Shown in pieces: positions 1 through 36,229 of a stretch of DNA of 36,229 bases. The stretch lies in IMG/VR virus record IMGVR_UViG_3300025168_000265, positions 1 to 36,229 of that record; one strand, 5' to 3'. This stretch comes from a virus. Numbering within the stretch: position 1 is the first letter of the stretch; each line of letters opens with the position of its first letter. The notes under the pieces were generated by a model. That model searched no databases. It was given only the letters and a program-made list of their open reading frames with translations, and was not told the DNA's origin. Position numbers and translations under genes: made by a program.

Positions 1-844
1 TGCCGTCAAACATTGTCGCATAGTCTTGTTCTATCTTTACATAGGATTTACTTGCAAGATTGTATATGTAATGTGTACTGGCGAGTAAGCCACTTGCGGA
101 TGCAGCCAATACGTCTTGGTTCTTTGTAATACGGTATTCTGTTACGGACTGCATATCGTCCTCGATGGGTACATTACGACTACTTGGTTGTACAATAAAC
201 TTCTCTTTGGGCTCACGAGGACCACTAGGTGTATGGGATAAACTCTCATATGTGCGAAGATTATAACCACGGTGATTTTCAAAGAAGAGGAAACCGGCAC
301 CCTCAAATACTCTACTACGGCAACGGTCTCTCACCATGTTGAGAAAATCAAATGGTTTCATATTGTTACCGGTCAGCTTAATGCGTAAGTCACTTGGCTC
401 TGTCGCCACTGCTTTGTTTGTTTTTAATACGTCCTGAAGTATTTTTACGGCTATCTCATCACCAGACCCTTCATAAGCACTTTTCACTCGTGTACGTTGA
501 TTGAGTAGTGTTTCTTTACTGCTGAAGTGTATCGTATAGACTTGTTGTCTCTCCTCTGTGCGTATCATGTTATTGACTTTGTATATACGTCCTCTATGGC
601 GACGGAAGTTCAATGTTTCTGTATCTTCGCTTGTTGCGATTTCAAACTCTATATCTTCTTGTCCTATGATAGGGAGATTTTGTACATGATTGGCACTATC
701 CATAATCGTCAGATTGCCGTACAGATTGCTTGAGTGTATACTTTCATACACGTTCAGTTCTAATACCAAGTCTTTGATATCCATACTCCCTGAAGAGCTA
801 TGTACTATAACACTCTCTAATTTATAATCACCAGCAAATTGCAT
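1..844 (-). CDS. gp27-like baseplate hub protein, partial
   Basis: The reading frame starts at an ATG at 844 and is open to the window edge, so the C-terminus is missing (281 residues visible). The N-terminal part has the hub pattern 'YESIHSSNLYGNLTIMDSAN', resembling the 'DSLYG...L.FYDSKN' segment near the start of T4 gp27. This is followed by beta-rich sequence typical of the gp27/VgrG hub fold. The hub forms the central cylinder of the baseplate, where the tail tube docks. It lies 3 bases downstream of gp53 in a gp4-gp48-gp53-hub order, which supports a baseplate role. The gp27 assignment rests on my pattern reading and position. Another hub-like baseplate protein is possible. Confidence 0.6.
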   Translation of the reverse strand, partial: MQFAGDYKLESVIVHSSSGSMDIKDLVLELNVYESIHSSNLYGNLTIMDSANHVQNLPIIGQEDIEFEIATSEDTETLNFRRHRGRIYKVNNMIRTEERQQVYTIHFSSKETLLNQRTRVKSAYEGSGDEIAVKILQDVLKTNKAVATEPSDLRIKLTGNNMKPFDFLNMVRDRCRSRVFEGAGFLFFENHRGYNLRTYESLSHTPSGPREPKEKFIVQPSSRNVPIEDDMQSVTEYRITKNQDVLAASASGLLASTHYIYNLASKSYVKIEQDYATMFDG

Positions 845-847
845 ATG

Positions 848-1354
848 TTATCTTCGTATTAGTTCTTCAAACTCGTTTCTAAATTGCGCTACGTATGCTC
901 TATCTAGTAGTTTTATACGTCTTTTGTTGTCGTTTTCTGTTTGTTCGTGTTCGTAGTTTGTAATTGTTACTGCACCGGCTGTATCACTTGCGACTTGTAA
1001 CTTGATTGTTGTATCACCACTTGTCTGAGCCAACTCATAATGATGTGCTCCATCTGGATCGTCATACCTATCATTGACATATTCTGTCAAAGACGCTTGG
1101 TCCATAGGCCAATCATGTCTGCTTGTAATATTATTGACCGTCACTATGACCCAATGATAGAGTGGATTATCATAGTATTTTGACGCTACAATGTCTGGTG
1201 TCTCACCGTCATGTACGGTATATTCATCAAAGACCAATGTATTCGCACGGACATTCGCTTTAAGGTTGACACGGCGTAAAATATCTGTTATAAGTGTTCT
1301 ATATTGATTGTCTTGTACGTCATACTCATATGTGGGAAATTTTTTAAAGTACAT
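848..1354 (-). CDS. 53: Baseplate wedge protein gp53
   Basis: A 168-residue protein matching T4 gp53 in layout. Near residues 51-75 it has a LysM-like stretch 'ETPDIVASKYYDNPLYHWVI', corresponding to 'PEELANAIYGNPQLYWVLL' in T4. The C-terminus is helical and charged ('NDNKRRIKLLDRAYVAQFRNEFEEL'-type), as in T4 gp53. gp53 joins baseplate wedges to each other and to the hub during assembly. The start follows the gp48 stop by one base and has a GAGG ribosome site upstream, so it is probably translated from the gp48 late transcript. At 168 residues it is slightly shorter than T4 gp53 (196). Confidence 0.85.
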   Translation of the reverse strand: MYFKKFPTYEYDVQDNQYRTLITDILRRVNLKANVRANTLVFDEYTVHDGETPDIVASKYYDNPLYHWVIVTVNNITSRHDWPMDQASLTEYVNDRYDDPDGAHHYELAQTSGDTTIKLQVASDTAGAVTITNYEHEQTENDNKRRIKLLDRAYVAQFRNEFEELIRR

Positions 1355-1355
1355 A

Positions 1356-2522
1356 CTAGAATCCCTCTACAATCTTCTCTTTTGTCATTATCTCGTTCTC
1401 TTGGAAGTTTAACGTCATATTGATTTCTGTTGGAGGAGGAGCCGCACCGTTACCGGTCTCTATAGGGCGAAAGTGTTGTGTCTCGCCACCGGGACCGTAA
1501 TCTACGTCCATGCTCTTTAATACACTGCCAGCCGTGAAAGGGTACCAAGTGTTTTCTTTCCCTTGGAACATATAGTACACTTCAAATTCACTAGGGAATA
1601 TCAAGTGACGACCTATTTCTTGGTCTTGTACTCGCTCAGGCAGCATGTGAAACTTAAATAACTTAATAATGTTATCTACTGTACGCACCTCATTCTCTGT
1701 CCTTGGTGTAAAACGAAAACTAAAACTGTATTCACGCAAATCCACAGATTGGAATATCGCCTCTACTGCTGGGTTTAACGCTTTCTGCATTCCTTTTCTT
1801 ATAACACCCTCTAAGTCACCAGCACCTACAAGACTTGTAATGCCGGCACCTATTTTAAGACCCATTGTATCTATAAATGCGTCTTTGATTGTGTTAAATG
1901 TACCGCTGTTAGATAGGTTTGCTAGCATTGTGTCTATACTTGTACTGTCTGCTAACTGACCACCAATGACACCGGCTAATCCAGTCTCACTATTTTTATA
2001 GTTTGCGCCGTACTTTGACTTGATGTTGGGTGGCATGTAGAGTGATATCACGTCACTTGTACGTTTTAAACGACCACTACGCTTTAATGCGCCACTTAAT
2101 CCTTTTTCTTCTTGTCTTTTGACTAACTTCTCATTCCCTTTGTAAGGGTATGCCGCTGAGGCGCTTGATGTTACGCCCTCTGCTTTCTTATGATTTTTAA
2201 ATACTGTCTTTTGCTGACCACGTTGTCCTTGGTCTTGTATTGTTGATGTCGTTGATGTTGTCTGTGGTCCGCTGTATCTACTCTTGCTTACTTCGTAGAT
2301 GTAAAACATTAGATAATGACCAAACTCTGCTGTACCTAAGTCATCTGGATACTGCACAGTACCCAATGAGTATTTGTTCTTATCTATATCTAAATGTGCG
2401 GTTGATGTGTTACTTCTTGTCTTACGAGATAAATCTACACCAGCAGCTGCTGATGCTTGACTTGACCCACCCAATATACCGCCAAATAGCTTACTTCGTA
2501 GTTTATTTGCTAAGCTTGACAT
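1356..2522 (-). CDS. 48: Baseplate tail-tube cap protein gp48
   Basis: A 388-residue protein. The C-terminal third resembles T4 gp48: 'SFSFRFTPRTENEVRTVDNI' aligns with the 'FTWDLTPRSTEDL.AIINIY' region, and the tail 'PTEINMTLNFQENEIMTKE' aligns with the T4 ending 'STFTLEITMREIITLNR'. gp48 caps the baseplate hub and, with gp54, starts tail-tube polymerisation. The N-terminal 200 residues are low in hydrophobics and rich in Ser, Gly and Lys. The late octamer CATAAATA at 2528-2535 ends 5 bases before the ATG and no Shine-Dalgarno lies between them, which suggests a leaderless mRNA. Confidence 0.8.
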   Translation of the reverse strand: MSSLANKLRSKLFGGILGGSSQASAAAGVDLSRKTRSNTSTAHLDIDKNKYSLGTVQYPDDLGTAEFGHYLMFYIYEVSKSRYSGPQTTSTTSTIQDQGQRGQQKTVFKNHKKAEGVTSSASAAYPYKGNEKLVKRQEEKGLSGALKRSGRLKRTSDVISLYMPPNIKSKYGANYKNSETGLAGVIGGQLADSTSIDTMLANLSNSGTFNTIKDAFIDTMGLKIGAGITSLVGAGDLEGVIRKGMQKALNPAVEAIFQSVDLREYSFSFRFTPRTENEVRTVDNIIKLFKFHMLPERVQDQEIGRHLIFPSEFEVYYMFQGKENTWYPFTAGSVLKSMDVDYGPGGETQHFRPIETGNGAAPPPTEINMTLNFQENEIMTKEKIVEGF

Positions 2523-2527
2523 ACTAC

Positions 2528-2535
2528 TATTTATG
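2528..2535 (-). promoter_or_regulatory. Late promoter octamer for gp48
   Basis: CATAAATA on the minus strand is one base from the T4 late consensus TATAAATA. It is followed by GTAGT and then the gp48 ATG, so the expected start site falls on or beside the A of the ATG. Confidence 0.6.
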
Positions 2536-2537
2536 TG

Positions 2538-3029
2538 TTATAACGGCTGAATTGTTGACCAATGTTTCAATACATCCTCAGTAATAATCTGAAACTTATA
2601 ATCTCTTTTCTTACAGTATGCTTCACACGCTTCCCACTTCGCTTGATTGATGATGTATTGTTCAGTAGTGTATTTCCAATCTTTTGTTACACGCTTGGGT
2701 TTAGGAGGCATTTTTGTGTATTTTTTAGGCTTGATTTCTAGCACGGATTGTGTTATAATGCCATCTTTGTTTCTATACTTTAGCCAAACATCTGGGAAAT
2801 ACCGGTGTATTCTCTTATCAAACGGACTGCGATACGGTACAAAAAACTCCTCACTAGACCATTGTAACACAGCTGGTGATAGGTCACAATACTTAAATAC
2901 TATCTTTTCCCAACTACTGCGAAAGATGATATTGGTAGGGTCGCCCTTGTACTTGCTCTTGTTGATAGGTCTATACTTGTTAGATACCGGCATTCTATGT
3001 ACATACTTCCCTATTTTCTTCTTTGCCAT
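2538..3029 (-). CDS. 4: Head completion protein gp4, PD-(D/E)XK nuclease fold
   Basis: A 163-residue protein closely matching T4 gp4 (also called 50/65). 'KYKGDPTNIIFRSSWEKIVFKY' aligns with T4 'KYRGDPKKITYRSNWEKFFFEW', 'RYFPDVWLKY' with 'RYFMDIWMK', and 'VLEIKPKK' with 'FIEIKPKK'. The E, D and E-x-K residues are the nuclease-fold core. gp4 acts in head completion before tail joining. I chose the ATG at 3029 rather than 3035 because a late octamer (3035-3042) ends exactly 5 bases before it, the same spacing as at gp48, csgF and the small curlin gene. The stop lies next to the gp48 late promoter. Confidence 0.9.
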   Translation of the reverse strand: MAKKKIGKYVHRMPVSNKYRPINKSKYKGDPTNIIFRSSWEKIVFKYCDLSPAVLQWSSEEFFVPYRSPFDKRIHRYFPDVWLKYRNKDGIITQSVLEIKPKKYTKMPPKPKRVTKDWKYTTEQYIINQAKWEACEAYCKKRDYKFQIITEDVLKHWSTIQPL

Positions 3030-3034
3030 GTCCA

Positions 3035-3042
3035 TATTTAGA
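3035..3042 (-). promoter_or_regulatory. Late promoter octamer for gp4
   Basis: TCTAAATA on the minus strand is followed by TGGAC and the ATG at 3029. It abuts the plus-strand octamer at 3043-3050, so two late promoters fire outward from one point. Confidence 0.5.
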
Positions 3043-3050
3043 CATAAATA
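3043..3050 (+). promoter_or_regulatory. Late promoter octamer for the plus-strand tail operon
   Basis: CATAAATA is identical to the gp48 octamer. The ATG at 3059 is 8 bases downstream and there is no Shine-Dalgarno. It probably drives the plus-strand block that ends at 7919. Confidence 0.6.
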
Positions 3051-3058
3051 GTATTATT

Positions 3059-3589
3059 ATGGCAACTCAATCAATATTTGATACAATTCGTACGGCAGCG
3101 GCAGATAGAGACTTATCTATCAATTGGTATAAAAAGAAAGTTGCTGAGTTATCTAACAAGATATCTGCAGCTAAACTTATGCGCTCTGGCAAATTGTTCA
3201 GTACACCGGGACCCGGTGCGTTAAACTTCTTTCGTTATGACCCAAAAACAAAAGTATTGTTGCCGTATTATGATATATTTCCACTTGTACTACCAATACA
3301 ACCAGCACCAGGGGGTTTCTTAGGGTGTAATTTTCACTATCTCCCTATTCCACTACGCATGAAATTATTAGAGACACTAGACAAAAGAAATTTTAAGGGG
3401 AACTATAAAGCATTAAAGAACATCAAAGAAATTAAACCAACGATTAAACACTACTTGCGTTCTCAACTCAAATCAAAATTTTTGAGATTAGAACCAGATG
3501 ACTTTGCACCCGCTATACTTATGCCAGTACAGCAGTTTAAGAAAGCAGGCGCTAGTACAGTTTATTCAAATAGTAGGAGAATGATTTAA
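3059..3589 (+). CDS. Conserved T4-like virion protein, function uncertain
   Basis: A 176-residue protein from the ATG at 3059. An upstream in-frame ATG at 3023 lies inside gp4 and upstream of the late octamer, so I rejected it. The core 'FFRYDPKTKVLLPYYDIFPL' followed by 'GGFLGCNFHYLPIPLRMKLL' is a pattern I recognise from conserved proteins of marine T4-like phages that sit near head and tail completion genes. I cannot name the function with confidence; some relatives carry annotations such as DNA end protector. It is the first gene of the plus-strand late operon and ends at the start of gp54, so a virion or tail-assembly role is likely. Confidence 0.65.
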   Translation: MATQSIFDTIRTAAADRDLSINWYKKKVAELSNKISAAKLMRSGKLFSTPGPGALNFFRYDPKTKVLLPYYDIFPLVLPIQPAPGGFLGCNFHYLPIPLRMKLLETLDKRNFKGNYKALKNIKEIKPTIKHYLRSQLKSKFLRLEPDDFAPAILMPVQQFKKAGASTVYSNSRRMI

Positions 3590-4500
3590 TGGCTATCTTT
3601 AGACAGGGTAAGAGAGTAGGACCGTTTGATATAAGATTAGGACTACCACGTGGGAGAGAGTATGATAACATACCCGGTGATCCACGTATCAAACAACGTG
3701 CAAATCCAGAAACAACAGTTAATCGTTTTAGAGGAGCGTTATCAACTGGTGAGGGTGTGGCACGTGGTACTCGCTTCTTAGTCAACATTACATTGCCGTC
3801 TAAGATACAAACAGATACAAGAAGTGGTGGTAATTTTGAGCAAGCAAATGCCGGTAATACTGCGAACAGTAACAATGTAGATATGGCACAGCAAGTTGCT
3901 TTGATGTGTACTAATATTACTATGCCAGCAAGAACATTGAATACAAGTCCATATCGTATCGCTGGTGCGCCGTATAAATACCCTACTAGCGTACAGTATA
4001 GTGACGTTACTGCAACGTTTATTGGTGATAAGTTTTTACGTCTTCGTAACTTCTTTGAGGAGTGGCAAGCACTTGTTTATGACAATCAAACTGGTATGTT
4101 TAACTTCTACAAAGAATACACAGCACCAATAGATGTGTTTCAGTTAGGGTCATTTCAAGTCGCTGAAGATAGAGACAGAGCAACATATGGTATCAGAATG
4201 AGAGAAGCATTCCCAAGCGCAATAGGAGAAGTCAACTACGATAGTGGCACTCAAAACAGTTATGTTGCAATTACAGTTACATTCTCATATAGAGATTGGT
4301 TAAACTTTGACTTAGATATAGACAGCACCGGTAAAGTTGGTGGTCTATCATCTGGAGAAGTAAAACCCGGTGGTGGTTTCTTAAACGGACTCCCACCAGA
4401 ATTAAGAAGAACCGGCCGTGATGTATTGAATGGTTTGAAACGGTCAATTCCAATTGGTAAAGTATTTGGTGGTAAAATATTCCCGCCACTTACTTTTTAA
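3589..4500 (+). CDS. 54: Baseplate tail-tube initiator gp54-like
   Basis: A 303-residue protein. The C-terminal two thirds has the tube-initiator pattern: 'MFNFYKEYTAPIDVFQLGS', then 'IRMREAFPSAIGEVNYDSGT', then 'VAITVTFSYRDW', comparable to T4 gp54 'GCIPISVSAPELSYDGDNQITTFDVTFAYR'. gp54 sits on gp48 and forms the first ring on which tail-tube subunits assemble. The ATG overlaps the preceding stop (TTTAATGG) and has AGGAG upstream. Its neighbours are gp26 and the tape-measure candidate, as expected for a tail block. A tail-tube protein itself (gp19-like) shares this fold and is the main alternative. Confidence 0.7.
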   Translation: MAIFRQGKRVGPFDIRLGLPRGREYDNIPGDPRIKQRANPETTVNRFRGALSTGEGVARGTRFLVNITLPSKIQTDTRSGGNFEQANAGNTANSNNVDMAQQVALMCTNITMPARTLNTSPYRIAGAPYKYPTSVQYSDVTATFIGDKFLRLRNFFEEWQALVYDNQTGMFNFYKEYTAPIDVFQLGSFQVAEDRDRATYGIRMREAFPSAIGEVNYDSGTQNSYVAITVTFSYRDWLNFDLDIDSTGKVGGLSSGEVKPGGGFLNGLPPELRRTGRDVLNGLKRSIPIGKVFGGKIFPPLTF

Positions 4501-4521
4501 TATTATAAAGGAGATTAAATT

Positions 4522-5223
4522 ATGGCTTTGCCACTACTAAACACACAAACATTTGAGCTTAATGTACCTAGCACAGATGAGAAGATTAAATATAGACCCT
4601 TCTTAGTAAAAGAAGAAAAGATACTTTTACAAGCGCAAGAGGGTGACGATACGGAGATGATTGACGCTTTGATGACGATTATTGAAAACTGTACATTTGG
4701 TAAGATACAACCACATAAGTATCCGTCATTTGATATGGAGTATATCTTTCTAAAGATACGTTCTAAAGCAGTTGGTGAAAAAGTATCGTTAAACCTAACA
4801 TGCCCAGATGATAATGAAACGAAAGTACAGCATACAGTTGATTTATCTAAAGTTGAGGTCGAAGTGGAAGATGGACATACAAACAAGATAGCATTAACTG
4901 ATAATGTAAGTATTGTAATGACATACCCTACAGTAAAAACATTTGCTGGTAGAAATTTGAAGGGACTTAAAGCAGCTGATACTATTGCCATGACTGGACA
5001 ATGTATTCATCAAATTATAGACGGTATTGAAACATATGAAGCAAATGATTTGTCAGAGCAAGAGATATCTGACTTCTTAGAAAATCTGACACAAGCACAG
5101 TTTGCTAAGATACAAAGTTTCTTTGCAACAATGCCTAGATTAAAGCATGTCGTTAGTGTAACTAACCCTAAAACTAAAAAGAAGGGTAAAGTAACACTAG
5201 AAGGTATGCAAAGTTTTTTTTAA
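4522..5223 (+). CDS. 26: Baseplate hub/tail assembly chaperone gp26-like
   Basis: A 233-residue protein of the T4 baseplate gp26-like family. It has an N-terminal beta region ('YRPFLVKEEKILL'), then 'IIENCTFGKIQPHKYPSFDMEYIFLKIR' with only short runs quotable, and a helical C-terminus. A clear ribosome site (AAAGGAG, 8 bases before ATG) precedes it. In T4, gp26 works with gp51 in building the hub. The zero frame ends in AGT TTT TTT TAA, giving a run of eight T immediately before the stop. The -1 frame is open from there to 5411, so this gene probably makes a short product and a frameshifted long one, like the G/GT chaperones of other long-tailed phages. Confidence 0.75.
   Translation: MALPLLNTQTFELNVPSTDEKIKYRPFLVKEEKILLQAQEGDDTEMIDALMTIIENCTFGKIQPHKYPSFDMEYIFLKIRSKAVGEKVSLNLTCPDDNETKVQHTVDLSKVEVEVEDGHTNKIALTDNVSIVMTYPTVKTFAGRNLKGLKAADTIAMTGQCIHQIIDGIETYEANDLSEQEISDFLENLTQAQFAKIQSFFATMPRLKHVVSVTNPKTKKKGKVTLEGMQSFF
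5214..5220 (+). promoter_or_regulatory. Candidate -1 ribosomal frameshift site
   Basis: The heptamer T TTT TTT sits in the X XXY YYZ register of the gp26 frame, directly before the stop TAA at 5221. A -1 slip continues into TTA ATA TGC and a frame open for 63 codons. Confidence 0.65.
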
Positions 5224-5411
5224 TATGCCTCTCTCATATTAATTTAGAACAATATTATGAATTGAATTTTAAAATGATACAGTTACACCATTGGTCGTTA
5301 ACTGAAATTGAAAATATGTTACCATATGAGCGTGAAGTTTATCTTGCTTTATTAAATGAGCATATAAAGGAAGAAAATAACAAGTATAGAGAGGCGCAAC
5401 GAAAGAGATAA
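5220..5411 (+). CDS. gp26 -1 frame extension (tail chaperone T-domain/gp51-like)
   Basis: The -1 frame runs without a stop from the slip site to the TAA at 5409, adding 63 residues to gp26 (296 in total). The extension contains 'LHHWSLTEIENMLPYEREVY', followed by a helical, charged end. This resembles C-terminal domains of phage tail-assembly chaperones, which carry a similar 'L..IE.MP..ER..Y' signature. The first ATG in this frame (5274) would give a 45-residue protein, but no Shine-Dalgarno precedes it, so frameshifting is the better explanation. The gene ends 1 base before the EF-hand membrane protein. The link to T4 gp51 is by position only. Confidence 0.65.
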   Translation, partial: LICLSHINLEQYYELNFKMIQLHHWSLTEIENMLPYEREVYLALLNEHIKEENNKYREAQRKR

Positions 5412-5412
5412 G

Positions 5413-5757
5413 ATGGCTGAAGAAGAAATAAAAAAGACGGTGACAGCACCACAACCACATCCAGCAGATAGTAATGGTGATGGTAAAGTGTCTGAAAAAG
5501 AACATGAGATGTATTTACATTTTAAACGTAAAGAGTTAGAGGACGCTGACGCTATGAGAGACGCTCAACGTAAGATGACATGGTTTGCTTTGGCGGGTCT
5601 ATTACTATACCCAACAATGATTGTTGTTGCAATACTTGCCGGTTTAGAAACTGCAAGTGAAATACTAGGAGATATGGCACCTACATACTTTGTTGCTGTT
5701 GCTGGTATTGTTGCGGCTTTCTTTGGTTCACAAGCATATTCAGGAAAAAAGAAATAG
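5413..5757 (+). CDS. EF-hand two-span membrane protein, conserved in marine phages
   Basis: A 114-residue protein. Residues 19-30 (DSNGDGKVSEKE) form a complete EF-hand loop with Asp, Asn, Asp-Gly and Glu at the metal positions. A charged helix follows, then two membrane spans at about 58-78 and 90-108, and a short basic tail (GKKK). It lies between the tail chaperone and the tape-measure candidate, so it may be a tail or ejection protein, but holin-like activity cannot be excluded. I recognise similar small membrane proteins at this place in cyanophages, without an assigned function. Calcium binding is inferred from the motif alone; a lone EF-hand usually needs a partner. Confidence 0.7.
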   Translation: MAEEEIKKTVTAPQPHPADSNGDGKVSEKEHEMYLHFKRKELEDADAMRDAQRKMTWFALAGLLLYPTMIVVAILAGLETASEILGDMAPTYFVAVAGIVAAFFGSQAYSGKKK

Positions 5758-5765
5758 AGTAGATT

Positions 5766-7919
5766 ATGGCTGATTTTAAAGACGTAATAATGCGACTACA
5801 GGAGAATAAGAATGACAATAGAGAAGTCATTGAAACTCAAACTAAAGAGTTGGTCACTACGGTTGAATCAACAACGAAGTCACAGAATAGGTCTTTTGGT
5901 CAATCACTCGCTTTACAATTCAAAAAGAATAATGATAGTCTTGCAACAATAAAAGAAACATTTACTAACAACTTTAGTGAAATGATATCGTCTGCGGAAG
6001 ACCAAGCAAATGCGGCCGCTGATAGACAACAAGGAATTGCTGATGAAGCAGAGAGACAATCATTACTAGACACCAAAAAAGGTGGGGGTGATGATGGTTC
6101 AAAAGAAGCAGATGGCGTTGGTAAAGAAACTAAAAAAGGATTAGCCGGTATATTAGGAAAACTAGGTATGGGTGCTGGTGCAGCTATGCTTGGTGGTGGT
6201 GCATTACTTGCTGGTGCTGGTATTCTTGCCGGTGGTGCAGGATTCTTACTCAAAGAATTAAATGATTTAGATGGTAAAGCAGTTCGTGCCAATGTAAAAG
6301 AATTAATGGGCATATCTGACGATATGGGAGGAAAAGTAGAGTTCTTCCTTGAAGGTGGTTCATTCATGCTTGCAATGACAGGTCTTGGTCTTGGTTTAGC
6401 CGCATTTAGTATTGGTGCTGGTGTTGCAACTGCTGTAGACCATTTCTCTGGAGAAAGTGAATTTGCTAAAAACATCCGTGCTAATGTAAAAGAATTATTA
6501 GCAATCAATGATGACCACGGTGGGTCTATGGACTTCTTAGCAAAAGGTGGTACTTTTGGTATTGCTATGACAGCAATTGGTTTTGGTCTTGCCGCTGTAA
6601 GTGCTGGTGTTGCCGTATCAAAAGCATTTGATATGTTCAGTCAAGGTGATAATCAATTTGCTGTTAACATAAGAAAAAATGTAAAAGAATTATTAGCAAT
6701 CAATGATGACCATGGTAGCAGTATGGATTTCTTATCAGATGGTGGGACATTCTTTGTTGCAATGACAGCCATAGGTGCCGGTTTGGCAGTATTTGGTGCT
6801 GGGTCTGCTGTAGCGGCAGCGTCTGATACTTTTCTAGCACTTGATGCTGAGAGTATCGTTAATAATGTTTCGACACTATTGGGTATCAATGATTTATTTT
6901 CAGGGTTTGGAGATGCATTAGTAGAAGGGGGTACATTCTTCGTTGCAATGACGGCTATTGCTGCCGGTCTGGCAGTATTTGGTGCTGGGTCTGCTGTTGC
7001 AGCTCTAACAACTGCTGGTGGTGATTTCGTTAACCCAGATTGGGCACAAGGTATAGTTGATAATGTTACTACACTATTAAGTATCGCCAGTTTAGAAAAT
7101 CTTGGTGACACGGCATTGTTCGTTGCCACTATGACTGGTATTGGTGCTGGCTTACTTGCATTTAGTGTTGGTAAGGGTGCGGCAAGTACAGCAGAGATTA
7201 TTACACAATTCTCTGGTGTTGATTTTACACAAACAATTAAAGATAACGTCACAGATTTATTAGGTATCATGGACGATCCTAATATCAACGTATCTAAAGC
7301 GGCAGACTTCACAACCGTAATGGGTGTTATAAGTGCTGGTCTATTGGCATTCTCTGGTGGTAAGTTAGTATCTGCTCTTGCTAATGTAGGTACATCTATA
7401 CTTAACTTCTTATCAGGCGAAAAGAGTCCTGTTCAGGAGATGTTAGACTTGGCTGATAGTGCTGATGACCTAACAACTGCTTCAACGGCACTAGATAGTC
7501 TGGCAGTATCACTAATGTCCATATCAGGATTACAGTTTGATGGTAAAAAGATTAATATGAAAGAGTTTGCTAGTGACTTAGCAGAGAGTGTGCCAGTTAT
7601 AGAGGCAGCCATTATGGGTGGCACAATAAAGAAATTTGGTCTATTCAATGATATAGACTTTCAAGGTCTCGCAAGTCCAGAGGTTGATTTTGAAACAGCA
7701 GCACAAAATATATCTATGTTAAGAGAAGCGTTAGGTTATGAGATGGCTCAGCAACAAGATAGAAGCGCTGAAGCAAGTGCTAACAATAATGCACCGGTAG
7801 TGTTACAAAGTGATAATAGACAAAATTTAGTGAGTAATACAAGCAGTAGCACATTCTCTATACAAAAATCTACTACTGCTCCTGATTTGACAATGGGTGA
7901 ATTAAGTTACGACTTTTAG
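5766..7919 (+). CDS. Repeat-rich tail protein, tape-measure candidate
   Basis: A 717-residue protein. The N-terminus (about 1-115) is coiled and polar. A Gly/Ala-rich hydrophobic stretch spans about 120-165. At least six repeats of roughly 60-70 residues follow, each opening with an 'NV.ELL.I.DD' motif (near residues 175, 239, 304, 367, 432 and 493) and continuing with 'GGTF..AMTAIG.GLA...G' hydrophobic segments. The Ser/Asn-rich C-terminus is less regular. Its place directly after the frameshifting chaperone fits a tape-measure protein, which sets tail length and helps DNA enter the cell. At about 1.5 angstrom per residue it would fit a tail near 100 nm. No sequence match to T4 gp29 is visible, so this is positional inference. 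Confidence 0.55.
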   Translation: MADFKDVIMRLQENKNDNREVIETQTKELVTTVESTTKSQNRSFGQSLALQFKKNNDSLATIKETFTNNFSEMISSAEDQANAAADRQQGIADEAERQSLLDTKKGGGDDGSKEADGVGKETKKGLAGILGKLGMGAGAAMLGGGALLAGAGILAGGAGFLLKELNDLDGKAVRANVKELMGISDDMGGKVEFFLEGGSFMLAMTGLGLGLAAFSIGAGVATAVDHFSGESEFAKNIRANVKELLAINDDHGGSMDFLAKGGTFGIAMTAIGFGLAAVSAGVAVSKAFDMFSQGDNQFAVNIRKNVKELLAINDDHGSSMDFLSDGGTFFVAMTAIGAGLAVFGAGSAVAAASDTFLALDAESIVNNVSTLLGINDLFSGFGDALVEGGTFFVAMTAIAAGLAVFGAGSAVAALTTAGGDFVNPDWAQGIVDNVTTLLSIASLENLGDTALFVATMTGIGAGLLAFSVGKGAASTAEIITQFSGVDFTQTIKDNVTDLLGIMDDPNINVSKAADFTTVMGVISAGLLAFSGGKLVSALANVGTSILNFLSGEKSPVQEMLDLADSADDLTTASTALDSLAVSLMSISGLQFDGKKINMKEFASDLAESVPVIEAAIMGGTIKKFGLFNDIDFQGLASPEVDFETAAQNISMLREALGYEMAQQQDRSAEASANNNAPVVLQSDNRQNLVSNTSSSTFSIQKSTTAPDLTMGELSYDF

Positions 7920-8048
7920 TCTAGGTGTTTTCATCAAGGTCAATAAGTTTTTTCTCGTCTGTTGCTTCGTCTGTTTTTTTAAATTTTTCATTTTAGTTCT
8001 CCCTTTGAATTGATTAGGCATTGTGCCCATGCTCCTAGTTAAAGTCAT
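7902..8048 (-). CDS. Small basic protein (48 aa), hypothetical
   Basis: A 48-codon frame starting at the ATG at 8048, with AGGAG ending 6 bases upstream and the cyclase stop just before it. The product is rich in Lys, Arg, Thr and Gln (for example 'MKNLKKQTKQQTRKN') and has no membrane span. Its last 6 codons overlap the end of the plus-strand tape-measure candidate in antiparallel orientation. The good ribosome site is the main support. It could be a small nucleic-acid-binding protein or a chance frame. Confidence 0.45.
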   Translation of the reverse strand: MTLTRSMGTMPNQFKGRTKMKNLKKQTKQQTRKNLLTLMKTPRLKVVT

Positions 8049-8056
8049 TTGTTCTC

Positions 8057-9889
8057 CTATGATTGAAATGTGTATATCTGTATCAGTTCTTCCTTTCCCT
8101 TTACTTTTATTTCCCCAATACTCTTAGTCTTAAATGTATCTGGTAACAATTCCTGTGTATATGATGACCATATAGTCTTATTGTCTATATGTTCGTGTCG
8201 TCCAGCAGTTGCTTCTAGTCTCGCTGCTAAGTTCACGGCGTCACCTACTACAGAATAGTCAAGTCTTGTTTTTGACCCCATGTTACCCACAATAGCTGTA
8301 CCGGTATTCACACCGGTGCCAACATTGATATCTGGTAGTCCTCGTTCTTTGTAGAGGACTTTTAACTCTTTAACTTTGTCTTCTATTTCTTTACATGACT
8401 TGATAGCCATTTCAGCATGATTGTCCATATCTAACGGCGCACCAAATATACCCATAATACAATCGCCCATAAACTTATCAATCATACCACCGTTGTTCAT
8501 TATGATGTTACTACACTCGTTCAGAAACTCGTTTATTAATTCTACTAAGCCCTCTGGGTCATCTTTATTCTTATAGTATTCACTTATAGGTGTAAAACCT
8601 ACAATGTCCATGAATAGATAACTCATAGTCTTACGTTCTCCTCCTAGTTTTAACTTACTAGGGTCTTTTACTAGTATTGCCACTTGGCGTGGGTCTAAAT
8701 ACTTTTCAAACTGTTTTCTTATCTGCTGTTTGGCACGGAACTCTAAGATGAAACGTAAAAATGTGCTGTGGAATGCTACTATAGTAGCCGTCAGCAAAAT
8801 CCAAGTAATGTCTAGTAATAATAGACTGCTCTCATAGAGCATTGTGAAAGTATTACCAACGCCAATGTATAAACCAATCAATGCCACAGCAATAAGCCAG
8901 TATGGACTAAATCTACACAGCAATACTATAACACATCCTAGGAGAAATGCAACAGCTATTTCATATAGAAAGTCCCAACGTTGTATTGTCTCACCGTCAA
9001 GTATTGTTTGTAATGTGTTTGCACTTATCACATAATCATACTGTTCACCAATTGGCGTTGCAATCACGCCACCTAGTCCCTCTGCCGTCATGGCTAGAAT
9101 AACTGTTGTACCAGCGGCTGCGGAAAAATCATCACTCGCTGCTGATATCGTGTTAAACTTTTTGTTCCAACGTACCCATATTCTCGCATTACTATCAGTA
9201 TTGATTGTAGCATATGCCGGTACTCTCATTGCAATTACACCACTTTGGTCTGCTTTGACTTGATAAGACGGATCACCAACTGCAACTCTAATTGTTTCTA
9301 TCGCCATGTTGGGATAAATATTCTCATCAATCTTCATCAATAGTGGTACTCGTCTTACAACACCGTCTATCTCTGGCGCTGTATTGATAACACCAACACC
9401 GTTTGCACAATTACTTAAAAACAATTCTGGACCAACCATACCCGGCCACTCATACAAAAAGTCTAGTGGATTCCCTATCTTTGCAACACCACGTGGTACT
9501 GCATTACTTGTATTTTTTTGTGTAGTCCCTACTTGAGCAATGACGGTGCCGTATCCTAATGCATTACAAAACTCCTCATCACCACCAAATCTATCTGGCT
9601 CACTAAACAATATAGGCATAACAATAATGCCAGTCTGTGCGTTTCGTAAGTCATAAATGATTTGCGCTAAAGTATCTCTTGGCCAAGGCCATTGTCCGTA
9701 CTTCTCAATCGCTTCTTCGTCTATTGTAATGATTGTAATATCTGATGAGGGTGTGACTTCTTCTTGTTGTAATACAAAGTCAAATGATTTAAGTCTCAAC
9801 AACTCTTTAAAGCCTGGGTCTTGTAACCCAATATATGTCAATAATATGACGGTAATAAATGCTGTTGACCAATGGGTCAAATATCTCAT
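8057..9889 (-). CDS. CHASE2-domain class III adenylate cyclase
   Basis: A 610-residue membrane enzyme. It has an N-terminal span (about 8-23), an extracytoplasmic CHASE2 sensor domain (about 28-300, with the signature 'ITIITIDEEAIEKYGQWPWPR'), three membrane spans (about 305-380) and a C-terminal class III cyclase domain (about 420-600). The catalytic set looks complete: metal aspartates D428 (FMDIVGFT) and D476 (FMGD), adenine-specifying K472 and D544, and transition-state N553 and R557 (VNLAARLE). This predicts ATP to cyclic AMP in response to a periplasmic signal. It is the last large gene of the curli-type island. A late octamer ends 6 bases before the ATG. A whole sensor cyclase on a phage is unusual. 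Confidence 0.9.
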   Translation of the reverse strand: MRYLTHWSTAFITVILLTYIGLQDPGFKELLRLKSFDFVLQQEEVTPSSDITIITIDEEAIEKYGQWPWPRDTLAQIIYDLRNAQTGIIVMPILFSEPDRFGGDEEFCNALGYGTVIAQVGTTQKNTSNAVPRGVAKIGNPLDFLYEWPGMVGPELFLSNCANGVGVINTAPEIDGVVRRVPLLMKIDENIYPNMAIETIRVAVGDPSYQVKADQSGVIAMRVPAYATINTDSNARIWVRWNKKFNTISAASDDFSAAAGTTVILAMTAEGLGGVIATPIGEQYDYVISANTLQTILDGETIQRWDFLYEIAVAFLLGCVIVLLCRFSPYWLIAVALIGLYIGVGNTFTMLYESSLLLLDITWILLTATIVAFHSTFLRFILEFRAKQQIRKQFEKYLDPRQVAILVKDPSKLKLGGERKTMSYLFMDIVGFTPISEYYKNKDDPEGLVELINEFLNECSNIIMNNGGMIDKFMGDCIMGIFGAPLDMDNHAEMAIKSCKEIEDKVKELKVLYKERGLPDINVGTGVNTGTAIVGNMGSKTRLDYSVVGDAVNLAARLEATAGRHEHIDNKTIWSSYTQELLPDTFKTKSIGEIKVKGKEELIQIYTFQS

Positions 9890-9895
9890 ATAAGC

Positions 9896-9903
9896 TATTT
9901 AGT
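9896..9903 (-). promoter_or_regulatory. Late promoter octamer for the cyclase gene
   Basis: ACTAAATA on the minus strand, then GCTTAT and the ATG at 9889. It lies in the 14-base gap after the small curlin gene. Confidence 0.45.
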
Positions 9904-10257
9904 TTAGTTTTGATTTACGGTCAGCGTACAGAAAGTATGACCACACCACAAAGTATTAGAGTATGACTTGTTATTACCGGTCTGATTAATATAGACAGAT
10001 GAACCATTACTTGTTCTACCATCTACATCTACATTGATTGCATTACTATCACCTATTTGATTTAACGATATGATAAATCCATCCATACTGATTATATCAA
10101 AGTCAATATCATTGTTTTCACCGTCTTGTACTATGTCTAAATTACCACCAGTTGTATCATTATCTATTGTTAAGTCTAAATCGTTAGCCAGTATATCATT
10201 ACTACCACATGAGAATAAACAGTATATTAGAACTATTGCCACTATCCACTTTAACAT
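9904..10257 (-). CDS. Small curlin-repeat secreted protein
   Basis: A 117-residue protein with an N-terminal signal segment (about 1-25), ending either at a lipobox-like 'LFSC' or at a signal peptidase I site 'ILA|ND'. The larger curlin-like protein also begins its mature part with ND after Ala, which favours the second reading. The mature part has three curlin-type repeats with the Q-x-G-x-x-N core: 'IVQDGENNDIDF', 'LNQIGDSNAINV' and 'INQTGNNKSY'. Such repeats build cross-beta amyloid in CsgA/CsgB. It ends with 'LTVNQN', possibly a partial repeat, and has two Cys near the end. It has its own late octamer 5 bases before the ATG. A CsgB-like nucleator role is possible but not shown. Confidence 0.8.
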   Translation of the reverse strand: MLKWIVAIVLIYCLFSCGSNDILANDLDLTIDNDTTGGNLDIVQDGENNDIDFDIISMDGFIISLNQIGDSNAINVDVDGRTSNGSSVYINQTGNNKSYSNTLWCGHTFCTLTVNQN

Positions 10258-10262
10258 ACTAC

Positions 10263-10270
10263 TATTTAGT
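10263..10270 (-). promoter_or_regulatory. Late promoter octamer for the small curlin gene
   Basis: ACTAAATA followed by GTAGT and ATG. The 11 bases TAAATAGTAGT before the ATG are identical to those upstream of gp48. Confidence 0.55.
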
Positions 10271-10703
10271 TACTCCCAACTGTTTTAGAGATAATTGTTT
10301 CTTTCTGCTGTACGTCTTTTTGCTCTTCACCACTCTCATTTTGTACTTGGGTGTTCTCAACGTCTGTGCTATAGGATTCTTTTTTTTCATTTTTCTTCTT
10401 TGTAATCTTTTTCATCTTTTCAATATATCTACGATATACTGCCGCTTCTGCGGTTTTACCCATTTCTTTTGCTCGCTGCTCCATTGCCACAGCAGCTTGT
10501 ATTTTGTGTGCGTGTGATTTACCAGAACCCTCTATTTTCTTTACACTAGCATTAGCATCTTTTACTGTTGCAAATTTGAGACCGTGTATTGTACCTTTTG
10601 GGTTTTCATCTGTGTATAAGTCACTATGTTTCTTACTACCAGCAGGCTGTCCCTTCTTTCTAGGTATTCTAGGTGCCTCTGTAAATTCTTTAAATGACTT
10701 CAT
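10266..10703 (-). CDS. Conserved marine-phage protein with MKSFKEF start
   Basis: A 145-residue basic protein beginning 'MKSFKEFTEAP', an N-terminal pattern I recognise from several marine T4-like phage proteins. A conserved core follows, containing 'GLKFATVKDANASVKKIEGS' and 'HAHKIQAAVAMEQRAKEMGK', then a Lys/Glu-rich tail. No enzyme motif is visible. It overlaps the FecR-domain gene by ATGA, so translation is probably coupled. It is the only gene within the curli-type island that looks like ordinary phage core content, which suggests the island was assembled around it. The function is unknown. Confidence 0.7.
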   Translation of the reverse strand: MKSFKEFTEAPRIPRKKGQPAGSKKHSDLYTDENPKGTIHGLKFATVKDANASVKKIEGSGKSHAHKIQAAVAMEQRAKEMGKTAEAAVYRRYIEKMKKITKKKNEKKESYSTDVENTQVQNESGEEQKDVQQKETIISKTVGSN

Positions 10704-11833
10704 TGTATTTGTATTATTGTTATCTCGTTATCCTGTCCACCAAGTTCAAAATCATACATTTCAAACTCTCCTTGTATTATATTTATATAATATCCATATT
10801 GCTTATCTAGTCTTAGTTCAATATATTGTCCGCCAGCATCCTCTCGTGCCCATAACCATTGTGGGTCTTCATCTAGTATAATCACACCGGTCTCTGGATT
10901 CTTACCTAGGTATATACCATCTACACCTTTTCTCTTATCAAACTCATTTTGCATTTGTAATGCCAGTTCTTTGTTTATTTGTGCTAGAATATCTGCTAAA
11001 AAGTTTTGTTCTAAAAAATCTATATCAAGTCCTGTAATATATAAATCTTCTTCTTCTTCTAAGTAATCAACTTCTAAATCATCAAATTGTAAAAAGTCTA
11101 TGTCTAATGCGTCTGCTACGGCTTTGAGTTTTGCTTCATAGTTTTCTTCTTTTAACTCTGCTGGTTTGGCAACAATCAACATGTTGTTTATCATGTCTAA
11201 TTCTAAATCTAATCTTACAGGTGGTGATGGAGGATTGGCTGGTGTATTTACTTGTGTTGCTTGAAAGGCTTGGTTAAGTATTACTTGACCAGCGGCACTT
11301 TCTACACTTATCTCACCTACAAAACAATTACCACTTACGTCACAACTTGGTAATAATATGATTGTACTGCCACCAAGTTCATCTATTGTCATAGAAAAAT
11401 CTGTACCACGGACACCTATTGTTGCCGTAGGTGTTGTTATCTGTACATCTTGCCGTGAAGTCTTGGCAATTTGACCAGAAGCATATCGTACAGTCCCTAA
11501 TTTAGCAGATAGAGATAACTTTCCCTTCTTGGTGTTTGGGTCATATACAAATTCATCTATAATAAGTTTGCTGTGTTGAGTTACATCAACTCTTGTATCG
11601 TCAATAAACAATATGCCTACTTTGCCGTTGCCGGTCTTTACTGTATCAAATTGTTCTATTGAAAGTTCTTTTTCTAGTGTGGTGTCTTCTTTGTTTCTCT
11701 CTACGACACCGTTACCCTCTAGTTGGTCTACGTTACCTATGCTAGCACTTAGAGCGCTAGCATAGAATAATATTAATATTATTTGTGTCCACTTAGTCAG
11801 TTTGTGATATGTCAATATCATGGTTGTCACCAA
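10700..11833 (-). CDS. Secreted FecR-domain protein
   Basis: A 377-residue protein with a signal peptide (about 5-30) and a FecR domain at about 55-155. The domain core reads 'DTVKTGNGKVGILFIDDTRV', then 'GKLSLSAKLGTVRYASGQIA' and 'VQITTPTATIGVRGTDFSM'. After a Pro-rich linker near 205-215 the C-terminal half is acidic with helical stretches. There is no anti-sigma N-terminal domain and no TonB receptor or FecI sigma factor nearby, so this is the stand-alone periplasmic type rather than the iron-citrate regulator. It lies between the large curlin-like protein (overlap about 40 bases) and the CHASE2 cyclase, a sensory enzyme that could be its partner. An alternative start at 11821 (MILTYHK) leaves a normal signal peptide. 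Confidence 0.8.
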   Translation of the reverse strand: MVTTMILTYHKLTKWTQIILILFYASALSASIGNVDQLEGNGVVERNKEDTTLEKELSIEQFDTVKTGNGKVGILFIDDTRVDVTQHSKLIIDEFVYDPNTKKGKLSLSAKLGTVRYASGQIAKTSRQDVQITTPTATIGVRGTDFSMTIDELGGSTIILLPSCDVSGNCFVGEISVESAAGQVILNQAFQATQVNTPANPPSPPVRLDLELDMINNMLIVAKPAELKEENYEAKLKAVADALDIDFLQFDDLEVDYLEEEEDLYITGLDIDFLEQNFLADILAQINKELALQMQNEFDKRKGVDGIYLGKNPETGVIILDEDPQWLWAREDAGGQYIELRLDKQYGYYINIIQGEFEMYDFELGGQDNEITIIQIQ

Positions 11834-12473
11834 CAGTTGTCAAGTTTATTATGTTATCATAAACACCACTTTGTGTGATATCTACGTCTGCGATTGAACC
11901 AGTGTGACTGTGAACTAAAGTGTGTCCGTTTACATCTCCATCACCATTTATGTCAATTAAATAATTATTTGTGTCACCGTTTACGGATAACGTTAGTATA
12001 GCGGAAGTACCATCAATAGTGGCAGCAACAACGTTACTATCACTTCCTGAGGCACCAGTTATACTTACAGTTGCATTTGAAGCGTCAGCGGATTCTCCAA
12101 TATCAATATCTAAATCATTTGATGAACCTACCCATACTATTGAGGCGGTTGCTGTAGCACATGAACTAACTGTCCCTGCGCTATCACAATTGAAATCTAT
12201 ATCGTTTGAGTTTCCTGTGACGTTAAATGTTCCTGTAAAAGTTGCACCGTTTACGTCAAACTTTAAAACGTTACTGTTACCAACTTGGTCTATATCAATT
12301 GTAGTAGTGGCCCCTATTACACTTGAAGATGTAGTTGAATTACCAACAGTATTGTTTTGTCCGTCTTGGGTAATGTCGAGGTCAAGCGTAGCACCTGATT
12401 GTGTCACATAAATATCATTTGCACTTACCGGTAGGGCAAACAAAATCATTATTGCGATTATTTTAGCGTACAT
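11793..12473 (-). CDS. Large curlin-repeat secreted protein (CsgA-like)
   Basis: A 226-residue protein with a signal peptide (about 1-18, cleavage after 'PVSA'), followed by a low-complexity beta-rich domain full of Asn, Asp, Thr and Gly. Curlin-type repeats with Q-x-G-x-x-N appear as 'ITQDGQNNTVG', 'IDQVGNSNVLKF' and 'ITQSGVYDNIINL'. Degenerate ones lack Gln, such as 'VTGNSNDIDF' and 'WVGSSNDLDI'. Strongly acidic and nearly free of Lys/Arg, it looks like an amyloid or adhesive secreted fibre subunit. It lies 4 bases after csgG with a good ribosome site (GAGGAG), so it is a likely substrate for the CsgG pore. It is longer and more irregular than E. coli CsgA (151). Confidence 0.8.
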   Translation of the reverse strand: MYAKIIAIMILFALPVSANDIYVTQSGATLDLDITQDGQNNTVGNSTTSSSVIGATTTIDIDQVGNSNVLKFDVNGATFTGTFNVTGNSNDIDFNCDSAGTVSSCATATASIVWVGSSNDLDIDIGESADASNATVSITGASGSDSNVVAATIDGTSAILTLSVNGDTNNYLIDINGDGDVNGHTLVHSHTGSIADVDITQSGVYDNIINLTTVGDNHDIDISQTD

Positions 12474-12477
12474 TACT

Positions 12478-13296
12478 TTACTCCTCTATTTTAAATGACC
12501 ATAATTCCTTTGCAATACCTTCATGTATCATATTAAAGATAGCATGTTCTATTGTAGTTCTTATGGCGTAGTTGACTGGCTCGTTTGTTGCGACACCAGT
12601 TTCTAATTCCATGGCTTTTGTACTCATATCTAAGAACCTGAATACATCTCCACCACTGGAATAACTCGCTATAGTTTTTGTTGCTGATACTGTCATCAGG
12701 ATTTCTCCTGTTTGTACTGCAACTAATCTTAGCGAAACTGTTACTTGGTCTGTACGATATTGTTCACTAATGCCAATACCAAAATATCTTGCACCAACAC
12801 CACCAGATGTAATGTTAGTATCATATCCTACAATCCCACCCTCTACTAAAAGTCCTGCAAACTTTAGAGGTTTTAAAACGTTCTTTGTATCACTCTCTCC
12901 ATCATATAGTTCTCTTGTACTTCTTATCAATTGTCTTTCTTTTATTAATGAATCTAAACCTTGTCTTTCTAATACTACAAACCAAGGGTCATTACCACCA
13001 ACTGCTTTAAGACCATTGATGACCCATGCCTCAGGTCCTTGTGTTACAGCCGTAGATAACTGACTAAATCTTTCATTTGGTTTTCTCTGTCCTGTTCTAT
13101 CAGGAAAGTTATACACAGCTATTGTAATTTGTGCTTGTCCAAGTTCTGGTATATTATGTAATCTTTTAATTGTATCTGTTTCTAATGTGTATGGTGTCTC
13201 ACCATAGAATACATCCTCAGACTTTGTACTGGCACAACCAGAAGCAAAACATAAGACCGCTAACACCGCAGCTACGTGTGGAAAAGTTATACTCAT
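12478..13296 (-). CDS. csgG: Curli secretion pore CsgG
   Basis: A 272-residue outer-membrane lipoprotein. The signal peptide ends in a lipobox 'ASGC'. The CsgG fold is clear: 'ITIAVYNFPDRTGQRKPNER' matches E. coli 'IFVSVYNIQDETGQFKPYP', 'VVLERQGLDSLIKERQLIRS' matches 'PLERQGLQNLLNERKIIRA', and 'SGGVGARYFGIG' is identical. CsgG forms a nonameric channel that exports curli subunits. I start it at the ATG at 13296, one base after the csgF stop. A TTG at 13317 would place seven extra residues before the signal peptide. The match is close over the whole length, so function is probably kept. Confidence 0.93.
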   Translation of the reverse strand: MSITFPHVAAVLAVLCFASGCASTKSEDVFYGETPYTLETDTIKRLHNIPELGQAQITIAVYNFPDRTGQRKPNERFSQLSTAVTQGPEAWVINGLKAVGGNDPWFVVLERQGLDSLIKERQLIRSTRELYDGESDTKNVLKPLKFAGLLVEGGIVGYDTNITSGGVGARYFGIGISEQYRTDQVTVSLRLVAVQTGEILMTVSATKTIASYSSGGDVFRFLDMSTKAMELETGVATNEPVNYAIRTTIEHAIFNMIHEGIAKELWSFKIEE

Positions 13297-13297
13297 C

Positions 13298-13774
13298 TTA
13301 AAATACAAAATCGCCAACTGGCACGGACATAGTTGTTACTGAGCCATCTGGTGATGTAATTGTTAATGTGATTGTTCCTGTTGTTGCATCTTTGACCCAA
13401 TAGATAGTTGAGCCTTCAACGTCTGCTGTGCCGCTTGTTGGACATTCACCTGAACAGGATTCACCAAACATATTATCTACTAATTGTTTTGATAGATTGG
13501 CATATATCCTACTCTCAACGTTCTTTATAAATTTGTTGATTGTGGTATTGTTGGCGTCACGTTCAGCTGCAGCTGCCGCTGACTTAGCGTCATCAGTAAT
13601 ATTCTTCTCTCTACTGTAACGTAATTGTTCTAAGGAGAGAACATGTGTGCTATACCCATTCCCTGAAAAAGATGGGTTTTTAAAACTGTGTGATAATTCG
13701 CTTGATGTACTAGGTAAACTCAAAGTACATAATATAAGACTGCTCCCTAGCACTTTTAAAAGTGCCTTGTTCAT
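13298..13774 (-). CDS. csgF: Curli assembly factor CsgF
   Basis: A 158-residue protein with a signal peptide (about 1-25). The mature N-terminus 'SHSFKNPSFSGNGYSTHVL' matches the CsgG-binding N-terminus of E. coli CsgF ('[20 protein letters not shown]'). The C-terminus 'TITLTITSPDGSVTTMSVPV' matches '[20 protein letters not shown]'. CsgF lines the outer constriction of the CsgG pore and couples export to fibre nucleation. An Ala-rich coil (about 60-75) and two Cys in a 'CSGEC' motif are additions. A consensus TATAAATA ends 5 bases before the ATG, so this is probably the head of the island's late transcript. Confidence 0.9.
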   Translation of the reverse strand: MNKALLKVLGSSLILCTLSLPSTSSELSHSFKNPSFSGNGYSTHVLSLEQLRYSREKNITDDAKSAAAAAERDANNTTINKFIKNVESRIYANLSKQLVDNMFGESCSGECPTSGTADVEGSTIYWVKDATTGTITLTITSPDGSVTTMSVPVGDFVF

Positions 13775-13779
13775 GCTTA

Positions 13780-13787
13780 TATTTATA
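13780..13787 (-). promoter_or_regulatory. Consensus late promoter for the curli-type island
   Basis: A perfect T4-type TATAAATA, then TAAGC and the csgF ATG. There is no Shine-Dalgarno between octamer and start. It overlaps the stop of the 27-residue microprotein. Confidence 0.65.
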
Positions 13788-13866
13788 ATAGGAGGTAGTC
13801 TAATATTGCAACGGTAGTAAAAGTTAATAGTATTACTGCGCCAACTATTATACCGTTACTTTTCAT
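13783..13866 (-). CDS. 27-residue single-span microprotein
   Basis: A short frame beginning inside the last codons of the preceding gene (ATG at 13866, GAAGGTG just upstream) and encoding one hydrophobic segment ('IIVGAVILLTFTTVAILDYL') with a short charged start. It fits the many single-span microproteins elsewhere in the window, but its ribosome site is only moderate. Confidence 0.4.
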   Translation of the reverse strand: MKSNGIIVGAVILLTFTTVAILDYLLL

Positions 13867-14149
13867 CACCTTCAAGTAGTTTTTCTGCATTTCCAGACTT
13901 TTTTGTGCCGTCTCTTTGTTCATTTTCCCTCATTTCTAGTACGGTATTCAGTTTTGACCGTAATCTTATTAAGTCATTATCTAGCATTCTAATTCTATCA
14001 ATTAATGCTATAGTAGTGATTTGTGCTTTGTCTAATTTTTCTATGATATTACCGGTGATATAATTGTAAATAAAATAGATGAAATACCCCATAGCAATTG
14101 CTGCTACTGTGGCAAAACCATACTGGTTTAATATCTCTACAATATCCAT
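13856..14149 (-). CDS. Membrane/coiled-coil protein, tandem paralogue 2
   Basis: A 97-residue protein. One N-terminal membrane span (about 9-32, 'GFATVAAIAMGYFIYFIYNY') is followed by a helical segment 'RIRMLDNDLIRLRSKLN' and a charged tail. It is clearly paralogous to the gene upstream: 'YFIYFIYNYI' against 'VFIYIILKYI', and 'LIDRIRMLDNDLIRL' against 'ALDNRIKTMNHDMVKL'. Start and upstream stop share TAATG, so translation is coupled. The layout of one span plus a coil would fit a holin partner, a spanin-like or a superinfection protein, but no family is recognised. Confidence 0.65.
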   Translation of the reverse strand: MDIVEILNQYGFATVAAIAMGYFIYFIYNYITGNIIEKLDKAQITTIALIDRIRMLDNDLIRLRSKLNTVLEMRENEQRDGTKKSGNAEKLLEGDEK

Positions 14150-14430
14150 TAGTCTTTTCTGGCGTCTTCTTTACCATCTGCTCTGGATATTCTATCAAGG
14201 TCAGGTCGTAAGTTCAAAGCGCTACTTATTAATATATCAAGTTTTACCATATCGTGGTTCATTGTTTTAATTCTGTTGTCTAAAGCGGAGATTAACATAG
14301 TAATTGTTTGTACTTGACCTACAACACCGGATAGTATATACTTTAAAATAATGTATATGAATACCCCCATCACCATTGCAGCTGCAACTGGCAATCCAAA
14401 ATCAACTAAAATTGTAAAAAATAAATCCAT
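14149..14430 (-). CDS. Membrane/coiled-coil protein, tandem paralogue 1
   Basis: A 93-residue protein with a membrane span (about 4-33) and a coiled helical part ('ALDNRIKTMNHDMVKLDILI'), ending in a charged tail. It has the same architecture as the gene just downstream, so the pair is a tandem duplication. A consensus late octamer TATAAATA (14441-14448) lies 10 bases before the ATG, so expression is probably late. The function is unknown; a lysis or envelope role is a guess from topology and timing. Confidence 0.65.
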   Translation of the reverse strand: MDLFFTILVDFGLPVAAAMVMGVFIYIILKYILSGVVGQVQTITMLISALDNRIKTMNHDMVKLDILISSALNLRPDLDRISRADGKEDARKD

Positions 14431-14440
14431 AGTAATGGAC

Positions 14441-14448
14441 TATTTATA
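14441..14448 (-). promoter_or_regulatory. Late promoter octamer for the tandem membrane proteins
   Basis: Perfect TATAAATA on the minus strand, ending 10 bases before the ATG at 14430. It overlaps the stop codon of the oxygenase gene. Confidence 0.6.
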
Positions 14449-15061
14449 CAGACAATTGACCTATATCACTACTACCAAATTGTCCTCCTACCCACACATT
14501 AAATGCAAGTGAATATCTTTCTTCGTCTGTTTTACTTTCTTCTACACTATGAAATAGATGTGACGGAAACAATATCAAGTCACCATCTTTGACATTTATT
14601 TTATAGATAAGTTTATTTACACCGTTGTCGCCACTTAGTTCAAAATTAAATATAGTGCCTAGTAAATTACTCCAGCCATCTGGCTTGTGAAACATGGGCA
14701 TGCCACCGTCTGTTGGTGCTTTGAGATAGTATATGCCACTTATAAGTGAATGACAATGAAAATGTTTATGAGCGAAGTCACCCTTAACATGTCTATTGAC
14801 CCAACTGTTGAGTATGGGCCATGTGTAGATATCTTTTATCATCATGTGTTTAGTCACATAACAATGTATATGTTGTTCTATTGTTTTTTTTAATTCTGTG
14901 TATTTGTCCAGTATGTAAACGTTCTTGGTATAGTACCCATTTCTATCTGGTATAATTTCCCTATATTCTTCTTGTTTTAACTCATTCAGTAATGTGACCG
15001 GTATATTATTTTGATAGACCGGTGTTGGGAATAAATCATGTGCTATGTATTTGTCAATCAT
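14444..15061 (-). CDS. 2OG-Fe(II) oxygenase-like protein (TIGR02466 type)
   Basis: A 205-residue protein with the double-stranded beta-helix layout of phage 2OG-Fe(II) oxygenases. A His-rich metal segment 'HKHFHCHSLISGIYYLKAP' sits near residues 98-116. A distal 'GDLILFPSHLFHSVEES' supplies the third His, and a following Arg ('EERYSLAFNVW') binds 2-oxoglutarate. Similar proteins are abundant in marine phages and may hydroxylate proteins, nucleotides or sugars; the substrate is unknown. It sits alone between the gp32 terminator and the tandem membrane proteins. It is the first of four such enzymes in the window. Confidence 0.75.
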   Translation of the reverse strand: MIDKYIAHDLFPTPVYQNNIPVTLLNELKQEEYREIIPDRNGYYTKNVYILDKYTELKKTIEQHIHCYVTKHMMIKDIYTWPILNSWVNRHVKGDFAHKHFHCHSLISGIYYLKAPTDGGMPMFHKPDGWSNLLGTIFNFELSGDNGVNKLIYKINVKDGDLILFPSHLFHSVEESKTDEERYSLAFNVWVGGQFGSSDIGQLSV

Positions 15062-15074
15062 AATAGTATATATA

Positions 15075-15095
15075 AGGGCGCTACGAGAGCGCCCT
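15075..15095 (-). terminator. Hairpin terminator after gp32
   Basis: A perfect 8-bp GC-rich stem, AGGGCGCT / AGCGCCCT, with a 5-base loop, followed on the minus strand by the T/A-rich TTATATATACT. It lies 32 bases after the gp32 stop. Confidence 0.75.
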
Positions 15096-15126
15096 CATTT
15101 GTAAGTGTCTAGCAGGAGAGATTAGT

Positions 15127-16038
15127 TTAATCGTTAACTAACTTGCTAAAGTAGTTCATTGTATCGTCTTCGTCATCATTACTAGGGGGAGTAGCAATTG
15201 GCGCTGACGGTACAGTTTCTTTTACTTGTTCACTTACTTCCTCAACAGCAGCACTTACAGGTGGGATATCAATTTGGTCTGCTGTCTCAGTTTTTCCAGT
15301 ACCATATACAGTTTTTTCAAATTTCGCTTTTAGTTCATCATAAGATTTGAAATTACTTGGTGCTGAAAACTCTACTAATGGTTTTTGCATTTTCCATATC
15401 GCCTCTATATCTTCATCATTCTCTTTTAGTTTAGAGATTGTTTCAAATTCAGATTTGTCATAGTTCCAATAACCATCTACTTTTCTAATTTTTAACTTGA
15501 AGTTAGCACCTTCCCAAAAGTCAAATGGGTTGATTGCTTTCTCATCTTCAAATTCAGGTTTCATTGCTTCAGTAAGTTTATCAAAAATTTTCTTACCAAA
15601 CTTGTATAGAAATACTTTACCTTCATGTTCAGGATGCTTAGGGTCACTCACTACAAGAATATTAGTGAAGTAAGATAACTTTCTCTTACGTTTTCTAGCT
15701 ATCTCTTTGTCAGCGTCTGAGCCTGTGTTCCATAATTTAGTATTTTCTTCACTAACTGGATCTTTTTGTCCTAAAGTTGTTAAAGAGTTTTCAATGTACC
15801 AACCACCTGGTCCCTGAAAAGCATGTGACCATACTCTTGCCCATGGCAGTTCTTCACCTTCTACAGCAGGCAAAAAACGTATAACAGCATAGCCGTTACC
15901 GGACTTATCTAGTTCTGGTTTCCAGAATCTATCGTCTCCTGATGAATTGTTTTGCTGAGTTGGTGCTTGTACTTTTTCTAACTCTTTGGTTAGTTTGTCG
16001 AAGTTACCACGACTTCGTTTTAGATTTGCGAATGACAT
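15127..16038 (-). CDS. 32: Single-stranded DNA-binding protein gp32
   Basis: A 303-residue protein with the T4 gp32 layout: a basic N-terminal region for self-association ('MSFANLKRSRGNFDKLTKEL'), an OB-fold core ('SYFTNILVVSDPKHPEHEGK', 'FLYKFGKKIFDKL', 'DFWEGANFKLKIRKV') and an acidic C-terminal tail (DDEDDTMNYFSKL) that recruits replication partners. It coats single-stranded DNA during replication and recombination. The zinc-finger cysteines of T4 gp32 are absent; the matching region reads 'QKDPVSEENTKLWN', as I recall from cyanophage homologues. AAGGAG precedes the ATG. A long structured leader, an early promoter and a late octamer lie upstream. Confidence 0.95.
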   Translation of the reverse strand: MSFANLKRSRGNFDKLTKELEKVQAPTQQNNSSGDDRFWKPELDKSGNGYAVIRFLPAVEGEELPWARVWSHAFQGPGGWYIENSLTTLGQKDPVSEENTKLWNTGSDADKEIARKRKRKLSYFTNILVVSDPKHPEHEGKVFLYKFGKKIFDKLTEAMKPEFEDEKAINPFDFWEGANFKLKIRKVDGYWNYDKSEFETISKLKENDEDIEAIWKMQKPLVEFSAPSNFKSYDELKAKFEKTVYGTGKTETADQIDIPPVSAAVEEVSEQVKETVPSAPIATPPSNDDEDDTMNYFSKLVND

Positions 16039-16091
16039 ATTTTCTCCTTGTATTCGTTGTATTTGTATTGTACTGTTTAATCGTACACTCC

Positions 16092-16099
16092 TATTTATA
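16092..16099 (-). promoter_or_regulatory. Late promoter octamer within the gp32 leader
   Basis: Perfect TATAAATA, 53 bases before the gp32 ATG. A transcript starting here would lack the structured leader but keep the AAGGAG ribosome site. Confidence 0.5.
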
Positions 16100-16110
16100 A
16101 TAGTAACTAG

Positions 16111-16152
16111 GTGGGACTATGGAATTACCCACAATAACTTAACCGGATTCCA
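16111..16152 (-). promoter_or_regulatory. Possible gp32 translational operator (pseudoknot)
   Basis: On the minus strand TGGAAT (16152-16147) can pair with ATTCCA (16125-16120), and GTGGG (16132-16128) with CCCAC (16115-16111). The pairings interlock as an H-type pseudoknot with loops of 14, 2 and 4 bases. An A-rich, unstructured stretch leads to the ribosome site. T4 gp32 represses its own mRNA through a pseudoknot placed in this way. The 4-base loop across a 6-bp stem is tight, so simple alternative hairpins remain possible. Confidence 0.4.
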
Positions 16153-16322
16153 TCCTATATAAGCTAAACCTTCTCCCTCTTGGTATTTGAGATATTGCCC
16201 TTTGTGTTTTCCACAACTGACCTGGGTACCACCCCTGAGAAGTCAAGTTCGAGCCTCTGGTGAAACCCTCTTCCTTGCACTAGTCAAAAAGAGTAATTAG
16301 TTCTTTTTGCTATTATATCTAT

Positions 16323-16351
16323 ATTATAACACATAATGCGCTATAAGTCAA
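16323..16351 (-). promoter_or_regulatory. Early sigma70-type promoter for gp32
   Basis: TTGACT (16351-16346), 17 bases, TATAAT (16328-16323). The 18 bases up to and including the -35 box (TTAATTTAAGGCTTGACT) are identical to those of the promoter at 20813-20841. It overlaps the end of the upstream gene. Confidence 0.85.
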
Positions 16352-17195
16352 GCCTTAAATTAAAGTTTTTTTGAAATTCTTCTAAATGCATATATGATAC
16401 ATTAGGAAGACTATCCCATTGAGGCATTCTCTGGGAAACCTGACTATTACCTTCAGGATTCACTTTAATAAACTGTATATCTTTAAATCTTACCATAACA
16501 CGCCCCATTTGTATAACCCAATTCTGTGGTGTGACGGCACTTTCTTTGTCTTGTAAATAACCATAAGAGTTCTTGTATAGATTATTGATGAAGTCTGATG
16601 TGCTGTACATGTCCATACCCAATAGATAACAAGTCTCTGGTTTTTCTTTTTTACAAGCAATGTACATCGCTGTGGCGCCAGATGACCAGCCTGGGTCTTC
16701 CGGGCCTGTAGGTTCACCTTCCCAGCCACCAGCATAGTAATCATTCATTACGTCTCGTAATAGTTCTATTTTATCTTTGCCGTATAACCAAGATACATAA
16801 ACGTTTTCAAAGCCATCACCTTTCCATCTTGTACTGTCTCTATCTTTATTAACGGTAGATTGACCATGTATAACAAAACTTAAATAGTGTCCGTCTGGAT
16901 TATATTTCCATTCTCTTATCTCAGGACTTTTCATGTTACTTGTTTGTGCTTCTATCATCATGTCGTAGTGTTCAACAGGCATTGTATCCCAACTTCTAAA
17001 GTAAGTAGGATTTTCATGTGCATAACCACTACGATATATTTCATGTTCTAACATAGGGTCAACAGCAATCAAGCCGTCTAGTGTATGTTCTCTATAGATT
17101 GCATTACAACCCCATACTTTACCAGAATACTTTAACATATCAATAGGTATTTTCTTACGGCTTTCACCATTACCTAATACAAACAAATTACTCAT
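16341..17195 (-). CDS. Rossmann-like protein, possible GT42/DUF115-type glycosyltransferase
   Basis: A 284-residue protein. It starts with 'LFVLGNGESRKKIPIDML', then 'GCNAIYRE' and 'LDGLIAVDP'. Later it has 'GWSSGATAMYIACKKEKP' and 'CYLLGMDMYS'. This order (GNGxS near the N-terminus, 'SG..A...A......I.L.G.D.Y' in the second half) is seen in CstII-type sialyltransferases and DUF115/Maf proteins, and in hypothetical proteins of many marine phages. If correct it would act on a nucleotide sugar. The ATG overlaps the end of the oxygenase gene upstream. The similarity is by motif only, so the function is tentative. Confidence 0.5.
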   Translation of the reverse strand: MSNLFVLGNGESRKKIPIDMLKYSGKVWGCNAIYREHTLDGLIAVDPMLEHEIYRSGYAHENPTYFRSWDTMPVEHYDMMIEAQTSNMKSPEIREWKYNPDGHYLSFVIHGQSTVNKDRDSTRWKGDGFENVYVSWLYGKDKIELLRDVMNDYYAGGWEGEPTGPEDPGWSSGATAMYIACKKEKPETCYLLGMDMYSTSDFINNLYKNSYGYLQDKESAVTPQNWVIQMGRVMVRFKDIQFIKVNPEGNSQVSQRMPQWDSLPNVSYMHLEEFQKNFNLRLDL

Positions 17196-17848
17196 TTTAA
17201 CTCCAATAAATCTGTGTTCTCATATGTACCAAATGTGCCTCTCGTAAAGAAGTTTGCACCTAAAGCATAACGTGGTGTGTCACTTTCATTTGGTGTTGTT
17301 AGATGTGTTACATATCCTGGAAACATAATAACATCACCGGTTTGTACTTTAAATGTCCATGATTTGGCATTGAAATTATTATATCTGTTTATTTTCCAAT
17401 TAAAGTCAAAATGCGGAAACATATTATTCTTTTCTACAGATAACACTATATCACCACTTTCACATTGAGGATAATAAACCATGGCTAATATACTGTTTGG
17501 GTGGGTGTGAGGATGATGTGTGCTATCCTTATCATTTCGTGTAAACCATGTTTGTGTTAAATAGAACTCATTATCAATTTCTAGTGTATTCTTTACAAAA
17601 TGTTGTCCTGTCTGTAACATAAAACGTTGTACTCTTTCAAGTCCCGGCGTGTTCAATACAGTATGATTTTCACTTATCTCTACGTCCTGACGTGCAGGAC
17701 CATCGCTTAACCGTGTGCCACCAGTCTCATTTGTAAGTATGTGTAGTTCATCATCAGTTAATCTAAAGTTTGTTCCTGAATGAAAAATAGGACAAGCAGT
17801 AAAACTGACTATCTCCGTATTGCTAAATTCAACTCTTATATCACTCAT
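17192..17848 (-). CDS. 2OG-Fe(II) oxygenase-like protein (TIGR02466 type)
   Basis: A 218-residue protein with the phage 2OG-oxygenase pattern: 'HHPHTHPNSILAMVYYP' provides the first metal ligands near residue 112, 'GDVIMFPGYVTHLTTPNES' the distal His, and 'PRYALGANFF' the 2-oxoglutarate Arg. It overlaps the upstream oxygenase by 8 bases and the downstream gene by ATGA, so three genes are translationally linked. The substrate is unknown. It is related in architecture to the proteins at 14444 and 30249 but diverged in the N-terminal half. Confidence 0.75.
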   Translation of the reverse strand: MSDIRVEFSNTEIVSFTACPIFHSGTNFRLTDDELHILTNETGGTRLSDGPARQDVEISENHTVLNTPGLERVQRFMLQTGQHFVKNTLEIDNEFYLTQTWFTRNDKDSTHHPHTHPNSILAMVYYPQCESGDIVLSVEKNNMFPHFDFNWKINRYNNFNAKSWTFKVQTGDVIMFPGYVTHLTTPNESDTPRYALGANFFTRGTFGTYENTDLLELK

Positions 17849-18362
17849 AATCTACGTTTAATACTATTCGTCTTGGTTCTTTTATAGGACTTGTACTTGT
17901 ATGAAAAGTTTCTCCGTCAAAGAATATACCAGTATTCTCTATAGGGTGTATCTCCATATCTTTTGTCAAGTCTGTTGTTGGAAATCCTTGCCACTTTTGT
18001 TTGTATAATATTGTACAGCCATCACCAACGATATAATGTAAAAATACTTTATGTGGTATATCCCAATCTACATGTGGCGGATGAATTGTTTTTCGTTCTT
18101 GTTGTAAGAGTAGATTTAATTTTACTCTTAAAATTTTTTTATAGTTTGTCACCTCTTTTAATTGTTCTAATATACTAGGTGCCATGGTAGATGTTTCCTC
18201 ACCACGATTATATATCTGATGTGTCAACATAGGCACCTCTTTGGTGTTGGGTAACTGTATCGTTGTAATGTGTTTAGGGTCGCTTGTGTGTATGCCTAGA
18301 TACCAAGGAAAATCCTCACTTATTATATAATCACGTTCTTTTAATGTAAAATTTACTCTCAT
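17841..18362 (-). CDS. 2OG-Fe(II) oxygenase-like protein (prolyl-hydroxylase type core)
   Basis: A 173-residue protein with a compact Fe(II)/2-oxoglutarate site: His97-x-Asp99 ('PPHVDWD'), distal His154 ('GETFHTST') and Arg164 or Arg165 ('EPRRIVLNV'). The beta strands between them ('KVFLHYIVGDGCTILY') fit the jelly-roll core. It differs from the TIGR02466-type neighbours in lacking the long N-terminal part. It overlaps gp59 by 4 bases (ATGA type) and the next oxygenase by 8. The substrate is unknown; free small molecules or peptides are as likely as nucleic acid. Confidence 0.7.
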   Translation of the reverse strand: MRVNFTLKERDYIISEDFPWYLGIHTSDPKHITTIQLPNTKEVPMLTHQIYNRGEETSTMAPSILEQLKEVTNYKKILRVKLNLLLQQERKTIHPPHVDWDIPHKVFLHYIVGDGCTILYKQKWQGFPTTDLTKDMEIHPIENTGIFFDGETFHTSTSPIKEPRRIVLNVDYE

Positions 18363-18937
18363 AACATTTTTCTCAATTCAAGTTTCATTCTGTCTTTGTT
18401 AAATTGCACAAAAGGTTTATACTTTAAAATCTTTTGTTTTACTGTAGGCCATACATATGTTTCTTCTATATTCTTATCTAGTGTTTTACTATAGTTCAAT
18501 AGAGTTTCCAATATGCACATTGTTTCAAGTGTTATCTTTTTTGCCATATACATTTTTAGTATAGGTGGGTGTTGTCTTCTATAACACTTAAATAACTTAT
18601 CAAAGTTGCCCTCAGTTTTCTTCAACAGTTTTTCCATATCAATCTTAAAGTAATATGTTAAACCATCTATTCTCTTACGCCATTGTAGATAAGAATCCTC
18701 ATTCATATCTTTAATGTATGGTGTCTTATTGCTTATATAGTTACTGACAAAATAATCAATAATTTCGTCACCGTATTTTCTGGCTGCCTTGACAAAAAAA
18801 TATCTATCATTTCTCTGTGTGAAGGTTTCATATTTCGCCTTAGTAGTTCCCCCGTACCTGAAAAAATCAAATTCATCTTTAGTAAAATGTAACTTAATAG
18901 CAAGGTATTTCTTGTATGCCTCATATCCCTCTTTCAT
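18359..18937 (-). CDS. 59: Helicase loader gp59
   Basis: A 192-residue, basic, mostly helical protein matching T4 gp59. 'QRNDRYFFVKAARKYGDEII' aligns with 'RRDKYFFQKLSEKYKLKELA', 'FVSNYISNKTPYIKDM' with 'FISNLVANQDAWIGDI', and 'KMYMAKKITLETMCILETLL' with 'FKLLQSNIISFETFILLDSF'. gp59 loads the replicative helicase gp41 onto gp32-coated forks and helps couple leading and lagging synthesis. Its position downstream of gp33 and near gp32 follows the T4 arrangement (33, 59, 32), with accessory oxygenases inserted between 59 and 32. Confidence 0.88.
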   Translation of the reverse strand: MKEGYEAYKKYLAIKLHFTKDEFDFFRYGGTTKAKYETFTQRNDRYFFVKAARKYGDEIIDYFVSNYISNKTPYIKDMNEDSYLQWRKRIDGLTYYFKIDMEKLLKKTEGNFDKLFKCYRRQHPPILKMYMAKKITLETMCILETLLNYSKTLDKNIEETYVWPTVKQKILKYKPFVQFNKDRMKLELRKML

Positions 18938-18939
18938 AG

Positions 18940-19008
18940 TTAGTTACTTAATACGCCTACAATCCATAGTGTACCAAATATTATTAGTGATATTGTCGCT
19001 GGTTCCAT
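18940..19008 (-). CDS. 22-residue single-span microprotein
   Basis: ATG at 19008 with AGGAG 8 bases upstream. The product is almost entirely one membrane helix ('ISLIIFGTLWIVGVL'). It sits in the gap between gp33 and gp59, whose ATG follows 2 bases later. A strong ribosome site in an otherwise unused gap supports it. Confidence 0.5.
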   Translation of the reverse strand: MEPATISLIIFGTLWIVGVLSN

Positions 19009-19010
19009 AA

Positions 19011-19223
19011 TTATACTCCTGGCAATGTTGCCGTTTTTGGAAGAAAATGTAAGTCCTGTGCATTAGACTTTATCTTTTCTTTCAGGTTTCTGTTTATCAA
19101 ATGGGTAACTTGGTCTGGTTCTATTTGTTTTTCTTCACAATAGTTCAGTACAGCATCCATGTGTGATATCTTTTTTGTAGAGGCTCGTTTTTCTATAACA
19201 AGAGCAAATTGTTTAGGTGTCAT
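19011..19223 (-). CDS. 33: Late transcription co-activator gp33
   Basis: A 70-residue protein matching the C-terminal half of T4 gp33 (112 aa): 'AVLNYCEEKQIEPDQVTHLI' aligns with 'ATTAFLEENSIPETQFAKFI', and 'KEKIKSNAQDLHFLP' with 'IEKIQSEAIDENLLRP'. gp33 bridges the sliding clamp, RNA polymerase and sigma gp55 at TATAAATA promoters, which fits the late octamers seen here. The shorter length is usual for marine relatives as far as I recall. It overlaps the start of the dimeric nucleotide-associated protein gene upstream. Confidence 0.75.
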   Translation of the reverse strand: MTPKQFALVIEKRASTKKISHMDAVLNYCEEKQIEPDQVTHLINRNLKEKIKSNAQDLHFLPKTATLPGV

Positions 19224-19578
19224 TTCTGTTTTTCTCCAATAGACGCTCTGTTAATTCATCAGCATCAGCATTTCTCGTTTTGTGTCTTTGTTCATAGAAT
19301 AATATATGACATATCAATGCATAGTTAGCCATGTCAATCAATGTATCACCAATTGTTTCGTCTTGTACTTTGAGTTCGCCTTGTTTAACAAAAGACATTA
19401 ACCTACTAAACTTATCACCAATTCTTATCGCAACACTTTGCCATGCCGGTATGCCACCTAATTCACTTGTTCTAAAGTTTTGAAAGATGTCCTCTTTACT
19501 AGCATAATCATGTCGTTTGATATTGTGTACTCGTTTCATTTCTTCCAATAGACGGTAAAATTCTTCACTTTGTTTCAT
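19213..19578 (-). CDS. MazG-like/Nmad1-type (DUF1599) protein
   Basis: A 121-residue helical protein with the pattern 'RHDYASKEDIFQNFR', 'AWQSVAIRIGDKFSRLM', 'VQDETIGDTLIDMANYALI'. These are typical of the nucleotide modification associated domain 1 (DUF1599) family, related in fold to MazG/dUTPase-type all-alpha NTP pyrophosphohydrolases. The paired acidic residues (E.. D.L.D) are candidate metal ligands. Likely roles are nucleotide pool cleaning or modified-base metabolism; neither is proven by sequence. It overlaps gp33 by 11 bases. Confidence 0.75.
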   Translation of the reverse strand: MKQSEEFYRLLEEMKRVHNIKRHDYASKEDIFQNFRTSELGGIPAWQSVAIRIGDKFSRLMSFVKQGELKVQDETIGDTLIDMANYALICHILFYEQRHKTRNADADELTERLLEKNRNDT

Positions 19579-19702
19579 TATTTTTCCTCACAACTGGATT
19601 ATAAATTTCTCTTGTGGCTTCTGAACCTGATAAGTATCCAATACCATATGCACATAGTACCAGAATAAAAACTGGTATCATTACTTCAATTACTTCTATC
19701 AT
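19565..19702 (-). CDS. 45-residue single-span membrane protein
   Basis: ATG at 19702 with AAGGAG 5 bases upstream. It has an N-terminal membrane helix ('VMIPVFILVLCAYGIGYLSG') and a polar tail ('YNPVVRKNNETK'). The stop overlaps the start region of the MazG-like gene. No family is recognised; gene spacing and ribosome site support it. Confidence 0.6.
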   Translation of the reverse strand: MIEVIEVMIPVFILVLCAYGIGYLSGSEATREIYNPVVRKNNETK

Positions 19703-19711
19703 ATTTTCTCC

Positions 19712-20104
19712 TTATTTTGTTTGATTAGTTTCTTTTGGATAATCTGGGAAAAATTGCCAGTTTTGACCGTATGCCAAAACACATGTCTCACCGGTCTCTG
19801 GGACCGTCATTAATATAGTGCCAGAGTTCCGTATAAAATTATAAGAAATTGTTATAATACCTAATACTTCACTTTCTGGTGTAGCTGATGTTCGTACATC
19901 AGCACCAGCAATTGGTACTTCCATAAACAAATTTAAAGATGTTTCAAACATTTGACCTGTTTCTCCACAATAAATTGGTACTTGACGAAGAACTAATTGT
20001 GCCGGGTCATAGTATGGATCTGCTTTGGTGTCTGTCCATATTGAAACAATCACTATAAATGTTAGAAGACCTATCAATAATCTTAAATCTTTAATTATTT
20101 TCAT
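19712..20104 (-). CDS. Secreted protein of unknown function
   Basis: A 130-residue protein with a signal peptide or N-terminal anchor (about 8-28, 'LLIGLLTFIVIVSIW'), followed by a small beta-rich domain with two Cys (about 46 and 108). The Cys in 'IYCGETGQMFE' and 'GETCVLAYGQNW' could form a disulfide in the periplasm. I recognise this type of small exported protein from marine myoviruses but know no function. It overlaps the upstream nuclease gene by 14 bases, in the operon that starts at the promoter at 20813. Confidence 0.6.
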   Translation of the reverse strand: MKIIKDLRLLIGLLTFIVIVSIWTDTKADPYYDPAQLVLRQVPIYCGETGQMFETSLNLFMEVPIAGADVRTSATPESEVLGIITISYNFIRNSGTILMTVPETGETCVLAYGQNWQFFPDYPKETNQTK

Positions 20105-20780
20105 TTTTTTCTACCCATTTGTAAAAGTCTGTTATAGCGTCCTTCAACTGAGGAAGATAATCTGCTTTGTTCTTTTTAAATACTTGTGTTGTACCTTCTT
20201 CCGTTACAACTAATATTACAACCTGTTCTATAGGTTCGCCAAAGTGTTCATTATACATTTCTGCATAAGCACTACCTTGAATAAAGTAGTTCTCTATCCA
20301 GTCTTCCTTCTTCTCTCCTTTAGATGTTTTAAAATCTATGATTGATAAAACGCCTTCATACTCAGCAATACAATCGCAACGACCTGCCACGGTGTAGTCT
20401 GTTGAGTACATTTGTGCTTCTTGTAGTCTAATATTATTTATCTTTTGAAGTTCAGGTTTTAGCACTTGAAACATCATTCTTGGTAGAAATTGTTTTTGAT
20501 ACTTTTCGTTAGCGTCTATATTTAAGTTATTAAGATAATCCTCTGCCATATTATGTACTGCTGTGCCTCTGTTGGCAGCAGTTATCATTACATGATTAGC
20601 AACTTGTTCGCCAACTTTCTTACGCCACTCTATTAAACCTTGTTTCTGTCTAATAGATAGTACACTCGTTATTGAGGGATATACTTCTTTGGTTTCCAGG
20701 TGTTCGTAAAATCTTTTACCTGATACATTTTTTGCCTTTAAAGGTGGCATTTCCTGTGTTGGTGTAATGTGATTAAACAT
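20091..20780 (-). CDS. Cas4-like PD-(D/E)XK exonuclease
   Basis: A 229-residue nuclease. Motifs in order: 'SITSVLSIRQKQGLIEWRKK' N-terminal helix; 'RGTAVHNMAEDYL' (motif with His, near residue 92-100); 'VAGRCDCIAEYEG' with the first catalytic Asp; 'LSIIDFKTSK' with D-x-K; and 'YFIQGSAYAEMYNE' (QxxxY). These are the RecB/Cas4-type core. No Cys cluster for an Fe-S centre is visible. Such enzymes process DNA ends in phage recombination or host DNA breakdown. It is the first gene after the strong early promoter at 20813-20841. Confidence 0.82.
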   Translation of the reverse strand: MFNHITPTQEMPPLKAKNVSGKRFYEHLETKEVYPSITSVLSIRQKQGLIEWRKKVGEQVANHVMITAANRGTAVHNMAEDYLNNLNIDANEKYQKQFLPRMMFQVLKPELQKINNIRLQEAQMYSTDYTVAGRCDCIAEYEGVLSIIDFKTSKGEKKEDWIENYFIQGSAYAEMYNEHFGEPIEQVVILVVTEEGTTQVFKKNKADYLPQLKDAITDFYKWVEKNENN

Positions 20781-20812
20781 TATATAATCCTTTTCTTTAA
20801 TCTATACTGCAT

Positions 20813-20841
20813 ATTATAACACAGTATAGAAGAAAAGTCAA
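20813..20841 (-). promoter_or_regulatory. Early sigma70-type promoter
   Basis: TTGACT (20841-20836), 17 bases, TATAAT (20818-20813), about 33 bases before the nuclease ATG. It shares an 18-base upstream block with the gp32 promoter. Confidence 0.85.
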
Positions 20842-20844
20842 GCC

Positions 20845-21354
20845 TTAAATTAATTTTTTTGCCGTTTCTGTTGTTTCATCCACACGTCTTGTCCAGCCTC
20901 TACCAAATGTTTCAAATGTGGATAATTCTTCGTAGTATTTCTGTCTATTCTTTTGGTAGTTTTCTACAGCATATTCCACGTTAAACTTCTCAACATATTC
21001 ATTGACTTTTGCTAACGTCATAGGACCTATACCGCCATCTATTGGCAAGGCACCAACACAAGATTGTAAATACTTCGCTGCTCTGCCTGGACCTGCATTG
21101 ACAGCAAAGTCAAATACACACAGGTCTAAACCTGATGGCAAATCATCACATTTACATTTGTCCCAATAACCTTTTTTGTATATAGGTTCAACATCTTCCT
21201 GTGTTAATTCTTTCATATCTTTTGTACCACCAAATTCTTCATATACTCTTTTAGTGACACCAAGATTTGTTTCACCCCCTGGATCTTTTGGGTGATTTAC
21301 ATACCCACCTTCATGGTGTAGTATTACTTTTAATGCTTCTGAAAATTTACTCAT
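20845..21354 (-). CDS. Endolysin, glycoside hydrolase 108 type
   Basis: A 169-residue lysozyme-like protein. The N-terminus 'ALKVILHHEGGYVNHPKDPG' followed by 'GETNLGVTKRVYEEF' is the GH108 signature, with the catalytic Glu in HHEGGY. The second half ('FDFAVNAGPGRAAKYLQSCV', 'DGGIGPMTLAKV') matches the predicted peptidoglycan-binding 3-type domain. It should cleave the peptidoglycan glycan backbone at lysis. There is no signal peptide, so it needs a holin or other release route. It overlaps phoH by 8 bases. Confidence 0.9.
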   Translation of the reverse strand: MSKFSEALKVILHHEGGYVNHPKDPGGETNLGVTKRVYEEFGGTKDMKELTQEDVEPIYKKGYWDKCKCDDLPSGLDLCVFDFAVNAGPGRAAKYLQSCVGALPIDGGIGPMTLAKVNEYVEKFNVEYAVENYQKNRQKYYEELSTFETFGRGWTRRVDETTETAKKLI

Positions 21355-22060
21355 AGTGAAGTCCTAACTTTATTTTATTAATCAAGTATGATTTGATAAG
21401 ACCACTTCTTACAATGTCTGGGATACCAAACTCAATACAATCTACTTCTGGCATCTGGTTCATTATATTTACAAAATCAAGTATGCCATTTCTATCATTT
21501 GTCTTTGTTAAATCTGTTTGTTGAATATCACCGGCAAAGATAACTCGTGTATCTTGTCCTACTCTGGTCATAATAGTATCTAATTCATGGAAGTTTAGAT
21601 TTTGGCATTCATCAACAATAATAACGCCATTGTCTATAGTGATACCTCGTAGAAAACTTGTAGAAAGAAAATCTATCGTGCCTTGGTTTCGTAAATTATT
21701 ATACAACTGGTCAAATGACCGGTCATCTGGTTGTTGAAACATAAATCGTACCATGTTTTGATATGGCACTTGATAGAGATATGATTTGTCTTCTTCATCA
21801 CCAGGTAGAAAACCTATGTCTCTTGTTGGCAATAATGAACGGACAATATATACTCGTTCTCGTGGAGATTTAGGGTCTAGTACATCTTTTAATGCATTGT
21901 ATAAGGCAACAAAAGTCTTACCTGTACCGGCAACACCATATAGAAAAAGATTTTGTCCTGCTTTGTATTGAGCAAAGACTTCTTTTTGTGTTTCTGTTAT
22001 TGGCTTAATTTCATTTAGTGATGAATTATCTATTGCCAATCTTTTCTTTTTACTTACCAT
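21347..22060 (-). CDS. phoH: PhoH-like P-loop ATPase
   Basis: A 237-residue ATPase with Walker A 'GVAGTGKTF' (residues about 42-50), Walker B 'VIIVDECQNL' and the downstream 'VIFAGDIQQTDL' sensor motif. PhoH-like proteins are among the commonest marine phage genes. A role in RNA metabolism or phosphate stress is suggested for the family but not settled. No Pho box is evident upstream. An AATAAATA sequence at 22156-22163 is a weak late-type candidate. Confidence 0.92.
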   Translation of the reverse strand: MVSKKKRLAIDNSSLNEIKPITETQKEVFAQYKAGQNLFLYGVAGTGKTFVALYNALKDVLDPKSPRERVYIVRSLLPTRDIGFLPGDEEDKSYLYQVPYQNMVRFMFQQPDDRSFDQLYNNLRNQGTIDFLSTSFLRGITIDNGVIIVDECQNLNFHELDTIMTRVGQDTRVIFAGDIQQTDLTKTNDRNGILDFVNIMNQMPEVDCIEFGIPDIVRSGLIKSYLINKIKLGLHYE

Positions 22061-22158
22061 AATATGTCCTTTACGGATTAAGATTAAACTCAGCTTACAA
22101 TCTTCAGGCTACATATAATATCCCTATAAGTTAGTGCTGTTTAATATCTCAATTCTAT
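22061..22158. other. 98-base gap upstream of phoH
   Basis: No gene or convincing promoter. On the minus strand there is a weak TTGAGA with an 18-base spacer to TATAGG, and a short inverted pair AGATT/AATCT. I do not assign a function. Confidence 0.3.
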
Positions 22159-22461
22159 TTATTTCTTTTTCTTCCTATACTTATTCAATAATTGTTTAGT
22201 TTTAACTTCATTGTTGGTTTTCTTACCATATCTATCAGCCAGATTACTTTGAGGATGTGCTTCTGCAACTCTACTTAGCATTTCTTTCCAACCACCATCA
22301 GTTTTACTATCTAACTGTCCTACACTTCCTACAATATTCATTTGTGTTGGTGGTAATAAGTTAATGTGTCTCTTCCTCTTATGTTTTTCCATTTCTGAAA
22401 TAGACATCAACTCTTCCGTAATCTCGTTGGTCTTTGTATTTTCAAATCTATATGTTGGCAT
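22159..22461 (-). CDS. FmdB-like N-terminal small protein, conserved in phages
   Basis: A 100-residue basic protein. The start 'MPTYRFENTKTNEITEELMS' resembles FmdB-family zinc-ribbon starts ('MPTYEY.C..CG'), but the zinc cysteines are absent. The middle contains 'GGWKEMLSRVAEAHPQSNLA' and the tail is Lys-rich. Similar proteins occur in cyanophage and pelagiphage genomes without known function. Start and the upstream stop share TAATG. Confidence 0.65.
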   Translation of the reverse strand: MPTYRFENTKTNEITEELMSISEMEKHKRKRHINLLPPTQMNIVGSVGQLDSKTDGGWKEMLSRVAEAHPQSNLADRYGKKTNNEVKTKQLLNKYRKKKK

Positions 22462-22829
22462 TAATCGTGTTCTCCTCCTGGGTCATTGTCTGGTAGTTTC
22501 ACTTTATATGGTTTACCATCTGCACCTCTGTATATAGTATATCCTCTGGCACGGTTAGCGGAATGATAACCTTCTTTAAATCTATAAGTTCTTTCTGTTT
22601 CTGTAAAAGTAATTACTGTAACAACAATTGCAAGTATTAAAACAAAGTGACCTATAACTGTAAACCCAAAAACATACCATGATGAAAAGGTCAATGAAAA
22701 AGTTATACACCACATCCACGCTAGTATCTGTATTATCAAATGTCTAACTTGCATGTCTGGTATATTCTTTAATGGGTTACGATTCATATTCATAACACCT
22801 TCCCAACTATCGTACACAAATCTCCTCAT
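22461..22829 (-). CDS. Two-span membrane protein, hypothetical
   Basis: A 122-residue protein with two adjacent membrane spans (about 31-52 and 54-74), an N-terminal polar stretch and a C-terminal cytoplasmic-type tail ('YTIYRGADGKPYKVKLPDND'). The start overlaps the upstream stop as ATGA and has AGAGGG upstream. No family is recognised. Two spans with a polar tail could fit a holin, and it lies one conserved small gene upstream of phoH and the endolysin, but this is speculative. Confidence 0.6.
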   Translation of the reverse strand: MRRFVYDSWEGVMNMNRNPLKNIPDMQVRHLIIQILAWMWCITFSLTFSSWYVFGFTVIGHFVLILAIVVTVITFTETERTYRFKEGYHSANRARGYTIYRGADGKPYKVKLPDNDPGGEHD

Positions 22830-23128
22830 AATCCCTCTATCTTATATTTCTTAATTACATTAGTTGATGGTATAACTGTAGAGTTACCACCATCTGCCAG
22901 TTCGCCCTTATCATCATAGTTATAATCTGACATGAGTATATGGACTTTCTTGTCTGCCTTCACCAACCAACCTGTAGATACACATATTGCCGGTTTAGAG
23001 GCTTGTATATCTTTTAATTCACGCCAACCACTATCGCTCTGTATATCTTCCCAATAGATTAAATAAAAATCAAAGGTGAAAGGTATTGGTGGTTCTTCTT
23101 TACGGAATGTTTTATTTTTTGGTTTCAC
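22826..23128 (-). CDS. Hypothetical small phage protein
   Basis: A 100-residue soluble protein with a basic start ('MKPKNKTFRKEEPP') and a beta-rich domain: 'FTFDFYLIYWEDIQSDSGW', 'AICVSTGWLVKADKKVHILM', 'GNSTVIPSTNVIKKYKI'. The repeated pattern suggests a small barrel that handles a ligand or a regulatory role, but no family is recognised. It is linked by ATGA to the membrane protein downstream and overlaps a microprotein upstream. Confidence 0.6.
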   Translation of the reverse strand: MKPKNKTFRKEEPPIPFTFDFYLIYWEDIQSDSGWRELKDIQASKPAICVSTGWLVKADKKVHILMSDYNYDDKGELADGGNSTVIPSTNVIKKYKIEGL

Positions 23129-23210
23129 TTATTTTCTCCCCTATTGCATAAACCATAATACATAATGCAATCATAAAAAATAATATTAATCCTAGTAATA
23201 TATTAGTCAT
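23112..23210 (-). CDS. 32-residue single-span microprotein
   Basis: ATG at 23210 overlapping the end of the upstream gene by 8 bases, with GGAG upstream. It is one membrane helix ('ILLGLILFFMIALCIMVYAI') with a charged tail (GEKISETKK). It overlaps the next gene's start by 17 bases. Confidence 0.55.
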   Translation of the reverse strand: MTNILLGLILFFMIALCIMVYAIGEKISETKK

Positions 23211-23754
23211 AGACAACTCCTTCAACATACCATTCAGGTATAATACCAAGTTTCCACTTAGCAAAACTATGTTTATATTGTATATAGTAATTTCTATATG
23301 CTGTTATACTGTCTTTGTGTTTCACATCATCAGGCATTGCTTGTGTGGGTTGTGTAAATGGTTTGTTTAATGCAATGTTACGAGGTGGATTTCTTAAAGC
23401 GTCATTGAGTAACGTATAAGATAAGTGAGTTTTGTTATATCGTAATACAAATTGGTCGTGTAAATGTGACCACATTGTATATAACCAGTTGTAATTGTAA
23501 GCGTTCTCACGGCACCATACAGCACTTGGATGATTGACATGACATGCTATATACAATAGATTATCTTTAGTAGGATGTGACCATCTTTTAATTCTGCGAT
23601 TTGTTTTTGTTCTACCTTCATATTCCGTGCCATCAATGATACGGTGTGCCGTACTCATCAACTGAGCATACTCAACTAACATCTTACTACAATGTTTATC
23701 AAGGTGTTGCTCTGCACAAATTTTAGGGTCTTTGTGTAAATAAAATATATTCAT
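23203..23754 (-). CDS. Conserved T4-like phage protein of unknown function
   Basis: A 183-residue protein of a family I know from many marine myoviruses, beginning 'MNIFYLHKDPKICAEQHLDK' then 'MLVEYAQLMSTAHR' and 'ACHVNHPSAVWCRENAYNY'. His-rich helices (HLDKH, HVNHP, HLHDQ) suggest a metal site. The C-terminal 'YRNYYIQYKHSFAKWK' is also conserved. No experimental function is known to me. It follows the 47-residue protein by TAATG overlap. Confidence 0.75.
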   Translation of the reverse strand: MNIFYLHKDPKICAEQHLDKHCSKMLVEYAQLMSTAHRIIDGTEYEGRTKTNRRIKRWSHPTKDNLLYIACHVNHPSAVWCRENAYNYNWLYTMWSHLHDQFVLRYNKTHLSYTLLNDALRNPPRNIALNKPFTQPTQAMPDDVKHKDSITAYRNYYIQYKHSFAKWKLGIIPEWYVEGVVYD

Positions 23755-23897
23755 TATAACTCCTTCACATCTTGCATTAATAAAATCAATTTCATTTTAA
23801 ATAAGGCATGCATATCTGGTAAAGTATTTTCTACTTGTTTTAGATATGCTTTAAGAGTATCAACTCTATGCCAAAATAGTTTTTCTTTAGAGTTCAT
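23754..23897 (-). CDS. 47-residue helical protein, hypothetical
   Basis: ATG at 23897, inside the end of the lipoprotein gene. The product is a basic amphipathic helix ('KLFWHRVDTLKAYLKQVENT'). The stop shares TAATG with the next gene, which supports real coupling. No family is recognised. Confidence 0.55.
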   Translation of the reverse strand: MNSKEKLFWHRVDTLKAYLKQVENTLPDMHALFKMKLILLMQDVKEL

Positions 23898-24555
23898 ATA
23901 CACCTACAATATTATGCCTGATAATATTCTTCACTAATTTAGTATAAGTAGGTTTAGAAGCATACTTTGTTAATGTGTCTGCTAATTGATACACATTACC
24001 ACCGTTTTGTCTCACTTCTCTAAAGTCTTCATATGCCCATACTTCATTAAGTATTCGTACATAATCTCTTACGCTATCACATTTTGTTTCATACACTTTT
24101 ACACCCCAACCAATCCACTTTTCTTGGTCCCATGTAATTGGTAATAACCAATCTTCGTCTTTGTTAAATGTGCGAATACCAAATAGATTGTTACCTTCGT
24201 TGGCAAATCTACTTTTACCCCAACCAGTCTCTAACGCTGCTTGAGCAATAATTAATTCTTTAGGTATTCTTTGTTCTATCGCTACATCTTTGTAGATATG
24301 GTCAATACAATTAGATAAAGAATAAACAAATACATCTTTACCGGCATTTGTATTCACAATGTGATTTACTGTAATGATTTTAGGTTCTAGTTGAAGTTCG
24401 CCTCTAATTTCTTCACCTTCTAATATTGGTGGTATTGTAATCTCATCTACACCAAAATCGTCACAACCATCATCCGTACAGTCCTGTTTAGGACTGCAGC
24501 CAAGTATAACAAAGTATAGACCTAGTATAGTTAATATAGTAGTAATGTATTTCAT
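23887..24555 (-). CDS. Lipoprotein with glucosaminidase (Bax/FlgJ-like) domain
   Basis: A 222-residue protein. The signal peptide ends in a lipobox 'VILGC', followed by an acidic, Cys-containing linker and a glucosaminidase domain (about 85-222) with 'IIAQAALETGWGKSRFANEG' and 'NNLFGIRTF'. The Glu in ALETGWG is the catalytic residue of GH73/Bax proteins. It would cleave peptidoglycan from the periplasmic side while lipid-anchored, which differs from the soluble endolysin at 20845. Possible roles are lysis, cell-wall remodelling or opening the wall for the curli-type pore. AGGAGG precedes the ATG, with a late-type octamer 16 bases upstream. Confidence 0.85.
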   Translation of the reverse strand: MKYITTILTILGLYFVILGCSPKQDCTDDGCDDFGVDEITIPPILEGEEIRGELQLEPKIITVNHIVNTNAGKDVFVYSLSNCIDHIYKDVAIEQRIPKELIIAQAALETGWGKSRFANEGNNLFGIRTFNKDEDWLLPITWDQEKWIGWGVKVYETKCDSVRDYVRILNEVWAYEDFREVRQNGGNVYQLADTLTKYASKPTYTKLVKNIIRHNIVGVYEL

Positions 24556-24563
24556 AAGACCTC

Positions 24564-24674
24564 CTATTGACTATTTATTGCCTTCTCTAACATGTACTCC
24601 TCGTACTGTTCTTCCGTCATGTTTTCAATTAGTTCTTCTTCTTTTAGTAGTGCTAAGTTTGACATTTTACTCAT
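24564..24674 (-). CDS. 36-residue acidic protein, hypothetical
   Basis: ATG at 24674 with GGAGG 6 bases upstream, sharing TAATG with the preceding stop. The product is acidic and helical ('KEEELIENMTEEQYEEYMLE'). No family is recognised. It fits the T4-like habit of tiny acidic proteins, some of which bind host factors. Confidence 0.55.
   Translation of the reverse strand: MSKMSNLALLKEEELIENMTEEQYEEYMLEKAINSQ
24572..24579 (-). promoter_or_regulatory. Late-type octamer upstream of the glucosaminidase lipoprotein
   Basis: AATAAATA (one base from the T4 consensus), with AGGAGG between it and the ATG at 24555. Unlike the leaderless cases it would give a short leader with a ribosome site. Confidence 0.4.
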
Positions 24675-24913
24675 TATTGACCTCCTTCATAAAATTCAAT
24701 AGTCCCAAACATTTCATAAGATATTTTAGAACATGATTTCATAATAACAATTTTCATTGTATCTCTAACCATTGTATCTAATCTATCAATAAAGTTAGCG
24801 GCAGCAATGAATTGATTGCCACCAATAAGATTGGCAACTGTTTCATAATCTTGTCCGTCAAACGGTGTATTGATATATTTCAATAAGTTGTTTTTAGTAG
24901 TTTTAATTTTCAT
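24674..24913 (-). CDS. Hypothetical small phage protein
   Basis: A 79-residue protein with a basic start ('MKIKTTKNNLLKYI') and a helical middle ('GGNQFIAAANFIDRLDTMVR'). No family is recognised. It is the first gene after the early promoter at 24943. The leader AAAAAGGATACATT before its ATG is repeated before the microprotein at 30022, so the two early transcripts share a promoter-leader cassette. Confidence 0.6.
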   Translation of the reverse strand: MKIKTTKNNLLKYINTPFDGQDYETVANLIGGNQFIAAANFIDRLDTMVRDTMKIVIMKSCSKISYEMFGTIEFYEGGQ

Positions 24914-24942
24914 AATGTATCCTTTTTATTAATTATAGGTAT

Positions 24943-24971
24943 ACTATAGACTAAAAACAGCGATTTGTCAA
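24943..24971 (-). promoter_or_regulatory. Early sigma70-type promoter
   Basis: TTGACA (24971-24966), 17 bases, TATAGT (24948-24943), about 29 bases before the ATG at 24913. A 25-base repeat lies just upstream. Confidence 0.8.
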
Positions 24972-24981
24972 GTAAAAAAGG

Positions 24982-25006
24982 TAAATTAAAAGTGTTATAT
25001 TTCAAT
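24982..25006. repeat. 25-base direct repeat, copy 1
   Basis: Identical over 25 bases to 30100-30124 and in the same place, 10-20 bases upstream of an early -35 box. AT-rich with the core AGTGTTATATTTCAAT; possibly an UP-type or activator element. Confidence 0.75.
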
Positions 25007-25016
25007 AGGTTATCAA

Positions 25017-25472
25017 TTAATTGTTTTTTCTCATAAAATTATCGTCCCAATTAAACGCTTCCTTTATCAAATTTGCTGTTAATCCCTTGTATTTCTTGTT
25101 CAGGACATTGTCTTTAGCGTCAATCAATAACTGCGCTTCTTCAGCAGATAATCCTTCTAGGATTTGTATAAACATATTATCTCTTTTCATTTGATTTAAT
25201 TGTGGATTGCCACCTTTTAATAAATGAAATAGTCTTTTCACTTCTTGTTTTAACCATGTGTGCTCTGTACCTATTGGTGCTTCATTCACTTTATATGGTG
25301 GTGCACCTTCTGGTAGTAACCACTCACACTTAGGGTCAAAACTTCCCTTTAAAAACATTCTTAGTTGTGATGTATCATATCGTCTCAATACTTCTAGTTT
25401 GCCTGGTTTATCTTTCTTGTTATTAATTTTCATTAATATCTCATGGTAAGACAAAGCATAATTATCAGCCAT
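25017..25472 (-). CDS. Conserved marine T4-like phage protein (DUF6433-type)
   Basis: A 151-residue protein with a pattern I know from cyanophages: 'ALSYHEILMKIN', 'LRMFLKGSFDPKCEWLLPEG', 'NEAPIGTEHTWL', 'MFIQILEGLSAEEAQLLIDA' and the ending 'EAFNWDDNFMRK'. In relatives it also sits next to RNase H, and I believe it belongs to DUF6433. No function is established; the link to RNase H suggests a replication role. It starts 1 base after the RNase H stop. Confidence 0.75.
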   Translation of the reverse strand: MADNYALSYHEILMKINNKKDKPGKLEVLRRYDTSQLRMFLKGSFDPKCEWLLPEGAPPYKVNEAPIGTEHTWLKQEVKRLFHLLKGGNPQLNQMKRDNMFIQILEGLSAEEAQLLIDAKDNVLNKKYKGLTANLIKEAFNWDDNFMRKNN

Positions 25473-25473
25473 C

Positions 25474-26340
25474 TTAAAACTCCTCTATTTTGCCAATTAA
25501 CTCTTTCATATCGTTGTTAATTAAGTATGTTAAAATACTGCCACGACCTGCAACAGTAGTATTCTTATATGTGTTATATATATCATCTTCCTTTTCGTCA
25601 GGTATAAAGTCAAAGTCTATTAGTCTTTGATTACGTTGGAAATTTCTTAAATGATATTCGTTGCAAAAGTCTTTAGCGTCACCACCTTTCATCAATGTTT
25701 CAATCCAATACTGCAACTTTTTCTTCATAATTGGCTTTTGTTTTATCTTATTTACAAAAGTGTCATCTGGCGATAAGAAATTAGGAATACCATCTGACGT
25801 ATCACCTCGTAATATATGTTCCCAAATATACTCTTGTGGATTTTCTGTCTCAACATATTTTTTTTGTATAGGTGAGTATTGAGTTATATTAGGATATTTC
25901 TGTAGTTGTTGAAAGTCTTTATCACCAGATATAATTAATATCTTTTGCTTATGTTCTTTTTTACATATGACGGCAATAATATCATCTGCTTCAACATTGT
26001 CTAATTGTACCACTTTGTATGGAAAATTTTCTTTGATTTCTTCTTTGATTGTATGAATGAGACCAAACACTTCTACCCAATCTGTGCTACTTGTATCTCT
26101 GCCTTCTCTACGTTTTGCTTTGTAATGCTCAAAGATATCTCTACGCCAAGGTGCCGGTCCGTCAATACAAAGGATGACTTCGCCTGGATAATCATTTTTA
26201 AATCTATGGACAAAACCACGGATACTATTGAGTATCATGTGGCGTACCATGTTAGGTGAGAGGACATTTTTGTCCTTACTCATTGCCAATTGTACAGCGA
26301 TATTACTTATCGCTATCTGGCTGTAATCTATCAATATCAT
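25474..26340 (-). CDS. rnh: T4-type RNase H (FEN-like 5'-3' nuclease)
   Basis: A 288-residue nuclease matching T4 Rnh. 'ILIDYSQIAISN' has the first metal Asp, 'MVRHMILNSIRGF' follows T4 'MVRHLILNSIKFN', 'NVEADDIIAVICKK' matches 'KYEANDHIAVLVKK', and 'KILIISGDKDFQQLQKYPN' matches 'KILIISSDGDFTQLHKYPN'. The enzyme removes RNA primers and flaps from lagging-strand fragments. The start overlaps the upstream gene by 38 bases; the ATG directly before 'ILIDYSQ' is the natural one although it is deep in the overlap. Confidence 0.92.
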   Translation of the reverse strand: MILIDYSQIAISNIAVQLAMSKDKNVLSPNMVRHMILNSIRGFVHRFKNDYPGEVILCIDGPAPWRRDIFEHYKAKRREGRDTSSTDWVEVFGLIHTIKEEIKENFPYKVVQLDNVEADDIIAVICKKEHKQKILIISGDKDFQQLQKYPNITQYSPIQKKYVETENPQEYIWEHILRGDTSDGIPNFLSPDDTFVNKIKQKPIMKKKLQYWIETLMKGGDAKDFCNEYHLRNFQRNQRLIDFDFIPDEKEDDIYNTYKNTTVAGRGSILTYLINNDMKELIGKIEEF

Positions 26341-26761
26341 TATCTATTTCCTCACCTTCAAATTCTATTTCCATGTCTTGTTCTTTACTGACTATCTCTT
26401 TACCAGAGTAATCAATTACAGAATATTTTTTCTTACCTTGAGTTTCTACATACATCATTTTATCTGTGACGTAATGAAAAGGGTGTTTCAAGTCCACTTC
26501 TCTATAGATTAATCCTCTAAATGCTTCCATAAATATACCTACATCTAAAAACGTTTTCTGTCCGTCTTTGTCAATACGACCTATATCCATACCTTCGTTT
26601 TGTAATGTGCCAATCAGTTGTATCATAATATCATCAGCCACAGCGTCAGCATACTTCTTTGTCTGCTGTTTTTCTATCTGTGTAGAAACAGGTTCTTTCT
26701 GCTCTTTAGATAGAGCTGGTATTTGTTTTCCACTTGGAAACGCTAATATTTTCGCTGTCAT
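26303..26761 (-). CDS. Conserved phage protein of unknown function
   Basis: A 152-residue protein. The polar N-terminus ('ILAFPSGKQIP') is followed by a helical domain ('VADDIMIQLIGTLQNEGMDI', 'FMEAFRGLIYREVDLKHPF') and an acidic tail ('MEIEFEGEEIDNDIDRL'). I recognise the layout from cyanophage genes next to RNase H, but not a function. The long overlap with RNase H suggests coupled translation. Confidence 0.65.
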   Translation of the reverse strand: MTAKILAFPSGKQIPALSKEQKEPVSTQIEKQQTKKYADAVADDIMIQLIGTLQNEGMDIGRIDKDGQKTFLDVGIFMEAFRGLIYREVDLKHPFHYVTDKMMYVETQGKKKYSVIDYSGKEIVSKEQDMEIEFEGEEIDNDIDRLQPDSDK

Positions 26762-26800
26762 AACACTACACTCGCTTTGGTTTTGTCCGTCCTGGGTTGG

Positions 26801-27109
26801 TTATCCAAGACTTTTTTCTTGGTTTTCAACAATTTCTCCAGAAAAGTTAATCTTTCCTTCGTTTATTAGATACTCTCTCAAATCAGTATAACCACCAATG
26901 TGCTTGTCATCAATCATTATTTGTGGCATACTTCTTACTTGCTTACCTATCATTTCAAACATTTGGTCAATAGTGACGGTATATTTACCATCTTCTCCCT
27001 CTGTTGATTGACCTAAACCGTAAGTCTCATAAGTCATATTAAGATTGTCCAACAATGTCTTTGCTTTCGTGCAAAATACACAATTGGGTTTAGTGAACAC
27101 TTTATACAT
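26801..27109 (-). CDS. Glutaredoxin
   Basis: A 102-residue thioredoxin-fold protein with the redox motif C10-V-F-C13 in 'TKPNCVFCTKAKTLL', the cis-Pro in 'VRSMPQIMIDDKHIGG' and a 'GYTDLREYL' end typical of glutaredoxins. It probably supplies reducing power to ribonucleotide reductase, as NrdC does in T4. An insertion of about 20 residues lies between the active site and the cis-Pro, as in other phage glutaredoxins. It follows the LPP20-like lipoprotein by 3 bases. Confidence 0.92.
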   Translation of the reverse strand: MYKVFTKPNCVFCTKAKTLLDNLNMTYETYGLGQSTEGEDGKYTVTIDQMFEMIGKQVRSMPQIMIDDKHIGGYTDLREYLINEGKINFSGEIVENQEKSLG

Positions 27110-27112
27110 ATT

Positions 27113-27706
27113 TTACTCCGTTGCAACCGCTGTCAATTCATCAATGGCGGTTTTAGCATTATTTTTTACTATGTCCCTATTTATATGTTTTTTCGCCTCT
27201 GCTTTTATTAACTCTTGCAACTTGTTATACTCACCTAGTGGTAATTGAAGTCCCATATACACCCTATACTGTTCAGTATTAGTTATAGAGATAGAGATTT
27301 TCCATTGTTCCCAACCTTGTACCTTTGTTTGTTTTATCATATTAACAATGGTAGATTGTGCTTCAGAGGAGACAATAGTATTACCATCGTCACCTATCTC
27401 TTGTATAAAGACACTAGCGTTCTTGTTCATTTCACCATGTAATACATCAGCAAGGTCTGCTTTTGCTATCATGGTTGCTTTGTCCATAGCTAACTGTAAG
27501 TCAGGACTTGTTGCAACACCTACACCATATAGGTAAAACTTATCTTTCTTGTTTAGAAGACCTTTATTACCTTCTTTCTCAACAAACCATTTAGGTACTT
27601 CTTCAAGCATACCTGATTTGGTTTCTCCCTCATGGTCAATCTTAACTGTCTTAGCACAACTAAGAGTAAACAAAGAGATTAATATTATTAACATTATATT
27701 TTTCAT
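27113..27706 (-). CDS. LPP20-like lipoprotein
   Basis: A 197-residue lipoprotein with lipobox 'TLSC' near residue 17. The mature part has the LPP20 family pattern: 'VPKWFVEKEGNKGLL', 'FYLYGVGVATSPDLQLAMDK' and 'ATMIAKADLADVLHGE', then 'YRVYMGLQLPLGEYNKLQE'. LPP20-type domains occur in outer-membrane lipoproteins of many bacteria, and the fold is related to periplasmic assembly factors. The function in a phage is unknown; superinfection exclusion or envelope remodelling are possible. It shares ATGA with the small membrane protein upstream. Confidence 0.7.
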   Translation of the reverse strand: MKNIMLIILISLFTLSCAKTVKIDHEGETKSGMLEEVPKWFVEKEGNKGLLNKKDKFYLYGVGVATSPDLQLAMDKATMIAKADLADVLHGEMNKNASVFIQEIGDDGNTIVSSEAQSTIVNMIKQTKVQGWEQWKISISITNTEQYRVYMGLQLPLGEYNKLQELIKAEAKKHINRDIVKNNAKTAIDELTAVATE

Positions 27707-27819
27707 TGTAATATCTCCTTTAAAGTGTTTATAAAGAAATTGACTATATCAATTCCTATGTCTGGATATGCTGAAATAAGAAACCCACCTATTATCATAC
27801 CAAAAATTATTTTAATCAT
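27703..27819 (-). CDS. 38-residue membrane microprotein
   Basis: ATG at 27819 with GGAGGGA upstream. A hydrophobic N-terminus ('IIFGMIIGGFLISAYPDIGI') precedes an amphipathic helix. The ATGA overlaps at both ends indicate translational coupling. No family is recognised. Confidence 0.6.
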   Translation of the reverse strand: MIKIIFGMIIGGFLISAYPDIGIDIVNFFINTLKEILQ

Positions 27820-28145
27820 TCGTCCCTCCATGTGCCATCATTATTTAAACATACCTTATTTGGTATATTAAAAAGGTTTTCACCTTTAATATAACGGCAG
27901 TATTCAGGCACACTTACACCATTATAATAGAAAGAAGCAAACATCTGCCAGTAACCAGGTTGACCTGGTAACTCACCGTCTCTGCATATCATTCTACGAC
28001 TTACTTCATTCTCCATACTTTCATCATAGATAACTTCTATAACACAATAAAGATTTTCATTACCCTTTGCTTTGTAACTAAACAAAACAATTGCTAATAT
28101 TAATGATATTGTCATTACTAACATTATAGGTCTTGGACTATTCAT
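27816..28145 (-). CDS. Membrane-anchored exported protein, hypothetical
   Basis: A 109-residue protein with an N-terminal anchor or signal (about 7-25, 'IMLVMTISLILAIVLFSY') and a periplasmic domain with four Cys ('LYCVIEVIY', 'RMICRDGELPG', 'PEYCRYIKGE', 'NKVCLNNDG'), probably two disulfides. The pattern 'GYWQMFASFYYNG' and the Trp/Tyr content suggest a compact fold. No family is recognised. It is sandwiched between two lipoprotein genes, in a block that codes mostly for envelope proteins. Confidence 0.6.
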   Translation of the reverse strand: MNSPRPIMLVMTISLILAIVLFSYKAKGNENLYCVIEVIYDESMENEVSRRMICRDGELPGQPGYWQMFASFYYNGVSVPEYCRYIKGENLFNIPNKVCLNNDGTWRDE

Positions 28146-28489
28146 AATACCCTCTCAACTATTTTCCATCTACCGTCAGGCATTTGACATGCTTTACCGT
28201 GTTCTGTACTTCTATCTAACGAACCTATGCCAATCATAGGCCAACTATCTTGTATATCAACTGTACTTGTATAGTCAGCACATTTAATACCTTTTACTAG
28301 ATAACTTCTAGTAACTTTGATATCACCTTTGTTGCCTGTATTGGGATTATGCCATAGTAAATAACTAGATTTACCAGATGGCATATTATTCAAGTGGTCA
28401 ACAAAGGCAGTTGAATGTATTGTTCTATCACTCATAGAACCACAACTAATTGTAAGCAGTAACAATGGTAGACTAAAGTATCGCATCAA
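28142..28489 (-). CDS. Surface-antigen-like lipoprotein (RT0821/Lpp0805 type)
   Basis: A 115-residue lipoprotein with lipobox 'TISC' near residue 16. The C-terminal domain reads 'GIKCADYTSTVDIQDSWPMI' and ends 'GKACQMPDGRWKIVERVL', which follows the RT0821/Lpp0805 surface protein pattern ('CREY..T..I......GTAC..PDGSWKIV'). Its two Cys probably form a disulfide. That family belongs to Alphaproteobacteria and Legionella, so the gene may come from the host. The role in the phage is unknown. Confidence 0.65.
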   Translation of the reverse strand: MMRYFSLPLLLLTISCGSMSDRTIHSTAFVDHLNNMPSGKSSYLLWHNPNTGNKGDIKVTRSYLVKGIKCADYTSTVDIQDSWPMIGIGSLDRSTEHGKACQMPDGRWKIVERVL

Positions 28490-28778
28490 CTTCCTGCATT
28501 GTTAATACTTTTTCTGCTTCTGTTTCACCAACAGGATCCAGATAATCTTTGAGAATAGTATCATCTTCTTTGTTTGTTTTCTTTGCTGGCCATGGTCTAC
28601 TACCTTCGTGGGACTGTGCCAAGTTTTCCCAATTGACAGCATGTGGTAGATTTAACGTACCCATTTCTCTTAGGTATGCTGCTTTCTGTTTACCTGTTTT
28701 GTATGAATGAAATTCTTTGAGAATATCAGGCATTGTTAACATATTCTCCATCATTTCTTTTTTGTTCATCTTCGCCAT
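28473..28778 (-). CDS. Hypothetical small phage protein
   Basis: A 101-residue soluble protein rich in Met and Lys at the start ('MAKMNKKEMMENMLTMPD'), then 'YKTGKQKAAYLREMG' and an acidic end ('GETEAEKVLTMQEVDAIL'). No motif beyond this is recognised. It overlaps the lipoprotein start by 17 bases and follows the tRNA-containing frame by 6. Confidence 0.6.
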   Translation of the reverse strand: MAKMNKKEMMENMLTMPDILKEFHSYKTGKQKAAYLREMGTLNLPHAVNWENLAQSHEGSRPWPAKKTNKEDDTILKDYLDPVGETEAEKVLTMQEVDAIL

Positions 28779-28784
28779 AATGTA

Positions 28785-29165
28785 TTACCTTCCTATATCT
28801 TTTATGTCTTTACGTCCCACCACCATTGATGGTCCTTTGTTGTAAGCAGGTGCAACAGTATATTGCTTGCTTACTTCTAACTTAACGTTAGAAACTGGTT
28901 TGGTGCCCCCGGAGAGATTTGAACTCCCGGCCTGATGATTACAAATCAACTGCTCTTCCAGCTGAGCTACAGGGGCATATCGTTTTAACTTGCCAACTTG
29001 GTCTAAGGGTATAGACACTCTTGGTCGTCTTAAACGTCTGTTAGGGTCAATACCCATAGACTTCAATAACTTGTCTTGTTCTTGTTTTGCCTTGTAAAAA
29101 GATTTAGTTTTAATAACTCTTTTGAACTTACGAGGCGAACTGTTATGTGTATAAATTAATGCCAT
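28785..29165 (-). CDS. Phage ORF interrupted in frame by tRNA-Thr
   Basis: A continuous frame of 126 codons from the ATG at 29165. The first 63 residues form a basic protein ('RRLRRPRVSIPLDQVGKLKR'). The next 25 codons are the sense strand of a tRNA gene, giving 'PVAQLEEQLICNHQAGSSNL'. The end 'VAPAYNKGPSMVVGRKDIKD' resembles a C-terminal motif I recall from a conserved family of small marine phage proteins. So a tRNA appears to have entered the middle of a gene while leaving it readable. Processing of the tRNA would cut this mRNA. It may be a functional chimera, two remnants or a fortuitous frame. Confidence 0.4.
   Translation of the reverse strand: MALIYTHNSSPRKFKRVIKTKSFYKAKQEQDKLLKSMGIDPNRRLRRPRVSIPLDQVGKLKRYAPVAQLEEQLICNHQAGSSNLSGGTKPVSNVKLEVSKQYTVAPAYNKGPSMVVGRKDIKDIGR
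28901..28976 (-). tRNA. tRNA-Thr (anticodon TGT)
   Basis: 76 bases including an encoded CCA. The acceptor GCCCCTG pairs with CGGGGGC with one wobble or mismatch. D arm GCTC/GAGC; anticodon loop TTTGTAA with anticodon TGT (reads ACA); T arm GGGAG-TTCAAAT-CTCTC. One T-T mismatch is seen in the anticodon stem. It lies inside an open reading frame on the same strand. Confidence 0.92.
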
Positions 29166-29172
29166 TGTCTAT

Positions 29173-29201
29173 ATCCTATCATATTTTATTGTAATTGTCA
29201 A
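29173..29201 (-). promoter_or_regulatory. Early sigma70-type promoter
   Basis: TTGACA (29201-29196), 17 bases, TAGGAT (29178-29173), close upstream of the ATG at 29165. It keeps the AGGCTTGAC block of the gp32 and nuclease promoters. If TSS spacing is usual, the mRNA leader to 29165 would be almost absent. Confidence 0.75.
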
Positions 29202-29225
29202 GCCTAAAATAACCTTTGCCTATCA

Positions 29226-29426
29226 CTATTCTTGTAAATAGTCTTCACAATAATCATAGATAGGGTCAAATTTACTTGTTAAATCAACAGTATCAATTTC
29301 ACTTACATCTTCATTAATTTTATTATATTCGTTGATGGTATCTTCCATCTTTTTATAAGCGTCTGTTAAAATTTTAGTAACTTTGCTGTCTAAAGTCTCA
29401 TAAGTCATTTGTTTATCTGTAGTCAT
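29226..29426 (-). CDS. Small acidic helical protein, hypothetical
   Basis: A 66-residue protein from the ATG at 29426, chosen because AAGGAG lies 8 bases upstream; an ATG at 29453 has no ribosome site. The product is helical and acidic ('VTKILTDAYKKMEDTINEYN', ending 'YDYCEDYLQE'). No family is recognised. It overlaps the end of the coiled-coil protein upstream. Confidence 0.6.
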   Translation of the reverse strand: MTTDKQMTYETLDSKVTKILTDAYKKMEDTINEYNKINEDVSEIDTVDLTSKFDPIYDYCEDYLQE

Positions 29427-29556
29427 ACTCGTTCTCCTTAATTGATTGTTCAAATTCTTCTATCATACTTTCGTACTTAGTAATAACATTATCAACAGAT
29501 TCATGCTGTGATTTAATCTTTTTTAATTCTTCAATGAATTTTAAATAGTCTATCAT
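29413..29556 (-). CDS. 47-residue coiled-coil protein, hypothetical
   Basis: ATG at 29556 sharing TAATG with the upstream stop, with GGGAG upstream. The whole protein is one charged amphipathic helix ('MIDYLKFIEELKKIKSQHES'), likely a coiled coil. No family is recognised; coupling on both sides supports it. Confidence 0.55.
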   Translation of the reverse strand: MIDYLKFIEELKKIKSQHESVDNVITKYESMIEEFEQSIKENEYDYR

Positions 29557-29924
29557 TATATTCTCCCATAATCTTTTTGTACCATGAACTCACAATCTTG
29601 TCCATAGTTGTAAAAATAATCTTCATCAAAGGTGTAGTCATATACATCTTTGTATTTTTTAAAATAGTCCTCATCATCTATAATATAACACTTAGATGAA
29701 AAACATTGGTCTTTGTCAATCTGTATCTCATCATAGGACATTCTGTTTTCGTCATTCAATTTATAGAAAGCGTCACACTCTACCTTTTTCTCAGCAAGAA
29801 TGTACGGTGTAAATTCACTTATCTTTGAGTAAGGTACACTTCTTAGTACCGTCCAAGAGTTATCAAAATGACCACCTTCGTGTTCTCTATCGTAATAACT
29901 TCTAGTATAAACTATATTAAACAT
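29556..29924 (-). CDS. Acidic Tyr-rich hypothetical protein
   Basis: A 122-residue soluble, very acidic protein rich in Tyr and Asp ('DVYDYTFDEDYFYNYGQD'). The start 'MFNIVYTRSYYDREHEGG' contains a beta-type opening. The high negative charge is typical of T4-type early proteins that mimic DNA or bind host proteins, but there is no specific match. It belongs to the short transcript from the promoter at 30051. Confidence 0.6.
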   Translation of the reverse strand: MFNIVYTRSYYDREHEGGHFDNSWTVLRSVPYSKISEFTPYILAEKKVECDAFYKLNDENRMSYDEIQIDKDQCFSSKCYIIDDEDYFKKYKDVYDYTFDEDYFYNYGQDCEFMVQKDYGRI

Positions 29925-30022
29925 TAGACAGCCGCCAATGCAAGTTGTTCATTCCATTGGTAAAACCCATACCAAAGGATTAGTGAAAATACTAAATAAA
30001 ATAATATAATTTTCTTTGTCAT
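29924..30022 (-). CDS. 32-residue single-span microprotein
   Basis: First gene after the promoter at 30051-30079, with the leader AAAAAGGATACATT and ATG at 30022. It is one membrane helix ('IILFYLVFSLILWYGFYQW'). The stop shares TAATG with the next gene. Confidence 0.65.
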   Translation of the reverse strand: MTKKIILFYLVFSLILWYGFYQWNEQLALAAV

Positions 30023-30050
30023 AATGTATCCTTTTTGTTATTATTCTTAT

Positions 30051-30079
30051 ACAATACACTAAAATAGCGTAAATGTCAA
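30051..30079 (-). promoter_or_regulatory. Early sigma70-type promoter
   Basis: TTGACA (30079-30074), 17 bases, TATTGT (30056-30051). The 25-base repeat lies upstream, as at 24943-24971. Confidence 0.75.
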
Positions 30080-30099
30080 TAAAAAAATACAAAAAAGAT

Positions 30100-30124
30100 T
30101 AAATTAAAAGTGTTATATTTCAAT
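30100..30124. repeat. 25-base direct repeat, copy 2
   Basis: Identical to 24982-25006. It lies 20 bases upstream of the -35 box at 30074-30079. Confidence 0.75.
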
Positions 30125-30153
30125 GATTTGGCGTAGGTGCGACAAGTTGTCAA

Positions 30154-30252
30154 CTAAAATAGTGTAAAAATACCATAAGAACCAGCAGATATGATTAAAA
30201 TTATAGCACAAATGCCAAAGAATGTGTATATCGCCTCTAATATTTTTTTCAT
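30154..30252 (-). CDS. 32-residue single-span microprotein
   Basis: ATG at 30252 overlapping the oxygenase stop as ATGA. It is one membrane helix ('TFFGICAIILIISAGSYGIF') after a short basic start. It ends the large 30154-36229 operon. Confidence 0.55.
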   Translation of the reverse strand: MKKILEAIYTFFGICAIILIISAGSYGIFTLF

Positions 30253-30890
30253 TTGATACTTAGATTAATTACCAGGGTCACTCGTAATTCATCGCTCTTA
30301 AAGGTAGGTACTTCATGTACCACACTAGATGGTGTAATGATAAAGTCACCTTGGTCTGTTGGTATTTGAAAGTATTGTAATAGATAAGAATGCTTCTCGT
30401 TTCTTATATCTAACTTCTTATATAGAGTTGGTCGTAGATATTGATAGTCTCTACCCCAAGTATGTGAATTATGAAATACTGTGGCTTGATGTTTGTTCTT
30501 ATTATACTTTAAATAATGAATACAAGTAAAATCACTATCGCCAATATGATTATGTGACCTCATGTATTGTCCTTCTGTCATGGCCGTATAATTAGATATC
30601 TGATAAGACCAAGTAAATTTACCACCAATTAATTCTAAATCATTTACAAAACGTGCAAATATATTATTGTAGATAGGGACAATTGTTTTGTATTTTATCT
30701 CTTTAAACTTACTATTGCCTCTATCATTGTTACTGTGGTGTAGATTACTATTCACATAAGAATCCTTATCCCATTTGTTTCTGTTCTTAGATATAGAATA
30801 ATTATGTTCTATGTCTTTGAGTATGTCTGTACTAAATGACTTAGGGTCAATCTTATATTTCCAATAAGGTATGCCAAATATCTGTGTCAT
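30249..30890 (-). CDS. 2OG-Fe(II) oxygenase-like protein
   Basis: A 213-residue protein with the oxygenase pattern 'GQYMRSHNHIGDSDFTCIHY' (metal-binding His near 115-117), 'GDFIITPSSVVHEVPTF' (distal His) and 'LRVTLVINL' (2-oxoglutarate Arg). The N-terminus 'FGIPYWKYKIDP' resembles the other TIGR02466-like phage proteins. It is the last enzyme of the biosynthetic operon, so it may hydroxylate the pathway product. It is linked by ATGA to the unknown protein upstream. Confidence 0.65.
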   Translation of the reverse strand: MTQIFGIPYWKYKIDPKSFSTDILKDIEHNYSISKNRNKWDKDSYVNSNLHHSNNDRGNSKFKEIKYKTIVPIYNNIFARFVNDLELIGGKFTWSYQISNYTAMTEGQYMRSHNHIGDSDFTCIHYLKYNKNKHQATVFHNSHTWGRDYQYLRPTLYKKLDIRNEKHSYLLQYFQIPTDQGDFIITPSSVVHEVPTFKSDELRVTLVINLSIK

Positions 30891-31375
30891 AGGTACATGT
30901 AATCGTTGGCCAATACTCGTTGATGAAAATGTTTCTCAATATGTTTATCATATCCCCACTTTTGTGGAAAACATAGTGTTGGTGCAATGAAAGTATTATC
31001 ATTGACATTTTTTAACTTTAGAAACTCGTGGAATACTTGTTCTTTCAGCCACAGGCCACAAATAACAATTCTATCATATGACCTTAATTCATCTGCTGGT
31101 ATAAATTTTCTTCTTGTATCACCTTCTTTCATTACAAAGAATGGTTGATTTAGCCATCTATCTTCCGTCTCACCATGTGGCTCCATAGATAGATTTATTT
31201 TCCAATCTCTATCTCGTACCATATGTAATCGTGCATTGAGATATTCAATATAGGCATTATATGCCACTTGAATACCCTTTTGTGCATTAACAATGTCTTG
31301 TGGTATTGTTTGCCACAGATTAACTATCTGTACTAATACGTTAGTGCCTAGTCTTTTATCTGTTAGAGTTACCAT
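30887..31375 (-). CDS. Unknown protein of the biosynthetic operon
   Basis: A 162-residue soluble protein. A helical, basic N-terminal half ('NAYIEYLNARLHMVRDRDWK') is followed by an alpha/beta segment 'DELRSYDRIVICGLWLKEQV', which resembles a nucleotide- or ligand-binding strand-loop-helix. No family is recognised. The start overlaps the UDP-glucose dehydrogenase-like gene by 20 bases. Its place between that enzyme and a 2OG oxygenase suggests a pathway role. Confidence 0.6.
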   Translation of the reverse strand: MVTLTDKRLGTNVLVQIVNLWQTIPQDIVNAQKGIQVAYNAYIEYLNARLHMVRDRDWKINLSMEPHGETEDRWLNQPFFVMKEGDTRRKFIPADELRSYDRIVICGLWLKEQVFHEFLKLKNVNDNTFIAPTLCFPQKWGYDKHIEKHFHQRVLANDYMYL

Positions 31376-32504
31376 AGTGTTTCACCGTATGATTTTTGAC
31401 TGGTTCAAGTTCTCTATATGGGTCAATGATACAACTACCAGGATTATCCCATGTTTCAGGTATCATACCCTTATCATGTATCAGTATAGTATAGGCACCA
31501 CCATCTGGTATCTTATCATAATATACTTTTTGACTACCTAGTTTTTCAATATACCAACCAACTAACATAGACGGACTTCCTGCCGTCTGGTCAATACCAG
31601 GTTTAAATGCTTTGCCTAAAATGACTACTGGCATTTGATACTTTAAACAATATCGTGCCATATTGGCTGCTTGTTCTTCTCTCGCTTTCATAATAGCGTC
31701 AAACAAATCATAACCCATTTTATATCTGTCGTTCAATACTCTTAGCGCTATGTTATCTCTTGGATGACAACCACCACCGTCACCAAACCCTGCTTTCATA
31801 TAACTAGGTCCCATAATTCTTTGTGTGCTATTCTTCAATGCATCTGTCACTACATCTACATTCATATGACCTACGTTCTCTGCCACATCTTGTATCATAT
31901 TGACTAATGCCAGTTTAGTAGAAATAAAAGTATTATAGAAAACTTTCAATGCTTCTATTTCTTCCCATGTGCCTATTTCATATCTACAAATTTTATCTAG
32001 TATAGGGTCATATAAATCATAGAGTAAGTCAGCGTCATCACTTGCTTCACCTTCCTCTGTACCTATCATAATCATTTCTGGATTTCTCATGTCCCATTTT
32101 ACGGTGCCTTGAGCAATCAAATAAGGATTGTATATAAATCTACCATTCTTTACTAACGGTGCAATCTCTCGTCTTACGGTGCCAGGTAACATTGTAGAGA
32201 TAACAACAATCAATGTATTCTCATCAACTAAGTTATCAACATCTTGTACGGCAGTCCGTATAAAAGAATAATCAAAATCTTTAGGTGGTAGATGACTTGT
32301 AGGTTCTTTACCGTCATATGCCGGGTCATGTGGCGTTTGTACAGCAATCAATACTATGTCTTTATCTGTACATGCTTCTTTCAACGTGCCAGATAATCCA
32401 GGTACATTTACATTTGGGTCATACCCTATCACATCATGTTTTTCATTTAATACTTCAGCAGCGTCTCTGCCTAATTTACCAAGTCCTATAAATCCTACTT
32501 TCAT
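31356..32504 (-). CDS. UDP-glucose/GDP-mannose dehydrogenase family protein
   Basis: A 382-residue protein from the ATG at 32504, chosen because GGAG lies 7 bases upstream, the ATG shares ATGA with nadE, and the Rossmann motif 'KVGFIGLGKLG' starts there. The central helix 'ALKVFYNTFISTKLALVNMI' carries the conserved Lys and Asn, and 'GDGGGCHPRDN' carries the catalytic Cys and Asp. A C-terminal UDP-binding domain ('VILGKAFKPGIDQTAGSP') follows. The family oxidises a nucleotide sugar to the uronic acid using two NAD+. The substrate is not fixed by the sequence. Next to nadE, the operon supplies both enzyme and cofactor. Confidence 0.85.
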   Translation of the reverse strand: MKVGFIGLGKLGRDAAEVLNEKHDVIGYDPNVNVPGLSGTLKEACTDKDIVLIAVQTPHDPAYDGKEPTSHLPPKDFDYSFIRTAVQDVDNLVDENTLIVVISTMLPGTVRREIAPLVKNGRFIYNPYLIAQGTVKWDMRNPEMIMIGTEEGEASDDADLLYDLYDPILDKICRYEIGTWEEIEALKVFYNTFISTKLALVNMIQDVAENVGHMNVDVVTDALKNSTQRIMGPSYMKAGFGDGGGCHPRDNIALRVLNDRYKMGYDLFDAIMKAREEQAANMARYCLKYQMPVVILGKAFKPGIDQTAGSPSMLVGWYIEKLGSQKVYYDKIPDGGAYTILIHDKGMIPETWDNPGSCIIDPYRELEPVKNHTVKHYGNSNR

Positions 32505-33271
32505 AATTTCTCCATACTGCATACTGGTGGCATGCTCATTTTATGTTTGTTCTTTCCTCTCATTGTTCTAAACTTCTCTATAACATGTATAAGATGAGGG
32601 TCTTCAACTATCTCACCACTTATATCTGCTTTCATCGCCTTTTCTAAATCATCATAACTATAACCTAGTTGTTGTTCATCAGTTCTACCATCTTCCCACA
32701 AACCATCTGTTGGTGGTGCATCCATGATTTTCTTAATGATATCTAAATGTTCTGCCATATGATAAACTTCACTCTTATATAGGTCTGCAATAGGTGATAT
32801 ATCTACACCACCATCACCGTACTTTGTATAGAAACCTACACCAAAATCTTCACACTTGTTGCCTGTGCCTACAACTAATCCATTATTAGATTGTGCTATC
32901 TGATATAACATCATCATTCTTAATCTACTGCGGGAGTTCGCAAATGCCAACTCACTATCTGCCCCTATATATTTACTACCATGTTCAAACTCTGTGAACA
33001 TCTTCTCTAGGTTAATTACTCTGCGACTTACGTTATTAAACTTTTCATCTAACCACCATGTATGTTCTAATGCCAATATATCTTTGTTACGAATAGACAT
33101 AACAATAGGCATAGTTCGTAGTCCAGTCATTGCACATAATGTTGATGTGACAGCACTATCTATACCACCAGATATGCCTATGACTAGTGTATCAAAATTA
33201 TGCTTTGAAGCATAGTCTTTTATCCATTTTACAACATGGTCTATTTTAGATGTAGTTTGTATTTCTTTCAT
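32501..33271 (-). CDS. nadE: Ammonia-dependent NAD+ synthetase NadE
   Basis: A 256-residue protein with the PP-loop 'GISGGIDSAV', then 'GTGNKCEDFGVGFYTKYGDG', 'ISPIADLYKSEVYHMAEHL' and 'APPTDGLWEDGRTDEQQLGY', all NadE signatures. It amidates nicotinic acid adenine dinucleotide to NAD+ with ammonia; the glutaminase domain of the long form is absent. The ATG overlaps the carbamoyltransferase by 26 bases. NAD+ made here could feed the dehydrogenase or replenish pools drained by host NAD-depleting defence. The context favours the first, and the second is speculation. Confidence 0.92.
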   Translation of the reverse strand: MKEIQTTSKIDHVVKWIKDYASKHNFDTLVIGISGGIDSAVTSTLCAMTGLRTMPIVMSIRNKDILALEHTWWLDEKFNNVSRRVINLEKMFTEFEHGSKYIGADSELAFANSRSRLRMMMLYQIAQSNNGLVVGTGNKCEDFGVGFYTKYGDGGVDISPIADLYKSEVYHMAEHLDIIKKIMDAPPTDGLWEDGRTDEQQLGYSYDDLEKAMKADISGEIVEDPHLIHVIEKFRTMRGKNKHKMSMPPVCSMEKL

Positions 33272-34790
33272 ATATTTCTTCTCCCATTACTAATCCGTCA
33301 ACATGACCCATATTTATATATGTTTGCATTGCTTGTGCCGGTGTCTCTACAATAGGTTCCTGATAATTAAAACTTGTATTTAATAATGCCGGTAACCCAC
33401 TTTCTTCTATAATATTATATAGTGTTTCGTTATGTTCTTTTCTTAATATTTGTGGTCGTGTTGTATTATCCACATGATTAACGCCACCTAAATCTACTCT
33501 ATATTCTTCTTTGATTATAGCACTTGTCTGCATATAAGGTGACCATTCATTATAATCTAGTAAATATTTACTTGCATACTTATCAAGTATAATAGGTGCA
33601 TATGGTCGATACCATTCTCTATGTTTAACGTATTCATTTAATTTGTCTCGTACATTAGGTATTGCCGGATTACATAATATACTTCTATGTCCTAATGCTC
33701 GTGGCCCACTTTCACTACGGCCTTCATAGTAACATATTATCTTATCGTCTCGTAACATTTTGGCAACATATTTTATATCTGGTGTGCCTACGTTGTAATC
33801 TGGTCCTGTGTATGGACTAAAGTATGATGGTGTTCTTGGATTGTCTAGTATATGATGATACACATACAAAGCTGCACCTATTGCCAAACCACAATCATTG
33901 GGGAAAGGAGGTACATGTAAATTGGTAAAGTTTGTTCTTTTAATTATCTCTCTATTGGCAATACAATTCAATGCCAGACCACCTGCATAACATAGATTTT
34001 GATTACCAGTATATAGATTATTAATCTCTTGTGTCAATCTACCTGTTGTATATCGTTGTAAACTTGCGGCCACGTTTTGACTTCTAAATCTTTTTGTATC
34101 AGAAATATCTTCACAATCATTGAATGCTCTGGCTCTAGGGTCAAAGTAATGTGGTTTAGGTGCCTCAGATAAGTCTCGGTGTAGTTGTCCTTGTAGGTCT
34201 AAGTTTGGTGTGCCATAACTCGCCAAGCCCATAATCTTACCTGCACCACTACCAGGGTCCCACTCATGTACTCGTTTCATTCTGTAATTATTAAACGTCA
34301 ATGATGACCACATAGCGGCAATATTGCTTCTGCTGCCTGGTTTATATTCTTCTATTTTATTTCCTACACCCTTTGCACTTGCACTATTCTCACTATCGCC
34401 ACCACCATCCCAACTAAAAACTGTAGCACTTTCATATGGACTTGTATAGTAGGCGCCTGCAATGTGGCATAGATGATGATTTACTGCCCAACCTTTATCA
34501 AACTTTGCAAACTCAGTACCCTTTGTTGTTGGTATAGAATAAGGTGGCATTTCTTTTTCATGTTTAGCACAATAGTTCATTATTGTGATAGGATAATTAC
34601 ATGCAATGTGGTCGACATCTTTCATAGTGATACCACAATGTTCTAATGTCTTGTCTATAAACGCCTGATTATAACCGTAGTCATGTTTAATTCTTGTATG
34701 ACGTTCTAGTTCCCAGTTTATCAATACCTTACCGTCTTGTAATACACAAGCAGAGGCATTGTGACCAAAATATAAACCTAATATTATCAT
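33246..34790 (-). CDS. NodU/CmcH-type carbamoyltransferase
   Basis: A 514-residue protein. The N-terminal TsaD-like (Kae1) domain starts 'IILGLYFGHNASACVLQDG' and contains the metal His set 'VNHHLCHIAGAYYTSPYE'. 'VFSWDGGGDSEN' is the ATP-binding turn. The C-terminal domain (about 350-510) has 'GRSESGPRALGHRSIL' and 'KHREWYRPYAPIIL', typical of NodU. The enzyme makes carbamoyl-AMP from carbamoyl phosphate and ATP and carbamoylates a hydroxyl on a sugar or small molecule. It lies between the methyltransferase and nadE with overlaps on both sides. Confidence 0.9.
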   Translation of the reverse strand: MIILGLYFGHNASACVLQDGKVLINWELERHTRIKHDYGYNQAFIDKTLEHCGITMKDVDHIACNYPITIMNYCAKHEKEMPPYSIPTTKGTEFAKFDKGWAVNHHLCHIAGAYYTSPYESATVFSWDGGGDSENSASAKGVGNKIEEYKPGSRSNIAAMWSSLTFNNYRMKRVHEWDPGSGAGKIMGLASYGTPNLDLQGQLHRDLSEAPKPHYFDPRARAFNDCEDISDTKRFRSQNVAASLQRYTTGRLTQEINNLYTGNQNLCYAGGLALNCIANREIIKRTNFTNLHVPPFPNDCGLAIGAALYVYHHILDNPRTPSYFSPYTGPDYNVGTPDIKYVAKMLRDDKIICYYEGRSESGPRALGHRSILCNPAIPNVRDKLNEYVKHREWYRPYAPIILDKYASKYLLDYNEWSPYMQTSAIIKEEYRVDLGGVNHVDNTTRPQILRKEHNETLYNIIEESGLPALLNTSFNYQEPIVETPAQAMQTYINMGHVDGLVMGEEIYERNTNYI

Positions 34791-35437
34791 CTACTGGCAA
34801 TAATTAACATGTTACCTTCTGGTTCAAACTGCCAGTTTTTCTTAAACGGTCCCATATCATATGTACTCATAACATTTACAAACCCTGCCTGTTCAAACTT
34901 CTCATGCCACCAATGTAGACTTTCTCTTATAAAGTGTGACTTATCTAATTCATAACTATCAATAATATATTTCTTGCCATCACCTAGTGGTATCATTGCC
35001 ATTACTCTTTTACCACCATTGTATAATACTTTTAATTGTTCATCTATTTTATCGTAGGGTACATGTTCTAATATATCTTTACATAGTATCCAGTCATACC
35101 CACCCTCAGCACACACTAGTGGCTCTTGCGGTTCTATTACACCACACCACTTACCAGTCTTCGCATCCATTTCATCATATGCATATTGTGATACATCTAC
35201 ACCGTATGCTTTGTATCCTAATAAACGTAATGCTTTGACGGTAAATCCTTTTGCACAACCAAAGTCTAATACTTTTTCACTCTCATGTAAATCCATGTAT
35301 TTAGCAATATGATGTGCCATGGGTATTGTCAGTTCAGGCATCCATCTATAGTGAGAATACAAAGACTTACCTGTCTCTGCTCCACGTTCATAGTAATCTT
35401 CGTTAAAGTATTCTGGTGGGTTAAATAAAGTTTTCAT
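34787..35437 (-). CDS. SAM-dependent methyltransferase (class I)
   Basis: A 216-residue protein with motif I 'VLDFGCAKGFTVKAL', motif II 'AYGVDVSQYAYDEM' and the post-motif region 'YDWILCKDILEHVPYDKI'. It is of the small-molecule/glycan methyltransferase type rather than a DNA methyltransferase, as no target recognition domain or DPPY/PC motif is visible. Start overlaps the radical SAM gene by 17 bases, and the stop overlaps the carbamoyltransferase as ATGA. Confidence 0.85.
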   Translation of the reverse strand: MKTLFNPPEYFNEDYYERGAETGKSLYSHYRWMPELTIPMAHHIAKYMDLHESEKVLDFGCAKGFTVKALRLLGYKAYGVDVSQYAYDEMDAKTGKWCGVIEPQEPLVCAEGGYDWILCKDILEHVPYDKIDEQLKVLYNGGKRVMAMIPLGDGKKYIIDSYELDKSHFIRESLHWWHEKFEQAGFVNVMSTYDMGPFKKNWQFEPEGNMLIIASR

Positions 35438-36229
35438 GTTCTAAAGGTTCTCCAAATTCTGCAAATCTATTTAGTTTGCCATTTATAAAGTCATCTAATT
35501 GATTAACATTGTTTGTAAATACACAACCTGCACAATCTGTATGTGCGTCAAATTTATGCTTGACTTTCTTGTTCATATAGTCTAGTACATCTGAGGCATG
35601 GCATAATTGATAACGTTCATGGAAGTGTTCATAGTTATCATTCAACACCACACTATCACACGGATATACAGTACCAGGTTTGCCTGTTTCTTTATGTATC
35701 TCCTCAGATAGATAAGGTCTAAAATAACTTTGATGGCATGTGCTTTGTTTAGGTGCGCCATGTATTTTGTATTGATGAAAAAACCTAGGGTCTTTAACTT
35801 GTTTCAATACATTATCTAAACTTCTATGTTGTCTTATCAAATTCTCTTGTTGTAATAAACAATTGGGTAATAGACGTATATATTTACTACCACAAGCGTC
35901 TGCCACTTTAGATACTTTCTCTAAGAGACCAACTCTATCACTCATTACTTCGTCTGACGCTTCATGTTCAACTGTGTACACCATAGAATTACCTATCGTA
36001 GTCTTTGACATATCAAATTTTTCTAGTGGTAGTCCTATTCTGTTTTCCCAATCAAAGAATACATTGATACTAATTCGTACCCATGTAAACATTTTACATA
36101 CATCTTCATCAACTCTCTTCCAATAATTCTTACTACCGTTACTAATTAATGCAACTTGTAATCCTTCATTATACAACCATCTTACTAATTCGTTAAAGTG
36201 TTTGTAAGCAGTAGGTTCACCCCCACCAG
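35421..36229 (-). CDS. Radical SAM enzyme, partial (N-terminus outside window)
   Basis: The frame is open to the window edge, so the N-terminal CxxxCxxC loop is not seen. The visible part begins with 'GGGEPTAYKHFNELVRWLYN', the SAM-binding GGEP motif. An internal TTG at 36176 is not the real start. The C-terminal half has a second group of Cys ('STCHQSYFRP', 'TVYPCDSVVL', 'YQLCHASD', 'DCAGC') that fits a SPASM or twitch-type auxiliary cluster. Such enzymes modify peptides or sugars by radical chemistry. It heads the visible part of the biosynthetic operon. The substrate is unknown. Confidence 0.85.
   Translation of the reverse strand, partial: GGGEPTAYKHFNELVRWLYNEGLQVALISNGSKNYWKRVDEDVCKMFTWVRISINVFFDWENRIGLPLEKFDMSKTTIGNSMVYTVEHEASDEVMSDRVGLLEKVSKVADACGSKYIRLLPNCLLQQENLIRQHRSLDNVLKQVKDPRFFHQYKIHGAPKQSTCHQSYFRPYLSEEIHKETGKPGTVYPCDSVVLNDNYEHFHERYQLCHASDVLDYMNKKVKHKFDAHTDCAGCVFTNNVNQLDDFINGKLNRFAEFGEPLEHENFI

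Follow-up and report, generated by a model that had tools for sequence, protein, structure and literature searches.

A CHASE2 nucleotide cyclase closing a phage curli-type operon, and the co-inheritance of its sensor with fibre export systems

We find that the CHASE2 sensors of marine phage nucleotide cyclases are inherited as one unit with the export system encoded beside them, and that the catalytic domains attached to these sensors are exchanged. The gene at the centre of the analysis lies in a viral DNA sequence of 36,229 nucleotides (IMG/VR record IMGVR_UViG_3300025168_000265, hereafter the window), where it is, as the earlier note had proposed, the last gene of a curli-type island, with csgF, csgG, a FecR-domain gene and two curlin-repeat ORFs directly upstream on the same strand. 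Our preferred reading, to which we assign a probability of roughly 0.55, is that the cyclase closes a phage late operon for the export of curlin-like fibres, reads the state of export or assembly, probably through the FecR-domain protein, and sets cAMP for a host receptor.

The cyclase is already known as a phage gene and the window copy is a further example of a known phage cluster. The cultured pelagiphage HTVC008M carries a full-length homologue (72% identical, annotated 'adenylate/guanylyl cyclase'), and Wittmers et al. 2022 (PMC9599517) describe pelagiphage curli clusters that contain both an adenylate cyclase and FecR and have been transferred between virus families. The suggestion that whole sensory cyclases are rare on phages is true of sequenced isolates, of which 6 in 50,697 records have full-length matches, but not of marine viral contigs, where a single cyclase query matched 356 stretches. 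Two Acinetobacter 'phage' matches (H7 and H8) were set aside since they are located among bacterial housekeeping genes. The window itself is a virus record with tail and baseplate genes in the order found in HTVC008M, which excludes host contamination or a prophage origin.

The cyclase and its active site

The cyclase is encoded on the minus strand from 9889 to 8057 by 610 uninterrupted codons, with many stops on the plus strand across the same interval, so the reported full-length ORF is intact. Both of its domains are recognized by Pfam well over the cut-off, CHASE2 (PF05226) at residues 15-320 (E 3.6e-40) and Guanylate_cyc at residues 421-604 (E 7.3e-18). The first of these, a periplasmic sensor with an N-terminal membrane helix, occupies 8930-9847 of the minus strand, and the second, the catalytic domain, 8078-8629. 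An AlphaFold2 model built with 48 relatives as input has a mean pLDDT of 89.7 and places helices at residues 6-23, 307-327, 330-355 and 361-394 around the periplasmic domain. Model and Pfam thus agree on the four membrane spans and complete periplasmic sensor previously proposed, with the one N-terminal and three C-terminal membrane helices of the CHASE2 family. In a Foldseek comparison the modelled catalytic part superposes on CyaB and CyaC with an rmsd of 1.5-2.0 Å over about 200 columns, and Cya2 is a further structural match.

Alignment with the characterized class III cyclases CyaB (P. aeruginosa), CyaC (Spirulina) and Cya2 (Synechocystis) places five of the six residues named in the earlier note at catalytic positions: the metal-binding aspartates D428 and D476, K472, the transition-state asparagine N553 and R557. 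The sixth, D544, does not survive this comparison. The substrate-selecting column falls on S546, and in the bacterial set of 77 loci, which keep the other catalytic residues with two exceptions, 34 have N, T, Q or A in place of D544. The substrate-selecting residue is T in both CyaB and CyaC and G in Cya2, and in the base-recognizing column K472 is matched by K in both of these adenylate cyclases, whereas Cya2, a guanylate cyclase, has E there. K/T-type substrate-selecting pairs define class IIIb, and the K472/S546 pair (Lys plus Thr/Ser, not Asp) gives the window enzyme a IIIb-like site.

These residues are highly conserved across the viral cyclases compared, about 230 over three sets with a few contigs recurring between sets. 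In the two sets that together hold 162 sequences, D428, K472 and D476 are invariant, R557 is kept in every cyclase that includes its column, and S546 and N553 are altered only in that of the Melnitz methylophages (to D and S respectively); conservation in the third set (about 77 cyclases) agrees. From the K472 and S546 columns, together with this conservation, ATP is the likely substrate and cAMP the likely product, and the window protein is likely to be an active class III enzyme. The dN/dS ratios are about 0.13-0.22 for the CHASE2 half and about 0.03-0.04 for the catalytic half where dS is unsaturated, indicating that the gene is maintained under purifying selection; with the kept catalytic residues, they rule out decay.

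The Melnitz cyclase (L083, 10001-12052) has a different catalytic domain. Because it lacks the transition-state Asn and has D as its substrate residue, its activity may be altered. This homologue is 45% identical to the window cyclase and its gene order is as in the window.

The operon and its promoter

The genes upstream of the cyclase, all on the minus strand, are those of a pelagiphage type VIII secretion (T8SS)/curli cluster in a T4-like marine phage, with csgF, csgG, a curlin-repeat gene and FecR in that order. CsgF (13298-13774; Pfam 4.3e-12) is followed by the outer-membrane export channel CsgG (12478-13317; Pfam 1e-52) and by a curlin-repeat protein of 226 residues (11793-12473) with a weak NCBIfam match to CsgB (1.1e-3). 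Next come an exported FecR-domain protein of 377 residues (10700-11833; Pfam 3.5e-9), our proposed periplasmic sensor partner, and a 145-residue phage ORF of unknown function (10266-10703; phrog_727, 6.4e-7) that is present in some relatives only. A second, CsgA-like curlin-repeat protein of 117 residues (9904-10257), with a weak NCBIfam CsgA match (1.1e-4) and the same place in relatives, immediately precedes the cyclase. In a scan of the window ORFs near the cluster we recognized neither the CsgD regulator nor the CsgE gate, and in this respect the cluster departs from the canonical csgBAC-DEFG layout; phage curli clusters lacking the CsgE gate, and likewise the absence of CsgD and CsgE, have been reported (PMC9599517).

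Among phage loci of the window lineage with enough flanking sequence this association is nearly absolute, with FecR in all of 34 and curlin in all of 29; csgG occurs in 27/28 and csgF in 24/25, the single csgG/csgF absence being a contig (L052) that starts inside the cluster. The expectation that homologues always adjoin csgFG therefore holds for this lineage but not for all, since a sister lineage adjoins type I secretion genes in phages without csgG.

Upstream of csgF lie two small predicted single-span membrane proteins, which we term H97 (97 residues, 13856-14149) and H93 (93 residues, 14149-14430). These are paralogues in tandem (13856-14430, minus strand) that share one PHROG (phrog_18771) and accompany the cyclase in two of the three lineages described below; of 24 phage loci with sufficient flanking sequence, 21 have H97. 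One or two histidine kinases have been reported to precede phage curli clusters (PMC9599517). Searches of Pfam, PHROGs and NCBIfam detected no HisKA or HATPase domain in these two ORFs, and a family search with the pair returned nothing even at an E-value of 10.

The earlier note placed the island under a late-type promoter, and this is supported for its start. Of 29 phage loci compared, 24 have the octamer TATAAATA (in the window at 13780-13787, minus strand) directly ahead of csgF, and in 19 of those 24 the gap to the ATG is 5 nt, as in the window. Over the window as a whole the exact octamer is about as frequent as expected (7 copies against 6.8), but because its place ahead of csgF is fixed, a late promoter there is credible. 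On the model of T4 late promoters, the csgF transcript may start at the ATG itself and so be leaderless, given the 5-nt spacing in most relatives. A further copy of TATAAATA precedes H93 (14441-14448, minus strand) and is found within 100 nt upstream of that gene in 15 of 25 relatives. A stand-alone promoter for the cyclase can be rejected, the octamer occurring before this gene in only 2 of 74 relatives.

Under our preferred reading, the last gene of this operon would encode a membrane-bound class III cyclase, most likely converting ATP to cAMP, whose periplasmic CHASE2 domain most likely reads the export or assembly state of the phage-encoded fibre. The neighbouring FecR-domain protein would be the probable go-between in the periplasm, in direct contact with CHASE2, and the four-helix membrane segment and signalling helix would relay the state to the cyclase dimer. 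Such a signal might turn the enzyme either on or off. The level of cAMP would then change late in infection and would act through a host receptor for cyclic nucleotides (cNMP). No phage-encoded cNMP-binding domain was found in HTVC008M, Melnitz or a 146-kb relative, so that the effector would have to be a host protein. Such receptors are present in 88 of 115 genomes of a class-wide sample taken with SAR11 in view, a figure that describes the class and not SAR11 itself.

Sensor lineages and exchange of catalytic domains

By their sensors, phage CHASE2 cyclases form at least three lineages, of which two go with csgF/csgG and FecR and one with type I secretion and a FecR-domain adhesin. S1 is the window type with csgFG. 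S2, the type I lineage, was found by a scan with the cyclase of L089 (a contig in a Rickettsiales MAG bin with phage-type neighbours), and S3, with csgFG of another subtype, by a scan with the third sensor type. L089 is one of five contigs (L085-L089), binned as Flavobacteriaceae, Pirellulales and Rickettsiales MAGs, that supply the nearest 'bacterial' matches to the cyclase and that themselves appear to be phage contigs.

In S2 the genes ahead of the cyclase encode TolC, the permease portion of a type I ABC transporter, HlyD and an adhesin-like protein of about 1,300 residues with a FecR domain. Among loci with enough flank, HlyD is present in 18/18, the ABC permease in 13/13, TolC in 9/9 and the FecR adhesin in 7/7, and csgG is absent from three long contigs of this type. 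One S2 contig of 148 kb carries a phage DNA polymerase, clamp loader, ribonucleotide reductase and virion structural protein; searches of the type I phage contigs for gp23 and terminase were negative. The end (L268) of this contig (G123), which also has the type I/CHASE2 module, carries ORFs that resemble GroEL and DnaK by their sequence starts. The phage ABC component (L089, 8095-8841, and relatives) is a transmembrane part only, of about 250 residues and without an ATPase domain, in contrast to the full ABC proteins of bacterial operons. The S3 loci have both csgFG and FecR in 29/29, with the cluster in either orientation.

CHASE2 identity across lineages does not exceed 38%, whereas that of the catalytic domains reaches 95–98%, a contrast unaffected by the fact that identities within lineages are partly shaped by how the sets were retrieved. 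In the S1 and S2 sets the nearest CHASE2 relative carries the same export system in 96 of 96 cases, and the nearest catalytic-domain relative in 86 of 97. Sliding identity breaks where the membrane segment ends, at about residues 361–391. The exchange is seen most directly where two csgFG-type loci (L251 and L252) match a type I locus (L200) over 4,045 bp at 95% DNA identity from the catalytic domain downstream, with no match upstream. The trees of the CHASE2 and catalytic halves disagree accordingly, the catalytic tree being a quick one. Since CHASE2 diverges between lineages while catalytic domains stay nearly identical, and the DNA match starts at the catalytic domain, we conclude that sensor and export system travel together. 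Recombination is also seen within S1, one relative (L009) being closest in CHASE2 and far in the catalytic half, and another (L047) the reverse. Finally, one 18-kb phage contig (L177/L271, IMGVR_UViG_3300007754_000426) carries two complete CHASE2 cyclases, one of type S2 beside type I genes and one of type S3 beside csgFG and FecR.

These patterns bear on three alternatives to our preferred reading. The cyclase could instead tune host physiology (carbon use, stress or lysis timing) without sensing fibres, having been carried along by transfer of the whole block. This would fit the global regulatory role of cAMP, the movement of the phage T8SS block between virus families as a unit (PMC9599517) and the position of the cyclase at the end of the operon. 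Block transfer alone, however, predicts neither that CHASE2 should stay with its export system as catalytic domains are exchanged between systems, nor that two cyclases should share a contig with each beside its own system, and we consider this account unlikely, if the strongest of the three. Less probable still is that CHASE2 reads a general envelope or environmental signal, such as a ligand entering through an ungated CsgG pore, with cAMP informing the phage of cell state or coinfection. The lack of a CsgE gate in phage clusters (PMC9599517) agrees with this, as do the unknown ligands of CHASE2 (PMC5192318) and the outer-membrane barrel that feeds the CHASE2 cyclases of S. meliloti (PMC13001267), but such a signal would not require a separate CHASE2 lineage for each export system.

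The third alternative, and in our judgement the least probable, makes H93 and H97, possibly holin-like, the partners of the cyclase, through which cAMP would be coupled to lysis or the state of the membrane. The 6 phage records (of 50,697) that carry the full-length cyclase are exactly those in which H93 is found, and of 66 type I loci 59 have H93 beside the cyclase. Against this, the pair is absent from the L195-L200 group, from L177 and from the S3 loci examined, has no family match and varies in position relative to the cyclase. As constant neighbours in two lineages, these proteins could nevertheless be the real partner, and this is one counter-point to the export-state reading; another is that co-inheritance could reflect physical linkage and recombination hotspots in the conserved catalytic region, not matched function.

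A broader form of the export-state reading, which we advance tentatively and at slightly less than even odds, is that marine phages carry a modular sensor in which CHASE2 is matched to a FecR-tagged fibre export system, either curli type VIII or type I adhesin, and coupled to a cyclase output that can be exchanged. Sensor and secretion system would then be swapped as a cassette, by recombination within the cyclase gene, between otherwise near-identical phages. Were this so, FecR or the exported fibre would be the long-sought input of CHASE2. Phage populations provide natural CHASE2 domain swaps, in which the sensor changes with the export system and the enzyme half stays; these suggest that the input is the export machinery or its cargo, and they supply directly testable chimeras. 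Abundant marine phages may, in addition, use late cyclic-nucleotide signalling to manage the surface fibres they install on their hosts. The S2 loci extend phage-borne secretion from curli to type I systems. Neither the co-inheritance rule nor the type I counterpart was found in the open-access papers searched, which is limited evidence of novelty.

Relation to known systems

Among 75 bacterial loci with a CHASE2 cyclase, 26 have a FecR ORF within 3.5 kb, and every FecR ORF detected lies that close in a scan of up to 10 kb per side; none was found in the other 49, in a search that was not exhaustive and in which some flanks were short. No csgG adjoins the cyclase in any of the 75. In two of these loci (L095 and L103) a FecR adhesin, a type I ABC transporter, HlyD and a CHASE2 cyclase are contiguous, and in a third (L123) a FecR/RTX adhesin adjoins the cyclase. 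These operons resemble the window in bringing a FecR-domain protein and a CHASE2 cyclase together, but their cyclases are only about 30% identical to that of the window, the ABC protein is complete with its ATPase, and export is of type I, not type VIII.

The closest known counterpart is the T8SS cluster of HTVC008M and HTVC023P-type phages (PMC9599517; Zaragoza-Solas et al. 2020, PMC7029224), which shares with the window the order csgF, csgG, curlin, FecR-type protein, one or more ORFs and cyclase, followed by convergent tail genes. These two papers name 'adenylate cyclase' only, and we did not find in them the CHASE2 domain, the K/S active site, the type I alternative, the exchange between sensor and catalytic domain or the conserved csgF promoter.

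The adenylate/guanylate cyclases CyaD1, CyaD2 and CyaK of Sinorhizobium meliloti (PMC13001267, PMC5498481) likewise join a CHASE2 sensor to a class III cyclase with cAMP output, and raise cAMP through the outer-membrane beta-barrel NsrA (PMC13001267). They differ from the window gene in being chromosomal, in serving symbiosis signalling via the Clr receptor and, apparently, in lying outside secretion operons. In the BiofilmReg operon of Burkholderia contaminans (PMC5192318) a periplasmic FecR-domain protein adjoins a CHASE2 sensor, as in the window, and the operon is linked to biofilm; there, however, CHASE2 is fused to a histidine kinase and not to a cyclase. At the level of the enzyme, the class IIIb cyclases CyaB (3r5g) and CyaC (1wc1) share the catalytic fold of the window protein (TM-score 0.87-0.90, target-normalised) and K at the base-recognizing site, and are distinguished from it by T instead of S at the substrate-selecting position and by their other sensor domains.

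Follow-up and report, generated by a model that had tools for sequence, protein, structure and literature searches.

In the 36,229-nucleotide stretch of viral DNA analyzed here (the window), gp32 lies on the minus strand, which sets the direction of its leader, from 16322 down to 16039. The order on that strand is a sigma70 promoter, a structured RNA, a T4-type late box, and gp32 (Table 1). The early promoter lies ~285–313 nt 5' of the gp32 ATG, and its -35 element overlaps the preceding gene's stop codon; transcription is predicted to start at ~16316, ~278 nt 5' of the ATG. An initial annotation of the interval 16039–16322 had placed a near-consensus promoter about 280 bases before gp32, and such a promoter is present, just outside that interval. 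The annotation had also described a gene-free leader containing a 120-base stretch of about 48% G+C in an AT-rich genome, and both observations hold. The G+C maximum of the leader is a 120 nt segment (16280–16161) with 48.3% G+C, compared with 35.5% for the whole window, and equally G+C-rich 120 nt stretches make up 1.0% of all those in the window. No gene-sized open reading frame (ORF) overlaps the leader: minus-strand frames there do not exceed 38 aa, and plus-strand frames do not exceed 58 aa. The sequence TATAAAT has been named as a T4-type late box (PMC9004378). The segment 16036–16099, which comprises the late box, the unpaired A/C-rich leader, and the AAGGAG element, is conserved before gp32 also in phages that lack the RNA, and the final ~60 nt before gp32 are a candidate site for gp32 autoregulation.

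Table 1. Features of the gp32 locus, and a tRNA gene elsewhere in the window
Feature	Position in window	Strand	Remarks
Early sigma70-type promoter, TTGACT-17-TATAAT	16351–16323	minus	11 of 12 positions; TG before -10
manA-like structured RNA	16307–16101	minus	RF01745 positions 1–192; 46.9 bits; E 3.6e-11
5' hairpin, 8 pairs (helix 1)	16309–16285	minus	At predicted transcript 5' end; alignment and fold
Closing stem P1 (helix 2)	16284–16280 with 16110–16106	minus	Encloses multibranch junction
Covarying hairpin (helix 3)	16268–16251	minus	Covariation and fold
3' hairpin GUGGG...CCCAC (helix 8)	16132–16111	minus	Limits read from sequence
T4-type late promoter box, TATAAATA	16099–16092	minus	Sequence; directly 3' of manA-like RNA
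A/C-rich leader, mostly unpaired	16086–16044	minus	Fold of last 51 nt (nested)
gp32 ribosome-binding site, AAGGAG	16049–16044	minus	
gp32 (single-stranded DNA binding protein), 303 aa	15127–16038	minus	ATG at 16038
tRNA-Thr (TGT)	28901–28976	minus	

An Rfam scan in E-value mode matched the leader to the manA model, RF01745. The score is below the 55.2 bit gathering score of the family, and a scan of the window at the gathering threshold listed nothing at the gp32 leader. Relatives of the window RNA do exceed the gathering score (Pelagibacter phage Mosig, 64.0; contig L037, 55.9; G051, 55.5). The full manA consensus is present in order, with all 192 model positions matched, and the main manA helices were recovered both in 33 relatives and in the window's own fold. 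The conserved 3' hairpin of manA, GGUA...UCC, is present as GUGGGUAAUUCCAUAGUCCCAC. The first internal loop differs: the window has AGUGCAAGGAAGAGG...GAACUUGA where the manA consensus has GUGACUGAAUAAACUU...UAAGGUGA, so that the conserved loop of manA is not reproduced. The replacement loop, AGUGCAAGGAAGAGG...CGAACUUGA, hardly varies across the 33 aligned relatives, a set that was itself gathered by that motif. Judged from these matches, the window RNA is a divergent relative of manA and not a formal member of the Rfam family. The nearest named phages to the window, HTVC008M and Mosig, belong to the Kyanoviridae, which fits the marine T4-like phage setting of manA. Two other matches in the window scan, to Fusobacteriales-1 (E 9.4) and Afu_190 (E 8.2), were dismissed as chance.

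We compared three subtypes: the window type, canonical manA, and "type B", our term for gp32 leaders of the HTVC008M type. Type B leaders (26 distinct copies; for example, L002 4221–4407 and L005 2051–2241) match manA weakly (25.9 bits, E 0.012, for HTVC008M; 31.6 bits, E 0.00023, for L005). We treat them as a second, more divergent manA-like RNA whose membership in manA is uncertain. For the window type, at least 133 core-motif matches were found in viral contigs; 112 of these also carried a second motif, and they reduce to 68 distinct copies with a full core. Pattern matches to canonical manA numbered 107, reduced to 88 and then to 59 distinct copies; those to type B numbered 48, reduced to 47 and then to 26. 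The copies are related sequences, and the counts given below are not independent tests.

The minimum-energy fold of the window RNA has the same layout as manA. Folding energy by itself is no more than mildly unusual: the 284 nt leader has z = -2.06 (matched by 8 of 200 shuffles) and the RNA alone has z = -1.36 (matched by 20 of 200), and the energy of the plus strand of the leader is not unusual (z = 0.26). It is because of covariation in relatives that we consider the structure to exceed chance. The 68 distinct window-type copies among the matches listed were thinned at 90% identity to an alignment of 33 relatives, in which we scored a 39-pair structure that had been picked from the same alignment together with the Rfam model. 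In this alignment, 93.6% of the cells are paired, and changes on both sides occur in 28 of the 39 pairs and in 220 cells. Shuffled alignments gave 18.5 pairs and 60.9 cells changed on both sides, and none of 500 reached the observed values; sliding the structure gave at most 60 such cells and a covariation score of at most 0.129, compared with 0.509 observed. When all helices were searched for in the same 33 rows, those of the manA layout headed the list. Against a tree-based null, six pairs had E < 0.05 in the 68 window-type copies among the matches listed, and five of the six are at least 94% Watson-Crick or wobble. The tree-based test found no significant pair in the canonical manA set, we think owing to too high conservation. 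Within the closing stem, one pair is C-G in the window but A-U in all 32 other sequences, and helix 8 is roughly the best-conserved element among manA subtypes. The Rfam/Infernal search and covariation analysis that the initial annotation had suggested thus bear out its view that the leader holds a structured RNA.

A promoter stands at the 5' end of the RNA in most copies. A sigma70 promoter (at least 10 of 12 positions) lies at a near-fixed distance 5' of the RNA in all 58 scorable canonical copies (one more is cut off), in 22 of the 26 type B copies and, among the matches listed, in 64 of the 68 window-type copies. The corresponding frequencies in control stretches were 8/414, 2/204, and 12/487. 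An intrinsic-terminator-like site lies within ~80 nt 3' of the RNA in 33 of the 41 window-type copies that are not beside gp32 and in none of the 27 that are linked to it, among the matches listed, and the window likewise has none; the control value for the window type was 3 of 177 stretches. In the same subtype, again among the matches listed, a late box lies 3' of the RNA in 25 of the 27 gp32-linked copies versus 4 of the 41 others. (The gp32-linked counts for terminators and late boxes take in nearer genes only and, in two subtypes, are slightly lower than the neighbour counts given below.) Terminators follow 5 of 59 canonical RNAs, compared with 4 of 158 control stretches, and none of the 26 type B RNAs.

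We considered whether the terminators belong to attenuators, but pairing of their 5' arms with the RNA does not exceed pairing with shuffles (0 of 33 at 5% or less, among the matches listed), and this reading is unsupported. Of the 33 copies, only 8 have another promoter 3' of the terminator, among the matches listed. Because there is no terminator at gp32, the RNA there is probably a leader, and as the sequence stands the window RNA probably forms the 5' part of an early gp32 transcript made by read-through. A good sigma70 promoter is also found within 150 nt of gp32 in 31 of 55 gp32 copies that lack the RNA, so the early promoter may belong to gp32, with the RNA as the leader of that gene.

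All 16 named phages searched have one manA match per genome (two genome searches give this count; the first covered 50 of 84 candidate records, and the second used Infernal's stricter filters). The RNA lies 3' of the major capsid gene gp23 in MED4-213, P-HM1, P-RSM4, and S-SSM5, 3' of a gene annotated gp24 in metaG-MbCM1, and 3' of ferredoxin in P-SSM7. It is found between pstS and the small ORFs that precede talC in P-SSM4 and P-SSM3, 5' of talC in P-RSM6, between regA and purL, hsp20, and purM in P-SSM2, and 5' of a gene on the opposite strand in P-TIM68. It precedes gp32 in P-HM2 and HTVC008M, and rubrerythrin and gp32 in Mosig. We found no consistent gene or pathway downstream of the RNA among the annotated phages and the three subtypes compared. 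In each of the three subtypes, gp32 is the most frequent neighbour: canonical copies adjoin gp32 (26 of 59), tRNA genes (12), other genes (19), or a contig end (2); window-type copies, among the matches listed, gp32 (28 of 68), other genes (36), or a contig end (4); and type B copies gp32 (21 of 26) or other genes (5). This linkage to gp32 exceeds random placement, as a cis role would explain.

In the 12 canonical copies with a tRNA neighbour, the tRNA gene lies 11–51 nt 3' of the nominal RNA end. In the cyanophages S-CREM1 and ACG-2014f, manA is flanked by tRNA genes on both sides with gaps of 0–1 nt: S-CREM1 manA occupies 10215–10429, where tRNA-Leu ends at 10213 and tRNA-Asn starts at 10429, and ACG-2014f manA (L086 2022–2232) lies between tRNA-Arg, which ends at 2020, and tRNA-Asn, which starts at 2234. 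No promoter of more than 7 of 12 positions was found upstream of manA in these two genomes. At all these tRNA-adjoining sites a leader that controls translation of the next gene makes no sense, and we infer that tRNA-processing enzymes release manA from these arrays. Another orphan RNA, wcaG (L085 1246–1462), shares the tRNA array of manA in S-CREM1 and may likewise be an RNA that stands alone.

Two phages listed as one species, P-HM1 and P-HM2, differ in where they carry the RNA, and each has an empty site where the other has manA. In P-HM1, 48 nt separate gp32 from the gene annotated "phycoerythrobilin" (pebS for short), and gp23 is separated from the next shared gene (cluster 432) by 321 nt that contain manA. 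In P-HM2, manA lies within the 244 nt between pebS and gp32, and the gap 3' of gp23 is 93 nt. A tree of 71 canonical RNAs (2 of them without a neighbour label) requires at least 19 changes of neighbour class (gp32, tRNA, other); support for the tree is modest, and the starred branches alone force 4–6 changes per class. The position of the late box at gp32 differs between subtypes. It lies upstream of the RNA in 20 of the 26 gp32-linked canonical copies and downstream in none, whereas in the gp32-linked window-type copies it lies downstream in 25 of 27 and upstream in none, among the matches listed. We read the opposite sides of the box in the two subtypes as a sign that the RNA was placed in the gp32 promoter region on at least two separate occasions. 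The early -10 element is fused with the late box TATAAATA in 20 of the 26 canonical gp32-linked copies (for example, L069) and in 0 of 33 others, and the fused element is a possible hybrid early/late promoter. Of 69 gp32 loci with 320 nt or more of upstream sequence, 14 carry the RNA according to the motif search, a figure that may miss divergent copies.

We consider it probable that the RNA at 16307–16101 is a stand-alone manA-like RNA of ~205 nt, made early from a sigma70 promoter and acting in trans, which lies beside different genes in different phages. This reading draws on what comparison of the genomes establishes at the sequence level: the conserved, covarying fold, the 5' promoter, the changing neighbours, and the single match per genome, together with the terminators of most copies of the same subtype away from gp32, the tRNA-flanked copies, and the late box. 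The RNA would be transcribed and stable, and gp32 would only be co-transcribed with it. With slightly less assurance, we favour extending this to the whole manA class, which would be an autonomous, early, trans-acting small RNA carried in a mobile promoter-RNA cassette, one per genome. Such a cassette could land behind gp23, before gp32, by talC, or inside tRNA arrays; its RNA would be freed by its start site, a terminator, or tRNA processing, and would then act on the host in trans. The landing site of the window subtype would be the interval that separates the early gp32 promoter from the late one. Early in infection, host sigma70 polymerase would start at ~16316, make the manA-like RNA, and read on into gp32; late in infection, the TATAAATA promoter would yield gp32 mRNA without the RNA. 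The RNA is predicted to take a closed multibranch form and could act in trans either after cleavage or within the long transcript. Its target may be a host RNA-binding protein or RNP that is sequestered early in infection, but this is a guess with a small chance at best of being correct.

The RNA could instead be a leader that controls early gp32 expression in cis, through a ligand as a riboswitch or through a protein such as gp32 itself, with the other copies controlling their own neighbours. This agrees with the filing of manA in the literature as a 5' UTR cis-regulatory element, with the frequency of gp32 as the downstream gene in each subtype, and with the lack of a terminator between RNA and gp32; the late promoter would also free late gp32 mRNA of the RNA. 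That last arrangement is not general, since late gp32 mRNA would carry the RNA in one subtype and not in the other. The downstream genes share no common pathway, 12 of 59 canonical copies run straight into tRNA genes, no switching platform was found in the terminator arms considered above, and the motif search found no RNA at 55 of 69 gp32 loci. We regard control in cis, the main rival reading, as unlikely. The initial annotation had offered an autoregulatory leader, an unknown riboswitch-like element, or a separate small RNA. Autoregulation is possible at this gp32 locus but does not explain the family; the same is true of riboswitch-like behaviour, and the element is no longer unknown, being a sub-threshold relative of manA. 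The separate small RNA best fits the family data, with their variable neighbours, terminators, and tRNA-flanked copies.

A different role in cis, as a general promoter-proximal element that acts in antitermination (in the manner of HK022 put) or protects the transcript 5' end, would suit the mixed downstream genes, and in almost every copy with a promoter the RNA does begin where the transcript is predicted to start. We nevertheless find this improbable, because most window-type copies away from gp32 meet a terminator at once (33 of 41, among the matches listed), two copies start immediately downstream of a tRNA instead of at a promoter, and the next annotated gene in P-TIM68 is on the opposite strand. 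An element of this kind would, in several phages with the canonical type, also send early transcription into late capsid-region genes. The initial annotation had named a lack of covariation or conservation in relatives, or a decayed coding region, as observations that would count against a structured RNA; none of the three was observed here. The weak folding energy of the window RNA alone and the small ORFs annotated on manA in four cyanophage genomes could be read as signs of coding decay or an accident of composition. The 28 of 39 pairs that show compensatory changes, the Rfam match, and the absence of a long ORF are opposed to this; the covariation refutes it, and we give it practically no weight.

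The window RNA shares with manA (RF01745) the helix layout, the closing stem, the 3' hairpin, and a setting in marine T4-like phages, but it scores below gathering, has a divergent first internal loop, and sits before gp32. The HTVC008M leader has the same place before gp32, a preceding promoter, and a weak manA match, but differs in sequence through most of the RNA. The autoregulatory leader of T4 gene 32 consists of a pseudoknot and an unstructured AU-rich operator. It too is a gp32 leader, and the last ~50 nt before gp32 in the window are mostly unpaired and A-rich; the manA-like RNA, however, is ~200 nt long, has a far more complex structure, and occurs next to many other genes. HK022 put, an antitermination RNA near an early phage promoter, consists of two short stem-loops. 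The manA-like RNA is also a structured RNA near an early promoter, but often meets a terminator directly. The GOLLD and ROOL RNAs, some of which adjoin tRNA genes in phages, are several times longer than the manA-like RNA. They resemble it as stand-alone structured RNAs without an assigned function, some of them by phage tRNA genes, but have no sequence relation to it in Rfam scans. Both are described as large, ornate RNAs of phages and bacteria (PMC12286853).

Since 2010, manA has been a cis-regulatory riboswitch candidate associated with mannose/fructose, nucleotide, ibpA, and photosynthesis genes (PMC2864571), and the S-CREM1 paper lists it as cis-regulatory (PMC9964418). Rfam 14 gives 48 significant base pairs for a manA structure that derives from the ZWD alignment (PMC7779021). 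In the literature searched, manA was not treated as a stand-alone RNA. Our comparison suggests that the window copy represents a distinct manA subtype, and that the evidence across the family favours a stand-alone RNA over the recorded cis role. The mixed neighbours in annotated phages would account for the published gene associations. If the RNA acts in trans, talC, purL, hsp20, and the photosynthesis genes would be the chance neighbours behind those associations, and a hunt for a ligand among mannose, nucleotide, and photosynthesis metabolites would be misdirected. Because P-HM1 and P-HM2 hold the RNA at different places, cis and trans action can be tested at once in this pair. A 2020 survey reported no riboswitches in pelagimyophages by Riboswitch Scanner (PMC7029224); a conserved structured RNA is now placed in these phages.

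A cellular origin was also considered and rejected: an 18-base canonical core occurred in three contigs of genome_contigs, none of which was manA at gathering, and two gammaproteobacterial manA copies reported in PMC2864571 were not recovered in this core search. At L049 131–393, an alphaproteobacterial-type (permuted) tmRNA lies ~2.3 kb 5' of a manA-gp32 pair. Genes annotated "hypothetical protein" lie largely on manA in P-SSM4 (164884–165057; L096), P-HM1 (112705–112881; L365), S-SSM5 (116417–116623; L371), and P-HM2 (4849–4953 and 4925–5023; L367), and these small ORFs in four cyanophage genomes are probably not real genes.
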